From: Pyrococcus kukulkanii
Lineage (GTDB): Archaea; Methanobacteriota_B; Thermococci; Thermococcales; Thermococcaceae
DNA: 64,000 bases
NCBI RefSeq assembly: GCF_041647995.1
Contig: NZ_JARRIB010000001.1
Coordinates: forward strand, 558,001 to 622,000
Direction: 5' to 3'
Position numbers and translations under genes: made by a program. Shown one piece after another: positions 1 through 64,000 of the stretch. Under the pieces are notes generated by a model that was not told where the DNA came from, did not search any database, and worked only from the letters and a program-made list of their open reading frames with translations. Position 1 is the first letter of the stretch, and every line of letters starts with the position of its first letter.

Positions 1-221
1 GGTTCTCCACCTGTAACGTGGAAGTAATCAATTAGGAAAGAGTGTGAGGAAAGCTCCTCGAGCATTGCATCCCTGGGCAATTCGAAGCACCCCCTTCTTT
101 CGGCTATCCTCCAGTTGTGGCAGAATGGGCACTTGAGGTTGCACCCGCAGAGCCAAAGCGTAAAGGTGACCTTCCCGTGGACGTCAACCATGCTTACCGC
201 TTTCCACCCGCTGGTAAGCAT
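1..221 (-). CDS. nrdG: anaerobic ribonucleotide reductase activating protein, partial
   Basis: Only the N-terminal 73 residues or so lie in the window; the rest runs off the left edge. The start (MLTSGWKAVSMVDVHGK) follows the nrdD stop directly (TGAATG). The radical-SAM motif CNLKCPFC (CxxxCxxC) is visible at about residue 28, followed by HNW, and a GGE motif near the edge that normally contacts SAM. The family uses SAM and a 4Fe-4S cluster to put the glycyl radical on NrdD, and the gene order nrdD-nrdG fits that role. This is a member of the archaeal pflA-like NrdG group. Confidence 0.9.
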   Translation of the reverse strand, partial: MLTSGWKAVSMVDVHGKVTFTLWLCGCNLKCPFCHNWRIAERRGCFELPRDAMLEELSSHSFLIDYFHVTGGE

Positions 222-3200
222 TCAACCACCCCTGTAATGCCTCCTCGTCCAGAACTCCTTCTTCCTGAAGGGATTCCAGTTCTTCAAGGGCCTGTAGTAG
301 CCGATGATCCTGCTCCAGATCTCAACGTCCTCGCTTCCACACTTAGGACAGTGTGTATGCAGACCCGTGGTGGAGTAGCCGCACTTGTTGCAGATGGTTA
401 TCGCTGGAGTGTAGCTCCAGTAAACGAGCTCAGTCCTCATGAGCCTCTTGGTCAGCTTCGCGAGGGCCTCAGGATCGGGCTCCTCCCCCAGGAATATGTG
501 CATCATTACTCCTCCGGTGAAGCTCTTCTGAACTTTCTCCTCTATCCTTATCCTGTCGCCAAGCTCAAGAGAGCCGTAGTACGGGGCGATGCTCGTTGAA
601 TAAATCGGATTCTCCGGGTCGCTGAGGTATTCCCTAAGCTCTGGAAACTCCTTCAGGTCTTTTATGGCAAGCTTAGCTGCAGCACTTTCCCCAGGAACCT
701 CCTCAACGTTCCAAGGAGTTCCAGTTTTTCTCATCCATTCCCTAGCCTTTGAAGTCGCGAACTCAACCATTTCCTTCATAAGCTCAGCTGCCTTGAGCCA
801 GTCCCGTCTTGAACCTTCTGTCCAGAGCTTTGGATCGTTAAGGTAGATTGCCGCGGCCTCGGGAAGGCCCAAAATTCCAATCGTGTTGAAGTGGCTTGAG
901 GGGAACTCCTCGAGGTAGTTAACTATCATGCTGTACATGTGGGGATAGTTCCTTATAAGAGCCAGATATCTCTCCCTAAACCAGTCCGTGGTTATCTTAA
1001 CTACCTCTAGAACCCTCTCGTACTCCTCCCAGAACTTATCATCATCCCTCGCCTTAAGGGCTATCCTTGGAAGGTTAACTGTGGTGACGTTTACCGAGCC
1101 GGTAACGTCTGGCATGGCCCACAATCCGCCAAAACGCTGTCTCTCAAGTTTTTTAAGGGCCTCTTCCTCAACGCTCTTCCCGCTTAGGCCAAAGGCAAAG
1201 GCCATTTCACTTCTATCAATAGCTATCCTACAACAGTTGTGGGTTACTACGCCATCGCTATGAACGAAATGATGGAACTCCTCGACTTCCACGTCATAGA
1301 AGTGGTCCTCGACCTCAATCTCCTCGATGCTCTGAATCGCAACCCATCCAATTCCACCCTCGACATCATGATGGGATCTTGCGTATTTAGAATCTCCAAT
1401 CTTGCCCCTGTAGCTTCCAGGGAAATATACTACAACCGAGCCATCTCTATTCTTCCTGAAGTATGCCGACATCCCAGAAATTGACGCCAAGAATAAAGTA
1501 TCAAGGGCTAATCCCTCGTTCTTTATGTGCAACTCCCAAGATCCCCTCCTCCAATAACCATCACTCTCCAGTAACCCCCTAAGGAACGCTTTCCTAACCG
1601 AGGCAGGAGCTGAGAATATGAACCAGGGAATCCTCTTTTCGTGACTTAATCCAGACACGCCGTTATCATAGAGCGTTCTGGCAAGATAACTGTCATAAAT
1701 CCTGACATATGTGACGCTTTCCCACCTAGGGTCAACGCTGATCTTGGGCTCCTTCCCTAATACATTCCTCGAAAATTCTATTAGGAATTCTTTGATTTCC
1801 GTCTCTTCACTGTTTATTGAAAATTGAATGCCAGTTAGATAGTATCCGCCCCTATGCTTTTCCCCTCGAGTTCTACTCGCCATGTTAGAACTCCTGATTA
1901 ACGTCCCATCCCCATAGAAAAGCCCCAAAAAGTATCCAAATTTTTCGTCAACTTTAATTTTTCTGCCATCTTCTAGCTCTAATTCAACTTCCTCACCCGG
2001 CATTTCATACACTAGAATCGGTATCCTGTAAGGATGCTGCCCATGAGAACGCGTTAATAGTTCCTCAGCTTTCATTAGCCGAACCGATCTATCGTACTTT
2101 ACGTATACTGGAATTGGATGATCTGGTGAAACCACGATAACCCTGCCATCTACTAGATTTATCCGAATTGCCCTATTAAATTGCTTCCTCAAGAATCTCT
2201 TAACTTTCCTCCACCTGATTAACTTATTTTCAATATCAACTGCAAGCACCTCAACGTCTTCCTTCGGGAGGTACCACTCGGCACCATCCTCCTCTTTTGC
2301 CTCCAATGCTCCCGCGAATTTCTCAAAGAATTCCTCTATCGTTGAAATGAAGACCTTGCCTTTGTGCCTGTATATAATCCTTTCATCCTTATATAAGCAC
2401 ATTGCATAGCTCGCATCAGGGTCTACAACGTTCGTATTCAGCCAGTAGAAGCTTCCCCTCTTTGCTGCGGTTGTGAAGACAGCCTCGAACACCTCTGGGT
2501 CATTCCATATCATATCAGCGGTAACCATGAGCGTTGGGATAGGGAACGTAAAGGGCTGACCTATGGCGTCTCCCTCCCTAAGAACTTCGGTCAATGCTAT
2601 GAAGAATTCCTTAGCTTCCTTTTCGTACTCTCCCAAAGGCTCAACTTCCCTCCCGTCGTAAACAGCATGATCACCATCGAGCATTTTCTTTGGGGCATCG
2701 AGCGTTACCGTGAAGTTCGTGAAAGGTGTCTGGAGGCCAATCCTCGTTGGATAGTTTAGGTTGTAGACTAATCTTTGAATGTTCTGCCTTATCTTCCTTC
2801 TGTCAAGGTTTTCCTTCCTTATGAACGGCCCAGCGTACCACTCAACGCTACTAAAGGCCTGAGCTCCAGAGAAGTAGTGCTGAAGAGTTATCAGGTAATT
2901 TGCCACGTGGTCAACGAAGGTGTCGAAGTGCCTCGCGGGCCTTGAGATTATGGTGGGCGTCTTTAAGCCTTTCTTAAGCAACCTAGATATGCTGTGGCCC
3001 GTGCAGTAGGGAATGTAAAGACTGTATGGGAGCTTGTGGATGTAGATATCTCCATTAAAGTGGGCCTTTCTCCCAACCTCTGGAATCAGGTTTATGCTGT
3101 CCTTTAATGCTTCTTCCATAACATAGGCAAAGAAACCGCTCGGCCCAGGGTATCTATTTGCGTTTTCCAAGACGTCTAGGCTCCCCCACCTTGCATATTC

Positions 3201-3227
3201 GTGAATCATGTCTGAAACTTTTTCCAT
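222..3227 (-). CDS. nrdD: anaerobic (class III) ribonucleoside-triphosphate reductase, intein-containing
   Basis: The precursor has 1001 residues. Removing the intein (residues 277-664) leaves a mature enzyme of 613 residues, the normal size for an NrdD without an ATP-cone. The C-terminus carries a zinc site (C946, C949, C960, C963) and the glycyl-radical motif SRIIGYY with Gly976. The enzyme reduces NTPs to dNTPs without oxygen. NrdG follows with no gap. A short inverted repeat (CTTGGA-N7-TCCAAG, 3242-3260) lies just before the start and might be an operator. The start codon is preceded by a G-rich stretch (GGGGGG). Confidence 0.95.
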   Translation of the reverse strand: MEKVSDMIHEYARWGSLDVLENANRYPGPSGFFAYVMEEALKDSINLIPEVGRKAHFNGDIYIHKLPYSLYIPYCTGHSISRLLKKGLKTPTIISRPARHFDTFVDHVANYLITLQHYFSGAQAFSSVEWYAGPFIRKENLDRRKIRQNIQRLVYNLNYPTRIGLQTPFTNFTVTLDAPKKMLDGDHAVYDGREVEPLGEYEKEAKEFFIALTEVLREGDAIGQPFTFPIPTLMVTADMIWNDPEVFEAVFTTAAKRGSFYWLNTNVVDPDASYAMCLYKDERIIYRHKGKVFISTIEEFFEKFAGALEAKEEDGAEWYLPKEDVEVLAVDIENKLIRWRKVKRFLRKQFNRAIRINLVDGRVIVVSPDHPIPVYVKYDRSVRLMKAEELLTRSHGQHPYRIPILVYEMPGEEVELELEDGRKIKVDEKFGYFLGLFYGDGTLIRSSNMASRTRGEKHRGGYYLTGIQFSINSEETEIKEFLIEFSRNVLGKEPKISVDPRWESVTYVRIYDSYLARTLYDNGVSGLSHEKRIPWFIFSAPASVRKAFLRGLLESDGYWRRGSWELHIKNEGLALDTLFLASISGMSAYFRKNRDGSVVVYFPGSYRGKIGDSKYARSHHDVEGGIGWVAIQSIEEIEVEDHFYDVEVEEFHHFVHSDGVVTHNCCRIAIDRSEMAFAFGLSGKSVEEEALKKLERQRFGGLWAMPDVTGSVNVTTVNLPRIALKARDDDKFWEEYERVLEVVKITTDWFRERYLALIRNYPHMYSMIVNYLEEFPSSHFNTIGILGLPEAAAIYLNDPKLWTEGSRRDWLKAAELMKEMVEFATSKAREWMRKTGTPWNVEEVPGESAAAKLAIKDLKEFPELREYLSDPENPIYSTSIAPYYGSLELGDRIRIEEKVQKSFTGGVMMHIFLGEEPDPEALAKLTKRLMRTELVYWSYTPAITICNKCGYSTTGLHTHCPKCGSEDVEIWSRIIGYYRPLKNWNPFRKKEFWTRRHYRGG
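1236..2399 (-). other. intein with LAGLIDADG homing endonuclease inside NrdD
   Basis: Translated residues 277-664 (388 aa) interrupt NrdD. The segment begins with Cys277 (CLYKDERII) and ends with the block VVTHN, with Cys665 as the +1 nucleophile, so splicing would join YAM to CCRIAID. Block B (VSPDHPIPV) and two endonuclease motifs are visible: FGYFLGLFYGDG near residue 430 and FLRGLLESDGYW near 548. Both acidic residues are kept (D440, D556), so the nuclease may be active. The intein sits in a highly conserved part of the reductase next to a Cys pair, a common site for inteins. Confidence 0.93.
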
Positions 3228-3444
3228 ATTTTACCCCCCCTCTTGGATATTTTGTCCAAGTTTTTAGTATTTAATCCTCCAGTTATAGGAGTTATGGATA
3301 AAATAACCAACAAATTATCGAGAATTGAGACAAGGATATATCACAATGTCAAATATGAAGAAGAGAACCGCCAATTTGACAACATAATAGAAGTTAGACG
3401 TGGAAAACGAAAATCTAAAGAACAATATAATGTCATTCTGACAA

Positions 3445-4545
3445 CTAGATTATAGCCTCCTCTGTAGATTTGTCAAAGACATGAATCCTCTCAACATCCA
3501 TGACCACGTTTACTTCTTTCCCGACCTCCAGCGGGATGTGTCCTGGGAGCTTGACCTTGATGAGCTCATCACCAAGGACTACATGAACTATAGTGTCCGT
3601 ACCTAAAGCCTCAACGAAATCAACCCTGCCTTTAACTTTCGTCGTTCTCTTCATATGGGCCATCTCGCCGATTCCCTCAATTATCATGTGCTCTGGCCTT
3701 ATTCCAAAGAGAACATCCTTGCCCATGTAGTCCTTTAATAGATCCATTATATCGTGGGGTAGTTCTATCTTGAACCCTCTCCCCTCTAAGTAGTTCTCCC
3801 TAACTGACACTTCGAGGATGTTCATCTCAGGGGCACCAATGAACGTCGCAACGAACACCGACTTTGGATTCAGGTAAACCTCGGTTGGTGGACCAACTTG
3901 GAGCAACTTTCCTTGATTCATCACCGCTATCCTGTCTCCCATTGTCATTGCCTCAACTTGGTCGTGGGTTACGTAGATCGTGGTGACCTTGAGCCTTTGC
4001 TGGAGCTTCTTTATCTCGGCCCTCATCGCGACCCTTAACTTAGCGTCAAGGTTGCTTAAGGGTTCGTCCATTAGGAGAACGTCAGGCTCAACTACTATGG
4101 CTCTAGCAACTGCAACCCTCTGCCTCTGACCTCCAGAAAGTTGCGCTGGATACCTGTCAAGGAGGCTCTCTATCTGGAGAAGTTCAGCGGCCCATCTAAC
4201 TTTTTTGTCAATCTCTTGCTTTGAAAACTTCTTTATCCTCAGCGGAAAGGCTATATTGTCATAAACCGTCATGTGAGGCCAAACCGCATAGCTCTGGAAG
4301 ACCATGCTTATGTTCCTGTCCTTGGGTGGTAGGTAGGTTACATCCCTATCACCAAAGTATATCTTCCCCTCGGTTGGTTCTTCCAAGCCGGCTATCATTC
4401 TTAATGTTGTTGTCTTTCCACAACCGCTCGGCCCCAGCAAGACTAAGAATTCGCCATCCTTGATCGTTAGATTGAGTTTATTTACCGCAGTGAAGTCTCC
4501 AAACTTCTTTGTCAGGTTTTCAAGCCTAACCTCAACCATCCTCAA
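3445..4545 (-). CDS. ABC transporter ATP-binding protein, MalK/MsmX-like
   Basis: This 366-residue CUT1-type sugar ATPase has Walker A GPSGCGKTT (about residues 38-46), signature LSGGQRQRVAVARA (about 135), Walker B VLLMDEPLSNLD, a switch His in VTHDQ, and a C-terminal TOBE/OB regulatory half (from about 240). The family energises uptake of sugars through two permeases. It is the last gene of a four-gene minus-strand operon (binding protein, two permeases, ATPase) and starts directly after the preceding permease stop. The substrate cannot be told from the sequence. Confidence 0.93.
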   Translation of the reverse strand: MRMVEVRLENLTKKFGDFTAVNKLNLTIKDGEFLVLLGPSGCGKTTTLRMIAGLEEPTEGKIYFGDRDVTYLPPKDRNISMVFQSYAVWPHMTVYDNIAFPLRIKKFSKQEIDKKVRWAAELLQIESLLDRYPAQLSGGQRQRVAVARAIVVEPDVLLMDEPLSNLDAKLRVAMRAEIKKLQQRLKVTTIYVTHDQVEAMTMGDRIAVMNQGKLLQVGPPTEVYLNPKSVFVATFIGAPEMNILEVSVRENYLEGRGFKIELPHDIMDLLKDYMGKDVLFGIRPEHMIIEGIGEMAHMKRTTKVKGRVDFVEALGTDTIVHVVLGDELIKVKLPGHIPLEVGKEVNVVMDVERIHVFDKSTEEAII

Positions 4546-5379
4546 TCACCTCAAGGTTATTCCCCACATCGTCACGAGGTACCTCCTCGCGAAGAATATG
4601 AACAGCATCGCTGGAAGTATCATTATGAATGCAGCAGCGAATTTATAGTAGGCAGGAGCCGCACCTCCAGCCGCCCCGGCAACTATGGAGAGGATCTGGG
4701 CTGGAAGAGTTCTATTCTTCAGGGTTAAGATCGATGCTACGAATACCTCATTCCAGCTCATGACGAACGTGAACATTGCAGCAGCCGCTAATCCTGGAAG
4801 AGCCAAGGGGAGAGTAATGTTCTTGAAAGCACCGAACCTTGTTAGACCAAAAACCATCGCTGCTTCTTCTAGCTCCTTATCCACCCCAGCGAAAATGCTT
4901 GAAGTTATTAGGATTACGAAGGGGAGGGCCATTGCCGTGTGGGCTAAAGCAACTCCCAATAGTGTGTCAATTAAGTTTAGCTTTATGTACAGCACAACTA
5001 GAGGAATTGCCATAACAGGTATGGGAAACATCCTTAATGCGACTATGGAGAGCTTTATAGTGTCTTTACCCTTAAACGCGTACCTTGCAATCGCGTACCC
5101 TGCCGGAATGCCCAGGACAAAGCTTATTACAATGGTAAGAACGGCCACGATGACACTGTTCTTTATGCCATCCCAAGCTCCCAAAGTGAAGAGTATAGTC
5201 TTGACCCATTCTGTTGTAAAGTGCGTGGGAATTATCTTATGAGGATCGTAGTAGTCCTGCTTGGTTGAGAATGCATAGAGAGCAGAGACTATTATCGGAA
5301 TTAGGATCCACGCAACGACCGTGAAAATGAATGCATAAAAAGCCACTTTCTTTAGCATAAACTTAGTCTTGTCGTTCAT
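4546..5379 (-). CDS. ABC sugar transporter permease, MalG-like
   Basis: The 277-residue protein has about six hydrophobic segments and the EAA loop that docks on the ATPase (EEAAMVFGLTRFGAFKNITL, about residues 193-212). It starts inside the end of the upstream permease (ATGA overlap at 5376-5379), which indicates translational coupling. By family it forms the channel together with the MalF-like partner. An initial cytoplasmic lysine-rich segment (MNDKTKFMLKK) precedes the first membrane helix. Confidence 0.92.
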   Translation of the reverse strand: MNDKTKFMLKKVAFYAFIFTVVAWILIPIIVSALYAFSTKQDYYDPHKIIPTHFTTEWVKTILFTLGAWDGIKNSVIVAVLTIVISFVLGIPAGYAIARYAFKGKDTIKLSIVALRMFPIPVMAIPLVVLYIKLNLIDTLLGVALAHTAMALPFVILITSSIFAGVDKELEEAAMVFGLTRFGAFKNITLPLALPGLAAAAMFTFVMSWNEVFVASILTLKNRTLPAQILSIVAGAAGGAAPAYYKFAAAFIMILPAMLFIFFARRYLVTMWGITLR

Positions 5380-6224
5380 GTCCTCACCTCCAAGTACTCA
5401 GCTTTTAGGAACTTGACGTACAGTGCCCCAAGGATTATCGAGAGCAATGCGATAGTCAATGCATAAATTGACGCAACTCCATAGTCTTTAATTTCCGTCA
5501 ATTGATAGAATCCCTCTCCGGCCAGAACTGGAATATCTCTCCCTGCTAAGATCCAGACGACACCGAAGACCTGCATCGCAAACAGTGTTCTAATTATTAG
5601 GGCACTCTGGATGCTTGGTTTAAGCATTGGGATTACTATTTTCCTGAGCCTCGTCCAGTAACCAGCACCAAACACTTCAGCAGCTTCGAGGTACTCCCTA
5701 CTAATCATTTGCAATCCTGCAAGTATTATGACAAAGACTATGGCAGTAGCCCTCCACACCTCGGCTATAACTATGGCCAGAAACTCCATCATCCTATACT
5801 CGTAACCAAAGAAGTGGATCGGCTGGGAAACGAGGCCCAAGTTCAGAAGTAGCTTGTTCATAAAACCATAATCGGAAAGCATCGTGTACCAGATTAAGCC
5901 CGCAGCAACATCACTAATCGTTAGGGGAATTATCAAAGAATATATTGTAAAGTCTTTACCTCTAAATGCCCTATTAACTGCTAAAGCTAATATTAAAGCT
6001 AGAATTAACTGAACTGGCACGATAGCTACCGCAAGCAGTATAGTGTACTTGAGGGCCTGCCAAAAGGTCGGGTCAGAGGTAGCTCTTCTAACTGTCTCAA
6101 GAGAAAACGCCCCATTCTTTGTAAAAGCTAAGTAAAGAGCCTGAACTAGAGGATAACCAATAAAAAATAGAAGATATGCCACCGCTGGCAAGAGAAGCAA
6201 ATAAGGAACATGTTTTGCTTTCAT
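5376..6224 (-). CDS. ABC sugar transporter permease, MalF-like
   Basis: The 282-residue integral membrane protein has six predicted helices and the EAA motif EYLEAAEVFGAGYWTRLRKI around residue 177. It lacks the long periplasmic P2 loop of bacterial MalF, as is usual for archaeal CUT1 permeases. It pairs with the MalG-like permease encoded next, whose start overlaps its stop. The gap to the binding-protein gene upstream is 36 bases. Confidence 0.92.
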   Translation of the reverse strand: MKAKHVPYLLLLPAVAYLLFFIGYPLVQALYLAFTKNGAFSLETVRRATSDPTFWQALKYTILLAVAIVPVQLILALILALAVNRAFRGKDFTIYSLIIPLTISDVAAGLIWYTMLSDYGFMNKLLLNLGLVSQPIHFFGYEYRMMEFLAIVIAEVWRATAIVFVIILAGLQMISREYLEAAEVFGAGYWTRLRKIVIPMLKPSIQSALIIRTLFAMQVFGVVWILAGRDIPVLAGEGFYQLTEIKDYGVASIYALTIALLSIILGALYVKFLKAEYLEVRT

Positions 6225-6260
6225 GCCAACCCCTCCAAAGTTAAAAAGAAAAGGAGAGAA

Positions 6261-7547
6261 TCATGGCTCAGGAATTCCCTTCTCCTTGAAGAGATTGTGA
6301 AGTTTTGGCCCTAGCTCACTAATAACCTTCTGTGGATCCTCACCTTGGAGGATTATTCTCTTAAAGGCATCCCTGTAGATACCGCTGAACTCACCACCCT
6401 TCTCACCAAGGTTTGGAATCATGACAATTAAAGCATCCTTTGTTGATGATTGTGCAGTTACTCCCTCAACTAGAATCTTAAGTGGCCCCTCTGGAACGGC
6501 ATTAGCGGCTTCTTTTACTGTTGGGAAGAATCCTACCTTCTCTAGAACTTTAACCTGGGTTTCTGGCTGAGTAAGATAGTCAATGAGCTTCCAAGCCTCA
6601 TCTGGGTGTGGAGCGTTCTTTGGAATTGCAAGTCCTGCCAGCACTACAATGAACCCCCTGCCCTTCGGTCCCCTTGGAACTGGGACTACCACGAATTGGT
6701 CGGGCTTAGTCACAATGGCATTCTTTATTCTAGCTGTGTGATCCCAGGCAATTAGAACCTCACCCTGTAAGAGTGGGTCTGCCATTGCATCCCAGGTCGT
6801 TGATGCTGGATTAGTGTACTTCCAGAGCTCCTTGAAGTAGTTCCACATATCTATTGCCTCAGAGCTGTCGAACTTCTTAGCCTCATATCCTGTAAAGCTC
6901 GGATAGAGATAACCATGTATGAACCTGTGTAATAATCCTTTTGGCCCAGCCGGAAGCCCAAAGGCTTTCTTTCCAGTCTTTTCATAGATGTTCTTAACCC
7001 AAGCTAAGAGATTCTCATAGGTCCACTTCTCAGTTCCCTGGATAACATCCTGCTCGGTAAGTCCCGATGGGAGGTACTTAAAGGCTTCCTTGTTGACAAC
7101 CATAACATAGGTTGCACTCATCCATGGAACGTAGAAGACCTTACCGTTCCTATCGGTGGCGTAGTTCATGTAGCTCTCTATGAACGTTCTTCCTTGGAGG
7201 GTCTTTACCTTATCACTCAAATCAGTTAGCCAGCCCTTAGCATTAAAGTAATCAAGACCACCGTGAAGATCTGCAACAACGTCAATGGTCACTTGCCCAG
7301 ATTGCTCCTCACCTTCAAGCCTCGTTGCTAGATCAGAGTAACTTATGGGGATAAAATCGACATCAATGCTGGTCTTATCTTTAAAGGGCGGAATAAGCTC
7401 ATTTAGGACAAAAGCTCTTTCTTCTGGTGGATTCAGCTGTGTAGAAGCCCATACGATTTTCGTTGGCCCTCCCCCACCAATACATCCACTGACAAACACT
7501 GCTACAGCTAAGAGGAGGGCTGCTAAAATCCCAACAGCCTTCTTCAT
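6261..7547 (-). CDS. extracellular solute-binding lipoprotein of the sugar ABC importer
   Basis: This is a 428-residue cluster-B binding protein of the carbohydrate type. The N-terminus is a lipoprotein-like signal (lysines, hydrophobic core, then VSGCIGGGG with Cys22 as likely anchor) and a glycine linker. The body contains WAST...E...IPPF and a C-terminal hinge region typical of sugar-binding proteins. It is first in the operon, as expected for the most abundant component. A ribosome site (GGTGAG) precedes the start and AT-rich TATA-like sequences lie at about 7561-7597. I see no TrmBL1 motif (TATCAC-N5-GTGATA) upstream. The ligand is unknown; a trehalose/maltose-type sugar is possible but not shown. 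Confidence 0.9.
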   Translation of the reverse strand: MKKAVGILAALLLAVAVFVSGCIGGGGPTKIVWASTQLNPPEERAFVLNELIPPFKDKTSIDVDFIPISYSDLATRLEGEEQSGQVTIDVVADLHGGLDYFNAKGWLTDLSDKVKTLQGRTFIESYMNYATDRNGKVFYVPWMSATYVMVVNKEAFKYLPSGLTEQDVIQGTEKWTYENLLAWVKNIYEKTGKKAFGLPAGPKGLLHRFIHGYLYPSFTGYEAKKFDSSEAIDMWNYFKELWKYTNPASTTWDAMADPLLQGEVLIAWDHTARIKNAIVTKPDQFVVVPVPRGPKGRGFIVVLAGLAIPKNAPHPDEAWKLIDYLTQPETQVKVLEKVGFFPTVKEAANAVPEGPLKILVEGVTAQSSTKDALIVMIPNLGEKGGEFSGIYRDAFKRIILQGEDPQKVISELGPKLHNLFKEKGIPEP

Positions 7548-7700
7548 ATTTACTCACCAAGGTATATAAAATGCACACACCTTTATTTATTTTTCCCTCT
7601 GAAACTTCATTTTCCCAAAATGGGCTTTAGACATGTCAATTTCAATCTGAAAAGGTTGACTCTAGATTTTTGACATAAATCCTAACATTTTTAATACTAA

Positions 7701-7714
7701 TTAGGCTAGCCTAA
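7701..7714. promoter_or_regulatory. perfect 14-bp palindrome, DtxR/IdeR-box-like operator
   Basis: TTAGGCTAGCCTAA is a perfect palindrome 12 bases before the TPR gene start and just downstream of a TATA-like TTTTTAATAC (7688-7697). It resembles the core of bacterial iron-dependent repressor boxes (TTAGGnTAnCCTAA). Its place at the likely transcription start suggests a repressor site. The regulator is not in the window. Confidence 0.5.
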
Positions 7715-7726
7715 ACGGGGATAAAG

Positions 7727-8746
7727 ATGAAAGAGATTACAAGAGAGTGGGAGAACGCGATAAAAGAAAAGAACTGTGAAAAGCTCCTTGAGATTATTGA
7801 AGATTACCTAGACATAATAGAAGAGGAAGAACAGTTGAAAAAGGAGCTGGAAAGGGCAGGACAAGTTGCAATAGAATGCGAGAACTTTGATTTAATCCAC
7901 GAAATCGCACACACGTACGAGCACTTAGGGGAAACAGAAAAAGGAATAGAATTGTACAAAAAGGTTGTTGAAAAAAGGAAAGGTAAAGACAGAGAGGAGT
8001 ACGCGGAAGCACTTTATTACCTAGCTGATGCGTATGAGCACTTTGGGATGCCTGAAGAGGCCCTAAAAGCCTATGAAGAACTCCTTAAGGTAGAGGAAGA
8101 ACTAGGAAATGAGAAGGAGAAGGCACTAACACTTGCCAACATCGCGATCGTTAAGGATGAGCTCGAAGAGACGGAAGAGGCAATAAGAATAATGGAGAAG
8201 GCGAGGAACATCTTCGCAAAGCTAAATGACGAGAAGAACTACCTTATAAGCCTGATCGACCTAGCCCACTTCCACTACGAGCTAGGAGAGTACGAGAAGG
8301 CAATGAAACTTATACAAGAAGTCCTAAGGAACCCCATAGATGAGGAGATAGAGGTTCACTCAAGGCTCGTTGAGAGTGAAATATACGCGGGAAGAGGAGA
8401 GAACAAGAAAGCTGCTTTAAGCTTAAGAAAGGCGCTTCAGAGGGCGGAGAGTGATGAAGATCTATATGGGATTGCATTCGAGTCAGTCCTCGAGTTTATT
8501 GAGGGGCTCTTCAACGAATCAAACTATCAGGCCTTAAAAGATGTAGCCCCAGTATTCGCCGAGCTCTTTGAAGATGACACGAGACAGTTCTTCCAGGCGA
8601 TAGAGAAGCTTGCAGAGTGGAGACTTGGAAACGAAGAAGCAAAGAAAGAGTTCGAGGAGCTATATGGAAAAATAGAGAACGAAGATTTAAAGGCAATGCT
8701 TGACGAGTGGAAGAGGCCCAAGCTCAGTTTGGGTTTAAGCCTTTAA
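7727..8746 (+). CDS. TPR-repeat protein, cytoplasmic
   Basis: The 339-residue, strongly charged, all-helical protein consists of tetratricopeptide repeats. Clear repeat units are YAEALYYLADAYEHFGMPEEALKAYEELL-like segments around residues 85-120, 125-160 and 165-205, with the usual W/A-G-Y-A-P spacing. There is no signal peptide or catalytic motif, so it is likely a protein-protein scaffold. It stands alone, with its 3-prime end overlapping that of the convergent aEF-1beta gene by four bases. The palindrome at 7701-7714 lies in its promoter, so it may be metal- or stress-regulated; that is inference. Confidence 0.85.
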   Translation: MKEITREWENAIKEKNCEKLLEIIEDYLDIIEEEEQLKKELERAGQVAIECENFDLIHEIAHTYEHLGETEKGIELYKKVVEKRKGKDREEYAEALYYLADAYEHFGMPEEALKAYEELLKVEEELGNEKEKALTLANIAIVKDELEETEEAIRIMEKARNIFAKLNDEKNYLISLIDLAHFHYELGEYEKAMKLIQEVLRNPIDEEIEVHSRLVESEIYAGRGENKKAALSLRKALQRAESDEDLYGIAFESVLEFIEGLFNESNYQALKDVAPVFAELFEDDTRQFFQAIEKLAEWRLGNEEAKKEFEELYGKIENEDLKAMLDEWKRPKLSLGLSL

Positions 8747-9018
8747 ATCCTTGATACAGTCTCAACCTCAGCGCTCTCTACGTTCTCCACTTCTTTGAAC
8801 TTCTCCGCAACTTCATCGAATGAATAACCCTCTTCATCCTTTCCAAGGACGTAGAACTTTAGTGCAACTAAACCGAAGGCTATTGGCTCCCTCTCGACCT
8901 TTGCAAGGCCATACTTCTCTGGAATTACTGCCTTAAGCTTCTCCTCAAGCTCATCAAGGTTTACCTCTGGGTCGCTTGGCATTACCCTAATAACCCCAAC
9001 AAGGTTGAAGTCGCTCAT
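8743..9018 (-). CDS. ef1b: translation elongation factor aEF-1beta
   Basis: The 91-residue protein matches the archaeal EF-1B guanine-nucleotide exchange factor for aEF-1alpha in size and motifs: VIRVMPSDPEVNLDELEEKLK at the N-terminus, IAFGLVALKFYVLGKD in the middle and a ferredoxin-like fold ending VESAEVETVSR. It starts immediately after the stop of the small zinc protein upstream, so the two are co-transcribed. Confidence 0.95.
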   Translation of the reverse strand: MSDFNLVGVIRVMPSDPEVNLDELEEKLKAVIPEKYGLAKVEREPIAFGLVALKFYVLGKDEEGYSFDEVAEKFKEVENVESAEVETVSRI

Positions 9019-9210
9019 TCAGGGTCCCTCCCATCCACACTTCGGGCACTTATAAGGCTTCGCTAGAAGCCTGCAGGTTTCACATCTCCAGATTATAGCT
9101 TCGCCGCAGTTGGGACAGACGAAGTGAGTGGCATGCTCCCTAGGTGTGATCTCCCTTCCACATGAGGTACATACGGGTATCTCGAACTTCATCTTAACTG
9201 CCTCTGCCAA
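9019..9210 (-). CDS. small zinc-ribbon protein of the HVO_2753 type
   Basis: The protein has about 63 residues and four CxxC knuckles: CTSCG, CPNCG, CETCR and CPKCGWEGP. It resembles the archaeal two-zinc-finger micro-protein family annotated as zinc finger/RNA-binding. It sits directly upstream of aEF-1beta, a pairing I recall as common in Thermococcales. The start is uncertain: I chose TTG (MAEAVKMKF) at 9210 because GGGGGTG lies six bases before it; GTG at 9219 or 9213 and the internal ATG (MKFEIPVC) are alternatives. Confidence 0.85.
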
Positions 9211-9271
9211 CACCCACACCCCCAGAAGGGAAGGTTTTTCTTTTTAACTGTCATCGGGTTAAAGAGGCCAC

Positions 9272-10228
9272 TTATAAATCTTTCCCTAGCAACTCTCGAA
9301 CGGTTCTCCTCACGGCTTCGTGGCTGTTCAGCCTCGGTCTCCAGCCAGTCCTCTTGGCCTTGCTTATATCGAGGAGCATCAACTTAACATCTCCCTTCCA
9401 GCCCCTTCCCCCATCAACACCACCCGTGAACTTGAACTCGGGACTCAGGCCCATCTCCTCGCTGACTATCTCGGCTATCTCCCTAACGGTTATCCAGTCC
9501 TCGTTACCCAAGTTGTAGAAGTCGACCCTCTTACCCTCCTTTCTGAAGTGCTCGAATATCGTGAGCATGCCCTCAATTGTATCACTCACGTGAAGGTAGC
9601 TCTTCCTCTGAGTCCCATCCCCCAAAATCTCAAGCTCCTCAGGATTCCTCCTCAGCTTGTTTATGAAATCATAGATGACGCCATGGTTAGACCTCTTCCC
9701 TATTATGTTTGCAAGCCTAATTATCAGGGCGTTGAAGTCAAAAGTGTGAGCGTAGCCACTTATCATGGCCTCAGCCGCCAGCTTAGCTCCCCCATAAACG
9801 CTTATTGGCTCAAGGGGAGCATAGTCTTCCGGGGTCGGAAGCTTCTCGGCGTCACCGTAGACGGTTGAAGATGATGTAAAGACCAAGTACTTAGCGTTAG
9901 AATCCCTCATGGCCTGAAGGAGGTTATAAGTTATCAGCACATTCGTCTCATAAAGGAGCTCGGGGCTTTGGGAGCCTATCCTGACTTCAGGGTTTGCAGC
10001 AAGATGAAAGACAACGTCAACATCCTTCACAGCCTCCTCCACTATCCCAGGATCCCTCATGTCTCCCTTTATGAACTCGAACCTCTCGTGATCGAGCCAC
10101 CTCTCTATATTCTCAAGGACTCCAGCGCTCAAGTCATCAAGAACCCTTACCTCATATCCCCTCTCCATCAACGCATCCACCAAGTGAGACCCTATAAACC
10201 CAGCACCCCCCGTCACCAAAACCCTCAT
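9272..10228 (-). CDS. NAD-dependent sugar nucleotide epimerase (UDP-glucose 4-epimerase-like)
   Basis: This extended short-chain dehydrogenase of about 318 residues starts MRVLVTGGAGFIGSHLVD, the GxxGxxG NAD site. It has D(D)LSAG for the ribose, the catalytic Ser-Tyr-Lys set (TSSSTVYGD; VYGGAKLAAE, YxxxK) and RLANIIG for the nucleotide sugar. The likely reaction is 4-epimerisation of a UDP-sugar, used for glycans. The gene is single on the minus strand, and its start faces that of DGGGP synthase. The ATG four codons in (10228) is preferred over 10240 because the fold begins there. Confidence 0.88.
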   Translation of the reverse strand: MRVLVTGGAGFIGSHLVDALMERGYEVRVLDDLSAGVLENIERWLDHERFEFIKGDMRDPGIVEEAVKDVDVVFHLAANPEVRIGSQSPELLYETNVLITYNLLQAMRDSNAKYLVFTSSSTVYGDAEKLPTPEDYAPLEPISVYGGAKLAAEAMISGYAHTFDFNALIIRLANIIGKRSNHGVIYDFINKLRRNPEELEILGDGTQRKSYLHVSDTIEGMLTIFEHFRKEGKRVDFYNLGNEDWITVREIAEIVSEEMGLSPEFKFTGGVDGGRGWKGDVKLMLLDISKAKRTGWRPRLNSHEAVRRTVRELLGKDL

Positions 10229-10283
10229 TTTACCACCCAAAAAGGTTTCCCATTAACCTTATTTACACTTTTCCAATGTTAAG

Positions 10284-11129
10284 ATGGGGGAGAAAGTGGA
10301 GGGTAAAGCTTTCATCGAGATCATGAGACCCCACAACTGCATCTTAGCTGGGATAGTTGGCATTTTAGGTGCCCTAGTTGCCTATGAGGGAATTCCCGGA
10401 CTGAAAAAGCTAGCCCTAATATTTTTGGTGGTGTACTTCGGCTGTTCTGCGGGGAACACCATTAATGACTACTTCGACTACGAGATAGACAAGATAAACA
10501 GGCCAGAGAGGCCGATCCCCAGGGGGGCAATTCCCAGGAAGGTCGCATTGTACTATGCATTAATTCAGTACTCAATTGGGTTAATCCTAGCATATTTCCT
10601 TGGGGTTGAAGCGTTTCTCTTCGCATTTGTAGCTTACGCTCTAACTTTCCTTTATGCATGGAAGCTCAAGCCCCTTCCCTTCGTGGGGAATTTAGCCGTG
10701 GCAACGCTAACCGGAGTTACCCCAATATATGGGGCTGTTGGAGTAGGTAGAATTGGGCTTGCCGGGTACTTGGCCGTATGCGCGTTCCTCGTTAATGTTG
10801 CGAGGGAGATAATGAAGGACATTGAAGACGTTGAAGGGGACAGGGAGATGGGAGCGAGAACCCTGCCAATAATCCTGGGAGAGAGAAAGGCTGGAATAAT
10901 AGCTTCAATCTTTGGCTTCGCCACAGTTATAGCTTCATTCCTTCCTGTTAAGGTTGGAATAGGGCTGGGATACGCCCCAATGATAATAGTAGATGGCATG
11001 ATATTAAAGGCAAGCATCGATGTTCTGAGAGATCCCAAGAAGGCCAATAAGTCACAGAAAAGTTTGAAGATGGCTACATTCATAGCAGTTATAAGCTTCT
11101 TGTTAGGAGCATTAACCAGGGGGGTATGA
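10284..11129 (+). CDS. digeranylgeranylglyceryl phosphate synthase (UbiA family)
   Basis: The 281-residue membrane prenyltransferase has the two aspartate-rich motifs of the UbiA superfamily: NDYFDYEID (about residues 61-69) and DIEDVEGDREMGARTLP (about 179-195). In archaea this enzyme adds the second geranylgeranyl chain to GGGP, an essential ether-lipid step. The remaining sequence is about eight hydrophobic helices. The next gene follows after three bases. Confidence 0.93.
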   Translation: MGEKVEGKAFIEIMRPHNCILAGIVGILGALVAYEGIPGLKKLALIFLVVYFGCSAGNTINDYFDYEIDKINRPERPIPRGAIPRKVALYYALIQYSIGLILAYFLGVEAFLFAFVAYALTFLYAWKLKPLPFVGNLAVATLTGVTPIYGAVGVGRIGLAGYLAVCAFLVNVAREIMKDIEDVEGDREMGARTLPIILGERKAGIIASIFGFATVIASFLPVKVGIGLGYAPMIIVDGMILKASIDVLRDPKKANKSQKSLKMATFIAVISFLLGALTRGV

Positions 11130-11132
11130 AAA

Positions 11133-11510
11133 ATGTTGGAGGACATAATTAGGGAGAACATGGATAAGGATGGGCTGTGGCTTGTTATTACTTTTAAAAC
11201 GCAATCCGGCCCATTAGATACTATGAAAATGCTCGAAAAAGCTGTAAGAAAAGCTGGATGGGAGGTAACGTTTAAGGCAAACTGGTGGACAGCGGATATT
11301 CCCTATGGCCTAGTCAGGATTGACGCAAAGAAGGGAGATAAAGAAAAGATCATCCTGGGAAAGTGGATCCTGGGGAAAGAGCTTGAGGTTATAGGAGTTC
11401 AAAACCTAGACTTAGAGAGGGGTAAAGAAGAGTTCTTCAGGATGGTTGACAGTATAACATCAACCCTAATCCATGACCCCGTGATAAGGACGATGAGGGA
11501 GCAGTACTGA
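11133..11510 (+). CDS. conserved hypothetical protein, small alpha/beta
   Basis: I do not recognise this 125-residue soluble protein. Visible features are an N-terminal helix, WLVITFKTQSG (likely a strand), an aromatic patch ANWWTADIPYGLVRID, and a charged C-terminus. It is tightly placed between DGGGP synthase (3 bases) and the TauE-like permease (its stop TGA shares bases with that gene's start ATG), so it belongs to this operon. No catalytic motif is evident. Confidence 0.8.
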   Translation: MLEDIIRENMDKDGLWLVITFKTQSGPLDTMKMLEKAVRKAGWEVTFKANWWTADIPYGLVRIDAKKGDKEKIILGKWILGKELEVIGVQNLDLERGKEEFFRMVDSITSTLIHDPVIRTMREQY

Positions 11511-12229
11511 TGCTTGAGTTCGCGGTTCTTGGATTAGGCATAGGCTTCCTCGCTGGGCTCCTCGGGGTGGGAGGAGGTTTCCTGATAGTTCCCACCCTAG
11601 TTATCCTGGGGAAGCCCATTCACCTCGCAATAGGGACGAGCTTGGCGTGCATAACGGTAAGCTCCTTCTCTTCGGCCGTGACCCATCTAAGAAGGGATTC
11701 CGTGTTACCTAAAGTTGTTTTGTTGAAAGAGGTATTTTCAGTTCCCTCCGCGATTTTAGGCTCCTATGCCTCGTCCCTATTGCCTGAGAAAGCCCTCAGG
11801 ATAGCGTTTGGGATTTTACTCCTGTACCTCTCCTACACCCTTCTGAAGAAGAGAGAAGAGGGTGATGAAAATCCGAACATAAACTACAGAGCGATTCCGA
11901 TAATAGGGATCATATCAGGAACTATGAGCGGTCTCCTGGGGATAAGTGGTGGAGTTCTAAACGTCCCGCTGTTCCACTCTCTGGCAGGGATACCAATGAG
12001 GTACGCCATAGGAACTTCAAGCCTTGCCCTATTCTTTACGGCGCTCGCCGGGAGCATAGGGCACTACAGGTTGGGCCACGTTGACCCCAGGATAATCCTA
12101 ACCCTAGCCCCAGGACTGATAGTGGGAGGCTACCTTGGAGCCACTACTGCCCACAAGACACATCCAGAAATCCTCAAGAAGATTTTTGCAATGTTTTTGG
12201 TGATTATGGCCTTGAGGATGATCCTTTAA
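11510..12229 (+). CDS. sulfite exporter TauE/SafE family membrane protein
   Basis: The 239-residue protein has about eight hydrophobic segments and the duplicated glycine-rich signatures of the family: GFLAGLLGVGGGFLIVPTL near the N-terminus and ISGTMSGLLGISGGVLNVPL in the second half. The family exports or imports sulfur-containing or organic anions; the substrate here is unknown. It overlaps the preceding small gene by one base. It converges on the broken tungsten oxidoreductase, with which it overlaps by four bases. Confidence 0.9.
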   Translation: MLEFAVLGLGIGFLAGLLGVGGGFLIVPTLVILGKPIHLAIGTSLACITVSSFSSAVTHLRRDSVLPKVVLLKEVFSVPSAILGSYASSLLPEKALRIAFGILLLYLSYTLLKKREEGDENPNINYRAIPIIGIISGTMSGLLGISGGVLNVPLFHSLAGIPMRYAIGTSSLALFFTALAGSIGHYRLGHVDPRIILTLAPGLIVGGYLGATTAHKTHPEILKKIFAMFLVIMALRMIL

Positions 12230-14093
12230 AAGAATAAAATTATTAAAGCCTCCCCCCTCACGACCTCCAAGGCTCTCTTAGCATCCTCCTTGAATTCGGG
12301 GTAGCCAAGTCTCTCCATGGTCTCCGGCAGTGGGACGCCGAGCTCCTCATGCCATCCTCTAAGCCTGTAGAACTCCTTCCTCGCCTCAAGGAAGTCATTG
12401 TAGTCTATAAATGCAGCGTTGCCCTTAGCAGGACCATTGGGCTCTGGCTCCCACCACCTTGGGGGTATGATGTCATCCAAAGGCGGAGTTACCCAGTCCA
12501 AAGCATTATGAATCCTGGCTATGCTCTCAACTGCCCAAGCAACTCTCCTTAGCTTTTCAACGCTCCACTCCCTTCCCGTGACTATTGAGAAGAACTTAGC
12601 GAGATCATCAAGCTTGTAGGGAACGAACTTACAGACCCCAAGCATATCGAAGATGTAGCTCTCGTCCCTGGCCTCAATCAACGAAGGAACGAGCTCTTTA
12701 GCGGGCCCTTGATTTGGCAGCTGATGGGGCCTCGGCCAGCCCCTCATGTGGGAGGCCCCAACGTCGGCCGTTGCATAGCTTAAGGCGTAAGTCCTCCTAC
12801 CCCTTGGATCCCAGGCCGGAGCTTCTAGGCCCTTAACGTGAACCGCAAACTCGCAACCCCTTCCTAGGATCTCGCAGGCCCTCTTAACTCCCTCCGCCAA
12901 GACGGCCCCAATACCCTTCCTCTCGGCTATTAGCATGAGCAGTTTTCCTCAGCCTCCTCATCGCCAAATCCCTTGACCTTAAACCCTATCTCTTCCCCCG
13001 TTATTAATCCCCTCTCAACAAGCTCAAAGAACCAGCCTATGACGTTTCCAGCGGCTATGCTGTCGAGACCGAGGTCATTGGCAAGGTGGTTGAAGTACGC
13101 CACCGCCGGAAAGTTGAATACACCCGTTGCGGCACCGAGCATGGCTATGCTTTCGTACTCTGGCTTCACCCTTATCCTCCTGCCCCTGTACTCAACCTCT
13201 ACATAACGGGCGCACTTAATCGGACAGCTCTTTCCGTGGATGAACCATTCCGGCTCTATCTCATACTTCTTAACTTCATCCCCAGCCAATTTGCTCGCCA
13301 GCTCGTCGGGAATGTATGGCCTCGAGAAGTTGTAGGCAGGGCTCATTCCCAGGGAGGCTGAGCTCCTTAGGCCATCCGTGGTTCCGTAATTGCGGGTGTG
13401 CTCGTACTTGGGATCTGTGGCATAGGAATCGTAGTACTCCTTCCAGAGCCTCTCGTACTCCTCTCTATTGGCTACCTCAGGCTTCTCCCCAGGCTCAACT
13501 ACCACGGCTTTAAGGTTCTTGCTACCCATCACCGCTCCAAGGCCTCCCCTTCCGCTGGCCCTCTCTGAGTCGTAAACTATGTTCGCTATTCTCACCCTGT
13601 TTTCCCCGGCCCTCCCTATCATCGCTATGCTGGCCTTTGGATACTTCCTCCAGAGCTCGTTAGTTGCCTCGTAAACTCCCTTCCCCCATAGCTCCCCAGC
13701 ATCTCTGATCTCGGCCTGGCCCTCGTAGATGTGGATGTAAACTGGTTCTTCCGCCCTCCCCTCTATTATCACGGCATCAAAGTGACCCTTGAGCTTTGAA
13801 CCAAAGGCATCTCCACCGCTCGAATCACTTATTAGCCTAGTCTCGGGACTTTTGCTCACGGCTATAACCTTACTGGATCCTGGGATTAGACCGGTTAGGG
13901 CTCCAGGAACGAAGAGCAACTTATTCCCCGGGCTGAAGGGGTCTGTCCCTAGGGGAACCTCCTTGTACATGAGATAATAGCCGAGCCCCTTCCCGCCGAT
14001 GAACTTCTCTATAACATCATCCTCAAGGGGTTCTATTAAAACATCACCGCTTGTTAGATCGACCCTGAGAATTTTCCCCTTGTAACCTTTCAT
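12226..14093 (-). pseudogene. aldehyde:ferredoxin oxidoreductase-family tungstoenzyme, split by a one-base shift
   Basis: Two reading frames form one enzyme. Part 1 (12930-14093, 387 aa) begins MKGYKGKILRVDLTSGDV and holds the pterin/tungsten domain (GGDAFG, SGRGGLGAVMG). Part 2 (12226-12936, 236 aa) continues with MLIAERKGIGAVLAEGVK and DYNDFLE-like C-terminal sequence. Reading through an extra A in GAGGAAAACTGCTC would give EEKLLMLIAERKG, a seamless join. The cluster site is CPIKC (C290, C294) plus C in MLGVCKF of part 2; the first Cys of the usual CxxCxxxC is missing (Gly). The reported P. furiosus WOR4 also binds a reduced, 3Fe-type cluster, so a WOR4-like enzyme is possible. The shift could be decay, a sequencing error or recoding. 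Confidence 0.85.
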
Positions 14094-14186
14094 TAGTCCC
14101 CCTTACCTGGGGTTAAGCTAAGACGTTTAAGAAAATTGTTCGGCAGATGTGTTTATCGGAAGAGTTTTATAAATGATTATATAATC

Positions 14187-15533
14187 ACGATTACACAAAA
14201 GTTCGTCGACAGGGAGGAGGAGCTAAGGACACTTAGGAAAGCCTTCGAGAGGGGATCCCTCGTTATAATATATGGAAGGAGGAGAGTCAGAAAGACAAGG
14301 CTCTTAGTTGAGGCATCAAAGGACTTTAGGACTCTCTATCACCTCTGTAAGGAGGAAGAAATCCACGAAACTTTAAAGACACTCAACGCGAAGCTCTTCT
14401 CACTTACAAACGACATCTCCCTGCTGAAGCATCCAATTAAGTCATTTTATGAGTTCTTTGAGCGACTTCCCGAAGATGTAGTTGTAATATTTGACGAATT
14501 TCAGATTTTAACTAAGTATAATACAAGAACATCTAGACTTCAGAGGAAAAGGAGTCATAGTACTCTGCGGTTCCAGCATTTCAATGATGGAGGATTTGAT
14601 ACCATATGGCAGCCCGCTCTATGGAAGGAGGACTCTCTCCCTAAAGGTAGAACCACTTAAGTTCCATGATATCCACGAGTTCCTCCCAGGATACAGTCTT
14701 GAAGATCTTGTGAAAGTTTACGGAATGGTCGATGGAATCCCAGAGTAGATCCTTCATTATCGCCAGAGGAGAATGCAAAAGAGGAGTTCTTCAATAGAGG
14801 ATTTCTCTACGAAGAAGCCGAGTATCTGCTCCGCTACGAGCTTCGCGACCTCAGCACTTACAATACAATACTCGAGGCGATAAGCTACGGCTACCGCTCC
14901 TTCAACGAGCTGAAGAACGCGACGGGCTCGAGAGCTCAAAACTAACGCGATACCTCAGCATACTCCTAAACCTCGGAATAGTTGGCAGAGAAGCACCACC
15001 GACCTCCTCCCCGCCCTGAAGGGCGAGGGTTCCTCTTGGGTGTCATTACCCCAGCCCTTCAAGGCCTTCATCGGTTTGCGGGCTCATCACCTACTCCCGT
15101 CGCCGGTTTCGGCTCAGCCCGCGGGCCCGGTCTAGGGCCCGTTACCCCTACCCGCCCAAGCGGGCTCGGGGTTTATCGATTGAGAGGACGCCTACCGGCG
15201 TCATCCTCCCCAACACGATGAAACCCGCTCTATAGATTCACCAAAATCGGGAGATAGTGGCACAAAAAAGAGGAAATTGATATCGTTGCTCTGAATGAGA
15301 GGGAAAAGAAAGCTCTCTTCGTTGAAGTGAAGTGGGAAGAGCTGAGTGAGAGGAATGCAAAAAGGATACTTGAGAAATTAGAAAGGAAAGCTGAACTTGT
15401 TGGTTTGGAACAATGGAGAAAATCCTATGGCTTAATTGCCAAAAAGATTGGGGAAAAGGAAACGTTAAGGGAAAGAGGTTATCTAGTTTTTGAGTTGAAT
15501 GATTTCAAAGTAGGGAGAAAGGTACTTGGATAG
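14187..15533 (+). pseudogene. archaeal AAA ATPase (DUF234 type), multiply broken
   Basis: The remnant aligns by eye with the intact ATPase at 22424-23788. The start codon is ACG where the paralogue has ATG. The frame gives KFVDREEELRTL, then Walker A GRRRVRKTRL, with the essential Gly changed to Arg (paralogue GRRRVGKTRL), and VVVIFDEFQ. Shifts follow at about 14540 and 14750; GFLYEEAEYLLRYELRDL is readable in another frame. The part encoding the paralogue's middle domain is replaced by the GC-rich insert at 14998-15232. The C-terminal DUF234 nuclease-like piece EEIDIVALNEREKKALFVEVKW resumes after it. It is not functional. Confidence 0.88.
14998..15232 (-). mobile_element. IS200/IS605-type remnant: TnpB C-terminal tail plus right-end hairpins
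   Basis: This is a GC-rich island inside the ATPase pseudogene. On the minus strand a TnpB-like tail is readable with one shift (MTPVGVLSIDKPRA, then VGVTGPRPGPR and AEPKPATGVGDEPANR before a stop). It is followed by a strong hairpin, CTCGCCCT-TCA-GGGCGGGG, and a GGAGGAGGTC end. That layout, coding tail then structured right end, matches IS1341-type elements, in which this RNA region is the omega-RNA scaffold. No TnpA, and no zinc-finger or RuvC part of TnpB, remains. Exact ends are estimated to within about 10 bases. Confidence 0.55.
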
Positions 15534-15597
15534 GCTGTTCTCTGGGTCATTACAATCGTAACATTTTAATTACTTTTGTCCTGTAAACTCAATTAGG

Positions 15598-15808
15598 TAT
15601 GGTGGTTAAGCCCGATGACGACGCTCTGCGTCGGAGGGTCTTGAAGACTAAACAGTATTTGGTGCTGTCTCCGTTCAGCCCGAAGGCTGATGAACTGTTG
15701 GGTGAGGAACCGGTGGTTCCAATGAACCCAACAGTTGAAGCCAACCTCCCGCACCCCAGGAATTCATTGATAGTGATTACTCATTGAAACGACAGTAGGT
15801 GCGGGAGG
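15598..15808 (+). other. structured GC-richer element of unknown kind (possible ncRNA or IS right-end relic)
   Basis: This gene-free stretch between the ATPase pseudogene and the antitoxin-like gene is packed with perfect hairpins: CGACGC-TCT-GCGTCG, TCAGCC-CGAA-GGCTGA, CTGTTGGGT pairing with ACCCAACAG around an inner GGAACC-GGT-GGTTCC, and CCTCCCGCAC pairing with GTGCGGGAGG across about 40 bases. A short frame on the plus strand (ending PVVPMNPTVEANLPHPRN) resembles low-complexity TnpB tails, which would make this another IS605 right end. A stand-alone structured RNA is the alternative. The bases 15534-15597 before it show nothing else. Confidence 0.4.
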
Positions 15809-15843
15809 AAACGGATGCACACTTCCTATTGGGAGGTAACGGG

Positions 15844-16080
15844 ATGGGAGAGGTTGAGGTCGTAATTAAGGTAAAAATCCCGGAAGGTCTCGGAAAAGAT
15901 TTTGAGGAAATCGTCAGGCGCATGATAGCTGTGGAAGTAACTAAGAAAATAGAGGAGAGAATAAGAGAAGCCGAGAGGCTCATGGAAATCTTCCAAAAAT
16001 CCCAGATGTCTGAAGAAGATGGGAGAAAACTAGCGGAGGAGCTAGCAGAGGCCATTGCGAGAAGACATGGTGTGTTATGA
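15844..16080 (+). CDS. antitoxin-like small helical protein (VapB-type partner)
   Basis: The protein has about 78 residues and starts MGEVEVVIKVKIPEGLGKDF; the ATG at 15844 follows GGGAGGTAAC. It opens with a short beta strand (EVVIKVKIP), as in dimerising antitoxins, followed by long charged helices. Its stop overlaps the start of the adjacent PIN-domain toxin remnant (ATGATGA), the usual VapB-VapC arrangement in Thermococcales. It appears intact although its partner is broken. Confidence 0.75.
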   Translation: MGEVEVVIKVKIPEGLGKDFEEIVRRMIAVEVTKKIEERIREAERLMEIFQKSQMSEEDGRKLAEELAEAIARRHGVL

Positions 16081-16498
16081 TGAAGGTAGTTCTCGACTAC
16101 AACGTCGTTTTCTCAGCCCTCTACAACAGAGGAACCGCTCAAGAACTTTTGTGAAAAATCATATATCAAGGACTTTCGAATTCCTTGTGCCAGATTACTT
16201 TTGGGAGGAACTGAAGAGGCTCCATGCTAAATTGGTCAAGATCACTCGTCTTAGTCACGAAGAAGTTGAATTCCTCTTAGAGAAAATCGGAGAACAGATA
16301 ATTACAATTGATAGAGAGGTTTACGAGGACTTCCTAGAAGAAGCAAAAAGAATATGTCCTGATCCCAAGGACGTTCCTTATGTTGCCCTAGCCATGGCCA
16401 CAGCAACGCCGATTCTGGCAGGTGATAAAAAGTTAACTAGGGAAATTAAGGATAAGGTAAAGATACTCCCCCTGAACGAGGCTGTTAGGATGGTTTAA
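16080..16498 (+). pseudogene. PIN-domain (VapC-like) toxin, frameshifted
   Basis: The N-terminal frame reads MKVVLDYNVVFSALYNRGTAQELL and stops at 16152-16154; the body continues in another frame (FEFLVPDYFWEELKRLHAKL...). The first conserved Asp is in VVLDYNV, and the later acidic site is PDPKDVPYVALAMA...ILAGDKKL (D of DVPY and GDKKL), typical of PIN nucleases of the COG1569 type. A one-base shift near 16150 separates the halves. The intact protein would have about 139 residues. Its target would be tRNA or mRNA by family; here it is probably dead. Confidence 0.82.
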
Positions 16499-16665
16499 TC
16501 CCGTAATTCTCCCTTCATCCTCAAGTACTCTTCCTTACTCAGCGGGAAGTTTTTGGCCGATGCTAAAAAGGAATTTACTAGCTTTACTTGCTGTCTAAAA
16601 ACCTCGTCGGGATTTTCCTTCAGCTTTTTAACGTAGAGCCTTATGAAGGCCAGTCTTTCCTCCAT
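16495..16665 (-). CDS. small helical protein next to a nucleotidyltransferase
   Basis: The start ATG at 16665 follows GGGAT and gives 56 residues (MEERLAFIRLYVKKLKENPDEV...). The longer upstream frame overlaps the nucleotidyltransferase gene and is less likely. The protein is charged and helical, with no known motif that I recognise. It lies eight bases downstream of the nucleotidyltransferase-like gene, so the two may form a two-gene unit of toxin-antitoxin style. Its stop overlaps the end of the convergent PIN pseudogene. Confidence 0.65.
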   Translation of the reverse strand: MEERLAFIRLYVKKLKENPDEVFRQQVKLVNSFLASAKNFPLSKEEYLRMKGELRD

Positions 16666-16672
16666 ATCCCGC

Positions 16673-17254
16673 TTAGAATTTGATTTTAACTCCGAGCCTT
16701 CTTGCATATTCATCGAGGGCCCTCCTGTTAATTTTCTCTTTGAAGAGCTCATATAAGAAGAAGGCATCCTCAAAATCTCTGTCCGTGCCTAAGTAAAGCT
16801 TGTAGGCTATCTGAAGCTCTATCGGAGATATGTAAATTGCCCTGCCATTGAGCTCAGCTAGAAGCCTATTCTCAAGGGCCTCCCTATGAAACTCATCCTT
16901 AGGAAACTTTATCTCTGCATTGGGAATTATCTCCCCTTTTCTGGCCAATCTTATTCCCAATTTTCCCCTAAGCATTTCATAAAGCCCACCACAGTCCTCA
17001 GGGTTCAGAAATTCAAAGCCATGTCTTTCTGCCTCCTCACACATTTTAAGGAATTTCTCCCTGGGTAGTTCTTCAATTATGAAGTCAACGTCCTCGGTAC
17101 CTCGAGAACGACCAAGCAATATCATGACGTATCCACTAACTATGACGTACCTAGCATACCTTCCCACTAAATTCACCACGTCAAGCACGAACTTATCAAG
17201 TTCGCTGAGTTCACGCCTAATTATTATTTTGTTGTTCTGAACTTCAATCCCCAT
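16673..17254 (-). CDS. nucleotidyltransferase-fold protein (DUF6036/AbiEii-like)
   Basis: The 193-residue protein starts MGIEVQNNKIIIRRELSEL. The nucleotidyltransferase core is visible as VIVSGYVMILLGRSRGTEDVDFIIEELP, with an SG...RGTEDVDF pattern like the GS-x-DxD motif. It is followed by EIKFP and IELQIAYKLYLGTDRDFEDAFFLYELF, which is characteristic of the AbiEii/DUF6036 group. These proteins are often the toxin or antitoxin of small two-gene defence modules. The partner is the 56-residue gene immediately downstream. Confidence 0.78.
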   Translation of the reverse strand: MGIEVQNNKIIIRRELSELDKFVLDVVNLVGRYARYVIVSGYVMILLGRSRGTEDVDFIIEELPREKFLKMCEEAERHGFEFLNPEDCGGLYEMLRGKLGIRLARKGEIIPNAEIKFPKDEFHREALENRLLAELNGRAIYISPIELQIAYKLYLGTDRDFEDAFFLYELFKEKINRRALDEYARRLGVKIKF

Positions 17255-17292
17255 ATTTAAAACCTCCGCAAATGCTATATTTAAGCAATTTC

Positions 17293-17676
17293 TCAATCTT
17301 GAGAATCAAGCATCTCTTTGAACTCCTCAAGGCTTATCCACTCAACTTTCAACTCAGCACCACAGTGCGGGCACTTAAAAAGCCCCTCGTCCGGAAGGAC
17401 ATCCCAAGGAATGAAGTTGAGACACTTGGGACAATAAGGGCCAAAATCTCCATGCTCGTACTTAACGTCAATATCACACTCAAAGGTTTCTACATCCCCC
17501 GTTTCAGTATTTATATCCTTAATCTCCACGGCCACGACTTTGAACTTCCCTCCACAGTGCGGACATTTAAAGACTTCAACCTCACATTTTTCGCTTTCCA
17601 AGAACTGTATTGGGTCTTCCTCTACAGCTTTACCGCAGTGGGGACAGATGTAGCCGAACTCGACCAAATAGGCCAC
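17293..17676 (-). CDS. multi-zinc-ribbon protein, function unknown
   Basis: The 127-residue acidic protein has four CPxC knuckles: CPHCGK, CPHCGGKF, CPKCLN and CPHCGAEL. They probably form two treble- or ribbon-type zinc sites that bracket an acidic beta-rich middle (VETFECDIDVKYEHGDFG). I do not recognise a named family. It lies 18 bases downstream of the aldo/keto reductase gene on the same strand, so it may be co-transcribed. Confidence 0.8.
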   Translation of the reverse strand: MAYLVEFGYICPHCGKAVEEDPIQFLESEKCEVEVFKCPHCGGKFKVVAVEIKDINTETGDVETFECDIDVKYEHGDFGPYCPKCLNFIPWDVLPDEGLFKCPHCGAELKVEWISLEEFKEMLDSQD

Positions 17677-17694
17677 GAAATCACCACCCGATTC

Positions 17695-18513
17695 TTAAAC
17701 GCACATCCTAGCCCTCTCCCTCTCCTCTTTACTCAACCTCCAGCCCATCGCCCCAAAGTTCTCCTCTATGTGTTCCTTCTTCACGGCCTTTGGAATAGCC
17801 ACAACATTCTCCTCCCATATCAAATAGTTCAGGGCAACCTGGGCTGCAGTCTTCTTGTACTTCCTCCCTATCTCCGCCAGGCACTGATTCCTCGCCAAAA
17901 TGCCCTTCTCGAGAGGGGTGTAGGCCATGAGCGTTATCTTTTCCCTCTTCATGTAATCAAGCAAGCCAGTTTCCTCGGGAGTCCTGTCCATAAGCGAGTA
18001 CTTCACTTGGTTTACAACTATCTCGTACTTCCTCATAGCTTCCTGAGAGCGCTTAAGGAGTTCCAAGTCGAAGTTGCTCACCCCAATGTACCTGATGAGT
18101 CCATCATCCACGAGATCCTCCAGCGCGTGAAGGGTTTCCTCTATTTTCCTCCAGTCAGTTCCGGGCCAGTGAAGAAGGTAGAGGTCTATGTAAGTCCCGA
18201 GCCTCTTTGCGCTTGCCCTTGCAGCTTTTTTAGCCGATTCATAGCCAAAATGAGTTGGCCAGACCTTGCTGACTATGAAAAGCTCGTCCCTGTCGTAGGG
18301 CTTTATGGCCTCTCCAACCAACTCCTCGCTGTGGCCGGCCCCATAAAACTCTGCCGTGTCGATAAGGTTAATGCCCAGCTCTATCCCAAACCTCAACGCC
18401 TCAACTGCCTCCTTGTCGTGGGAGTAGTCGGGAATTTCCTTCCCCCCAATTCCCCAGGTTCCCATTCCTATCGCGGTAACCTTGTCATCCCCTATAACCT
18501 TGAGATCCTTCAT
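17695..18513 (-). CDS. aldo/keto reductase
   Basis: The protein has 272 residues with the AKR TIM-barrel signature. The catalytic set is visible: D and Y in NLIDTAEFYGAGHSEELVGEAI, K in FIVSKVWPTHF, and H in DLYLLHWPG. The NADPH site near the C-terminus reads IPKAVKKEHIEENFGAMGWRL. The likely reaction is reduction of aldehydes or ketones to alcohols. The ATG at 18513 (MKDLKVIG) has GGAGTGAT upstream and is preferred over 18522. It overlaps the end of cobY, so the two are translated from one message. Confidence 0.93.
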   Translation of the reverse strand: MKDLKVIGDDKVTAIGMGTWGIGGKEIPDYSHDKEAVEALRFGIELGINLIDTAEFYGAGHSEELVGEAIKPYDRDELFIVSKVWPTHFGYESAKKAARASAKRLGTYIDLYLLHWPGTDWRKIEETLHALEDLVDDGLIRYIGVSNFDLELLKRSQEAMRKYEIVVNQVKYSLMDRTPEETGLLDYMKREKITLMAYTPLEKGILARNQCLAEIGRKYKKTAAQVALNYLIWEENVVAIPKAVKKEHIEENFGAMGWRLSKEERERARMCV

Positions 18514-19078
18514 GGAGATCACTCCTCTCTAACAATACCTTGCTTCCAAGTATTTTAGTTATTCTATTAGCCAACTCAAGATCCCAGGGTGCGTTAACGT
18601 TCAAAGCGAGCAACGGGTTGTGTAAGATGAAGAATTCTTCACCCTCAACTCCCACCGCGTTCACACCAACTATTGCATATCCCCTGTACACGACGGGATT
18701 TAGATCCCTGGGAACTAAACTCAAGGGCAAAACACCGGTCAAGCTTACCCTTCCATCAAACTCCTTCTTCATTTCATAGACGTCTGAGGCCTTAATGAAG
18801 GGCAAATCAGAGGAAACGCTTATGAAAGGCCCAAGTTCCCTTAATAGGTAATTAATATCTTCAACGTACCCGGCCCCAGGAGTTTCGATGAATTCAATTC
18901 CCTCCTTAGTGCACAGCTCCCTAGTTTTTGGAGTATGCCTAGAAACGGCCACGATACTCTCATCAACTTTGCTAACCTCTTCGTAAACCCTCAGCACCAT
19001 TGGCACCCCGCCAACCTTCAGAACGGGCTTTTCCTTACCCATTCTCCTTGACCTTCCACCCGCCATTACTACTATCAT
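18485..19078 (-). CDS. cobY: GTP:adenosylcobinamide-phosphate guanylyltransferase (CobY-like)
   Basis: The 197-residue nucleotidyltransferase begins MIVVMAGGRSRRMGKEKPVLKVGG, the GGxSxRMGxxK motif that binds GTP. SSDLPFI holds the metal Asp, and NAPWDLELAN closes the domain. Archaea use CobY to activate cobinamide for B12 salvage; a MobA- or other NTP transferase role cannot be excluded from motifs alone. The start is the internal ATG at 19078 because the fold begins there. A TATA-like TTTATAAA (19100-19107) precedes it. Confidence 0.8.
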   Translation of the reverse strand: MIVVMAGGRSRRMGKEKPVLKVGGVPMVLRVYEEVSKVDESIVAVSRHTPKTRELCTKEGIEFIETPGAGYVEDINYLLRELGPFISVSSDLPFIKASDVYEMKKEFDGRVSLTGVLPLSLVPRDLNPVVYRGYAIVGVNAVGVEGEEFFILHNPLLALNVNAPWDLELANRITKILGSKVLLERSDLHEGSQGYRG

Positions 19079-19120
19079 CACCCAACCTAAGACAGAAAGC
19101 TTTATAAACTTCAGCATGCA

Positions 19121-19142
19121 TATGTAACATAAAACTTACATA
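19121..19142. promoter_or_regulatory. inverted repeat between divergent genes, likely operator
   Basis: TATGTAA and TTACATA are separated by eight bases, 13 bases before the ferritin-like pseudogene start. The right half overlaps a TATA box (ACATATAAAGG), so a bound protein would block that promoter. The half-site is shared with the repeat at 30849-30872. Confidence 0.5.
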
Positions 19143-19154
19143 TAAAGGAAAGTT

Positions 19155-19881
19155 ATGAACATAAGGAAGAAGTTGGTAGGTATTGGGGTGCTCCTGCTGG
19201 TACTCCTTGGGTTTGTAGTTGGTAGCGTAGCAGCGTACAGGGGAGAGTCTGGGCCTTACCCAGGGGCTCTTCAGCTGAACCTCACCTACACCGGCGAGCT
19301 GAGCGAAGAAGAAAAAGAAGCCCTACTCTACATAGTTGAAGAGGAGAAGCTCGCGAGGGACGTTTACTTAACCCTATAGGAGAAGTGCAACCTTACGGTA
19401 TTCGAGATGATAGCCCAGAGCGAGCAGAGGCACATGGATGCCGTGCTAGTGTTAATAGAGAAGTACAACCTAACGGCACCATTAACGCTGGATGAAGTCG
19501 GTGTATTTGAGAACCAAGAGCTCCAGGAGCTCTATAATAAGCTGATAGGCATGACAACAGATAAAGTTGAGGCACTAAAGGTCGCTGATAGAAGAGACCG
19601 ACATAAAGGATTTAGAGGGGTGGCTCACCAAGGTCGACAACCAAGACATAATTCAGGTGTTCGGGAACCTCATGAAGGGCAGCGAGAACCACTTGAGGGC
19701 CTTCGTCAGGAACCTCGAGGTTAGGAGAGTAAGCTACGAGCCCCAAGTGCTAAGTGAAGACCAGGTAAATGAGATCCTTTCAAGTCAGTGGCATGGGCAT
19801 GCATATGGACATTGCGAAATGTGTAAGGGAGGTATGAAGAGGGGAAGAGGGCCCAAGGCTGCCCCTTCCACTGATTATTAG
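19155..19881 (+). pseudogene. secreted ferritin-like DUF2202 protein, broken
   Basis: A signal peptide (KKLVGIGVLLLVLLGFVVGSVAA) leads into a ferritin-like four-helix domain with metal-ligand pattern ELSEEEKEALLYIVEEEKLARDVY and AQSEQRHMDAV. It is broken twice: an in-frame TAG at 19377-19379, where YLTLYEKC would be expected, and a one-base shift near 19580. The final part, GSENHLRAFVRNLE, runs in another frame and ends in a His/Cys-rich tail (HGHAYGHCEMCKGG). The family is linked to metal or oxidant handling. The downstream membrane gene is broken as well. Confidence 0.85.
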
Positions 19882-19890
19882 GTGAGGCTG

Positions 19891-20488
19891 ATGAGAGCCT
19901 CAGCACTTTTGAGAGGTATAATCGATTTTTTGCTCACTATAACGTTCATCATAATTGCAATCTCTGGAATAGTCCGTTATTTAGCCCCGAGCGGTAGAAT
20001 TGCCGAATCCATAGGCTGGACTTTCCTAGGACTAAGTAAGGACTCCTGGGAAACCATACATACCTACCTAGGCTTCGTGATGATCGGCTTAGTCGGCCTC
20101 CACCCGCTCATAGGGTTCAACAGCATGATAACGATGCTCAGAATGGATCTGAAAAAGTCAAAGATAGAGGATAGCTGGGATATTTCTATCCTTAATTGTG
20201 CTGTCCGCTGGATACATAGCCTTCGCCAACTATACAGCTAAAGAAAGCGAAGATACCTCAGACTCATACGAGGAAGAAAGCCTGATAACCGGCCAAATGC
20301 TGAAGTACTATACGGTTCAAGAGCTCGCGGACTACTTCAACGTTTCAGTTGATGCACTAGTAGAAAAACTAAGGGAGAAGGACATTGAGTGCACACCCGA
20401 AACCAAGCTTGCGGAGATAGAGTACAAGTATGAGATGGACAGGAGAGAGCTAAAGGCAATGCCTTTACTCAATGAACTTCGTGGATAA
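19891..20488 (+). pseudogene. DUF4405-like membrane protein, frameshifted
   Basis: The first frame begins MRASALLRGIIDFLLTITF at an ATG preceded by GGTGAGG. It contains two helices and histidines (ETIHTYLGF, GLHPLIGF) typical of DUF4405/haem-binding-like membrane proteins. It should continue ...WDIFLSLIVLSAGYIAFAN, but a one-base shift near 20180 moves it to the frame that ends LKAMPLLNELRG. The C-terminal part (YTVQELADYFNVSVDALVEKL) looks like a small helical soluble domain. With the preceding pseudogene it forms a decayed two-gene operon. Confidence 0.78.
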
Positions 20489-20547
20489 CCCTTTTCTTCT
20501 TTTCCTAAAAAATAATAAGGAGGGCAGTATAGTAGGGAATGATAACC

Positions 20548-20838
20548 ATGGTAAAAGCGGAGGAGCTGGTGACGATCGCGGATGCACTGGCAAACCCGGT
20601 CAGACTTAAAATTCTAAAGCTTCTCTGCGAGAAGGAGTGGTACGTTTATGAGCTAGCCAAGGTTCTCGGCATTTCTAGGCAACTCCTGTACCTCCACTTA
20701 AGGAAGCTTGAAAAGGCAGGATTGGTGGAGAGCGAGCTTAGATTGGAGGAAGGAGATCCCAGGGCGAAGAAGTATTATAGGGCAAAAAAGTTTAGGATAG
20801 TTATAGACAATGAAATGATAAAAGAGCTGGAGATGTGA
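20548..20838 (+). CDS. ArsR-family winged-helix transcriptional regulator
   Basis: The 96-residue protein is a stand-alone HTH: VTIADALANPVRLKILKLL, then the recognition region YELAKVLGISRQLLYLHLRKLEKAGLVESEL and a wing. There is no metal-binding cysteine pair, so the effector is unknown. It follows the two decayed genes and precedes a small membrane-anchored coiled-coil gene with only two bases between stop and start. ATG at 20548 is used because the family begins with MVKAEELV-like sequence. Confidence 0.88.
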   Translation: MVKAEELVTIADALANPVRLKILKLLCEKEWYVYELAKVLGISRQLLYLHLRKLEKAGLVESELRLEEGDPRAKKYYRAKKFRIVIDNEMIKELEM

Positions 20839-20840
20839 AC

Positions 20841-21041
20841 ATGGCTTGGGAAGGTTCAACCCCAAGCAGTTGGGTTTCTGTAGCTATCGAGCTGATAATT
20901 CTCATCGTCTTGATATTCGCAGTTTATCAGGCCAACAAAACTTTAAATGAGCTCAAGCTTGAACTCAACAACCTCAAGAAAATGCTTGAAGATGTAAAGA
21001 GGGATACGGAGGAAACCAGGAAAAAGCTTGAAGAGGTTTAA
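20841..21041 (+). CDS. small membrane-anchored coiled-coil protein
   Basis: The 66-residue protein starts MAWEGSTPSSWVSVAIEL. One transmembrane helix (AIELIILIVLIFAVY) is followed by a heptad-rich coiled coil (LNELKLELNNLKKMLEDVKRDTEETRKKLEE). It starts two bases after the ArsR stop and is probably co-transcribed. A sensor or tether for the regulator is possible, but that is only inferred from the neighbourhood. Confidence 0.72.
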   Translation: MAWEGSTPSSWVSVAIELIILIVLIFAVYQANKTLNELKLELNNLKKMLEDVKRDTEETRKKLEEV

Positions 21042-21108
21042 TTTCCCCTTATAAACCCTTACAGATGGCTCTCAAAATTTTCTCCTGACATTAAAAACAG
21101 ATAAAGGA

Positions 21109-22341
21109 TCAAGCCCCAAACTTCTCGGTTCTGTTCATGAGATCCATCATTATGGGCACTATATCGTGGCCCCTTATCCTTCCAAGTCCTCCGCGCATTG
21201 CTTCCCTCTCACCAAAGCTCTCCGTGTAGTCTGCCCTGACTCCACCTCCCGCGATCAGGAGGGGCACCGGATCACCGCTGTGATTCTTAACCTCACATGG
21301 CGTTGAGTGGTCTCCTGTTATGGCTATAACAACCTCGTCAAGGTTGACGTTGTCAACTATGTAACCTACCATCCTGTCGGCCTTCTCTATCATCTCAGCC
21401 TTAAGCTTTGGATTGTTGTCGTGGCCGGCAGCATCAGTGGGCTTGAAGTGGACGAACACGAAGTCGTAGTCCTTCAACAGCTCTACAGCTTTCTTAGCCT
21501 TCGCCATCTCATCGGTGTTATACTCTCCTGTTGCGCCCTCGGGGGTGTACACATCGAAGCCTATGGCCCTCGCAACTCCCTTCACTAATGCTACTGCAAC
21601 AACTGCCCCCGCCTTAACCTTCCACTGCTCTGTGAACTTCATAGGAATATCGGGATAAGTTCCAGCCCCCCTAATCAGGAGGTAGTTTGCGACTGGCTTC
21701 CCTTCCTTTCTCCTCTTCTCGTTTATCGGGTGCTTCTCCAAGACCTCGTGAGCCTTCTTTACGAACTCCTCAAGGATTTCGGCAACCTTCTTGCTCTCCT
21801 CGTCTTCCCAGTCAAAGTTGTGAGGGGGCTTTCCTTCAACGTGGGGATCGTTCTCCCCGACCTTGTAGCCCTTAGCCATTCCCTTTAAGACGAGGACTGC
21901 CCTGTGGCCGGTTGCACCCTTGAAGATGAAGTCAACACCTATATCGACCTGCTCCTGAATGGCCTTGGCGAGCTCGTGGGCCTCCTCCGTGCTAATCCTA
22001 CCTGCCCTCCTGTCAACTATTATGCCGTTCCCTATGGTTGCGAAATTTACTCTGAAAGCGAGATCGTCTTCATCCAAGTCGAGGCCAACACCCAATGCTT
22101 CAAAGAAACCTCTTCCCCTATATGTCTTGTATGGATCGTAGCCGAAGATGCTCAAGTGGGCAGTATCACTTCCGGCAGGCTGGCCAGGCTTTATTGGGTC
22201 TTGCTGACCGAGAATTCCGATTTTAGCGAGCTTATCCATGTTCGGAGTGTTGGCGTATTCAAGGGGCGTTTTACCGTTGAATTCCTTTATGGGCCTGTCT
22301 CCAAGGCCATCTATAATTATGAGAATTCCCTTCCTCTGCAC
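21109..22341 (-). CDS. apgM: 2,3-bisphosphoglycerate-independent phosphoglycerate mutase (archaeal type)
   Basis: The enzyme has about 410 residues and converts 3-phosphoglycerate to 2-phosphoglycerate in glycolysis and gluconeogenesis. Alkaline-phosphatase superfamily metal sites are visible: [11 protein letters not shown] at the N-terminus, [16 protein letters not shown] with the nucleophile Ser, [12 protein letters not shown] and [20 protein letters not shown]. The start is a GTG at 22341 (MQRKGILII), with GGTGAT upstream; a TTG six codons earlier is the alternative. The reading frame stays open far beyond but overlaps the divergent ATPase and is not coding there. Confidence 0.93.
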
Positions 22342-22403
22342 GTTTATCACCAAGGGTGGATGTAGCATCTGGCTTATTAATTCTTCGAAATCCTTAAAAA
22401 CTA

Positions 22404-22430
22404 TAATCATGATTATAATAATCATGATTA
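22404..22430. promoter_or_regulatory. two perfect 12-bp palindromes at the ATPase start
   Basis: TAATCATGATTA occurs twice, separated by TAA, and the second copy contains the ATPase start codon. A mutated pair lies at the same place in the ATPase pseudogene (14170-14193). This suggests an autoregulatory operator, or a conserved feature of this gene family, rather than chance. Confidence 0.55.
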
Positions 22431-23788
22431 GAAAATTTGTGAACAGAAAAGAGGAGCTAGAGATCCTTGAGGAGTTGTGGGAGAAGGAAGGCATGACATT
22501 TGTTTTAGTGTATGGAAGGAGAAGGGTTGGAAAAACTAGACTCTTAGATGAGTTTTCAAAGGGAAAAGATAGAATATTCATTATATTCGAGGACAAACCT
22601 AGAGAATACAACTTCAAGCTGATATCAAGGAAAGTTTCGGAATTCATCGGAATTAACGTGAATATACCAGACTTTCCTTCGCTTTTCAGTCTTCTAAAAC
22701 GGTTAACAAATAGGAGGATTCTCATAATCTTGGATGAGTTCTCATACTTAATAAAAAAGGAAGGAGGAATCTTGAGCGAACTTGCAAGGGCCATAGAGGA
22801 GAATAAAGATCTAAATGCAATGGTAGTTGTTTCCGGCTCCTACGTCTCGCTACTCAAAAGGGAACTGTTCAGGTATTCGAGCCCCATCTACGGAAGGAGC
22901 GATGCAAACATAAAGGTTCAGCCCCTAAAATTTAAGCACCTGTTTGAGTGGTTTGATGCAAATGCTGAGGAACTGGTAAAGATATACTCCGTAACCGGGG
23001 GCACACCAAAGTACCTAGAATTCTTCAAAGGGGATAACACTGAGGAGGAAATAAAAAACAACTTCTTCAATCCCTCCTCATTTCTCTTTAGAGAAGCCAA
23101 AGCCCTGCTTAGTGAAGAGTTAAGGGAACTGTCGGTTTATCTCACGATCTTAGAGGCGATAGCGAGGGGAAACACAAGAATAACCCAGATAGCAAACTTC
23201 TGCTATATGAAGGAGAATCAAATAATGCCTTACCTCAGAACCCTCAGCGAGCTTGGAATAATTCGGAAGGTCGTTCCCCTCTTCGGCAAGAGGGGGATAT
23301 ATGAGATCTCTGACAATTACTTCCTATTCTGGTCAAGGTTCGTTAGCCCATACTACGAAGAAATTGAAAGCAACTTCCCCGAGAATGCAATAGAGGACTT
23401 CACCAGGAACTTCAACTCATTCCTGGGCAAGCCCTTTGAGGGAATTGCAAGGGAGTTCTTAATTGAAGCAAACAGAAAGGGAGTACTCCCTTTCCAATTC
23501 ACAAAACTAGGCAGATGGTGGCATAAAGGAGAGGAGATCGACATAGTTGCACTAAATGAAAGGGATAGGAAGGCACTCCTCGTTGAAGTTAAGTGGAGTG
23601 ACCTGACAAAGAGAAGGATAAAGAAGATACTTAGGGAGCTCGAGAGAAAGGCAAACCTTCTAGGACTTGACGGCTATGAGATACATTTTGGCATAATTGC
23701 GAAGAGAGCTGGAGGTAAGGAAGAATTTGAACTGGTCTTTGACCTAAGGGATATAGAAGGGTTAATGCGGGGGAGAGAAAGTGCTTAA
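22424..23788 (+). CDS. archaeal AAA ATPase with C-terminal DUF234 nuclease-like domain
   Basis: The protein has 454 residues and starts MIRKFVNRKEELEIL. Walker A is VYGRRRVGKTRLL (about residue 34), Walker B ILIILDEFSYLIKK, and a sensor region VVVSGSYVSLLKREL follows. A winged-helix segment comes next, then the restriction-like DUF234 core GEEIDIVALNERDRKALLVEVKW (D...E-x-K). The family is multi-copy in Thermococcales and often next to mobile elements; its role is unknown. Two other copies in this window are dead. The 5-prime palindromes span its start codon. Confidence 0.9.
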   Translation: MIRKFVNRKEELEILEELWEKEGMTFVLVYGRRRVGKTRLLDEFSKGKDRIFIIFEDKPREYNFKLISRKVSEFIGINVNIPDFPSLFSLLKRLTNRRILIILDEFSYLIKKEGGILSELARAIEENKDLNAMVVVSGSYVSLLKRELFRYSSPIYGRSDANIKVQPLKFKHLFEWFDANAEELVKIYSVTGGTPKYLEFFKGDNTEEEIKNNFFNPSSFLFREAKALLSEELRELSVYLTILEAIARGNTRITQIANFCYMKENQIMPYLRTLSELGIIRKVVPLFGKRGIYEISDNYFLFWSRFVSPYYEEIESNFPENAIEDFTRNFNSFLGKPFEGIAREFLIEANRKGVLPFQFTKLGRWWHKGEEIDIVALNERDRKALLVEVKWSDLTKRRIKKILRELERKANLLGLDGYEIHFGIIAKRAGGKEEFELVFDLRDIEGLMRGRESA

Positions 23789-24645
23789 CCGCAACTTCCT
23801 GCTGATTTTGGCCTTAATATTCCTTTCAACGTTCGTACTTGCGAACTCCTACACACCCTACGAGGAGTACTCCATAGCCTCGGTTATACCAGCTGGAAGA
23901 GAACCTTTGTAGTCATAAAACACTCCGAATTCATCGTGAGAAGATAGCTGATGAGTGGGTTCTCAGGAGGAATTCCCCGGAGGGGGATTACTATTTCTTT
24001 TATTTCTTGGACGAAAACGGGAAAGCCACGTTCCTGGGGAAAAGCTATATGCTCCTTGAAGATCCTCCGGTAGTGGCTGAGATCAACGGAAGTTTTTACG
24101 TTCTCCAGCGCAGGGAGAGGCTTATTCCCTACAAAAACATCACGCTAACGGTTGGGGGATCACCCAGGAACTTCACAATTATGGCCAAGAAAATAGAGCT
24201 CAAAGTGTACAGGCTTGAGGGGGAATGCTTCAACCCCGTTTGGAACTGCACAGTTTTGAAGTTCGAGAATGGATCTGCAACTTCCAACTGCCCAAAGAAC
24301 TGGCCAAGCTCGATAAAAACAGAGATGCCCGGTGTTCAAACTACATTCACTTACTCGAACTATAATCCTAAGAAATTCCGAAGCGTGCTCCTTATCTCCA
24401 AATCCTTGGTATACTACACTGAGCCCATAAAGACGAAACTTGGCTCGGGAATTCCACCCCTGCTGTTCTATCAGGGAAAGGCAGTAAAGCTTGATACGGA
24501 ACTTAGAGAAATCCCCACGTGCAAGGAAAGCAACAAATATTGGGTTTTTGTGGTTATTGGTATTGCTCTGTTCACCATAATTGGTATAAAAGGTTTAGCC
24601 AGACCTTTTATACCAATTAAGGTCTGGCTAAACCTTAAGCGATGA
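23781..24645 (+). pseudogene. secreted protein with C-terminal anchor, frameshifted
   Basis: The first frame (GTG at 23781) encodes a signal peptide, LNRNFLLILALIFLSTFVLA, and NSYTPYEEYSIASVIPAGRE before a stop. The sequence continues in a second frame (TFVVIKHSEFIVRR) and then a third (ADEWVLRRNSPEGDYYFFYF), so there are two shifts within about 150 bases. The remaining 200 residues are beta-rich with several Cys and end in a membrane helix (YWVFVVIGIALFTIIGI). The last codons lie inside the interleaved inverted repeat at 24579-24634, which may have replaced the true C-terminus. The family is not recognised. Confidence 0.72.
24579..24634. repeat. two interleaved perfect inverted repeats
   Basis: AATTGGTATAAAAGG (24579-24593) pairs exactly with 24604-24618 across a 10-base loop, and GGTTTAGCCAGACC (24592-24605) pairs exactly with 24621-24634. 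The two stems overlap, so they can form only one at a time, or a pseudoknot. The arrangement ends eight bases before the nucleotidyltransferase start codon. Confidence 0.85.
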
Positions 24646-25064
24646 ACAGGGAGGTAATTATAAAACTCCAAAAATTCGCAGAGGAACTGAAAAGCATGTT
24701 GGGAGATGATCTAGTAGCCGTTATCATATTTGGATCTGTTCTAAAGTCCAAGAACTTTGATGACGTTGATGTACTCGTTATCACTAAGAATCTCCAGAAA
24801 CACATCGAAAAAATAAGGGGTATTAGACTAAAATACAGGAAGGAGGTAGGGAGGTTCATAGATCTAAACATAATTAGTCCCGAGAATTTTGATAAGCCCA
24901 TTGTTTACACCGCTGTTGCATTTGGAGAAATTCTGTACTCTTCCAGCGAATGGAATGCTCTAAAGAGCAAGATAAAGCAGATTGCCAAGGAAAGAAACCT
25001 TGAGTACATTGAAAAGGAAGGGAAGCGTGTGAAGAGGTGGAAACTGGCGGAGGTTATAGGCTGA
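24642..25064 (+). CDS. minimal nucleotidyltransferase (MNT-like)
   Basis: The 140-residue pol-beta-type nucleotidyltransferase has VIIFGSVLKSKNFDDVDVLVI (GS...DVD), then RFIDLNIISPENF as the third acidic strand. Such proteins usually pair with a HEPN protein as a toxin-antitoxin module; no HEPN gene is seen beside it. It follows the interleaved inverted repeat and converges with the m5C methyltransferase, overlapping it by 11 bases. Confidence 0.83.
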   Translation: MNREVIIKLQKFAEELKSMLGDDLVAVIIFGSVLKSKNFDDVDVLVITKNLQKHIEKIRGIRLKYRKEVGRFIDLNIISPENFDKPIVYTAVAFGEILYSSSEWNALKSKIKQIAKERNLEYIEKEGKRVKRWKLAEVIG

Positions 25065-25953
25065 ATTCCCGAAGAATGAATTCAGCTATGGCCCTCGCAA
25101 GGGGAGGAGGGACGGCCTCACCGACGCTGTCGAACTGAACCCTTCTCCCTCCCAGGAAAACAAAGTCATCGGGAAAGCCCATCAGCCTCGCCTGCTCCCT
25201 GACGGTTAACGGCCTGTCCTCGAATGGATGAACGAACCTGCTGTTTCCCCTAACGGTTGGAGCGGGCTTGTAGGGATGAAGCCTTATCCAGTTCTGGAAC
25301 CTTCCGAACCTCTGTGCAGCTTGACCCCACTTAAGGTAAGGTATCTTCCTTCTGACCTTTCCCGGAGGGTTCCAGAGCTCGTTGTTTGGGGCATCTATAG
25401 GAACGTCCTTGAGAACGTCCCAAACCTTCTTGGGGCCCTTAACCTTCCTGGGCTTGAGCTCTATGTTTGATATGAATACTCTCCTCCTGATCTGGGGAGC
25501 ACCATAATCTAAAGCGTTCAGGACGTTGAAGTAAACATCGTACCCAGCCTTCTCAAACTCCTTCCTTAAGTACTCCTCGACTTCCATGATCTGGGGAACA
25601 TTCTCCATGACGAAGACCTTGGGCTTTAGAACCTTAACGAACCTGATGAACTCCAAAACTAGCCTTCCAATGGGATCCCTGTACAGCCTGTCCCTAGGCT
25701 CTTCCATTCTCCTCTGGCTTATAGCAGTGAACGGCTCACATGGAGGCCCTCCAATTACAACATCAACATTCCCAAACTCCCTGGGATCTACCAGCTTTAT
25801 ATCCTGGGCTACAACTTTGACCCCAGGGAAGTTATAGGAGTAAGTCTTGGCCTTGGGCTTGAAGTTCTCTACCGCACCAACGATCTCGAACCCAGAAAGT
25901 TTAAAGCCGAGAGAAAAGCCCCCAGCTCCGGCAAATAAATCCAAAACCCTCAT
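25054..25953 (-). CDS. C5-cytosine methyltransferase (Dcm/DNMT-like), orphan
   Basis: The 299-residue enzyme has the ordered motifs of m5C methyltransferases: [30 protein letters not shown] with the catalytic Cys, [20 protein letters not shown] and [19 protein letters not shown]. The usual PCQ is PCEP. No endonuclease gene is nearby, and the start overlaps the stop of rpoL, so it belongs to a housekeeping operon rather than a restriction system. DNA or RNA could be the substrate. Confidence 0.9.
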
Positions 25954-26237
25954 TTCTTTATCGCCTTTTCCCAGGCATCAAGGACTTCCTTGGCCCTCTC
26001 GAATATCTTCTTTGCCGCCTCCTCTAGGGCCTGCTCAGGGGTAACCTTCCCGTCCGTAACTACCCTGAATCTCGGCTTCCTCGCCATTGTTATCGGGTGC
26101 TCTATCGTGTAAGCCGTGAACTTGACGTGAGGGTTCTCTCTAAGGGTCTCCACTAGCAAGTTGGCGAACGTGTGATCCTCACCCTCCAAGTAAAATTCAA
26201 GCAAGTTCTCCTCTTTCTTTATGACCTCTATCTTCAT
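25950..26237 (-). CDS. rpoL: DNA-directed RNA polymerase subunit L
   Basis: The 95-residue protein matches archaeal Rpo11/Rpo[38 protein letters not shown] and a helical C-terminus. It forms the alpha-like assembly platform with subunit D. The ATG at 26237 is preferred because the family starts MKIEV. Its start lies inside the end of the DUF2067-like gene and its stop overlaps the methyltransferase start, so the operon is tightly coupled. Confidence 0.95.
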
Positions 26238-26856
26238 CCTCCTCACCCTCAAGGTGCCTTAAGAGTTCCTCTAAGGCCTGCTCCTTGTTCTTTATTAGTT
26301 CGTATTTAAACTTATCCTCCTTATACTCGGCCAACCCCAAATCGACGAGAAGGTCAAGGAGCTCTTCGGGGTCGATGTCATAAACAACAGAGACAGGAGC
26401 AACTACCTCCCTGATCTGCCTTGTAGTCTGTAGGGCTATCTGGTTCACGACCTCGCTGAGCTTCTTCACGAGCTCGACGATCTCCCTCCAAGGCATTGAA
26501 GTCTTTATGTACTCATCCTTCACTTCAACCCTCTCTCCAAGCAACTCTAGGGTTCTTATTAGAATAGGAAGGGAAACGTTGGCGCTTGCCTCCCTGAATA
26601 TATCGTCAGGATAGTACGTGAAGAGCCCCTGTCTGTCAGGATAGAGCCTCCCTCTAACCCTCTTGTGGGCCTCCCTAATGGCCCTTAAAGCTTCTCTTAT
26701 CTCATCCTTGGTTCCCTGAACGTTGACCTTAAGGGAGTTCAGCTTGCCGTGGATGTACACGAATGCAGAGAGATTTAATCTCTGAACCTCCTTCATGAAC
26801 TCCTCCTTCTCAACGTCATCCCTCACGTGGATGACTATGACCTTCTTGGCCCTCAT
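26197..26856 (-). CDS. archaeal conserved protein, DUF2067-like
   Basis: The 219-residue protein starts [20 protein letters not shown] at an ATG that overlaps the csl4 stop (ATGA). It has an N-terminal ferredoxin-like beta-alpha pattern (VIVIHVRDD...[20 protein letters not shown]), then basic helices ([22 protein letters not shown]). This suggests nucleic-acid binding. I assign DUF2067 by memory with moderate confidence. It is always seen with csl4 and rpoL in this context, which points to RNA metabolism. Confidence 0.78.
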
Positions 26857-27449
26857 AGTTTCACCTTCCTGTAGAGTGTGGAAAGCTTTCTCGTCTCGAC
26901 GTTCCCGCACTTCGGGCAGACGAGCTGGTTGCCCTTTCTAACTAGCGGAGTCCTGCACTTCGAGCAGAGGGCGTAGACAACCCCAAGGTCGGGATCCTTT
27001 GTCGTCAGCTGGATCGGGCTTTTCTCATCGGTTATGACCTTTGCCCTTACTATGTCCCCTATCTTGAACTCGTTCCTCAAATCCTCAACGAAGCCGTCCT
27101 TGACCTGAGAGATGTGTATTCCGGCGAGCTTTGATGTCGCTATCTCCCTGTTATCCCTACCTTCGATCTTTATCATCCTCAGAAGGACAGCCTGTTGCTT
27201 AACGTCTATGACCCTCGCGTACACTATGTCCCCCACTTTTGGAATTGGCGGTGTTGAGGAGGCTGGCTCGAGGCTTATCTCTATCTTGTCCTTGTCTATC
27301 TTAACCCAGCCGGCCCTTGCCGAATAGAGGTTACCGTCCTCGACTATGACCCCATCCCCAGGAAGGTACTCCTCTATTACACCCAGGTAGTCCCCAGGAA
27401 GAACGAAATCTCCCTCCTTCACTGTCCTCCTCTTTTGCTCCTCATCCAA
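26853..27449 (-). CDS. csl4: exosome RNA-binding subunit Csl4
   Basis: The 198-residue protein has the Csl4 layout: an N-terminal domain (VLPGDYLGVIEEYLPGDGVI), a central S1 RNA-binding domain (VGDIVYARVIDVKQQAVLLRM) and a C-terminal zinc ribbon (CSKCRTPLVRKGNQLVCPKCGNVETRKL). It caps the archaeal exosome. The gene overlaps the ASH-Ski2 helicase upstream by 31 bases, tying RNA degradation and unwinding together. Confidence 0.95.
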   Translation of the reverse strand: MDEEQKRRTVKEGDFVLPGDYLGVIEEYLPGDGVIVEDGNLYSARAGWVKIDKDKIEISLEPASSTPPIPKVGDIVYARVIDVKQQAVLLRMIKIEGRDNREIATSKLAGIHISQVKDGFVEDLRNEFKIGDIVRAKVITDEKSPIQLTTKDPDLGVVYALCSKCRTPLVRKGNQLVCPKCGNVETRKLSTLYRKVKL

Positions 27450-29983
27450 CTTCCTCTCCCTCCCACCATTTTATCTCTACCACTGACTTTAAACCTTCTT
27501 CCCTCCTCAATTTCCCTCCTAATCAGCGAGGCCTCATTGAGGACATCTCTCGCATTGAAAACTTTCGCAATCCTTTCTACAGCCTCAAGCTTTCTGATTA
27601 TCCCATCTAGCCAAGTAAACACGTCCCCGGGGTATACTATCAGCCCATAGACTTTCCTGAAGTACTCTGATATCTTTGAGGGTTCTCTTCCCTCAATCCT
27701 TAGATCCACGATTTTTCTCGCTATCCTCTCCATTGCAAACTCCGTGCAGTCCTGCTCGGGGCAGTTGAAGAAGTCCTGATAAATCAAGAACAGTCTATCC
27801 GCCGCGTTTGGACTGATCTCCGGGATTATCTTGTCGAGCTCCTCAAGGACAGCTGCGAATGAACTGGAGAACAGGTTGGAGCTTATCCTGCCCCTTACTG
27901 CGGATTCTATTTCCCTCTGAAGGAAGCCGGGAAGGTAAACGTTCTCGAAGGAGAAGAGCTTTATCGCGATGCCCAGGGGATCTATCTTTCCAAGGTTCTC
28001 CCTTATGAATTCCGCTTCACTTGGGAGGAGGAAGCTCATACTTACGGCTCTCCCGTAGGGAGTAACTTCAACCCTAGAGCCCTTAACCCTGATCATCTCC
28101 TTCTCCTCGAGCCTCTTAAGCACTTCAGAGGCACTTTCGCTGGCCCCTAACGTTAGGGAGTGGACTTCCTCTATGACCCTGAGATTATTAAAAACGCAGG
28201 CATGAGCCAAAACATTGTCCTCCTCGAGCTCCTCTCCCCACTCAACGACTACGGGTTCTATAGAGGAGGTTAGTAGCTTTAAGGCTATTTCATCCTCAGT
28301 CCCTTCCATCTGGGCCGAATACTTTCTCCCGGGCTCGACTATTAAATAGACCTTGCCCTTCTCATGATACATCGGCCTTCCTGCTCTTCCTAGCATCTGG
28401 TGGAACTCCCTCACGGTCAGCCACTTGTTTCCCATGGCGAGGCTTTCAAATATCACTTGGCTCGCGGGGAAGTCAACTCCAGCTCCCAGGGCTGCTGTTG
28501 TAACCACTACATCTATCATCTGGGCCTGAAACTCCATTTCCGTTATCTTTCTCTGCTTGTATGGCAATCCCGAATGGTAGGGCTTAGCTTTTAGACCCTT
28601 ACCGGTTAGGAAAGAAGCAAGCTCGTGGCACCTCTTCCTTGAGAACGTGAAAACTATCGTCTGCCCCTTGAAGCCCTTCTCGCTCTTTCTCATCGCCTCA
28701 GCTCTGCAGAGCTTTGCTATGTGCCTCCACTTCTCACTCTCATTCCTTGCTATTATTATATGCCTCTCTAGATCTACCGGTCTTTCATCGTAAAGGACAA
28801 GCTTCATACCTAGAGACTTTGCAAGCTCCTCCGGATTTCCAATTGTAGCGGAGAGCCCTATGAACTGAGCTCTTGGATAGAGCCTCCTGAGCCTCGCGAT
28901 GAGACCATCTAAACGGGGCCCTCTCTCCTCATCATCTATCATATGGATTTCATCTATAACCACCGTTCCAACGTTGCCTATTCTCTTTCCGGCTCTCAAG
29001 AGGTAGTCAATCCCCTCGTAGGTTCCCACTATTATGTCCGCATCTATTCCTGTGTCAACAACTATTGGTTCTTCCTTTGTCTTAATCCTGCTCATCCCAA
29101 CCCTTATCGCCACCTTAAGACCGAGCTTAGAGTACCTCCTCTTGAAGTCCTCGTACTTCTGGTTAGCTAGGGCAACCAAGGGAACTAAGAATAGCATCTT
29201 CTTGCCCTCAAGGGCCTTAGGAACCCCAGCCAGCTCGCCTATAAGCGTTTTGCCGCTCGCCGTGGCTGAAACCACGAGGAGGTTTTCCCCCTCAAGGAGG
29301 CCCTTCTTTACTGCGAGAACTTGAACGGGCAAGAGCTCTTTTATTCCCTCAAGTTTGAGGACATCCTTGAACTTCTCCGGAATGTTCAGGTGGTCGACGG
29401 TCATCCTCTCAACCTTAACGTGCTTGGCCTTGAGCTCGTCCCACTTAGTAACTTCCGGATGCTCTGTTGGATCAAATCTTGGATCAAAGGCGTAGAGCAC
29501 CTTATCTAGATCTTTGAACTTCTCAAGGAGCTTTTTGGCCTGCTCAAACATTCCTATTGAATTAAACCTCATCCTAAGCTCTGCCTTAAGCTCTTCCTCG
29601 GCACAACGCTCGCAGATGTACTCGTCCCTGTACTTTATCCTGCTACCCTCTGTAAGAACCGTTATCTCCCCTCTTATCAAGCACAGCCTGCATAGACTTG
29701 CCTTTTCAACGTTCTTATTCATGAGCTTTCTCTTGAAGTACTCTTCCCATTCCTGGGCATCTGCTAGGATTATCCTAGAGCTCCTCAGCATCTTTTCGAT
29801 CTCTTTAGGATTCCTGTATTGGCTGCCCTCGAGAACCTTAAACAGCCTGTTATCGCGCATTATCAACCTTAAAACGTGATCAGCCTTAACGTTCCTTATT
29901 TGAGATATCTTTTCCGGAGGATTTTCAATAACGAAAGCCTCAAGCTCACCCTTTTTTCTTCCCTTCCTTATTACGAACAGCAT
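27419..29983 (-). CDS. ASH-Ski2-type archaeal RNA/DNA helicase
   Basis: The 854-residue SF2 helicase has an N-terminal C4 zinc finger (CRLCLIRGE...CERCAEEE, about residues 98-130), which is the mark of the archaeal ASH-Ski2 group. The Ski2-like core follows with Walker A VSATASGKT, DEIH box, SAT motif and the QMLGRAGRP motif VI. ASH-Ski2 is known to work with aRNase J at ribosomes in Thermococcales. Its position before csl4 supports a role in RNA turnover. Other Ski2-like helicases (Hel308) lack this N-terminal finger. Confidence 0.9.
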   Translation of the reverse strand: MLFVIRKGRKKGELEAFVIENPPEKISQIRNVKADHVLRLIMRDNRLFKVLEGSQYRNPKEIEKMLRSSRIILADAQEWEEYFKRKLMNKNVEKASLCRLCLIRGEITVLTEGSRIKYRDEYICERCAEEELKAELRMRFNSIGMFEQAKKLLEKFKDLDKVLYAFDPRFDPTEHPEVTKWDELKAKHVKVERMTVDHLNIPEKFKDVLKLEGIKELLPVQVLAVKKGLLEGENLLVVSATASGKTLIGELAGVPKALEGKKMLFLVPLVALANQKYEDFKRRYSKLGLKVAIRVGMSRIKTKEEPIVVDTGIDADIIVGTYEGIDYLLRAGKRIGNVGTVVIDEIHMIDDEERGPRLDGLIARLRRLYPRAQFIGLSATIGNPEELAKSLGMKLVLYDERPVDLERHIIIARNESEKWRHIAKLCRAEAMRKSEKGFKGQTIVFTFSRKRCHELASFLTGKGLKAKPYHSGLPYKQRKITEMEFQAQMIDVVVTTAALGAGVDFPASQVIFESLAMGNKWLTVREFHQMLGRAGRPMYHEKGKVYLIVEPGRKYSAQMEGTEDEIALKLLTSSIEPVVVEWGEELEEDNVLAHACVFNNLRVIEEVHSLTLGASESASEVLKRLEEKEMIRVKGSRVEVTPYGRAVSMSFLLPSEAEFIRENLGKIDPLGIAIKLFSFENVYLPGFLQREIESAVRGRISSNLFSSSFAAVLEELDKIIPEISPNAADRLFLIYQDFFNCPEQDCTEFAMERIARKIVDLRIEGREPSKISEYFRKVYGLIVYPGDVFTWLDGIIRKLEAVERIAKVFNARDVLNEASLIRREIEEGRRFKVSGRDKMVGGRGSWMRSKRGGQ

Positions 29984-29991
29984 CTCACCAC

Positions 29992-30459
29992 CTACTTTAA
30001 GATGACTCCGCTTTCTTTAAAGTTCTCCAGTATTATTGAAACCCTCGTTCTCCTAGCAAGGTTTTTGAGGTACGTTCTCCTTATCTCCCTTATGAAGCTG
30101 TTCAAAGCTTCGACATCCTTGAACGTGCCTCTAATCACAAGCTGGAACTCTCCAGTTTTCTTATAGACATCGACTATGTTTCTCATCTTTAAAATTGGCC
30201 TTAGGAGGGACTCCAGCTCATGCGACTCAGGTTCCACAAGTTCAACTTCAACAATGGCAGTTATGAACTCTCCAAAAAATGAAGGGTCAATTATCGCCGA
30301 ATAACCCTTTATTACGCCAAGCTTTTCAAGCTTCTCAATTCTATTCTTTATAGCAGAAGGTGTCAGGCCAACTTTCTTCCCCAATTCAGTGAGAGTTGCC
30401 CTGCCATTCTTCCTGAGTTCCCTTGCTATTATCTCATCTATTTCATCCACACCAGGCAT
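29992..30459 (-). CDS. Lrp/AsnC-family transcriptional regulator
   Basis: The 155-residue protein has an N-terminal HTH (IIARELRKNGRATLTELGKKVGLTPSAIKNRIEKLEKLGVI) and a RAM-type ligand domain (FITAIVEVELVEPESHELESLL...FQLVIRGTFKDVEALNSFI). The domain usually binds amino acids and forms octamers. It lies eight bases upstream of the ASH-Ski2 gene on the same strand, so its promoter may serve the whole RNA operon. Confidence 0.92.
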   Translation of the reverse strand: MPGVDEIDEIIARELRKNGRATLTELGKKVGLTPSAIKNRIEKLEKLGVIKGYSAIIDPSFFGEFITAIVEVELVEPESHELESLLRPILKMRNIVDVYKKTGEFQLVIRGTFKDVEALNSFIREIRRTYLKNLARRTRVSIILENFKESGVILK

Positions 30460-30494
30460 GGCTAAAACCCGCTGATAGTGATTTTAAAAGTTAC

Positions 30495-30824
30495 TCACTC
30501 TTCAAATTCCTTTTCAAGTTCCTCTATTTTTTGGATTATACTCATTTTTATCCTCTTCAGTAGCTCCCCTGGAGGAACTGGGACATAAATGTATCCGAGC
30601 CATCCTCTCTGGATTAGCTCTCTCTCTAGGAGACCTTTTCTGTACAGACTTAAGACATGCTCTCTAACACTTCTCTCACTAATGTCGAGCTCTTTCTGAA
30701 TCTCTCTTATCCTCATTCCCTTTCTCTTTTCGACGAGAAGCTTGTATATCCTAATCTCATTCCTCTTTAAACCTATAATTCTAAGTATCGATTCTAACTT
30801 TTCTATTGCCTCCTTCGAATCCAT
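30495..30824 (-). CDS. winged-helix transcriptional regulator, TrmB/MarR-like
   Basis: The 109-residue protein has a winged helix (GLKRNEIRIYKLLVEKRKGMRIREIQKELDISERSVREHVLSLYRKGLLEREL) and a hydrophobic wing (WLGYIYVPVPPGELL) that joins a C-terminal coiled coil (SIIQKIEELEKEFEE) for dimerisation. No ligand domain is present. A near-perfect inverted repeat lies in its own promoter (30849-30872), suggesting autoregulation. Confidence 0.85.
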   Translation of the reverse strand: MDSKEAIEKLESILRIIGLKRNEIRIYKLLVEKRKGMRIREIQKELDISERSVREHVLSLYRKGLLERELIQRGWLGYIYVPVPPGELLKRIKMSIIQKIEELEKEFEE

Positions 30825-30848
30825 TAGCTTCTCACCTATGAAGCTCAG

Positions 30849-30872
30849 TTTACATATACAAATATGTGTAAA
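30849..30872. promoter_or_regulatory. inverted repeat in the promoter of the winged-helix regulator
   Basis: TTTACATATA and TATGTGTAAA flank CAAA, with one mismatch between arms. It lies 25 bases before the regulator start and includes TATA-like sequence. The half-site TTACATA also occurs in the 19121-19142 repeat. Confidence 0.5.
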
Positions 30873-30891
30873 GAATTAATAAAGGTTAGGG

Positions 30892-31260
30892 TCACTCAAC
30901 CCATTCGTCCTCTGGGATAGCCTCCTTCTTAGCTGGAATCAAACAGACAAACTCAAAAGTCTCAGAATCCTCGTTCTTATAGCCATGGGGCTCATTTGGT
31001 GGAATGTAGATGTAGCTCCCGGGAACAACCTTAAACCAGTTCTTTCCATCCTTAGTTAGGTAGCCCTCACCTTTCACAACAAAGATCTCATGCTCCCAAT
31101 CGTGCTGGTGAATTGGTATTTCGCTACCCTTCTTCATGACAAAGTACCTCATCGCAAAATTCCTGGCCCCGACTTTGGGACTTATAAGCCACCTTATCGT
31201 CACTCCCTCAAATCCGGTATCCTTTTCTGGAGTGTCCTTAACATGCCCAATGTACATCAT
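30892..31260 (-). CDS. cupin-domain protein
   Basis: The 122-residue single-domain cupin carries both motifs: IPIHQHDWEHEIFVVKGEG (metal ligands His, His, Glu) and PGSYIYIPPNEPHGYKN (last His). It probably binds a divalent metal; the substrate is unknown. Its start at 31260 (MMYIGHVKD) is divergent from the M28-like peptidase, and the shared intergenic region holds TATA-like sequence near 31289-31299 (GCATTTAAATA). Confidence 0.9.
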   Translation of the reverse strand: MMYIGHVKDTPEKDTGFEGVTIRWLISPKVGARNFAMRYFVMKKGSEIPIHQHDWEHEIFVVKGEGYLTKDGKNWFKVVPGSYIYIPPNEPHGYKNEDSETFEFVCLIPAKKEAIPEDEWVE

Positions 31261-31350
31261 TCATCCCCGATGCATGCTTTCAGATGGATGCATTTAAATA
31301 CTTCGCAACTCTTTTTATTATTTGATGAGAATCTTAACATGGTGATGTGT

Positions 31351-33018
31351 ATGGAAAGATATATCCAAGAGTTCAGCGTTGAGAACGTGTTTAGGGACGT
31401 AGTTAACATAGCTAGGTACCACAGGATACAGGGATCGAGTGGCATAGTGGATGCCGCAGAGTACGTTCTTAGGAGGCTTGAGGAAGAAGGAGTAGAGGCA
31501 AAAATGCTCAAGGACGAGTATGATGGCATAAGAGAGCACCTAACGTTGCCCTCGCCAATAGCCTGGGAACTCATAGGAGGAGAGCTCAAGCTCAAAGATA
31601 AAACGCTAACAACGAAAGATTCTCCACTACTCGTGATGGCACACTCTCCCTCGGGGGAAGCAAAGGGTGAAGTTCTTCCAATTTTAAGGGAAGAGGACTG
31701 GGAGAAGGCTGAGGGAAAGGTAGTTCTCGTTGGCGAGAAGTGGAGGGACGCTTATGAAAAGGCTAACAAAGCCGGAGCGAAGGCATTCATAGCTTACAGA
31801 AAGGGAACAGGTAGTGCGTTTCCCTATATAGGACTATTCCTTACAAAGAAAGATCTTGAGTGGGCCAAAATTCCCGCAGTGGCAGTTCCGGAAACAGTTG
31901 CCAATGATTTAATAGGGAAAGCAAAGAAAGGAGGAGTAGAGGTAGAAATAAAGGTTGGGACCGAGATAAAGAACAGGGAAACACTACCCATAGTGTACGC
32001 CAGGGTTGGAGATCCCCCGTACCTAGTTTTCTCAGCCCACATATGTCATCCAAAGCCGGGAGCAAATGACAACGCGAGTGGAAGTGCAATGCTCATAGAA
32101 CTTGCAAGGGTCTTAAACAAAGTGAAAGGCAGAGTGGGCTTTGCGTTCGTATGGATCCCAGAGTACCACGGAACCCAAGCGTTCATTCCAAAGGTAAAGG
32201 TGGAGGATTTCTACGCCAACATAAACCTAGATATGGTCGGTGGGAGCGAAGATAGAGCGAAGTCAACGATAATGCTGGTAAGGTCACCGCTCTCAAGATT
32301 TTCACTAGTCCCGGGAATTCTTGAGCTCTATCTTGAGAAGTACAACTCCGGAGGAAAAAGCTTCTCCGGATCAATTTTACCTAAGATGAAGCTGAAGGCC
32401 TATCCATACGAGATGGGGAGTGATCATGACATATTCAACTTCTTCGGCGTTCCTGGGACGATGCCCATAACATGGCCCGACAGCTACTACCACACCTCAG
32501 CTGATACCCCAGAAAAGCTGAGCTTAGAGAGCCTCTCGATAATCGGAAAGGCTGTCCTCTCCACCGCGGTGTTCATAGCTACTGCCGAAAAATCCGAATT
32601 AGAGAGGGTCGCAAGGGGTTACACCATGAAGTACCTCGGAGAGCTCGGTATGCAGAGGAAAGTTGAGGTTGCGGAATCGCTCGTCATGGATGGGCTTGCG
32701 AGGGATTCCAAGTTCCTAGGGCTCAACATGGGCAACCAAACAGAGGAAGAGGGATGGCTTGAGTGGAAGGAGAAGGGAATAATAAGCAACAAGAAGCTAA
32801 TAAGCGTGAACGAGGAGCTTGGAAGGAAGTTCAAGGAAATCATGGAAGAGGAGAGAATGCTAGTTGTTCACACGTACGAGTTCTTGATGCTGAGTGAAAA
32901 GCTCAGCGAAGAGAAGGCTTGGAAGGCTCTGAAGGATGAGTATGGAGAGGTAAAGGAGGAGAAAATTAGGAAAGCTGTCGAAATCCTAAGGGAATTCAAG
33001 ATAGTCAACCCCAAGTAA
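31351..33018 (+). CDS. M28-like aminopeptidase with PA insert (DUF4910-type)
   Basis: The 555-residue protein starts MERYIQEFSVENVFRDV at an ATG with GGTGAT upstream. The N-terminal half holds a PA-like insert (AEGKVVLVGEKWRDAYEKANKAGAKAFIAY). The metal-binding core is FSAHICHPKPGANDNASGSAMLIELARVL (His, Asp), WIPEYHGTQAF (Glu), NLDMVGG and SYYHTSADTPEK (His), close to the M28/DUF4910 aminopeptidase pattern. A winged-helix-like domain closes it. It is probably a cytoplasmic zinc peptidase. The frame is open farther upstream but overlaps the cupin and its promoter. Confidence 0.85.
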   Translation: MERYIQEFSVENVFRDVVNIARYHRIQGSSGIVDAAEYVLRRLEEEGVEAKMLKDEYDGIREHLTLPSPIAWELIGGELKLKDKTLTTKDSPLLVMAHSPSGEAKGEVLPILREEDWEKAEGKVVLVGEKWRDAYEKANKAGAKAFIAYRKGTGSAFPYIGLFLTKKDLEWAKIPAVAVPETVANDLIGKAKKGGVEVEIKVGTEIKNRETLPIVYARVGDPPYLVFSAHICHPKPGANDNASGSAMLIELARVLNKVKGRVGFAFVWIPEYHGTQAFIPKVKVEDFYANINLDMVGGSEDRAKSTIMLVRSPLSRFSLVPGILELYLEKYNSGGKSFSGSILPKMKLKAYPYEMGSDHDIFNFFGVPGTMPITWPDSYYHTSADTPEKLSLESLSIIGKAVLSTAVFIATAEKSELERVARGYTMKYLGELGMQRKVEVAESLVMDGLARDSKFLGLNMGNQTEEEGWLEWKEKGIISNKKLISVNEELGRKFKEIMEEERMLVVHTYEFLMLSEKLSEEKAWKALKDEYGEVKEEKIRKAVEILREFKIVNPK

Positions 33019-34060
33019 CGTGCCTATTCACAATGTACCTCACTATGAACGAGAACCCTATTCCGAGCAGGTTAGCGAGAAGGTAATGGAGCCCCAGGAA
33101 CACTAAGACCCAGTAGATAACGAACTGAACAATAGCACCGGTAAGCGCTGCCATGTGGAACTTTAAAAGTCTCTCCCACAGCTTTCCTCTTCTTACATCT
33201 TTGAAAGTCCAGAGATCGTTCCATATGAAGTTGTTTATAATCGAGAGCTCGGTCGAGGGGATAACCGCGATCTCCTTACTCAGGCCAAGGTGGACGAAGA
33301 GCCATAAAAAGAACTCGTTCACTAGTACTCCGGAGAGTCCAACGACGGAGAACTTAACTAATCTGTCGATTTCACCCTCCCACTTCATCAGCCTGTAAAG
33401 ATGCCTTAGATAGTTGATCATCGTTTTGCCCCTAAGTTTGCTCTTTCCCGCTAGCCTAGTTCCAAAGGTAAAGGGAACCTCCACGACTTTTGAGTAGTTT
33501 CCCTTGATAAGAATCTCCATGAGTATCTTAAAGCCCACGGGGTTCAGCTTCACCCCCTCAACAACTTCCCTTCTGAGGGCAAAGAACCCACTGACAGGAT
33601 CCTTTATATCCCTTATCTTTGGTAAGGCCACTCTACCTATCATGATAGCACCTTTCGAGATTAACTTACGATAGAAAGGCCAGTTCTCAACTTTTCCACC
33701 TTTAACGTACCTACTCGCTATGACTATGTCGGCTCCTTCCTCTATCCTCTTCAGGAGCTCGGGGAGAACTTCGGGAGGGTGCTGAAGATCCGCATCCATC
33801 ACAACAAATATCTCACCACTAGCCTCTCTAAATCCCCTTATTACAGCAGAAGAAAGACCTTTCTCGTTTATCCTCCTAATAACTTTTACAGGATATTTAG
33901 ATGAAAGTTCCTGGGCCTTTTCCCACGTTCTATCCGGAGAATCGTCATCAACAATAATTATCTCATAATCATAATTCCTGAGAGCATCGTCAATTCTAGA
34001 GAACAGCTCCTCAAGGTTCTCCCTCTCATTATATGTTGGCACTATTATCGATACCCTCAT
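33005..34060 (-). CDS. dolichol-phosphate mannose synthase, GT2 with GtrA-like membrane domain
   Basis: The 351-residue protein closely resembles the structurally known P. furiosus DPMS. The GT-A domain has VDDDSPDRT, MDADLQHPPEV (DxD with metal) and the acceptor loop (FALRREVVEGVKLNPVGFKIL), residues 1-225. Four transmembrane helices of GtrA type follow (VGLSGVLVNEFFLWLF to the end). It transfers mannose from GDP-mannose to dolichol phosphate for N-glycosylation. Its end overlaps the convergent aminopeptidase gene. Confidence 0.94.
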   Translation of the reverse strand: MRVSIIVPTYNERENLEELFSRIDDALRNYDYEIIIVDDDSPDRTWEKAQELSSKYPVKVIRRINEKGLSSAVIRGFREASGEIFVVMDADLQHPPEVLPELLKRIEEGADIVIASRYVKGGKVENWPFYRKLISKGAIMIGRVALPKIRDIKDPVSGFFALRREVVEGVKLNPVGFKILMEILIKGNYSKVVEVPFTFGTRLAGKSKLRGKTMINYLRHLYRLMKWEGEIDRLVKFSVVGLSGVLVNEFFLWLFVHLGLSKEIAVIPSTELSIINNFIWNDLWTFKDVRRGKLWERLLKFHMAALTGAIVQFVIYWVLVFLGLHYLLANLLGIGFSFIVRYIVNRHVTWG

Positions 34061-34222
34061 TATTAGAGCCCTAGGAGAAAAAGATGGGAGATGAATTTAA
34101 GGTTTTTGGCAGTAACGCTCACCGAAATCCGGGCAAATTAAGATCCAGCATCTTCCACTAAAGAACAGAGGCTTCAAAAAATGAAAAGAAAGAAGAGGGG
34201 GATTACCCCACCTAAAGTCTAA

Positions 34223-34241
34223 ATCACAATAACTTTGTGAT
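34223..34241. promoter_or_regulatory. inverted repeat ATCACAA-N5-TTGTGAT upstream of TATA
   Basis: The 7-base arms are perfect. A TATA-like ATTATAAATATTTTT follows directly, and the secreted caspase-fold-like gene starts 79 bases later. The rest of the 34061-34319 gap holds only a GGGG-ATTA-CCCC hairpin (34196-34209) and divergent promoter sequence. Confidence 0.5.
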
Positions 34242-34319
34242 TATAAATATTTTTGCTTTTAGGATCTTTAATCCATAAGATTTAAATATGTAATAGTTTT
34301 CAATAAATGTGGTAATGTT

Positions 34320-35072
34320 ATGAGAATGTTTTTAAGAATAGTGTTATTAGGGTTAATATTGAGCTTATTTATTAGTTCAACATTTGTAAGTGCAAAAGAG
34401 GTTATAGGCTTCCCAATAGGTCTTAAATTTGCAGCAGAAAACAGAGAGAAGGCAGTAACACCCATTGCATCTAGATATCATATGATCTCAATATCAGGTA
34501 GTGGAAAGTATGCAATTATCCACTATGTCCCAGACGATGATTATAACTATTATCATACAGACTACGTCTCTGAAATATTAAGGAATAAAGAATACTCTGT
34601 TATCATATGGAATGCAGGTAACAACAAGTGTAGGAATTCTGAATGTACTAACTATTTCCTTCGAGCTTTAAATAGGGATATTAGAGTTATTTACTATTAT
34701 GGACATACTGCAAAAAATGATAAGAAGGAAATTTGGGGGCTTATCATGGATGATATTTATGGTATAACTACCGACATATATGCAGGTAATTTTAAAGCAG
34801 TGGGGGCAAATTTAAATGGAGCTTTGATCTTTGTTCTAGGATGCGATTCATACAAACTAAGACAGGGGTTCAAAAAATATTACTCTGTAACATATGTTGG
34901 GACAAAAGGCCAAATAGCTCTGATATATATAAAGTCAAAAGGCAAAAAATTCTGGGATGAACTTTCAAAAGGAAAGACTGCTAAACAGGCTGTAGACGCT
35001 ATCCAACCTCACTGGTGGGAGTTCAGATGCCCAGAATTTGGACTTGATGGAGATAGCTCATGGAAATTATAA
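34320..35072 (+). CDS. secreted caspase-fold (clan CD/CHAT-like) protein
   Basis: The 250-residue protein has a signal peptide (MFLRIVLLGLILSLFISSTFVSA). The mature part shows a clan-CD-like dyad: hydrophobic strand then His in IRVIYYYGHTA (about residue 127), and hydrophobic strand then Cys in ALIFVLGCDSYKLRQGF (about residue 182). The helix KFWDELSKGKTAKQAVDAIQ at the end resembles the C-terminal helix of CHAT/C25 domains. The gene is AT-richer than its neighbours. It could be a secreted protease; a binding-only or degenerate form is possible. The next gene follows after 19 bases. Confidence 0.65.
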   Translation: MRMFLRIVLLGLILSLFISSTFVSAKEVIGFPIGLKFAAENREKAVTPIASRYHMISISGSGKYAIIHYVPDDDYNYYHTDYVSEILRNKEYSVIIWNAGNNKCRNSECTNYFLRALNRDIRVIYYYGHTAKNDKKEIWGLIMDDIYGITTDIYAGNFKAVGANLNGALIFVLGCDSYKLRQGFKKYYSVTYVGTKGQIALIYIKSKGKKFWDELSKGKTAKQAVDAIQPHWWEFRCPEFGLDGDSSWKL

Positions 35073-35091
35073 GCGAACAGGAGGAAGACCT

Positions 35092-36123
35092 ATGAATACA
35101 GAAAAGAATAAGCTTGCTCTTATTTCTTTTTTTCTTATATTAGCAATAGCAGTATACATAATCATCACTCCATCTCCTGAAGATAGATACCCATACGAGT
35201 CTTTGAGGCCCATAAAGGCCCTCCCCAATATTAGAACGCTAGAGGTGATAGATGAAAAGAGCTACACTCTGAATGCCATTGTGTTCAACAGGAATAATGA
35301 AACGGTTAACTGGACTCTATACATAGACCTTCCGCACCAAATTTGGGAGAACGCGGAAGTTCTGTTCATCAATAATGGCTTCATTCTCATGGAAACATTT
35401 TCGATCGTCCCAAACGCAACATTCTTCGAAATTAATTGGAGCAATGACATCGTAACTCTGGAGAGAGGTGCGCTAAAATTTAAGCTCAATCTTCCTCCAA
35501 AAAGCTATACTATAATTCCAGTGGTCGTTGTATTTAAGAAGTGGCCAAGCTATCCGCTCGGCAAGCTGATAGAGGGAGAGATCATAACATTGGGTAACTC
35601 AACGTACAAGGTAGCCTATACCTGCAAAGGCAACTGCACAGTGGAAATCTGGATCCCCAAGAAGGTCGGATACAGCGAGAAGTACGGAATAGAAGTAGAT
35701 AAATACAAGGAAAAGGTTAGAGGACTCTTTAAAAGCCTGAAAAGTGAGTATGGATTGCTAATCGTTGGTAAAAATGTTGAAGAGGCCTTGAGAAGATTTG
35801 AAGGATACGAGGATGTTGAATCTCCAGAAGGCTATTGCTTAATACAAAAGGCGGAAGGGGAAGAAATATACTCAAAAGACTGGATGAGCTACATGGGGGC
35901 CCCAGGGTACTATACAAGTGGCGAATACTACGTGAAAGTCTTCAAAAAGAGTAATGGCTCCATAACGTTCACGACAACTGGAACATGTGAGCCAAAAGTT
36001 ATCATTAAGGCAACCATAATTAAAAACACGCCATTGGTAAAGGTCAATATACCAGATCCCATATACCCAACTAAAAGCGTCGTAGTAATAACGCAGAGCA
36101 TCATAACTGGAGCAAAAACATAG
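35092..36123 (+). CDS. membrane-anchored extracellular protein, unknown
   Basis: The 343-residue protein starts MNTEKNKLALISFFLILAI; the ATG follows GGAGGAAG. An N-terminal signal-anchor (LISFFLILAIAVYIIITP) is followed by a beta-rich extracellular domain with several N-x-S/T sites (NNETVNWT, NGSITFT) and Cys pairs (YTCKGNCTVEI). A linker with helices (YKEKVRGLFKSLKSEYGLL) lies mid-way. The family is not recognised. It is co-oriented with and close to the caspase-fold-like gene, so it may be its partner or substrate. Confidence 0.72.
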   Translation: MNTEKNKLALISFFLILAIAVYIIITPSPEDRYPYESLRPIKALPNIRTLEVIDEKSYTLNAIVFNRNNETVNWTLYIDLPHQIWENAEVLFINNGFILMETFSIVPNATFFEINWSNDIVTLERGALKFKLNLPPKSYTIIPVVVVFKKWPSYPLGKLIEGEIITLGNSTYKVAYTCKGNCTVEIWIPKKVGYSEKYGIEVDKYKEKVRGLFKSLKSEYGLLIVGKNVEEALRRFEGYEDVESPEGYCLIQKAEGEEIYSKDWMSYMGAPGYYTSGEYYVKVFKKSNGSITFTTTGTCEPKVIIKATIIKNTPLVKVNIPDPIYPTKSVVVITQSIITGAKT

Positions 36124-36133
36124 AGAAGGAGGG

Positions 36134-36817
36134 CTAAGGCTTCCTAACCACGAAAAGTGCATGATCCTTCTCGTAGGGCTCAAGGTTCAGCCTCTCAATG
36201 ACTTCAAAGTACTCGCCCAATTCCCTCTCAACTTCCCTGAACACTTGCTCTGGCTCCTTGGTAACGTCTATGCTCCTGCTCTTAACCGCTATCATTCCAT
36301 AGCCGCCCCTCTTGAGGTAGGCCTCAGCATTGTCTATGAGTATCTTTGCCTGCGTTGGCTGAGCAACGTCCTCGAATATTACATCGACCTTTGTAACCAA
36401 GGCCCTGTACTCTTCAGGCTTAGTAGCATCCCCCAGTATTGGCACTATGTTTTTCCTCTCCTCAACTATAGGAACAAGCTCCCTGAGAACCCTTGGGGAG
36501 AACTCAATTCCGTAGATTTTCCCTTCCCAGCCTATTATATCACTCACGTGAGATGCTGTGGTTCCGCTCGCTATTCCAAGGTAAAGCACGGTCTTCCCGG
36601 GCTTTATTGGGAAGTTCTTGAGGCCATTCATTATCGCAGCTCCAAGCTTTGAGCGGTGAGGGTTCCATATCCTGTACTCTTCCCCCTCCCACTTGATTAC
36701 CCTCTCACCGTAGACCCTCTGTCCTGGGACTAGGTTCTTGGTCGCTATCTTCTCGCTACCATCGTCGTCAATGACAATGTAAACGCCGGGGAACTTGTGC
36801 TTCTTAACCTCAACCAT
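36134..36817 (-). CDS. flpA: fibrillarin, C/D sRNP 2-O-methyltransferase
   Basis: The 227-residue protein starts [20 protein letters not shown]. The Rossmann SAM domain holds [17 protein letters not shown] and YGIEFSPR, then [14 protein letters not shown] and [15 protein letters not shown] (K-D-K-like catalytic set). It methylates ribose at sites chosen by C/D box sRNAs. The nop5 gene ends five bases upstream, so they form the usual operon. Six candidate guide RNAs lie elsewhere in this window. Confidence 0.97.
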
Positions 36818-36822
36818 TTAAA

Positions 36823-38031
36823 TCACCTCTTCCTAGGCTTCTCCTTCTTCTTTTTCTTCTTCTTTTTCTTATCCTTCCACCTCTTACCCTTCCTTTCCTC
36901 CCTCTTCCTCTTTGGCGGCTTCGGATACTTCTCCTTGATCTCCCTTATCCTGGCCTCAAGCTCCTTTTTGAGTTCCTCAGCTATGTACTCACCTGAGAAG
37001 TAGTCGACTCTAGCCGCTATTGCCAGCTTACCTGCTAAGGCTCTTGCTATCTTACCCCTCTGCCACCACGGAGAGCGGTTTATCGCTGGGTACTGATAGA
37101 TGACACCGTGCTTTGGAGGCTTAGCTCCGGTCCTTAAGTGCCTGAACAGAGCTTTCTCAGCACCCAAGACCTGTATCGTTGAGGAAGGCATCATTGCAAG
37201 CTCCTTTAAGCCACCAGCAAGGCTGATGAGCCTCGCAGCGAGCTTCGCACCAACGAGGGCCTTGAGGTTGGGAGCGACGTCATCCATCGCCCTGTCGATG
37301 TAGTCCTCTAATTCCCTCCTGAGCTTGTAGAGCCTGTCTATCTCCTCGGCAAAGTCCTGAACGACCTTTATATCAGTTTCATCCATCCAAGCACCCATCG
37401 TCTTCTCTTTGGCCTCGAGGATCTTCTTTATCTTCTCCTCACTTAGGCCGAGCTCCCTAAGCTTCTCCTCATCAACGTTGTCCCTGTGGCCTATTGTCTT
37501 TACGAAGGCAACGTATTGTGGATGCCTTGGGAGAATCTCATCGAGCTCAGGGAAGTGAAGCGAGTACCACTCCCTAAGCCTCGACACGAGGAGGTTTATC
37601 ACCTTGTCAATATCGTCCAAGGCCTCAATAGCTTGAATAACCATCTTGTCCCTCGCACCGCTCTGCTCCTGAATTCTGAGCCTTGTAAGGTCAACGCCAA
37701 CCTTGTAGTAGTCCTCAAACCAGTTCCCCCCCAGGAATTCCTCGGGATTGCTCCTGAGCCTCTCACCTGCAAGGTTGGGGAACTCGGTTGTAGCATTGTA
37801 GCCGAGCTCCTTCACCTTCCTGCTGAGCTCTGGGTGCTCGAAGACGAATTCACTGTATCCATTCTCCTTGAGCTCCTTCAAAAGAGCCTTAAGATCCTCA
37901 ACGAACTCTCCCTTAAGGAGCTTGTCAAGAACCCTCTCGGGCTTATCCGTGTAGTACCTCTTAGCTATGAGCTTGCCGTTTTCGTCGAAGGCATAGATGC
38001 CTCGAACGTTTTCAGCTATGAACGCCTTCAT
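36823..38031 (-). CDS. nop5: Nop5 (Nop56/58), C/D sRNP scaffold
   Basis: The 402-residue protein starts MKAFIAENVRGIYAFDENGK. It has the N-terminal fibrillarin-binding domain, a central coiled coil (IDKVINLLVSRLREWYSLHFPELDEILPRHP), and the NOP domain (GAKLAARLISLAGGLKELAMMPSSTIQVLGAEKALFRHL) that binds L7Ae-RNA. The C-terminus is a run of lysines (KKKKKKKKEKPRKR), as in homologues. It precedes fibrillarin by five bases. ATG at 38031 is chosen over 38043 because the family starts MKAFI/MKVYI. Confidence 0.96.
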   Translation of the reverse strand: MKAFIAENVRGIYAFDENGKLIAKRYYTDKPERVLDKLLKGEFVEDLKALLKELKENGYSEFVFEHPELSRKVKELGYNATTEFPNLAGERLRSNPEEFLGGNWFEDYYKVGVDLTRLRIQEQSGARDKMVIQAIEALDDIDKVINLLVSRLREWYSLHFPELDEILPRHPQYVAFVKTIGHRDNVDEEKLRELGLSEEKIKKILEAKEKTMGAWMDETDIKVVQDFAEEIDRLYKLRRELEDYIDRAMDDVAPNLKALVGAKLAARLISLAGGLKELAMMPSSTIQVLGAEKALFRHLRTGAKPPKHGVIYQYPAINRSPWWQRGKIARALAGKLAIAARVDYFSGEYIAEELKKELEARIREIKEKYPKPPKRKREERKGKRWKDKKKKKKKKKEKPRKR

Positions 38032-38090
38032 CATCCTCACCAAATGGAGCTTTGGTTTATTGTATAAAAGACTTAAGGAAATAGAAAAGC

Positions 38091-38903
38091 TTACCGGTTA
38101 CCGAGGAGGGATATGGCAACGATAGATGTCGTCTCAGTATTTGCATCCCCAACAGGGACAACATTTCCATCAACCACCCTATAGCCCGTGATTATTCCCC
38201 CATTATCCGCTTGAAGCTCACTTATTATCTGAATGCATGCCTCATAAACGTCTCTCCCTTCTTTCGGCATCCCCAGGGACTTATACAGGTATATGAACAG
38301 GGCGCATTTGTAAGTCTGATACACTCCAGAAAATGCCTTATCCCTAAAACCGTAACCATCCCACATTTTTAGTAGCCTTAAGTACATGGTAAAGGCACCA
38401 GTTTCGTTTCCAACTAAGAGATCGCTCAAGGCTCCATAGGCTAGAAGGTCAGCGTACTCCTGCCAGTCATCCATCCTACAGGATTCGTTAGCTCGCTCGA
38501 GCTTTAGAAGAAGGGTCGTATTGAACTTTTTCGAGCAAACATTTCCAATCGTGATTACTTCTGGACAGAAGAATTCATTTAAGGGCTTACCCAGGAGAGG
38601 ATCAATTCTCCCGTTATAGGAGATATTGTACCTCCTAAGGGCTTCGCTGACGTTCCTCCAAAGAGGAGAGCCAAGCAACCTTAAAGCCCTCTCAGCGAGA
38701 ACATTATCGTTGGCAAGCCATATAGTCTCGTTGTCCGGATATGAGGTTATGGAAGCCCTAAGGAGACCCACCTCAGGCACATACTGAGATTCCAGAAACT
38801 CCCGCATAGCAGAGTTATTGACGCTGTGCTCGCTACTGTGGGTAAGAAGGACAAGGAGGATTATTAAAGAGGAAACTATCAACAAAAGCTTCCTCACACC
38901 CAT
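38091..38903 (-). CDS. secreted helical protein, function unknown
   Basis: The 270-residue protein starts MGVRKLLLIVSSLIILLVLL, a signal or anchor sequence. The exported part is mainly helices with four conserved-looking Cys (EFFCPEV, GNVCSK, ESCRMD, EACIQI) and N-glycosylation sites. The sequence YQTYKCALFIYLYKSLGMPKEGRDVY...TETTSIVAISLL looks like an alpha/alpha-barrel repeat. I do not recognise the family. Confidence 0.75.
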   Translation of the reverse strand: MGVRKLLLIVSSLIILLVLLTHSSEHSVNNSAMREFLESQYVPEVGLLRASITSYPDNETIWLANDNVLAERALRLLGSPLWRNVSEALRRYNISYNGRIDPLLGKPLNEFFCPEVITIGNVCSKKFNTTLLLKLERANESCRMDDWQEYADLLAYGALSDLLVGNETGAFTMYLRLLKMWDGYGFRDKAFSGVYQTYKCALFIYLYKSLGMPKEGRDVYEACIQIISELQADNGGIITGYRVVDGNVVPVGDANTETTSIVAISLLGNR

Positions 38904-39002
38904 CGACACCCCTTTTAAAGAAGAACATTATAACTCTTCCCATAAAGGTTATGATCAAAAAGTTAAAAGTTTAAATTGATTAACTAACCAAAGAGGTCAG
39001 TT

Positions 39003-39254
39003 ATGGCACTGGAAGGGGCCAAAAATGGTGTCGTTGCTGGAGTTCTAGACACAATGCTACTTGGAGCAATGATTTCCGCAATAGGACTGCCTGCATCAAT
39101 CCTCACAAAGCTTGGCTACGTAATCTATGATATGGGCGTTGTCGGGTTATCTTTCGTCCTCTTGGGCGAAGCTATAGGAGGAGAAAAATCAGAAATCATG
39201 AGGGTAGGGTTTGCGATAGCAGGAGTAGTATCTCTCTTGCTATTGAAGATTTAA
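39003..39254 (+). CDS. small membrane protein with two to three helices
   Basis: The 83-residue hydrophobic protein MALEGAKNGVVAGVLDTMLLG has three likely membrane segments rich in Gly and Ala. There is no charged catalytic residue. It stands alone and overlaps the end of the convergent PLP enzyme gene by 15 bases. A TATA-like TTTAAATTG lies at about 38969-38977. Unknown function. Confidence 0.7.
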   Translation: MALEGAKNGVVAGVLDTMLLGAMISAIGLPASILTKLGYVIYDMGVVGLSFVLLGEAIGGEKSEIMRVGFAIAGVVSLLLLKI

Positions 39255-40238
39255 CAGCCTAAGCATATCCTCGCCGTAGTGGAATATTCCGGGCATTCCG
39301 CCCGTGTGTACGAATAGAATCCTCTCGCCTAACTCTCCCCTCTTCGCGAGGTCCATTAAGCCATAGAAAGCCTTACCTGTGTACACCGGGTCAAGGAGGA
39401 TTCCCTCCTTAGTTCCAACAAGTCTTATTAGCTCCGCAACCTCCCTAACTATCCTACCGTAAGCGCCAAAGCTGTAATCATAAATCTTGGGCTCCTTAAG
39501 CTCTACACTCACGTCTAAAAGCTTTGCAGTTTCCTTAGCTAAGTCAACGACCTTCTGTGTCATCTTCTCACCAAATATTCCAACTGCCATGCCAACTGGC
39601 TCCACTTCAAGACCTGCCAGCTCAAGGCCTAGGAGTATTCCAGCTAAAGTGCCGCCGCTTCCCACTGCATCAACTATACTATCAAACTTTAGGCCTAGCG
39701 AGCTTATCTGAGTTGATAACTCCCCTACCATCCTGACGTAGCCCAAGGTTCCAACCGGAGATGCTCCACCTATTGGGATTATATATGGCCTTTTGCCCTG
39801 CTCTTCTAATTCCTTAGCAACTTTCTCAGCATATGGAATCAAATCGGGAGTTTTCTCAACATCGTAAACCCTCGTCTCTATTCCCATCAGCTTGTCCAAG
39901 AGATAGTTACCTTTCAGGGTCTCTTTTCCTCTCAACACTAAGATGACATCAAGTCCAAGCTTCTTAGCGGCTAAGGCCGTTACGAATGCATGATTCGAGT
40001 GGACAGCACCCATTGTTATTATCGTGTCTGCACCCTTAGCTAAGGCATCCCCCAGGAGGAACTCAAGCTTCCTCGCCTTGTTTCCTCCTATCCCTAGGCC
40101 CGTGAGGTCATCTCTCTTTACATAGACTTCAACACCAAGCATTTCACTTATCCTGGGAAGGTACTGGATTGGTGTTTCCCAGGGGATTAATTCAACCCGG
40201 GAGAACTTCGCAAGAAGTGTCCTAATCTTTGGGTGCAT
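39240..40238 (-). CDS. PLP-dependent ACC deaminase / D-cysteine desulfhydrase family enzyme
   Basis: The 332-residue fold-type II PLP enzyme begins MHPKIRTLLAKFSRVELIPWETPIQ. The Schiff-base Lys is in GGNKARKLEFLLGDA (about residue 54), SNH follows (GAVHSNHAFVT), and the phosphate loop is VGSGGTLAGILLGLE. The known P. horikoshii homologue acts on D-amino acids rather than on ACC. ATG at 40238 gives the conserved family start. Confidence 0.92.
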   Translation of the reverse strand: MHPKIRTLLAKFSRVELIPWETPIQYLPRISEMLGVEVYVKRDDLTGLGIGGNKARKLEFLLGDALAKGADTIITMGAVHSNHAFVTALAAKKLGLDVILVLRGKETLKGNYLLDKLMGIETRVYDVEKTPDLIPYAEKVAKELEEQGKRPYIIPIGGASPVGTLGYVRMVGELSTQISSLGLKFDSIVDAVGSGGTLAGILLGLELAGLEVEPVGMAVGIFGEKMTQKVVDLAKETAKLLDVSVELKEPKIYDYSFGAYGRIVREVAELIRLVGTKEGILLDPVYTGKAFYGLMDLAKRGELGERILFVHTGGMPGIFHYGEDMLRLLNLQ

Positions 40239-40350
40239 GAGCGTCACCACGTTTAGATAGCTATCTGATTATTTAAATATTTTGACAATGTTTGAAATGG
40301 CTTTCCAAAAATACAATACAAGACTAAAAACTGTTACAGGTAAAGGTGTA

Positions 40351-40893
40351 ATGAGGCCTCCGTTCATATACGGCAGAATAGTGGATAAAGAACACTTCGC
40401 AGACCGAGAAGAGGAAGTTGAAAAATTAAAAAAGAGGATTCCGGGGATGAATTCGCTAAATTTATCCTAAAGAAGTTCGAAGAGAGTAGACTAGCCGTTG
40501 AGGCAGAAGTTATCGGCGACACACTGAACATCACAAAGGGCCATCCACACTATACCCAAATGCTCTGCCAGAAATTGTAGCTCAATGCAGTAATCCAAGG
40601 AAAAAGAGGATTAGCAGGGAGGATTTAGAAATAACACTTAATGAAGCTTTAAACAAAGCATCTGAGCTATTTGAAGAAATTTGGGACTCACTAACCCTAA
40701 ATCAAAGAAAGGTTTTAATCGCAATAGCTAGGGGAGAAAAAAGACTTTTACTCTAGGGGGGCTTTTTGAATAGGTACGGATTCAAGAGGTCATCTACCGT
40801 CCAAGCAGCTATAAAAGGGCTTAAGGACAAGGAAATTATCATTAAAGAAGGAGGAAAATACCTCATTGAAAAGCTGGTTAAAAGAAGATTCTA
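40351..40893 (+). pseudogene. archaeal ATPase relic, internally deleted
   Basis: A start MRPPFIYGRIVDKEHFADREEEVEKLKKR is followed almost at once by C-terminal parts of an AAA ATPase: FAKFILKKFEESRLAVEAEVIG, ITKGHPHYTQMLC, then shifted frames encoding EDLEITLNEALNKASELFEEIWDSL and a winged helix (VIAIARGEK...LKDKEIIIKEGGKYLI). The whole Walker A/B core is missing and stops lie at 40578-40580 and elsewhere. It ends against the 3-prime end of the SRP RNA. This is the third relative of this ATPase family in the window. Confidence 0.78.
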
Positions 40894-41216
40894 GCGGCGG
40901 CGGGCGCGCCCGGAGGTGGGAACCCTCCACCGCTCCCTTTCACCGGGCCCTACCTCATCCCCGCACCCCCGCGAGCGTGCTCCGTGGCCCCTACCGCTGC
41001 TCCCTTCCGGGCCTTGCGGGGTTCAGGGCCCAAAGGGGGTTAGCACGGCCCTTCAGCCGTGCCTCCCCCACCGGGCACCCCGCGGGACGAGGACTCATCG
41101 TTCGGTCCCGGCTTCCGGGAGCGGCTTCGGGAACCGCCCCCCGGGCTTCGGCCCCGGCATATCGGCGGTTTCCGGTTACAGGGGACGCCGAACCCCCCGG
41201 CCTAGCCCGCCGCCAA
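40892..41216 (-). ncRNA. 7S signal recognition particle RNA
   Basis: This 325-base, very GC-rich stretch is the archaeal SRP RNA. On the minus strand the 5-prime GGCGGCGGGC pairs with the 3-prime GCCCGCCGCC as helix 5/1 closing. The SRP54-binding helix 8 is clear: GGCCCGGAAGGGAGCAGCGG (about 40997-41016), with the conserved GGAA tetraloop and AGCAG. A TATA box lies about 25 bases upstream of the estimated 5-prime end. Frames crossing it are not coding. The bases 41217-41481 hold its promoter and AT-rich sequence but no gene I can see. Confidence 0.96.
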
Positions 41217-41236
41217 GCAAGAGTTTCTCGGCCTAG

Positions 41237-41247
41237 TTTTATAAAGG
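41237..41247 (-). promoter_or_regulatory. TATA box of the SRP RNA gene
   Basis: CCTTTATAAAA on the minus strand is centred about 25 bases before the estimated 5-prime end of the 7S RNA, the usual archaeal spacing, and stands out from the AT-rich surroundings. Confidence 0.75.
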
Positions 41248-41481
41248 TTTGGTTAGTTGAGAATTTTACAAGATTTTGTGCAAAATACTTTTAAGTATTT
41301 TTTATGTATCCTGGTAAGGAGAGCTCAACCAACTTACATGTATATGCTAAAATCAGCCCTTCTCAAATCAAAATTTTGACAAAAATATGTTCTGAACCTA
41401 AGTTCGAATGTAAAACTCCTAACATGCTACATAAATTCTAACAGGATAAGTGCTTAAAATGTAAACAAGCTAGGAGAAATA

Positions 41482-41543
41482 GGCGATGACGACTGAATCC
41501 AATGCTGAGCTAAGGCGATGATTGACCCCAGAGTGGCCGAGCC
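41482..41543 (+). ncRNA. C/D box sRNA candidate
   Basis: The order of boxes is C (ATGACGA, 41486-41492), a 12-base guide, D-prime CTGA (41505-41508), C-prime CGATGA (41516-41521), a second guide and D CCGA (41537-41540). GGC and GCC at the ends can pair as the terminal stem. C and D are one-base variants of the consensus, so this is the least certain of the set. It lies at the 3-prime end of the convergent moeB gene. Confidence 0.6.
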
Positions 41544-42235
41544 TACAGTTCTATAATTTCATAAGCATTGTTCGCAAGGTCAATTATTAGAAGTTTATTG
41601 GCCAAGGGTTTTCCATAGCCCGTAATGAGCTTAACAACTTCAGCGACTTGAATACTCGCAATTATGCCGGCAGTAGCTCCCAAAATTGGGAACTTGCCCT
41701 TCTTTCTGACTTTGGGGAATATTTCCCTTAACCTTCTTGTTTTTCCTGGGATTATCGTCGTTACTTGTCCATATAATCCCTCAACCGCACCGTGAACCAA
41801 GGGAATTCCCCTCTCGTGAGCGTAGTCATCCAAGAGGTACCTAGTCTCGAAGTTGTCAAGGCAGTCAACTATAATATTGACGTTCTTCAGTACTTCGTGT
41901 ACGTTTTCCTGGGTAAGCTTACCAACGAACGTTTCTATCCTAACATCAGAGTTAAACCTTTCAAGCTTCCATTTAGCAGAGAGAGGCTTTGGATTCCTGC
42001 CAAGATCTTCCTCCCAGTGGAGTATCTGCCTGTTCAAGTTGCTTAACTCTGGCGTTTGCTCATCTATCAGCAGGATAGTCCCAACGCCGGCCGCTGTAAG
42101 GTAATAAGCTACGGGACTTCCCAAACCGCCAACCCCAACTACCGCGACTTTAGCCCTCTTTAACTTTTCTTGCCCCTCAACGCCGAAAAGCATTATCTGT
42201 CTGTCGTAACGTTCAAGTTCCCTCTCGCTCAGCAT
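41543..42235 (-). CDS. moeB: MoeB/ThiF-family E1-like adenylyltransferase
   Basis: The 230-residue protein has [20 protein letters not shown] (ATP loop), [16 protein letters not shown] with Arg finger, K of LSAKWKLE, and [17 protein letters not shown]. The catalytic Cys region and CxxC zinc knuckles of longer members are missing: [13 protein letters not shown] and no CPxC, so it is a compact archaeal type. It would adenylate a ubiquitin-like sulfur carrier (MoaD/SAMP) for cofactor or tRNA thiolation. It overlaps the HIT gene by 23 bases, so both are translated from one message. Confidence 0.88.
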
Positions 42236-42719
42236 TTTCAATCTCCTCTATTGCTTGTTTGATTTCATCGTAGGCTTGTTTAAGCGACTCGGGGATTACC
42301 TTAGTGTCCGCGATTACTGGCATAAAGTTTGTGTCCCCGTTCCACCTTGGCACTATGTGAAGGTGTACGTGCCCATCTATTCCAGCCCCGGCAACCTTGC
42401 CTATATTAAAGCCCAGGTTAAAGCCATCGGGCTTCATGACCTTCCTTATGGCCTTCATTACCAATGCCGCTAGCTTCATGATTTCGAGCATCTCCTCCTC
42501 CGTTAGATCCTCTATGCTACTCACGTGCCTGTACGGTGCAACCATAACGTGTCCAGGGTTGTAGGGATAGTTGTTCATTATTATGAAAGCATTCTTTCCG
42601 CGGTATAGAATGAGCCTTTCCTTATCCCTGTTCTCCTTCGGGAAGTCACAGAAGATACAGCCCTCGTATTTGGGCGATCTTATATATTCAATCCTCCATG
42701 GGGCCCATAGTATCTTCAT
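42213..42719 (-). CDS. HIT-family nucleotide hydrolase
   Basis: The 168-residue protein starts [29 protein letters not shown], which includes the CxxC zinc site often found in archaeal HIT proteins. The histidine triad is [11 protein letters not shown], and the [11 protein letters not shown] segment precedes it. By family it hydrolyses Ap4A or related nucleotides. It is the upstream member of the pair with moeB. ATG at 42719 matches the family start. Confidence 0.92.
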
Positions 42720-42812
42720 CTCACCACCCAATTAGGGACTGAAAGGAATTTTTAAAAGCTTTAGCTATGTGCATAAACCTTTTAAATTAATCCATTTAGC
42801 ATGACGCGAAGG

Positions 42813-42836
42813 GGCGGCTGGCTTGGGCTGGCCGTC
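42813..42836 (+). promoter_or_regulatory. stable leader hairpin upstream of S15
   Basis: GGCGGCTGGC-TTGG-GCTGGCCGTC forms a ten-pair stem (with G-U pairs) 19 bases before the rps15 start, between TATA-like TTTTAAATTA (42779-42788) and the ribosome site GGGAGGTGG. It may be an autoregulatory site for S15, as in bacteria. Confidence 0.5.
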
Positions 42837-42855
42837 ACCATGGGAGGTGGTGTAA

Positions 42856-43335
42856 ATGGCGAGGATGCATGCTAGGAAGAGAGGCAAAAGCGGTTCAAAG
42901 AGGCCCCCAAGGACTGCTCCCCCAATATGGCTTGAGCACATAACCGTTGAGGAGATTGAAAACCTAGTAGTTAAGCTAAGGAAGGAAGGTTACAGCACCG
43001 CAATGATAGGGACGATCCTTAGGGATCAGTATGGGATTCCCACGGTCAAGCTCTTCAAGGATCCTGATAACCCCAACAGGAACCTAACGATAACAAGGAT
43101 CCTTGAGAAGCATGGCCTTGCCCCGGAGATTCCGGAGGATTTGATGTTCCTAATTAGAAGGGCCGTCAACCTGAGGAAGCACCTTGAGCAGCACCCCAAG
43201 GATCTGCACTCAATGCGCGGTTTGCAGTTGATCGAAAGCAAGATTAGAAGGTTAGTTAAGTACTACAAGAGGAAGGGCAAGCTTCCAAAGGACTGGAGAT
43301 ACGACCCAGAGCAAGCAAAGCTTCTCGTTCGCTGA
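42856..43335 (+). CDS. rps15: 30S ribosomal protein S15
   Basis: The 159-residue protein is the long archaeal/eukaryotic S15 (uS15): [19 protein letters not shown] extension, [24 protein letters not shown], and the rRNA-binding core [30 protein letters not shown] strong GGAGGTGG ribosome site precedes it. It begins a cluster S15-GAN-Pcc1-S3Ae on the plus strand. Confidence 0.97.
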
Positions 43336-43362
43336 TCTCCATTATTTCCTTTGGTGTTTTTC

Positions 43363-44790
43363 ATGGACAAGGGGGGATTCTTGGATAAGGTTAGGGAGGC
43401 CGTTGAGACCGTTAAAGTTCACATCGAGTTAGGTCACACTATAAGGATTATCTCCCATAGGGACGCAGATGGCATTACCGCGGGAGCAATTCTTGTGAAA
43501 GCCCTTTCTAGGGAGGGGGCCAAAGTTCACGTTTCAATAGTCAAGCAGGTTAGTGAGGAGCTCGTTAAGCAACTTAAGGAGGAGGACTATAGGATTGTTA
43601 TATTCTCTGATTTGGGCAGTGGGTCAATAAGCCTCATTAAGGAGCATTTAGGCGATAGAACGGTCGTTATTTTAGACCATCACCCTCCAGAAACAACGGA
43701 AACTCATGAAAGGCACATTCTCGTAAATCCAGTTCCCTTTGGGGCCAACAGCGTTAGGGATCTCAGCGGTTCCGGAGTTACGTACTTCTTCGCCAAGGAA
43801 CTTAACGAGAAGAACAAGGATCTTGCCTACATAGCGATAGTTGGTGCTGTAGGTGACATGCAGGAGAACGATGGAGTGTTCCATGGAATGAACCTTGACA
43901 TCATAGAGGACGGCAAATCTCTGGGAATTCTTGAGGTTAGAAAGGAGCTAAGGCTCTTCGGTAGGGAGACTAGGCCCCTATACCAAATGTTAGCGTACGC
44001 AACGAACCCTGAGATACCTGAGATAACTGGAGATGAGAGAAAGGCTATTGAATGGCTGAGAAACAAGGGATTCAACCCTGACAAGAAGTACTGGGAATTG
44101 ACTGAAGAGGAGAAGAAGAGACTTCATGACCTCTTAGTTATCCATATGATAAAGCATGGAGCGGGAAAGGAGGAGATAGACAGGCTAATTGGCGATGTCG
44201 TTATAAGCCCATTATATCCGGAAGGAGATCCAAGGCACGAAGCCAGAGAATTCGCAACTCTTCTTAACGCAACTGGGAGGCTCAACTTAGGTAACTTAGG
44301 CGTTGCGGTATGCTTGGGGAATGAGGAGGCATTTAAGAGGGCAATGAAGATGGTCGAGGACTACAAGAGGGAGCAGATAGAGGCGAGGAAGTGGCTGATA
44401 CAGAACTGGAGTGGTGAAGTATGGGAGGGGGAGAATGTCTACGTTCTCTACGTCGGTAACAACATCAGGGACACCCTTGTCGGGATCGCCGCCAGCATGG
44501 CGATAAATGCGGGGCTTGCCAAGCCCGAAAAGCCGGTTATAGTGTTTGCCGACACTCCAGAGGATCCCAATATCCTAAAGGGGTCAGCGAGGACTACTGA
44601 AAAAGCTTTGGCCAAAGGGTACCACCTTGGAGAGGCCCTTAGAAAGGCTGCAGAAATAGTTGGGGGGGAGGGAGGAGGACATGCGATTGCTGCAGGGATT
44701 AGAATTCCTAGGGCAAGGCTCGCAGAGTTCAGGAAGCTTATCGATAGATTGCTCGGGGAGCAGGTGAAAGAGCATGAATATCAAAGCTAA
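43363..44790 (+). CDS. gan: DHH-family exonuclease, GINS-associated nuclease (RecJ-like)
   Basis: The 475-residue protein has the DHH phosphoesterase motifs: [36 protein letters not shown], and the DHHA1 C-terminal [18 protein letters not shown]. In Thermococcales the RecJ-like GAN binds GINS and degrades single strands at the replisome. It starts 27 bases after S15 at the ATG with GGTG upstream; the upstream TTG at 43351 is unlikely. Its end overlaps pcc1 by 17 bases. Confidence 0.92.
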
Positions 44791-45025
44791 TGTTGAATTA
44801 GTGTGGGAGTACGATGATGAGAGGGTCGCAAAGGCTGTAGCTAATGCAGTAAATGTTGATAACATTTCTATCCCTGAAGAGCTTAAGAAAAGTTTAAATC
44901 TTGTTACCTTCCCCGAAGGAGCGAAGGTAATAACAAAAGTTAAATATGAAGGAGAGATTGAAACCCTCATAGTCGCTCTCGATGATTTGATATTCGCGAT
45001 TAAAGTTGCTGAGGAGGTGTTATGA
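44774..45025 (+). CDS. pcc1: KEOPS complex subunit Pcc1
   Basis: The 83-residue protein matches Pcc1 in length and fold pattern ([29 protein letters not shown] and a C-terminal helix [20 protein letters not shown]). Pcc1 forms the dimer platform of the KEOPS/t6A-forming complex. It overlaps GAN upstream and rps3ae downstream. The gene order is the known Thermococcales one. Confidence 0.92.
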
Positions 45026-45624
45026 TGGCAGCTAAGAGGAGAGTTAGCGCAACTAGGGATAAGTGGAAGCTAAAGCAGTGGTACATTATTTACGCTCCAG
45101 ACTTCTTCGGGAGCGTTGAAGTTGGATTGACTCCGGCTGACGATCCTGAAAAGGTGCTCAACAGAGTTGTCGAGGTAACGCTAAAAGATGTAACTGGGGA
45201 CTTCACCAAGGGCCACGTCAAGCTTTACTTCCAGGTTTATGACGTCAAGGGACAGAACGCCTACACCAAGTTCAAAGGCATGAAGCTTGCGAGGAGCTAC
45301 ATAAGGTCACTCGTTAGGAGGAGAACTACAAGGATCGACGGAATATTCAATATAACGACTAAGGATGGCTACAAGCTTAGGGTTATGGCCATGGCTATAG
45401 CAATGAGGAGAATCCAGACGAGCCAGGAGAGGGCCATAAGGAAGATCATGCAAGAGATAATCTACAAGAAAGCTGAAGAACTCAACTTCAAGGACTTCGT
45501 TCTCGAAGCCGTAAACGGAAAGATAGCTGCTGAGATAGCCAAGGAGGCAAAGAAGATATACCCGCTGAAGAAGGCGGAAATAAGAAAGATAAAGGTGCTT
45601 GGAGAACCCGAGGTTGCGGCTTAA
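45025..45624 (+). CDS. rps3ae: 30S ribosomal protein S3Ae (eS1)
   Basis: The 199-residue basic protein begins [29 protein letters not shown], the S3Ae signature. [22 protein letters not shown] and the [13 protein letters not shown] helix follow. ATG at 45025 has the GAGGAGGTG site at a good distance; the ATG at 45022 is adjacent. It closes the operon and faces an Lrp-type regulator, with a four-base overlap at the ends. Confidence 0.97.
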
Positions 45625-46067
45625 ATTATTTCAAATTTTGGAACTTTGCTCACGAATACTATTTCAACATTTTCTATATCTTTAACATTCGATAAGAACT
45701 CATTAACCCTGTTTTCAGCGCCACTAAGATCCTTCGGAACGAGGATATGCACTATAAGGTTGTACCTTCCCACTCCCTTCTCCACAATTTTGACGTATTC
45801 AATATCGGAGATATCGCTGATGACCCTATCAACATCTGCCATCGGTTTTAGTTTTATCAGTACCACTGCATATATGTAACCTAATTTCTCAAGATCGGGT
45901 AGGATTGTAAATTTTTTGATAACTCCTAATTTTTTTAACTTCTCCATTCTCCTGGCAATTCTCTGCCTTGTTGTGTCCAACATTTCCGCTAATTCCCTAT
46001 AGGTAAGGCGAGAATTTTGGGATAATACCTTAATTAATTGCAAATCAACCTTATCGAGTTTCTTCAT
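45621..46067 (-). CDS. Lrp/AsnC-family transcriptional regulator
   Basis: The 148-residue protein has an HTH ([42 protein letters not shown]) and a RAM-like C-terminal domain ([30 protein letters not shown]...[13 protein letters not shown]). It is distinct from the copy at 29992-30459. Its 5-prime side has a TATA-like CTATAAAAACG (46094-46104). Confidence 0.9.
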
Positions 46068-46146
46068 ATGCCCACCCTTTCTGATGAAGAATTGGCTCTA
46101 TAAAAACGTTTCGGATGATTTCCAATATTCCAAGATTATTGCAGCG

Positions 46147-46422
46147 TCACAAATCTCTCGTTGAATATTTTCTGATTGTATTTCTTAGGGCGTCCTCTAT
46201 GTCAATTTCGAAATAGTTGGCTATACAGACTAATGCAAAGAGAACATCTCCTATTTCCTCCCTTAGTTTTGATGGGTCTTTTTCCCCTTTGACGCCCTCA
46301 AAAGATAAAATTACATCGGCAAGCTCTCCAACTTCCTCAACTAGGGCAGTTAGCATTTGAGCTGGTGTCCAGTAGCCCCCCATTTTCTTTATTAGTTCAT
46401 CAACATCTTTCTGGAGGCTCAT
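46147..46422 (-). CDS. MazG-like nucleotide pyrophosphohydrolase
   Basis: The 91-residue protein is a short all-alpha MazG: LTALVEEVGELADVIL and EEIGDVLFALVCIANYFEID give the ExxE...ExxD metal motif. By family it hydrolyses (d)NTPs to monophosphates and may clean noncanonical nucleotides. It overlaps the end of the upstream ArsR gene by 23 bases, so the two are coupled. Confidence 0.9.
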   Translation of the reverse strand: MSLQKDVDELIKKMGGYWTPAQMLTALVEEVGELADVILSFEGVKGEKDPSKLREEIGDVLFALVCIANYFEIDIEDALRNTIRKYSTRDL

Positions 46423-46798
46423 AGTTCAAATCCTCCAGTAGGGCATCTAGATATTCCTTAAGTTTTTCCTTGTTTGTCCTATAGAATCTGAGCTTGCCTT
46501 CTCTCTTCTCCTCCAATATATTAAGCTCCTTCAAGATTCTTAAGTGGTGACTAACTAAGGTCTGATCGACTTCCAGAGCTTCAGCAATTAAGCATACACA
46601 CATCCATCTGTTCATAAGCATCTTTAATATTCCATACCTTATTGGGTTGGAGAGTATCTTCAGAAATCTGTTAACATCGCTCCTTGGATAAACTTCTATT
46701 TCTTCGTCAAGGTCCATGATATTACACTTTTCGAGGCATCTCATGACGGTCTTTTTTTGCCTTTCACTTAGTTTTTCAATAAGTTCCCTGACCTTCAT
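46400..46798 (-). CDS. ArsR-family regulator
   Basis: The 132-residue protein starts MKVRELIEKLSERQKKTVMRCLEKCNIMDLDEEI and has an ArsR winged helix: FLKILSNPIRYGILKMLMNRWMCVCLIAEALEVDQTLVSHHLRILKELNILEEK. A CVC pair at the end of the first helix resembles metal-sensing ArsR (CVC box), and a Cys at the C-terminus could join in. It may therefore respond to metals; that is inference. The start chosen is the ATG at 46798; 51 bases upstream are open but lack a good site. Confidence 0.87.
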   Translation of the reverse strand: MKVRELIEKLSERQKKTVMRCLEKCNIMDLDEEIEVYPRSDVNRFLKILSNPIRYGILKMLMNRWMCVCLIAEALEVDQTLVSHHLRILKELNILEEKREGKLRFYRTNKEKLKEYLDALLEDLNYEPPERC

Positions 46799-46915
46799 TA
46801 TCTCCACCAACTTATAGTGTGGAACTAAAGGTATAAAAATTTGTTTCATCTGAATTTATCCCAATCCAAAAAGCTTTTTCAGGAAGGAACTTAAGAACTA
46901 AGGGAGGGTAAGAAA

Positions 46916-47671
46916 GTGGAGGTTGTGGAGTTCACGATGAAGCATGGGGGATTTATTGTAGGTGAAAGCGTTCATGAACCCATAGAGGATAACATGGCAA
47001 GGTTTCTTGCCAGGGTTTCAAATACCGTTCTGATGAAGTTTCCAGAATACATAGAAGAAGTTGTGGACGTTAAAGGTATACTGACCCTTATTCCTCAGGG
47101 GAGCCTTGAAGAGAAGCTTAAAGTTCTAAAATCTCCGGGAATATCAAGGAAGATAGGAAACTATGTAAGAGAGGAAAATAAAAAGCTAAAGAAATTATTA
47201 ATTGAAGTTGCAAAGGCAGTCCTCACGAGGGAAGCTCTAAAGGGAGAATTACCAGTGGAGTTCCCTGGGGGTAGGATAGAAGAACTAAAGATCGAGCCAA
47301 GGTATAAGGAGGATCACGTAAACTTTACAGTTAAATATGGAGAGTGGATCGTTGTTAAGAGGCTTATAATCGACGAGAAAACTCCAATGCTTGACGTAGC
47401 AAGATTACTTGCGAGCATAAATGAGACAACCATTAATAAAATACCGAGATTTGCGAGGATTGACATGGATAGAATAGAGGAACACTTCTCAGAGTTTAGG
47501 AAGGTTAGGAAAGCAGAAGACATAGCAAGGCTTGTTGGAAAGTTTAGGGAATTTAAACCGGAAAATAACATTGAGATCAGGTACGCAGTGAACGTTATGT
47601 TGTCAAAGCTGAACCTAACGATAGACCCCCCAGCCAAAAACCTTGAGAAGTACCTCGAGAAAGCGGGATGA
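46916..47671 (+). CDS. conserved archaeal protein with internal duplication (DUF2666-like)
   Basis: The 251-residue soluble protein starts at GTG, preceded by GGAGGGTAAG. It consists of two similar halves: VEFTMKHGGFIVGES...LARVSNTVLMKFPEYIEEVVDVKG and VNFTVKYGEWIVVKRL...LASINETTINKIPRFARIDMDRIEEH. I recall the DUF2666 label but am not certain. There is no catalytic motif. Its stop overlaps the C/D sRNA at 47664-47720. Confidence 0.78.
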   Translation: MEVVEFTMKHGGFIVGESVHEPIEDNMARFLARVSNTVLMKFPEYIEEVVDVKGILTLIPQGSLEEKLKVLKSPGISRKIGNYVREENKKLKKLLIEVAKAVLTREALKGELPVEFPGGRIEELKIEPRYKEDHVNFTVKYGEWIVVKRLIIDEKTPMLDVARLLASINETTINKIPRFARIDMDRIEEHFSEFRKVRKAEDIARLVGKFREFKPENNIEIRYAVNVMLSKLNLTIDPPAKNLEKYLEKAG

Positions 47672-47720
47672 TGAAGCCGAGGACACCTGACTGGTGATGA
47701 TTCTTCGCTTCGCCGACCGG
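47664..47720 (+). ncRNA. C/D box sRNA
   Basis: Boxes are C ATGATGA (47668-47674), a 12-base guide, D-prime CTGA (47687-47690), C-prime GTGATGA (47694-47700), a 12-base guide and D CCGA (47713-47716). CGG and CCG flanks can pair. It overlaps the end of the upstream gene and is ten bases before the PrsW start, so it must be processed from, or read through, a shared transcript. Confidence 0.8.
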
Positions 47721-47730
47721 TGGTGATACA

Positions 47731-48444
47731 GTGTCCTTCCTCACTTACCTCATATTTTTCGCATATGCGCCTGCTCTGGCTCTACTCTGGTATTTCTACC
47801 ACCAAGACAAGCTCGAGCCGGAACCGAAAAAAGTTGTAATAAATACTTTCATACTGGGTGGTAGTCTGTCAATAGCCATCGCCGTAATCCTTGAGAACAT
47901 CTTGGTGCCAAGATGGTTTCAAACTATCCCTGCTCTCCTTCCAGCCACGTTCTTTTATATGGCTCTAGTTGCCGGGGTAGTTGAGGAACCAGCCAAGGCA
48001 GTGGCAATAAAGTATGCGTATAATACAGGCAACTTGTTTGGCATAATGGATGGAGTAATCTATGGAGTTGCTGCCGGGTTGGGCTTTGCGGCCACGGAAA
48101 ACCTCCTATATGGTCTGGGATACGGTCTGGGAACCACGATTTCAAGGGCTTTATTAACACCTTTTGCCCATGCAACATGGAGTGCCATAGTGGGAGTGGG
48201 GTATGGACTAAAGGCGGAGGGAAAGGTTTACACAGTTGCCCCTTACTTTATTATAGCAATGTTCCTGCATTTCCTATGGGATTACTTTGCGTTCCTCTCC
48301 ACAATAGTTTCCCTTTATTCCATATTACTCTGGCTACTACTATTGCTAAACTTCCTAATCCTGAGGAGATTGATAATCCTAGGTAAGATTGAGGATATGC
48401 AGAGGTATTGGTGGTATTGGTTGCTGGGTGGTAGGAGATGGTAG
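47731..48444 (+). CDS. PrsW-family intramembrane metalloprotease
   Basis: The 237-residue membrane protein starts at GTG with GGTGGTGAT upstream. The family motifs are VVEEPAKAVAIKYAY (EExxxK, about residue 79), GFAATENLLYG (E), FAHATWSAIVG (H) and FLHFLWDY (HxxxD). PrsW-like proteases cleave membrane anchors, for example of anti-sigma factors in bacteria; in archaea the substrate is unknown. Seven to eight helices are visible. A short downstream gene overlaps its end. Confidence 0.92.
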   Translation: MSFLTYLIFFAYAPALALLWYFYHQDKLEPEPKKVVINTFILGGSLSIAIAVILENILVPRWFQTIPALLPATFFYMALVAGVVEEPAKAVAIKYAYNTGNLFGIMDGVIYGVAAGLGFAATENLLYGLGYGLGTTISRALLTPFAHATWSAIVGVGYGLKAEGKVYTVAPYFIIAMFLHFLWDYFAFLSTIVSLYSILLWLLLLLNFLILRRLIILGKIEDMQRYWWYWLLGGRRW

Positions 48445-48644
48445 ACGTAACCAATGTCCTCTTGGAGGTAAGGCCTTACATTGAATACTATGAGAGGCTA
48501 AAAGAGCTTGTAGAATCACTATCAAAAGAATCCCCCACGATAGAAGAGTTAATAACTAAGCTTGAGGACATTGAAAAGCAGAGCGAAGAGCCATTTAAGA
48601 CCGATATAAGGATATTACTAAACCATTTAAGGTCCCTCAGGTGA
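48438..48644 (+). CDS. small helical protein downstream of PrsW
   Basis: The 68-residue acidic protein MVDVTNVLLEVRPYIEYYERLK is mainly helices with no known motif. It overlaps the PrsW end by seven bases and so is probably co-translated. Its stop lies inside the C/D sRNA encoded on the opposite strand (48634-48691). Confidence 0.65.
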   Translation: MVDVTNVLLEVRPYIEYYERLKELVESLSKESPTIEELITKLEDIEKQSEEPFKTDIRILLNHLRSLR

Positions 48645-48691
48645 TGCGGACCTCATCACGAATCAGCCGGTTGATCCATCATCATCGGGTG
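48634..48691 (-). ncRNA. C/D box sRNA with guide to the 5-prime end of 16S rRNA
   Basis: All four boxes are consensus: C ATGATGA (48679-48685), D-prime CTGA, C-prime GTGATGA and D CTGA (48637-48640). The D-prime guide reads TGGATCAACCGG; its complement CCGGTTGATCC is the conserved start of archaeal 16S rRNA. By the plus-five rule the target is the first U after CCGG. The second guide (GGTCCGCATCAC) is not matched. Confidence 0.92.
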
Positions 48692-48722
48692 AAAGTATTT
48701 AAGCAGGGTTAGGTATAAAACG
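48692..48722. promoter_or_regulatory. shared divergent promoter of two sRNAs
   Basis: GTATTTAAG lies about 30 bases before the plus-strand sRNA, and TTTTATACC (reading minus) lies about 25 bases before the minus-strand sRNA. The two TATA-like elements are only a few bases apart. Confidence 0.6.
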
Positions 48723-48725
48723 ATG

Positions 48726-48784
48726 TCCGATGATGGTAACAGGGTAGCTGCCGAGTTGATGAGGAAGCCGTTCCAGACTGAGGA
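48726..48784 (+). ncRNA. C/D box sRNA
   Basis: Boxes are C ATGATGG (48730-48736), a guide, D-prime CCGA (48751-48754), C-prime TTGATGA (48756-48762), a 15-base guide and D CTGA (48778-48781). TCC and GGA ends form the stem. The reading frame that crosses it is not coding. It lies upstream of the small protein gene at 48837. Confidence 0.85.
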
Positions 48785-48836
48785 GGAAAAAGTTTTATTC
48801 CCACAAAATAACCTTTTGATGGTGGTGCTTATGTAT

Positions 48837-49043
48837 ATGGCAGAATTCAAGCTAAGATTTGGAAACAGAAAGTGGTACGTCAGAAGAATCGTTGAAGCTG
48901 ATAGTTATGAAAAAGCAGTTGAGCTTGCAAAGAAGTATGCAGAGCTAATGAACAAGGGAGAAGTAAAGTGGGAACTTGCAGACGTTTACGAGGCAGCGAG
49001 ACCCTTAATGATTGGAGAGGAAGAGATCAAGAAGCTCGAGTGA
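48837..49043 (+). CDS. small conserved protein, unknown
   Basis: The 68-residue protein starts [29 protein letters not shown]; the ATG follows GGTGGTG, with another ATG two codons before. It has an N-terminal strand ([18 protein letters not shown]) and helices ending EEEIKKLE. I read it as a conserved Thermococcales protein without known function. The longer frame from 48723 overlaps the sRNA and is rejected. It converges with the asparaginase gene (17-base overlap). Confidence 0.75.
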
Positions 49044-50013
49044 GCTCTCCAGCTATATTCTTCTTCATTAACTCTCTAACTTCTTCAACTTTTCTTGTAT
49101 GGCCCAAGACCCACATTAGCTTTGTAACGGTGGCTTCCTTTGTCATGTCCCCAGCGGGAATTACCCCAGCCCTAAGGGCCATCCTCCCTACCTTGTACCT
49201 CATTAGATCAACACCGTCGTAAACTGCCTGGGTCGTCATCACAACTGGCACGCTTGCTGAGACTTTCGATATAGTCTCCAGAAGGTCACTGTTTCTATAG
49301 GGAATACCCCCAGCTCCATACCCTTCTATTATTATTCCCTTGTATCCTGCTTCTATGGCCTTAGATATTATATCCCCCGATAGCCCAGGGATCAACTTGA
49401 GAACAAGGATCTTTGGTTCATGTCTTGTATCTAATGTTAAGCTGGAACTTGCGATATTTGGTCTATAAAGGATTTTTATTTCATTGTTCTCAAGCTTTGC
49501 TATCACGGGGTAATTTATACTCTCAAAAGCGTCCTTGCTCATAGTTCTAACTTTTGACGTTCTAACCCCAAGCATTATCTTCCCATTGAAGGATACAAAG
49601 ATACCCCCTATGCCTTTTTCAAGGAATTTTATTGCCGTTAGAAGGTTTAAAGGAGCATCACTGTTTTTTTCTGTGAGTGGAATCATTGAGCCAGTTATGA
49701 CTACAGGTATATCAACGCCTCTAACCATGAAAGACAACATTGAAGCCGTGTATGCGAGGGTGTCTGTCCCATGGGTTATCAGAATTCCGTCGAATTCGCT
49801 TGCCCTCTTATATACCTCCTCGGCTAATTTAACCCAATCTGACGGCTGAATTAAAGTGCTATCTATGTTCATCAAATCCACAAATTCAATCTCATGATCA
49901 ACCTTTATGCGTGAAATCTTTAGAATCTCTTCTGCGGAAAGAACGCTCTCATAACCCTCACTTCCCTTCACGCTCGCAATAGTTCCCCCCATTCCGATCA
50001 TGAGGAGCTTCAT
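49027..50013 (-). CDS. L-asparaginase, type I
   Basis: The 328-residue enzyme starts [14 protein letters not shown], the first active-site motif (GGTIAS, nucleophile Thr). The second motif is [19 protein letters not shown] (Thr-Asp pair), and KNSDAPLNL and [10 protein letters not shown] complete the site. It hydrolyses asparagine to aspartate and ammonia; P. horikoshii has a close, structurally known homologue. Confidence 0.94.
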
Positions 50014-50099
50014 TTAATCACCATACCTACTACAATGGTTCAAATTTAGAATTTTTGGCAAATTGTTTATAAAAATTTTAAGCAAAAATTGGCGATATG

Positions 50100-50789
50100 T
50101 CAATGTTTGGAGGTAACTTCGAATATAAGAAACCTTCTAACCAAGGGATTTGGATATACCTCCCACTTTAAGCCTTCTGGAGGTTCGAACTTAACTACTC
50201 CAAAAAGACCGTATTCCCTGGGATCAAGGCTTCTTCCTATTACTTTATTCCCCTCTATACTAACCTCCATATACCGTGGGAGACCTACAAGCACATGACC
50301 CTTCTCCTGGGCTTCTTTAATGGCCCAAATAGCTGAGTATATTCCAGAGTATATCTCTGCTATCCTTATAGGAACGCTACTCTTTCCGATTGCCACTATC
50401 TCTATTCCAGTTTCCTCCCAGAATCTTCTAGCTAAGGGCTGAAGTTCCTTCGAAAGATCTTTCCAGACTTCTTTACCCCTATCGGATATTCCAAGGGCAT
50501 CTATCGTTGGCTCATCAAGCTTTCTAACCTCTATCCCACCCAATGTAGAATCTAAGTGGATAACATCAGGCTTAACTTTTTTAGCAAGCTCTATTGCCAA
50601 TTCCATCTCATCCTTAATTGCCTGTCTCCCACTAAGATCGTAATCATAGGGGTTCGCAAAGCGAACCATAACTTCACTTGCGGTTTTATACGGCTTTTCA
50701 ACGAGAACTGCCACCGTCGCTATTAATCCTAAGGGCTGGAAAGTATCATCAAGGACCGCTCCTCCAGTATCAGCAGCTACGATTCTCAT
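50100..50789 (-). CDS. conserved archaeal protein, DUF4152-like
   Basis: The 229-residue protein starts MRIVAADTGGAVLDDTFQPLG, which looks like an RNase H-like strand (DTGG) with further acidic residues HLDSTLGG and DEPTIDALG. I place it in DUF4152 from memory, with a tentative RNase H-like fold. No partner is evident; the divergent gene at 50863 is also unknown, and the two share a short AT-rich promoter region. Confidence 0.7.
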   Translation of the reverse strand: MRIVAADTGGAVLDDTFQPLGLIATVAVLVEKPYKTASEVMVRFANPYDYDLSGRQAIKDEMELAIELAKKVKPDVIHLDSTLGGIEVRKLDEPTIDALGISDRGKEVWKDLSKELQPLARRFWEETGIEIVAIGKSSVPIRIAEIYSGIYSAIWAIKEAQEKGHVLVGLPRYMEVSIEGNKVIGRSLDPREYGLFGVVKFEPPEGLKWEVYPNPLVRRFLIFEVTSKH

Positions 50790-50862
50790 TCAATCACCCC
50801 CTGAAAGCGTTAATTGGGAATTACTTAAGCATTTTCAAGGGTATAAGAATTGATGGTTAGCT

Positions 50863-51327
50863 ATGGAGACCGTAAAGTTTGTTATAGGAACTTATGTAAG
50901 GGATCTCTGTGAAGGTATAAGGATTGCAACCTTTAAAGGGGTAGCATACCTCATAGTTGGAGATAAGGAGTATCCCCTAATTGAGGGAATAATACCCCCA
51001 ACGATTCAGGTCTTTCTCAGGGATGGGCATTTAACATTTTATGCCTTTTGGAGGGACAAAGGAGTTGAACACGAAGCCTTCGTCAGGACAGCATTAACTA
51101 AGGCACATATTATGAAGGATTCAATTTACATAGAACCACATGGAGCTCTTGAAAAGTTTGATGCTTCTGTTGTGTTAAAGCTGGAAGCACCCAAGGAAGT
51201 TATAAGGCTCCTTAAGAATATTATTGAAGAAGAAAAGCTTTGGACAATTGAAGAAGAGAGTGAGGTGGCATCAACTTATTTAGAGAAATATTTAAGGGAA
51301 GGAAAAAGGAAAAATAGGATAAGATGA
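50863..51327 (+). CDS. hypothetical protein, Thermococcales type
   Basis: The 154-residue protein METVKFVIGTYVRDLCEGIRIATFKG is beta-rich in its first half (VAYLIVGDKEYPLIEGIIPPTIQVFLRDGHLTFYAFW) with charged helices after. I do not recognise the family. Its last codons overlap the C/D sRNA at 51321-51377, so the RNA and mRNA ends are shared. Confidence 0.7.
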   Translation: METVKFVIGTYVRDLCEGIRIATFKGVAYLIVGDKEYPLIEGIIPPTIQVFLRDGHLTFYAFWRDKGVEHEAFVRTALTKAHIMKDSIYIEPHGALEKFDASVVLKLEAPKEVIRLLKNIIEEEKLWTIEEESEVASTYLEKYLREGKRKNRIR

Positions 51328-51377
51328 TGAACTTGGCCGCTACCCGAGCGGTGAGGGAGTAACTCCGGTGCTGATCA
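51321..51377 (+). ncRNA. C/D box sRNA
   Basis: Boxes are C ATGATGA (51324-51330), a 13-base guide, D-prime CCGA (51344-51347), a weak C-prime GTGAGGG (51351-51357), a guide and D CTGA (51371-51374). It overlaps the end of the upstream gene and three bases of the convergent glycogen synthase gene. Confidence 0.72.
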
Positions 51378-52718
51378 CAGGGCAAAGTCAAAAAATCTGT
51401 CTACGTCCCCTTTATACACCCTAATATATCTCTCTGCAGCTTTTTCCCAGGAAAAGCTTCTTGCTCTTCTCTTGCAGTTCTCCCTAAGCTCTCTAAGTAG
51501 ACCTGGATTGTTCTTAGCTATATTAAACATCTTCACAATTGCATTGGCTAATGCCCAAGGATCGCCTGGTGGAACCAACAGGCCAGTGGCAGTGTGGGGT
51601 TCCTTGTCAAGGCTTATTATCGTGTCCCTTAATCCCCCAACAGAGGAGGCTATAGGAATAGCGCCGAGACACATTGCCTCTAACTGAACAAGACCAAAAG
51701 GCTCGAAATACGAAGGAATTACTACGAAATCAACGGAACCATAGAGCTCCCTCACGAATTCCCTTGAGAGCATTTGAGTTAGAACTCCTATGTTTCCATG
51801 AGAATTGGCCAACTTTTTTGCCCAATCTTCAAGCTCAGGATCACCTTTTCCCACTATTATAAATCTCATATCTTTGAATTCCTCCCTTGAGGAAAGAATT
51901 TCTATCGCCCTTAACAATACATCCACTCCCTTCTGTCCCCTATCGAACCTCCCTATAAACATGAACGTTATTCCATCCTCCATTCCAAATTTTGACAATA
52001 TTCTCTTACGTCTTTCATCCCTTGACCCCTCTAGGAATTTCTCACTCCAAAAGCTACAATCTATTCCATTGAAAACATAAGTCACTTTGCCATCAAAATT
52101 TCTGAAAAAACCCCATTCATCAAGGAGATATCCCCTACTGACGGTTGTTACCATATCTGCAATGTAGCCTCCAGTATGCTCAGGGTCTAAATCAGGATAG
52201 GGAGCTAATTCTGATAAGTTGGCCTCGTGGAAGTAATGAGCCGGTATCTTAGCTTTATTAAGCCTATGAATAGTGAAAATGGCCGGAATCTTGAAGTATT
52301 TCTTTATCAAGGCTCCAGCAAAGACAGTATGCCAATCATGGAAGTGAACTACCTCGGGTAACCCTTCCTCTTTTAACAGCTCATTTAGCAAGAGAACACT
52401 TGCCTTTCCAAAAAGCACGGACTTTCTAAGTAAGCCATCCCACCCTGGGCCATATACATCTGTTGAGTCAAGAAGCCCTCCACCGATTCTATAAATTCTG
52501 AGGTTCTCATTCTCCTCCAAGTGAGCCTTGATGTCAACTCTCTCTCCAAATGCCCTCACGCTCCCAATGATTTTCCCCTGAAACTTCCCGTGGGAAGGGG
52601 TAAAGACTATCACTTCATGCCCCAAGCTCGCAAGTGCCCTTGATATATAGGTTAGAGCCTCAGCAAGTCCACCAACCTTTATGGGGAGGTACTCAAAGCC
52701 TAGAAGTAACACCTTCAT
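51375..52718 (-). CDS. glycogen synthase, GT5 family
   Basis: The 447-residue enzyme is close to the structurally known P. abyssi glycogen synthase. It starts MKVLLLGFEYLPIKVGGLAEAL with the KVGGL glucosyl-donor loop. HFHDWHTVF, VFNGIDCSFW, FIGRFDRGQKGVDVL and PSYFEPFGLVQLEAM (E-x7-E) mark the GT-B C-domain. The C-terminal part has a few extra residues (SLDKEPHTATG) compared with the abyssi protein I remember. The frame is open upstream to 52892 but overlaps the divergent DMT gene and is not coding there. Confidence 0.94.
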   Translation of the reverse strand: MKVLLLGFEYLPIKVGGLAEALTYISRALASLGHEVIVFTPSHGKFQGKIIGSVRAFGERVDIKAHLEENENLRIYRIGGGLLDSTDVYGPGWDGLLRKSVLFGKASVLLLNELLKEEGLPEVVHFHDWHTVFAGALIKKYFKIPAIFTIHRLNKAKIPAHYFHEANLSELAPYPDLDPEHTGGYIADMVTTVSRGYLLDEWGFFRNFDGKVTYVFNGIDCSFWSEKFLEGSRDERRKRILSKFGMEDGITFMFIGRFDRGQKGVDVLLRAIEILSSREEFKDMRFIIVGKGDPELEDWAKKLANSHGNIGVLTQMLSREFVRELYGSVDFVVIPSYFEPFGLVQLEAMCLGAIPIASSVGGLRDTIISLDKEPHTATGLLVPPGDPWALANAIVKMFNIAKNNPGLLRELRENCKRRARSFSWEKAAERYIRVYKGDVDRFFDFAL

Positions 52719-52801
52719 GTTCGGCACCAATAAGGATATCCTCGGGCTCTTTAAAGGAGTTTCTCGCAAAGTTAATAAGGCCAAGGAAGAATGGCTGAGC
52801 G

Positions 52802-53650
52802 ATGAGAGGATATATCCTTGTTTTCCTTGCAGCCACAATGTGGGGAACTTTGGGAATATTCGCAAAGTTCCTATATGAGTACAACCTTTCAACGTACACG
52901 ATAGTGTTTTATAGAGTTCTATTCGCGGTGATATTCCTCTTCATCTATCTAAGGGCAAGAGGGATTAAGCCCCTAATCCCTAAGAGTAGGCTGAAATTTT
53001 ATATCGCTTATGGGTTTTTCAGTATATTCTTGTTTTATGCCCTCTACTTTTACACGGTCAAAATATCCTCGGTTTCTTTTGCAGTCTTAATGCTATACAC
53101 GGCACCTGCATATTCCGTAATATTTGGGAAGTTAATATTCAACGAGGAAATTACGCCAACAAAGCTACTTGCAGTTGCCCTCGTAATAATTGGAGTACTC
53201 ATGTTAAATTCAAGTTCAATGAAGTTTTCGACCCTTGCCATTGTAACGGGACTTGCAAGTGGGCTTACGTACTCTCTCTATGGGGTCTTCTCAAAGATTG
53301 CTGTAAGAGAAGAGCCACCTGAAAAAGTCCTATTTAATGTTCTCCTTATTGGAATGATATTCCTGCTTCCACTTACAGACTTTAGGGTTCCAATAAGGGC
53401 AATCCCATATTTAATCGCATTAGCATTCTTCCCAACATTCTTGGGATATATACTCTACAACACAGCCCTTAAAACGGTAGAAATAAGCAAGGCCTCCGTA
53501 ATTGCAACGATAGAGCCTGTAGTTGCAATGATCTTGGCGTTTATAATATTTGGAGAGCGCCTCACAGCACTACAGATAATTGGAGCTGGATTAATAATCA
53601 GCGGAGCTATCCTGGTTCAAATTACTCCTTCTTACTCTCGCCAGTCATGA
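52802..53650 (+). CDS. EamA/DMT-family transporter
   Basis: The 282-residue protein has ten predicted helices in two repeats: [24 protein letters not shown] and later [22 protein letters not shown]. It ends [18 protein letters not shown]. The drug/metabolite superfamily exports small metabolites such as amino acids; the substrate is unknown. It converges with and overlaps the DUF99 gene by 29 bases. Confidence 0.92.
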
Positions 53651-54203
53651 CGGCCGAAGCTATCATGTGGGCTATTCTCAAAGCCTCAGGAATCATGGAA
53701 TTCCTTCTCGTTACTGAAATTATTTCTCTAGCTGTCTCATCATTAAGTCCTATAGCCTGGTAATACAACTTTCCTGGGATTAACTCTCTTATCTGTCCTC
53801 CTTTCCTCAGTAGAGATAACCTAACCGGATAATCAGGGAAATGCTTTCTTAAAGCTTCTGCGATAGCCTTAAAGTCTGGTTTTTTCCTTATAATAATAAT
53901 TATGGGCAGTTCGGTAGCTTCAAATAACTTGGAAACATCAACAATGTTAAAACCGGCGTATGTGATTCCTTTAAGAAGTATAACCCTTAAGTCCTTAAAT
54001 CTTGAGGACAAGATTGCATCTATCATTGCATCGGTAACATCGAGTCCATCTACAGTTATCCACCTTGTAACAACTCCGAGGATATCAGAAGAACCCTTCA
54101 TGATTACGCCGACCAATATAACCTTCTCTCCCCTATCCTTAAATTTAAAAGTTCCATCGTCAAACCCAATGACCCTTATTTCCCTCTTGACTTTCCTTAT
54201 CAT
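53622..54203 (-). CDS. DUF99 protein (endonuclease V-like fold)
   Basis: The 193-residue protein starts [20 protein letters not shown]. The DDGTF motif and acidic positions in [10 protein letters not shown] match DUF99/COG1628, a distant relative of endonuclease V with an RNase H-like fold. Its role is likely in nucleic-acid repair but is not known. The ATG at 54203 is used; the region upstream of it overlaps the divergent gene at 54231. Confidence 0.86.
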
Positions 54204-54230
54204 CACTGTAAATTCAACGGAGGGATTAAA

Positions 54231-54818
54231 ATGCTTGGCGTGATATTTGCCGTCAAGTTGAGAAGGACTGACAATTATCTTATCCCAATAAATGACGAGC
54301 CTATGGTCAAGATGATAGAGAATAGGTTGAGGCAAGCAAAAAGAATAAAAGATGTAGTTACACTAGTCAAAAAAGGGCAAGAAAAGAAATACTCATTACA
54401 CGTTAGTAACGTTAAGCCCGTGAAAGGGAAAAATATCATCGAGGCATTGCTTGAAGGTTTGCCACCTGGGGGAGATGTTTTCCTCATTAAAGGAAATAAA
54501 CCCCTAGTGATGCCGTTCCTAGTTAATTACATGACCTCAATATACTTGGATGAATTCCTTGATGCCCTAATACCAAGATGGAGAAATGGGAACCTAGAGA
54601 TATTCCACGCGGTTTATAATGTGAGGGCATTAAGAAATGCCCTGGAGGGCATGAAGGCTGAAGGCGAGAAAGACATAAGAAAGCTACCAGAATACATGGA
54701 TGCAGAATTCCTTGACATTGAGGGGCTTATAAGCAAAAATGAAAAGGTGTGGTGGAGCTTCTTCAGCGTTAAAACTTCAGAAGACCTAAGGAAAGTTCTG
54801 CTTAGTGGGCTTGTATAA
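54231..54818 (+). CDS. MobA-like nucleotidyltransferase-fold protein, degenerate motif
   Basis: The 195-residue protein resembles the small NTP-transferase group (MobA/CobY) in outline: [33 protein letters not shown] aligns with the usual start, but the GGxSxRMGxxK motif is reduced to [10 protein letters not shown]. The metal Asp region [16 protein letters not shown] lacks the usual DxP. The helix ending SEDLRKVL fits the family. It is likely a non-catalytic relative or one with another activity. Confidence 0.7.
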
Positions 54819-54913
54819 TAGAAATAGAAAAGTAAAAATACCTGTTAGTCAATTATTACTTAGATAACCCACTTAGTTGTAATTAAGATTACACCGATAG
54901 TTAGGTGGCAACG

Positions 54914-55522
54914 ATGGCAAGATGGGAGAGGATCGTTGAGGGAGTTAAAAGTATAGCTTTAATAAAAAGTAGGATAATAGCTAGGGGGAAGAGGATAGCA
55001 CTTCTTGTTGATGGTCCGAATATCCTGAGGAAAGATCTTGGAATTCACCTTGAGGATATAGTTGAAGCCTTAAGCAAGCTTGGAAATATAAGAGTGGCCA
55101 AAGTGATACTAAACCAGTACGCACCTCAGAGTCTGATTGAGGCTATATCAAATCAGGGATTTGAGCCCGTAATAGTGGCTGGGGAAATAGGGGTAAAGCT
55201 GGCAGTGGAAGCTATGAGAGAGGTCTACAACCCAAACATAGACATGATAGCCCTAGCAACGAGGAATACCGAGTTCGTCCCAATAATCCTCAAGGCCAAG
55301 GAAAAAGGGAAAGAGACAGCAATTATAGGAGTTGAGCCCGGATTAAGCTCAGCACTAAAGCACGCGGCGGACTACGTAATAATCCTTACATCACGGGGTG
55401 AGGGAGTTGAGGAAGGTTATAGCGAAGATACTGAGGAGGGAAGAGGAGGAAGGGGAGAAGACAATAGGATTAATAATCGATGGGCCCAACATCCTAAGGA
55501 AGGAGTTTGGGATAAAGCTTGA
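54914..55522 (+). CDS. NYN/PIN-like protein, first of tandem pair, degenerate active site
   Basis: The NYN (DUF88/LabA-like) domain runs from about residue 30: [17 protein letters not shown] (first Asp kept), then [14 protein letters not shown] and [13 protein letters not shown], where the second copy has GDTDV and ATRDADF. Two acidic positions are therefore lost. The tail after [11 protein letters not shown] is in an open frame that overlaps the second gene by 125 bases and has odd composition, so the true end may be near 55400 with a lost stop. ATG at 54914 follows AGGTGG. Confidence 0.82.
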
Positions 55523-55877
55523 AGATATAAAAATAGCATTAGAGAAGATAGGAAAAATAAGAGTGGCCAAAGTCGTTCTTAACCAGTACGCACCCCAGGG
55601 ATTAATAGAAGCAATAGTTAATCAGGGATTCGAGCCCATAATAGTTGCAGGGGACACTGATGTTAGGGTAGCGATAGAGGCTATGGAACTAATATATAAT
55701 GCTGACATAGATGTGCTAGCTCTGGCAACTAGAGATGCAGACTTCCTCCCGCTCATAAGTGAGGCCAAGAGAAGAGGGAAAGAGACTGTCATAATTGGGA
55801 TTGAGCCCGGCTTTTCTGTGGCACTTCAAAATGCCGCCGATTATGTAATTAAGATGGAAAAGAAGGGTGAGGATTAG
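55398..55877 (+). CDS. NYN/PIN-like nuclease, second of tandem pair
   Basis: The 159-residue protein starts at GTG ([20 protein letters not shown]). It is about 60 percent identical by eye to the first copy over the domain. The putative metal-binding acids are all present: [27 protein letters not shown] and [16 protein letters not shown] domains are usually single-strand RNA nucleases. It sits inside the end of the first gene, so both are co-translated, and its stop overlaps the convergent CobA gene. Confidence 0.87.
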
Positions 55878-56398
55878 TACTCGACACCTCTTCTAGCGAG
55901 AATTCCCTTTTGGTAAGGATGCTTTATCTCCCTCATCTCAGTAACGTAGTCAGCCGGCTCATATAGTTCCTCTGGACAGTACCTGCCCGTGAGAACAAGC
56001 TCAGTGTTTGGGGCCTTGCTCCTTATGAGCTCCTTAACCTCGTCAATGCTTATCATTCCAAAGCCAAGGGCAACGCATATCTCGTCCAAGATCACGAGAT
56101 CCCACTCCCCGCTCTTAACTACCTCTTTAGCCCTATCAAGGGCCCTCTTTGCGGCCTCTATATCATCCTGCTCGGGCTTTCCATGGACGAACTTTGGAAG
56201 GCCGTAAGACTCTATAACAAAGCCACATCTCTCGGCCATGTGATATTCCCCGTACACTTTGGGAGCCTTCATGAACTGTATCACAATTACCCTACCGCCG
56301 GAACCAAGCATTCTAACTGCTAGTCCTATAGCGGCAGTCGTCTTGCCCTTCCCATTTCCAGTGTATATGTGGACTAGACCAAGCTTTTCCCTCCACAT
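55874..56398 (-). CDS. cobO: cob(I)alamin adenosyltransferase, CobA/CobO type
   Basis: The 174-residue protein has the P-loop [24 protein letters not shown] typical of CobA/Btu[27 protein letters not shown] and [22 protein letters not shown]. It adenylates cobalamin. Together with cobY at 18485 it shows corrinoid salvage. Its start is close to the C/D sRNA on the same strand (56405-56459). Confidence 0.94.
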
Positions 56399-56404
56399 AA
56401 GACC

Positions 56405-56459
56405 ACCTCAGCCAGTATGCCCTTCATCACCAATCAGCCGAGCGAGATTCGTCACGGGA
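56405..56459 (-). ncRNA. C/D box sRNA
   Basis: Boxes are C GTGACGA (56449-56455), an 11-base guide, D-prime CTGA, C-prime GTGATGA, a 12-base guide (AGGGCATACTGG) and D CTGA (56408-56411). C has a one-base variation. It lies in the leader of the cobO transcript, only seven bases before that start codon. Confidence 0.83.
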
Positions 56460-56505
56460 CAAAGGATATAAAGTCTAAAACAAATTAAAATTTCTGGGTT
56501 ACCCT

Positions 56506-57336
56506 ATGGAAATTGTTCACCTGGGCTATTTTGTTAGAGACCTACTAGTTATGGCAACAACTTTAACAGCGGCAGTAATAATCCTCATGCTGAGACGAAG
56601 GGCTAGGGCTACCCTCCGGTACAGGCCTTTTGCACTAGCATCCTTTTCAGGATTCATAAGCTTCCTCTTGATAACCATAGCTCAAATAATTGGAGCCTTG
56701 ATAAACACCACAGTCTTGTATGCTGAGAAAGACTACTGGCAGGCCATAAGGTCAGTTATGCTAACAATAGCAGCGTTCCTCCTTCTTTTCTCAGTCATGA
56801 TGTTCTACCTTCCCTTTGGAAGTGGAAGGTATATGGTTCTCAAGGTGGTTACAGAGCCAACGATAGAGGCATGGGGAGGCTACTGGTGCAGGAAGGAGGA
56901 ATGTTATGCAGCATTTAAGAAGCTCTTAGAAATGAGACTCCCAGGGATAGCAATAACCCGAGATCCCCCAAATATATTCAGGGAAAAACTTGGACTAAAG
57001 CTAACCCCAGTTATCTGGATATCGAAGGTACAGCATGAAGATGCAGTAAGCCCCACAAGGTTAGAGTACCTAACTCAGAGATTGGCGGACTTTTTGAAGA
57101 GCGTTGATGTGGATAAGGTTATTTTAATAGATTGTGTGGACTACTTAGTCTTAGAAAACGGAGAAGATGCCGTGTTTAAGTTCGTAACTACATTAAAGGA
57201 CTTCGCAACCCTTAACAGGGGGATATTGATAGTGAGCATTGAAAAGGAGGCTCTATCAGAGAAAGCTTACAACTTCCTAACATCCGAGCTCGAACCCCTA
57301 GAGAAGCTAAGGATGAAGGCTAGGGAAGAAAGCTAA
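56506..57336 (+). CDS. membrane protein with cytoplasmic DUF835 domain
   Basis: The 276-residue protein has three membrane helices (LLVMATTLTAAVIILML, FISFLLITIAQIIGALI, VMLTIAAFLLLFSVMMFYL) in residues 1-105, then a soluble DUF835 domain (PGIAITRDPPNIFREKLGLKL, VDKVILIDCVDYLVLENGEDAVFKFVTTLKDF, GILIVSIEKEALSEKAYNFLTSEL). DUF835 domains are RecA/receiver-like signalling modules in archaea; the function is unknown. It is upstream of the DmpA gene by 25 bases. Confidence 0.84.
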   Translation: MEIVHLGYFVRDLLVMATTLTAAVIILMLRRRARATLRYRPFALASFSGFISFLLITIAQIIGALINTTVLYAEKDYWQAIRSVMLTIAAFLLLFSVMMFYLPFGSGRYMVLKVVTEPTIEAWGGYWCRKEECYAAFKKLLEMRLPGIAITRDPPNIFREKLGLKLTPVIWISKVQHEDAVSPTRLEYLTQRLADFLKSVDVDKVILIDCVDYLVLENGEDAVFKFVTTLKDFATLNRGILIVSIEKEALSEKAYNFLTSELEPLEKLRMKAREES

Positions 57337-57361
57337 AAGGTCTAGGTAGCTAGGATGAAAC

Positions 57362-58441
57362 ATGAAAGCCCATGAGTTAGGAATCGAGATAGGTGTCTTC
57401 AAGAAGGGCAAGAGGGACTCAATAGCGGACGTAAAAGGAGTCAAAGTAGGCCATGTGACCTTGATAGAGGGAAAAGGAAAGCTAATTCCTGGGAAAGGGC
57501 CAGTAAGAACTGGAGTCACGGCAATACTTCCCCATGAAGGAAATATATACAAGGAAAAAGTTTTAGCTGGAGCCTTCGTAATGAACGGCTACTCCAAGCC
57601 AGTAGGATTAATACAGCTCTGGGAGCTTGGTGTCATAGAAACCCCGATAATATTAACGAACACCCTCAGCATAGGAACGGCCATTGATGGCTTGCTTGAC
57701 TACGTTTTGAGGGAGAACGATGACATCGGCGTAAAAACTGGATCCGTGAATCCCCTCGTTCTGGAGTGTAACGATTCTTACCTTAACGACATACGTGGAA
57801 GGCACGTGAAGAGGGAGCACGTTGTCGAGGCGATTGAGAACGCCAGCGAGGAGTTTGAAGAAGGGGCAGTAGGGGCTGGGACAGGGATGAGCGCCTTCGA
57901 GTTTAAGGGTGGGATAGGTTCGGCATCAAGGGTGGTGGAGATAGAGGGCAAGAAGTACACGGTTGGAGCACTGGTTTTAAGCAACTTTGGAAAGAGGGAA
58001 GACCTGACTATAGCTGGAGTGCCTGTCGGTATTGAGCTGAAAGACTGGCCCGGCAGAGGAGGAGAAGGAAAGGGAAGTATAATAATGGTCGTTGCCACCG
58101 ATGCGCCTTTAACCTCAAGACAACTGAACAGACTGGCCAAGAGGGCAACAGTAGGATTGGCGAGAACTGGAGGTTATGCGTACAACGGGAGTGGAGACAT
58201 AGCTGTTGCTTTCTCGACTGCAAACAAGATTAAGCACTACGGAAAGGAGACCCTAGAGGTTAAAGCGCTACCTGATTCAGTTCTCTCGCCCCTGTTTAAG
58301 GCAACGGCAGAAGCCGTAGAGGAGGCCATAGTCAATTCCTTGCTGAACGCGAGGACGATGGATGGGAGGGACAACCACGTGAGGTATGAACTCCCAAAGG
58401 ACAAGCTTATAGAGATAATGAGGAAGTATGGTAGGATTTAA
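57362..58441 (+). CDS. P1/S58-family aminopeptidase, DmpA-like
   Basis: The 359-residue protein is an Ntn-type L-aminopeptidase/D-esterase (DmpA/BapA). Autocleavage is predicted at Gly238-Ser239 in GKGSIIMVVATDAPL, which would make Ser239 the nucleophile, as in DmpA. NGSGDIAVAFSTAN and VLSNFGKREDL match the other active-site segments. P. horikoshii has a close homologue. It abuts the leader-distal end of the CRISPR array. Confidence 0.92.
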   Translation: MKAHELGIEIGVFKKGKRDSIADVKGVKVGHVTLIEGKGKLIPGKGPVRTGVTAILPHEGNIYKEKVLAGAFVMNGYSKPVGLIQLWELGVIETPIILTNTLSIGTAIDGLLDYVLRENDDIGVKTGSVNPLVLECNDSYLNDIRGRHVKREHVVEAIENASEEFEEGAVGAGTGMSAFEFKGGIGSASRVVEIEGKKYTVGALVLSNFGKREDLTIAGVPVGIELKDWPGRGGEGKGSIIMVVATDAPLTSRQLNRLAKRATVGLARTGGYAYNGSGDIAVAFSTANKIKHYGKETLEVKALPDSVLSPLFKATAEAVEEAIVNSLLNARTMDGRDNHVRYELPKDKLIEIMRKYGRI

Positions 58442-58448
58442 TCCCCAC

Positions 58449-61400
58449 CTTTCAATTCTCTTTTAATCTTATTGGAACAGGGTTGTATGCGTTTAAGTTG
58501 GCTGTAATAACTCCTCTTTCAATTCTCTTTTAGTCTTATTGGAACCTTTTAGTTTCTTTGCAATGTGGAGCATTTTTTCCAAGCTTTCAATTCTCTTTTA
58601 GTCTTATTGGAACCTGGGTTGCTTCCTATCACGGAGGCCGGAACATAAGGCTTTGTCACTTTCAATTCTCTTTTAGTCTTATTGGAACTCCAAAATCGGT
58701 TTGATTGTTCATAAGTTGAAAATAAGCTTTCAATTCTCTTTTAGTCTTATTGGAACAAGCTAGTGAGAGAGTTCAAAGACGGGTGCCACATACTTTCAAT
58801 TCTCTTTTAGTCTTATTGGAACTGGGGGAATAACCCTAACCCCACACCCTATGAACCGCCTTTCAATTCTCTTTTAGTCTTATTGGAACACGGGATGAGG
58901 AGAAATTTCGCTCATCAGGAATAACTGCTTTCAATTCTCTTTTAGTCTTATTGGAACTCGAAGTACACCGATTGATCTTCGAACACGTAGAACTCTTTCA
59001 ATTCTCTTTTAGTCTTATTGGAACGTTAAGTTAGTTGCAGAAGAGCTGGCTAATGAGTACTTTCAATTCTCTTTTAGTCTTATTGGAACTCAAATAGTCC
59101 AATATAGTCGCCCTTAGCCTACCAAGCTTTCAATTCTCTTTTAGTCTTATTGGAACCCTGCCACCTGTCCTCCAGTTCCTTCAACTTCTCCCCTTTCAAT
59201 TCTCTTTTAGTCTTATTGGAACCTGTAATACTCCCAGGAAACGCAACTGCACCACTTCCTTTCAATTCTCTTTTAGTCTTATTGGAACATGACCCGTGGA
59301 TCGAGATAAGGCTCCTTGCGGGGGAGGGGGCCAAGAAGTCGCTTTCAATTCTCTTTTAGTCTTATTGGAACCCGCCTACGCCGATGGGCTTAGGCTCCTC
59401 GCCAAGCTCTTTCAATTCTCTTTTAGTCTTATTGGAACATGAGTTAATGACAATATGCTAATGAGGTGGGCAACACTTTCAATTCTCTTTTAGTCTTATT
59501 GGAACAAGTATTGGATTTGTTAAGGAAAATTAAAAAGTATGCTTTCAATTCTCTTTTAGTCTTATTGGAACCCTGAACAACACCTTTCACCTTTTTACTA
59601 TTTCCCACCTTTCAATTCTCTTTTAGTCTTATTGGAACGTGCTCTACGGAAGTTCGACTGGGGCCACACCTCTATACTTTCAATTCTCTTTTAGTCTTAT
59701 TGGAACCGATCTCTCTCTTGGTTAGCTCAACACTGTATCTTACTTTCAATTCTCTTTTAGTCTTATTGGAACCCTCGAAGCCGTCCATCATTATGTCGTT
59801 CTTTATCCTCTTTCAATTCTCTTTTAGTCTTATTGGAACGGAAGGACATCTTCGACGAGAGCTTTTAGCATACACACTTTCAATTCTCTTTTAGTCTTAT
59901 TGGAACTTAAATGAATCTGTTAAGAAATTGGAAGAAACTGTTCAGCTTTCAATTCTCTTTTAGTCTTATTGGAACCCCTGCACCTTCACTTAACACTACT
60001 GCCCACTTTAACTTTCAATTCTCTTTTAGTCTTATTGGAACGGAATGAGAGGGCACCAGCTTATTCATGCGATAGTAACTTTCAATTCTCTTTTAGTCTT
60101 ATTGGAACTTAGAATTTTAGACAGATTTCTCGAGGCATACTATGCTTTCAATTCTCTTTTAGTCTTATTGGAACATGCAGAGCAAGTACAGTTCAAGCGA
60201 GTCCCTAGAAACTTTCAATTCTCTTTTAGTCTTATTGGAACCTGGCAAGTTTGGTTATACTCCCCAGCACCTGTATACTTTCAATTCTCTTTTAGTCTTA
60301 TTGGAACACAAACAGTAAAACCACCACACCCTTCTCCCTCACCGCTTTCAATTCTCTTTTAGTCTTATTGGAACTTCAATGTTTCTCGCTGATGGAGTAC
60401 TGTACAAGTTTCTTTCAATTCTCTTTTAGTCTTATTGGAACCCGCCAGAGGTCGAGCTCGGCATGGCCTACCCGCCACCTTTCAATTCTCTTTTAGTCTT
60501 ATTGGAACTTCGAGCAAGGTAAAGATGCCTTGTATATAATTATAGCTTTCAATTCTCTTTTAGTCTTATTGGAACCATAAAGAGAGTTTTCAAAGGCTAC
60601 GAGATAAACTACTTTCAATTCTCTTTTAGTCTTATTGGAACAGGTTCGTCCTCAGCAAGCACGAGGACATCTTCCACGCTTTCAATTCTCTTTTAGTCTT
60701 ATTGGAACGAGCCTGCAGGGGGAGCTTGAAGTCAAGAGGGCCTTCTTTCAATTCTCTTTTAGTCTTATTGGAACTCAGGCTAGTGCTAACCTTACCGATG
60801 TTGCTCTTGAGCTTTCAATTCTCTTTTAGTCTTATTGGAACAAAACTCAGCCTCACTCATAGTGCTCCCTCCCTCATGCTTTCAATTCTCTTTTAGTCTT
60901 ATTGGAACTGTCGCCCTTTGTGATTTCTTGTGAGCCGGTTATCTGCTTTCAATTCTCTTTTAGTCTTATTGGAACTCAGAGGCCAAAAGCTCGAATTCAT
61001 TATGTTATTTATTGCTTTCAATTCTCTTTTAGTCTTATTGGAACAAGAACCCTCCTCTAAGCGTTCCTTCGTCAAATTCTGTTCTTTCAATTCTCTTTTA
61101 GTCTTATTGGAACTCGATCTCCTCCAATCTTCTCCTTTTCTCGTTCCCCCTTTCAATTCTCTTTTAGTCTTATTGGAACAGGCAGTGGCTTACAGAGCAG
61201 GGCTACAGTGAGCACACTTTCAATTCTCTTTTAGTCTTATTGGAACCGACTAGGTGCCCCATCTCATGCCATAGTGTCGCTTCACTTTCAATTCTCTTTT
61301 AGTCTTATTGGAACCCAGAACCTGCCTATTGTCTCTAGAACTTCTCCAAAGCTTTCAATTCTCTTTTAGTCTTATTGGAACCTGATGCACGCACTAACAG

Positions 61401-62723
61401 AGCTCGAAAAGGAGAACTCTTTCAATTCTCTTTTAGTCTTATTGGAACTGATGGCCAATGCAGTCAAGAGTGTTATCCCGTATCTCTTTCAATTCTCTTT
61501 TAGTCTTATTGGAACATACTCTCTGTTGGAGTGGTTGGGGGTGTGAAAAATCTTTCAATTCTCTTTTAGTCTTATTGGAACAGGAGAAGCAGCAGAAGGA
61601 GAGCAAGGCCCGTTCTACCTTTCAATTCTCTTTTAGTCTTATTGGAACTGGGCACCCCGTTGCTGAACGGGGTCGCGTAGGTCTCTTTCAATTCTCTTTT
61701 AGTCTTATTGGAACAAAGTTAGTTTTTGTTAAGGGGGGGTGTTGTAAATGACTTTCAATTCTCTTTTAGTCTTATTGGAACGAGCAACTTTCCTATGAGG
61801 ATGCTTTTACTTATTTTAAGCTTTCAATTCTCTTTTAGTCTTATTGGAACTAGCCTCCCCCTGAACATTCCTCAAAGTAACCTTCCTCTTTCAATTCTCT
61901 TTTAGTCTTATTGGAACGCCGTAATGTCTATCTCCTCAGGAGGCCTGTTCTGGACTCTTTCAATTCTCTTTTAGTCTTATTGGAACATCTAATATCGTAA
62001 ATCTCTTCTATAATTGTTCTTCTCTTTCAATTCTCTTTTAGTCTTATTGGAACACGCAGACGAAAAGAGATGGAAATATATTCAAGTAAGCTTTCAATTC
62101 TCTTTTAGTCTTATTGGAACGGTAGTAAAAACGGGGGGCTTTCCCTCATGATCCCCCACTTTCAATTCTCTTTTAGTCTTATTGGAACGCTCCTGGGCGA
62201 CAGGAGGCTCAAGGCGATAATTCTCCTTTCAATTCTCTTTTAGTCTTATTGGAACGGCGGTATATGGGCCCAAGAGGAGCACAAATTCCGAGCTTTCAAT
62301 TCTCTTTTAGTCTTATTGGAACATATCCTATTATCAGCGATTTGCTAGAAAAGTTCTACTTTCAATTCTCTTTTAGTCTTATTGGAACAGGAAGAGCAAC
62401 ACCATTCTCATCAAGCTCGAACTCACTTTCAATTCTCTTTTAGTCTTATTGGAACGTTGAGAGACTGAAGTTCGCCCTCTCGAACAACATCGCTTTCAAT
62501 TCTCTTTTAGTCTTATTGGAACACTCAAGCGGAACACCCTTAACCCTCAAGATATCAAATCTTTCAATTCTCTTTTAGTCTTATTGGAACACGGTGTTGA
62601 AGGTTTATGATAAGGTGAATGGTTATGCTTTCAATTCTCTTTTAGTCTTATTGGAACACGCCGTAAAGGTGTACATCGTGAACCCATCCTCAGCTTTCAA
62701 TTCTCTTTTAGTCTTATTGGAAC
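58449..62723 (-). CRISPR. CRISPR array, 64 repeats and 63 spacers
   Basis: I count 64 copies of a 30-base repeat (plus-strand CTTTCAATTCTC...GTCTTATTGGAAC; as transcribed GTTCCAATAAGAC...AATTGAAAG), a Pyrococcus type. Spacers are mostly 35-40 bases; the one at 58614-58658 is 45 and the one at 59289-59341 is 53. The repeat at 58449-58478 is degenerate (TTAATC for TTAGTC), as expected at the old end. The leader is therefore on the right and transcription runs leftward. No cas gene is in the window. Short open frames through the repeats are not genes. Confidence 0.99.
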
Positions 62724-63209
62724 AGGCGCGATTTTTCGTGCGATTCTCTCAATATCTCCTAAGAAAGCCCCAATATTATAAGCCTTTCGATGAAGGGTAT
62801 TTATCCTACTCAATAAGGCAAATCTAAGCTCGGGCTACAAACCTTGTAATTCAATGTATAGAGGAGATACAGCTCCAGAATATTCAACAGTTAAACTACC
62901 TCATAAACTCCAAAAGGGTCTGAGACCTTCTCTTATCCGCTACTTCTCTCCCATGTTTTATCATGCCAAAAACTCAGAATACATCGTGCGTCAGTATATA
63001 ACCAAGATATCTACTGATTTAACAGGTAAATTTGAAGAAAATTCGTTACATAATATGACCAAAATTTGAACATTTAGTGATATTTTCACAACATATTACT
63101 AAAACCCTCCAAAGACCAAAGAGCAGGGGATTAACAAATTTGAGGAAGGATCAGGGAATCTAAGAAAAACAGCTACTCCAGGAAGGGTTTCTAAAATTTT
63201 TAGAAGAAT
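62724..63209 (-). promoter_or_regulatory. CRISPR leader and adjoining AT-rich gap
   Basis: Next to the last repeat, on the minus strand, a segment of about 100 bases contains a TATA-like CTTATAATATT (62770-62780), GGAGATATTGAGAGAATCGC and a G+C-poor core, as in Pyrococcus leaders. Beyond about 62850 the gap to the tRNA genes shows only short open frames and no recognisable gene; it may be leader extension or decayed sequence. Confidence 0.75.
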
Positions 63210-63286
63210 GGTGCGGTGGCCGGGATTTGAACCCGGGTCGCCGGCTCGGAAGGCCGGCGTCCTAGACCAGGCTAGACTACCACCGC
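63210..63286 (-). tRNA. tRNA-Gly (TCC anticodon)
   Basis: The minus strand gives acceptor stem GCGGTGG/CCACCGC, D arm, anticodon stem CCGGC/GCCGG with loop CTTCCGA (TCC), a normal T arm (GGGTTCAAATCCC) and an encoded CCA. There is no intron. It lies eight bases downstream of tRNA-Phe. Confidence 0.97.
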
Positions 63287-63294
63287 ACAAACAC

Positions 63295-63371
63295 TGGTGG
63301 GGCGGGGGGGATTTGAACCCCCGACACCCGGATCTTCAGTCCGGTGCTCTCCCAGGCTGAGCTACCGCCCC
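63295..63371 (-). tRNA. tRNA-Phe (GAA anticodon)
   Basis: Acceptor stem GGGGCGG/CCGCCCC, D arm TAGCTCAGCCTGGGAGAGC, anticodon loop CTGAAGA (GAA), T arm GGGGGTTCAAATCCCCC and an encoded CCA are all present. It is probably transcribed with the tRNA-Gly downstream. Confidence 0.97.
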
Positions 63372-63396
63372 ACCCTCGAAAGTTATGGTGAAGTAT

Positions 63397-63410
63397 GGTT
63401 TTTATAAACC
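63397..63410. promoter_or_regulatory. TATA box shared by tRNA-Phe and birA
   Basis: GGTTTATAAAAACC (minus reading) lies about 27 bases before tRNA-Phe and about 24 bases before the birA start. Its near symmetry would allow use in both directions. Confidence 0.65.
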
Positions 63411-63428
63411 TTGCGGTTAGGTTAAGAT

Positions 63429-64000
63429 ATGCTTGGCCTGAAAACCTCTATAATTGGCAAAAAGGTAATCTACTACCAGGAAATTTCTTCTACCAATGAT
63501 GTTGCAAAATCCCTCGATGTTGAAGAAGGAACAGTTGTAGTCGCCGACAGGCAGACAAGAGGAAGGGGAAGACTCAACAGAAAATGGATTTCTCCAGAAG
63601 GGGGCTTATGGCTTTCAGTAGTTTTAAAGCCGAAGGTTGCGCCCCAGGACATTCCAAAGATAGTTTTCCTGGGGGCCATAGGGGTAGTTAGAACACTTGA
63701 AGAATTATCAATCCCCGGAAGGATTAAGTGGCCAAATGACGTTCTAGTAAACTTCAGGAAAATATCAGGAATTCTAACCGAGAAGGTTGGGGAGAAAGTC
63801 ATTCTAGGCATCGGAATAAATGTGAACAACGACGCCCCGGAAAACGGAATAGCCGTGAAGGATGTTCTGGATAAGGAAGTTAGTCTAATTTACGTCTTCA
63901 AAACCCTATTAGAGAATCTCGACGAGCTGTACGAGATTTACTTGAAGTCCCCAGGAAATATAGTGGAACTTGCAAGGGAGCTCATGATACTTAACGTTCC
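63429..64000 (+). CDS. birA: biotin-protein ligase, partial
   Basis: The first 190 residues are present; the C-terminus is off the right edge. It is a single-domain BirA without the DNA-binding HTH of bacterial bifunctional forms. The active-site motifs are STNDVAKS, the biotin loop ADRQTRGRGRLNRKW (GRGRxxR), GGLWLSVVL, IKWPNDVLV and GIGINVN. It biotinylates carboxylase carrier proteins. It closely resembles the P. horikoshii ligase of known structure. Confidence 0.95.
   Translation, partial: MLGLKTSIIGKKVIYYQEISSTNDVAKSLDVEEGTVVVADRQTRGRGRLNRKWISPEGGLWLSVVLKPKVAPQDIPKIVFLGAIGVVRTLEELSIPGRIKWPNDVLVNFRKISGILTEKVGEKVILGIGINVNNDAPENGIAVKDVLDKEVSLIYVFKTLLENLDELYEIYLKSPGNIVELARELMILNV

Follow-up and report, generated by a model that had tools for sequence, protein, structure and literature searches.

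The 64,000-nucleotide Pyrococcus window analysed here carries two adjacent genes, A and B, whose products probably serve outside the cell, as a small weapon or as a signalling pair. A is predicted to be a secreted CHAT-like protein of clan CD, and B its membrane-anchored, β-rich partner (Table 1). The fold and the His-Cys dyad of A are well supported. A first-pass annotation of this stretch had recognized a clan CD dyad in the motifs YYYGHTA and FVLGCDSY; the open reading frame is real, the predicted fold is that of clan CD, and the two residues occupy the expected strand ends.

Table 1. Features of the A-B locus (window coordinates) and loci of the second archaeal family (locus coordinates)
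Feature	Position	Strand	Description
TATA-box-like TTTAAATA	34281-34288	+	Candidate promoter of the A-B unit, from sequence; ~35 bp upstream of gene A
Gene A	34320-35072	+	250 aa; predicted secreted CHAT-like clan CD protein
Gene A layout			Signal peptide ~1-26; low-confidence linker ~27-60; clan CD core ~62-250
H129	34704-34706	+	Predicted catalytic His after predicted strand 3, motif YYYGHTA; aligns with CHAT His; invariant in five complete sequences
C175	34842-34844	+	Predicted catalytic Cys after predicted strand 4, motif FVLGCDS(Y); aligns with CHAT Cys; sole invariant Cys of the family
Gene A C-terminal motif	35037-35069	+	FGLDGDSSWKL (F.[LI]DGD..W[KR]L); position of the CHAT C-terminal F.-YGD strand
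Gene B	35092-36123	+	343 aa; N-terminally membrane-anchored, β-rich, predicted extracellular partner
Gene B features			Seven N-glycosylation sequons; invariant Cys C249 and C299
Accessory cassette (~2 kb)	34102-36128	.	Present here; ~53 bp instead in G003
Second-family locus	L046:1150-1860		Same as L064:1501-2211
Second-family locus	L077:1318-2130
Second-family locus	L078:1384-2157
Second-family locus	L079:1408-2211
Second-family locus	L080:1480-2217
Second-family locus	L081:1459-2241
Second-family locus	L082:1471-2295

The structure of A was predicted with AlphaFold2 from a five-sequence alignment, with moderate confidence (mean pLDDT 71, pTM 0.70). Predicted β-strands span residues 63-69, 93-98, 120-127, 169-173, 191-195, and 240-243, with helices in between. 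DSSP assignment of the model gives the order β1-α-β2-α-β3-(H129)-α-β4-(C175)-α-β5-α-α-β6, which is the clan CD pattern, with the His at the end of strand 3 and the Cys at the end of strand 4. The two residues are 46 positions apart. Foldseek searches of the PDB placed SAVED-CHAT filament chains first (8tl0, E 4.6e-6, chains up to 8e-5; probability 1.00; TM ~0.5), followed by caspase-4, caspase-1, GSU0716, caspase-11, the TPR-CHAT protein of a CRISPR effector complex (7zoq), and separase. Metacaspases were among the matches in a viral library. Sequence searches of the PDB with A gave photosystem fragments at E ~0.1, which were rejected.

The CHAT affinity of A, already proposed from the first reading of the sequence, extends from this best structural match to profile comparison. 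A profile made from seven archaeal CHAT domains scored 35.4 with A, well above 60 column-shuffled versions of A (13.1 ± 2.0, maximum 17.5). A repeat with another alignment returned an equal score, with a shuffled maximum of 19.5. This remote profile-profile homology has the dyad in register: His falls on His, Cys on Cys, a [TY][VI]GT strand is aligned, and the F.LDGD of A lies on the F.-YGD of CHAT. The hhalign probability of the match is only 45%. The Pfam CHAT model (PF12770) does not reach its cut-off on A, with no match even at E 10, and when A and B were scanned with Pfam, NCBIfam, PHROGs, and PADLOC, only sub-threshold matches appeared, which were taken as chance. Among the families against which the first-pass annotation had proposed profile searches, CHAT is borne out, while C11 (PF03415) has no Pfam match to A and C25 fails both by Pfam (PF01364) and by profile. 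C25 was rejected as parent family, a profile of five C25 domains scoring 17.7, within the shuffled null (maximum 24.8). C14 (PF00656) does not match A in Pfam either.

A single weak match to A outside the Thermococcaceae led to a second family, without a name, whose members are small, extracytoplasmic, TM-anchored proteins of clan CD/CHAT-like type from other, distant archaea (5 of 150 genomes searched). Its profile matches A with a probability of 94-95 and a score of 57-60 (shuffled maximum 21), and CHAT with a score of 56 (shuffled maximum 23). Like A, these proteins are predicted to be exported, comprise ~240-270 residues, conserve R.H and C, and have no Pfam match. Unlike A, they have an N-terminal anchor, other insertions, and no recognized B homologue alongside. 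The same profile also matches Thermococcus surface proteins in their C-terminal portion, and in three or more of them Pfam places C25 domains at the same positions. As the second family matches both A and CHAT, it supports the placement of A in the CHAT-like group. Given these profile scores and this family, A is named CHAT-like here and is not called a Pfam CHAT member.

It is highly improbable that the likeness to clan CD is spurious, with A some other Rossmann-like α/β protein, for instance of flavodoxin-like fold. Flavodoxins do occur further down the Foldseek list of A, TM-scores are ~0.5, and the model is moderate, but the top structural matches, the CHAT score, the strand positions of His and Cys, and the link to the second family all agree. 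On the predicted structure, A almost certainly has a clan CD fold.

Complete homologues of A were found in G006, G030, G064, and G070, and a contig-truncated one in G109. H129 and C175 do not vary among the five complete A sequences, at identities down to 36%, and C175 is the sole Cys of the G030 and G064 proteins. The third conserved His of A, H79, is replaced by Tyr in G109. An unrelated fold, or His and Cys residues not conserved in homologues, had been named in advance as outcomes that would speak against a caspase-fold-like protein; clan CD is predicted instead, and both residues are conserved. Judged by model and dyad, A is likely to be an active peptidase. Some clan CD enzymes, such as legumain and GPI-transamidase relatives, ligate instead of hydrolysing, and A is too far from characterized enzymes for its chemistry to be predicted. 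A might thus keep the fold without being a hydrolase in vivo, acting as a transpeptidase or ligase, or as a binding protein that retains the dyad. This is quite unlikely, since an invariant dyad whose Cys is the only one in two homologues argues for catalysis, though it does not define the type of reaction.

The N-terminus of A (MRMFLRIVLLGLILSLFISSTFVSAKE) has the look of a signal peptide of the Sec type, and a hydrophobic stretch opens each of the five complete family members. These features agree with the secretion claimed in the first-pass annotation and suggest export by Sec. A consists of a single domain; within its 250 residues, signal peptide included, TPR and SAVED sensor domains are absent. 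AT-rich boxes similar to the candidate promoter lie just 5' of A in L025 and L021.

B was originally listed with a TTG start at 35038, inside gene A, which would give 361 residues. The true start is probably the ATG at 35092, preferred on the alignment of homologues and a GGAGG just upstream. Every B homologue has a hydrophobic N-terminal anchor, in keeping with the membrane-anchored partner noted at first. Sequons number 4-8 in each B homologue, or 1.1-2.3 per 100 residues vs 0.3 in ten other proteins of the window. Together, anchor and sequons point to export of B. The protein is predicted to be all-β from a poor model (pLDDT 61, pTM 0.55), and Foldseek matches have TM ~0.35 or lower. A match to the adaptin mu-homology domain in this range was rejected as a generic β-sandwich match. 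The model comprises two β regions with a low-confidence stretch between them (approximately residues 212-240). The initial description of the neighbour as a large extracellular β-rich protein thus stands for its all-β, predicted extracellular character, but "large" overstates a product that, from the ATG start, is mid-sized.

Gene A is present in 6 of 94 Thermococcaceae genomes. Beyond this family none was found, apart from the weak match mentioned above, and no relatives were found in two scans of genome contigs, two of viral contigs, or a scan of plasmids. In each of the five complete cases, B follows immediately downstream of A, and wherever the contig extends far enough to tell, A never occurs without B. 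B is likely to work together with A.

In the window, the pair stands alone between GT2 glycosyltransferase and fibrillarin genes of a 2.05 Mb Pyrococcus genome. It is missing from this site in seven other Pyrococcus genomes: the closest relative, G003, which is ~96.5% identical in nucleotide sequence in the cassette flanks, and six without an alignable counterpart. The G006 pair adjoins a TrkH-like gene; G000, G003, and G004 have ~23 bp at this site. Thermococcus copies are found in the riboflavin gene cluster (G030, G064) or next to a TldD/PmbA-like gene (G070, G109). A has a GC content of 34.5% and B of 40.6%, vs 45-51% for the neighbours. No transposon ends, terminal repeats, target duplications, or recombinase were seen around the cassette. 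By parsimony, the distribution fits gain of the cassette by horizontal transfer in the window lineage. PADLOC gave no convincing match and the neighbours are ordinary housekeeping genes, so a defence-island reading was rejected; genes for toxin delivery do not adjoin the pair.

Several further features of these loci were observed. In G006, ~0.9 kb of extra DNA beyond A-B (L024:3946-4868) contains an apparent fragment of an EPSP-synthase-like gene. In L025 and L042, A-B or B alone adjoins ribE, with the orientation of the rib genes, and in G066 also lies upstream of ribBA. Elsewhere in the window, Rfam identifies the archaeal SRP RNA (RF01857, 221.9 bits) at 40898-41212 (-) and the C/D-box sRNA sR46 (RF01130) at 41482-41542 (+). 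GC-rich overlapping ORFs at 40866-41294 (+), opposite the SRP RNA, are not protein genes.

Homologues of B occur in more genomes than those of A. In G066, B is intact at both Thermococcus sites, with A lost from each. At its TldD site, A has shrunk to a 23-codon ORF, MKERYIEGKAAFELDGDRNWRLG (L041:6675-6746), which comprises its last codons and still abuts the B start; the layout looks as if translational coupling to B had been kept. G024 has lost A and the start of B, and B is frameshifted. In G098, a TnpB-like zinc-ribbon sequence (L044:1-400) immediately precedes a truncated B remnant, which suggests disruption of B by a transposon, and only a remnant is left in G001. B diverges faster than A between genera (~21% vs 36-39% identity). 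When dN/dS was considered as a measure of selection on orphan B, synonymous sites were near saturation in most pairs.

The arrangement typical of toxin and immunity genes, in which the effector is always found with its partner and orphan partners exist, is seen here in a few cases. Orphan B could be what an effector with a protective partner leaves behind, and ordinary decay also fits. As intact orphans are confined to one genome and B is broken in G024, G098, and G001, orphan B may be a mere stage of decay.

These data bear on two other roles for the pair. The first makes A a surface endopeptidase and B its dedicated, anchored substrate or sensor, the cutting of which frees the ectodomain or relays a signal. 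Csx29, which cuts the neighbour-encoded Csx30, offers a CHAT precedent (PMC10028731), linkage of A to B is strict, and the anchor of B, with two β regions split at residues ~212-240, would suit such a substrate. A protein that serves only for cutting would hardly be expected to persist intact without A, as B does in G066, and the alignment of B homologues shows no obvious conserved linker motif; this role is considered unlikely. A role for A as an ordinary extracellular or surface protease, in peptide scavenging or surface maturation, with B as mere anchor or folding partner, is no more probable. Other secreted clan CD proteins occur in the Thermococcaceae, for example the C25 domains within proteins of ~1500-2100 residues in a few genomes, and A is small, with a signal peptide that looks cleavable, and could need an anchor. 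Such housekeeping is at odds with the presence of A in so few genomes, the empty sites in close relatives, the loss of A alone, and the retention of B without it.

The reading we prefer is that of a secreted protease held in check by B. It takes as its computed basis the gene pair, dyad conservation, fold prediction, CHAT affinity, patchy distribution with empty sites, and orphan B. A-B would be a horizontally mobile, two-gene accessory cassette. A would be exported by Sec and mature by loss of its signal peptide, perhaps also of residues 27-60, to a minimal clan CD domain that acts outside the cell as a cysteine endopeptidase through the H129-C175 dyad. B would likewise be exported and glycosylated, its N-terminal helix holding it in the membrane and its β-sandwich domains lying outside. 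We infer from this arrangement, along with export and proteolysis, that B may bind A at the surface of the producer and restrain it as a cognate inhibitor or immunity protein, and that the target of released A may be surface proteins of cells without a matching B. As the model of B is poor, an inhibitor fold stays conjectural. The moderate model of A (TM ~0.5, five sequences), the lack of a Pfam CHAT match, and the poor model of B weigh against this mechanism, which is offered as a tentative but plausible whole. It is more doubtful that the pair amounts to a mobile archaeal killing system, composed of a secreted CHAT-type protease that would strike nearby cells from the outside and a membrane-anchored protein that would confer immunity on the producer. 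A proteolytic, caspase-like toxin-immunity pair in hyperthermophilic archaea would, to our knowledge, be the first. Conflict mechanisms between archaeal cells are little known, and A-B bears on these. The pair is also a thermostable two-protein system suited to asking whether B inhibits, anchors, or is cut by A.

No published description of the A-B pair was found in a literature search. The first-pass view that no archaeal system of this form had been described holds for the pair within that search, but archaeal caspase homologues were already known, including a metacaspase of Thermococcus onnurineus (PMC3501461). Some prokaryotic metacaspases have an N-terminal hydrophobic helix, possibly a signal peptide, and their fratricidal use is a speculation of the same paper (PMC3501461). 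One study reports caspase-like activity in Pyrococcus furiosus (PMC3615174); no link between that activity and A was found. Caspases, metacaspases, and orthocaspases (C14) share with A the clan CD fold, the His/Cys dyad, and the structural matches to caspase-4, -1, and -11. Unlike them, A has no match to the C14 model, and caspases rank below CHAT in Foldseek.

The VARTIG modules of Thermococcales, proposed to serve in conflict or self-recognition (PMC8416519), resemble A-B in being patchy, limited to Thermococcales, and composed of membrane or secreted β/Ig-like proteins with a suspected conflict function. They differ in having a large hypervariable Ig protein first and further genes after it, and the main text of that paper makes no mention of caspase, CHAT, or peptidase (PMC8416519). 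Membership of A-B was rejected because no large multi-Ig arCOG07710 protein is present at the 5' end of the locus. The gingipain-like C25 domains of Thermococcus surface proteins are, like A, secreted and of clan CD, with a C-terminal LYGDP that resembles the LDGD of A. In contrast to A, their profile score is within shuffled controls, and intact C25 domains belong to the ~1500-2100-residue proteins mentioned above.

The characterized CHAT proteases known to us all work intracellularly, downstream of a sensor. Once activated, those described to date target partner proteins. An exported, stripped-down CHAT protein paired with a surface protein of its own would be a case of this fold at work outside archaeal cells, and A directs attention to a broader, unnamed set of exported CHAT-like proteins among hyperthermophiles. 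A differs from CHAT proteins (PF12770; SAVED-CHAT, Csx29/TPR-CHAT) in its stand-alone core of ~190 residues, its signal peptide, its lack of a TPR or SAVED sensor, its position below Pfam detection, and its membrane-anchored β partner. It shares with them the predicted fold, the GH...C dyad with Cys followed by [DE][ST], a VGT-like motif in strand 5, and the C-terminal F..xGD strand. Csx29 makes a single cut in Csx30 through H615 and C658 (PMC10028731); the E659-S660 that follows C658 is paralleled by D176-S177 after C175 of A. Like A, Csx29 works with a partner protein from its own system (PMC10028731).
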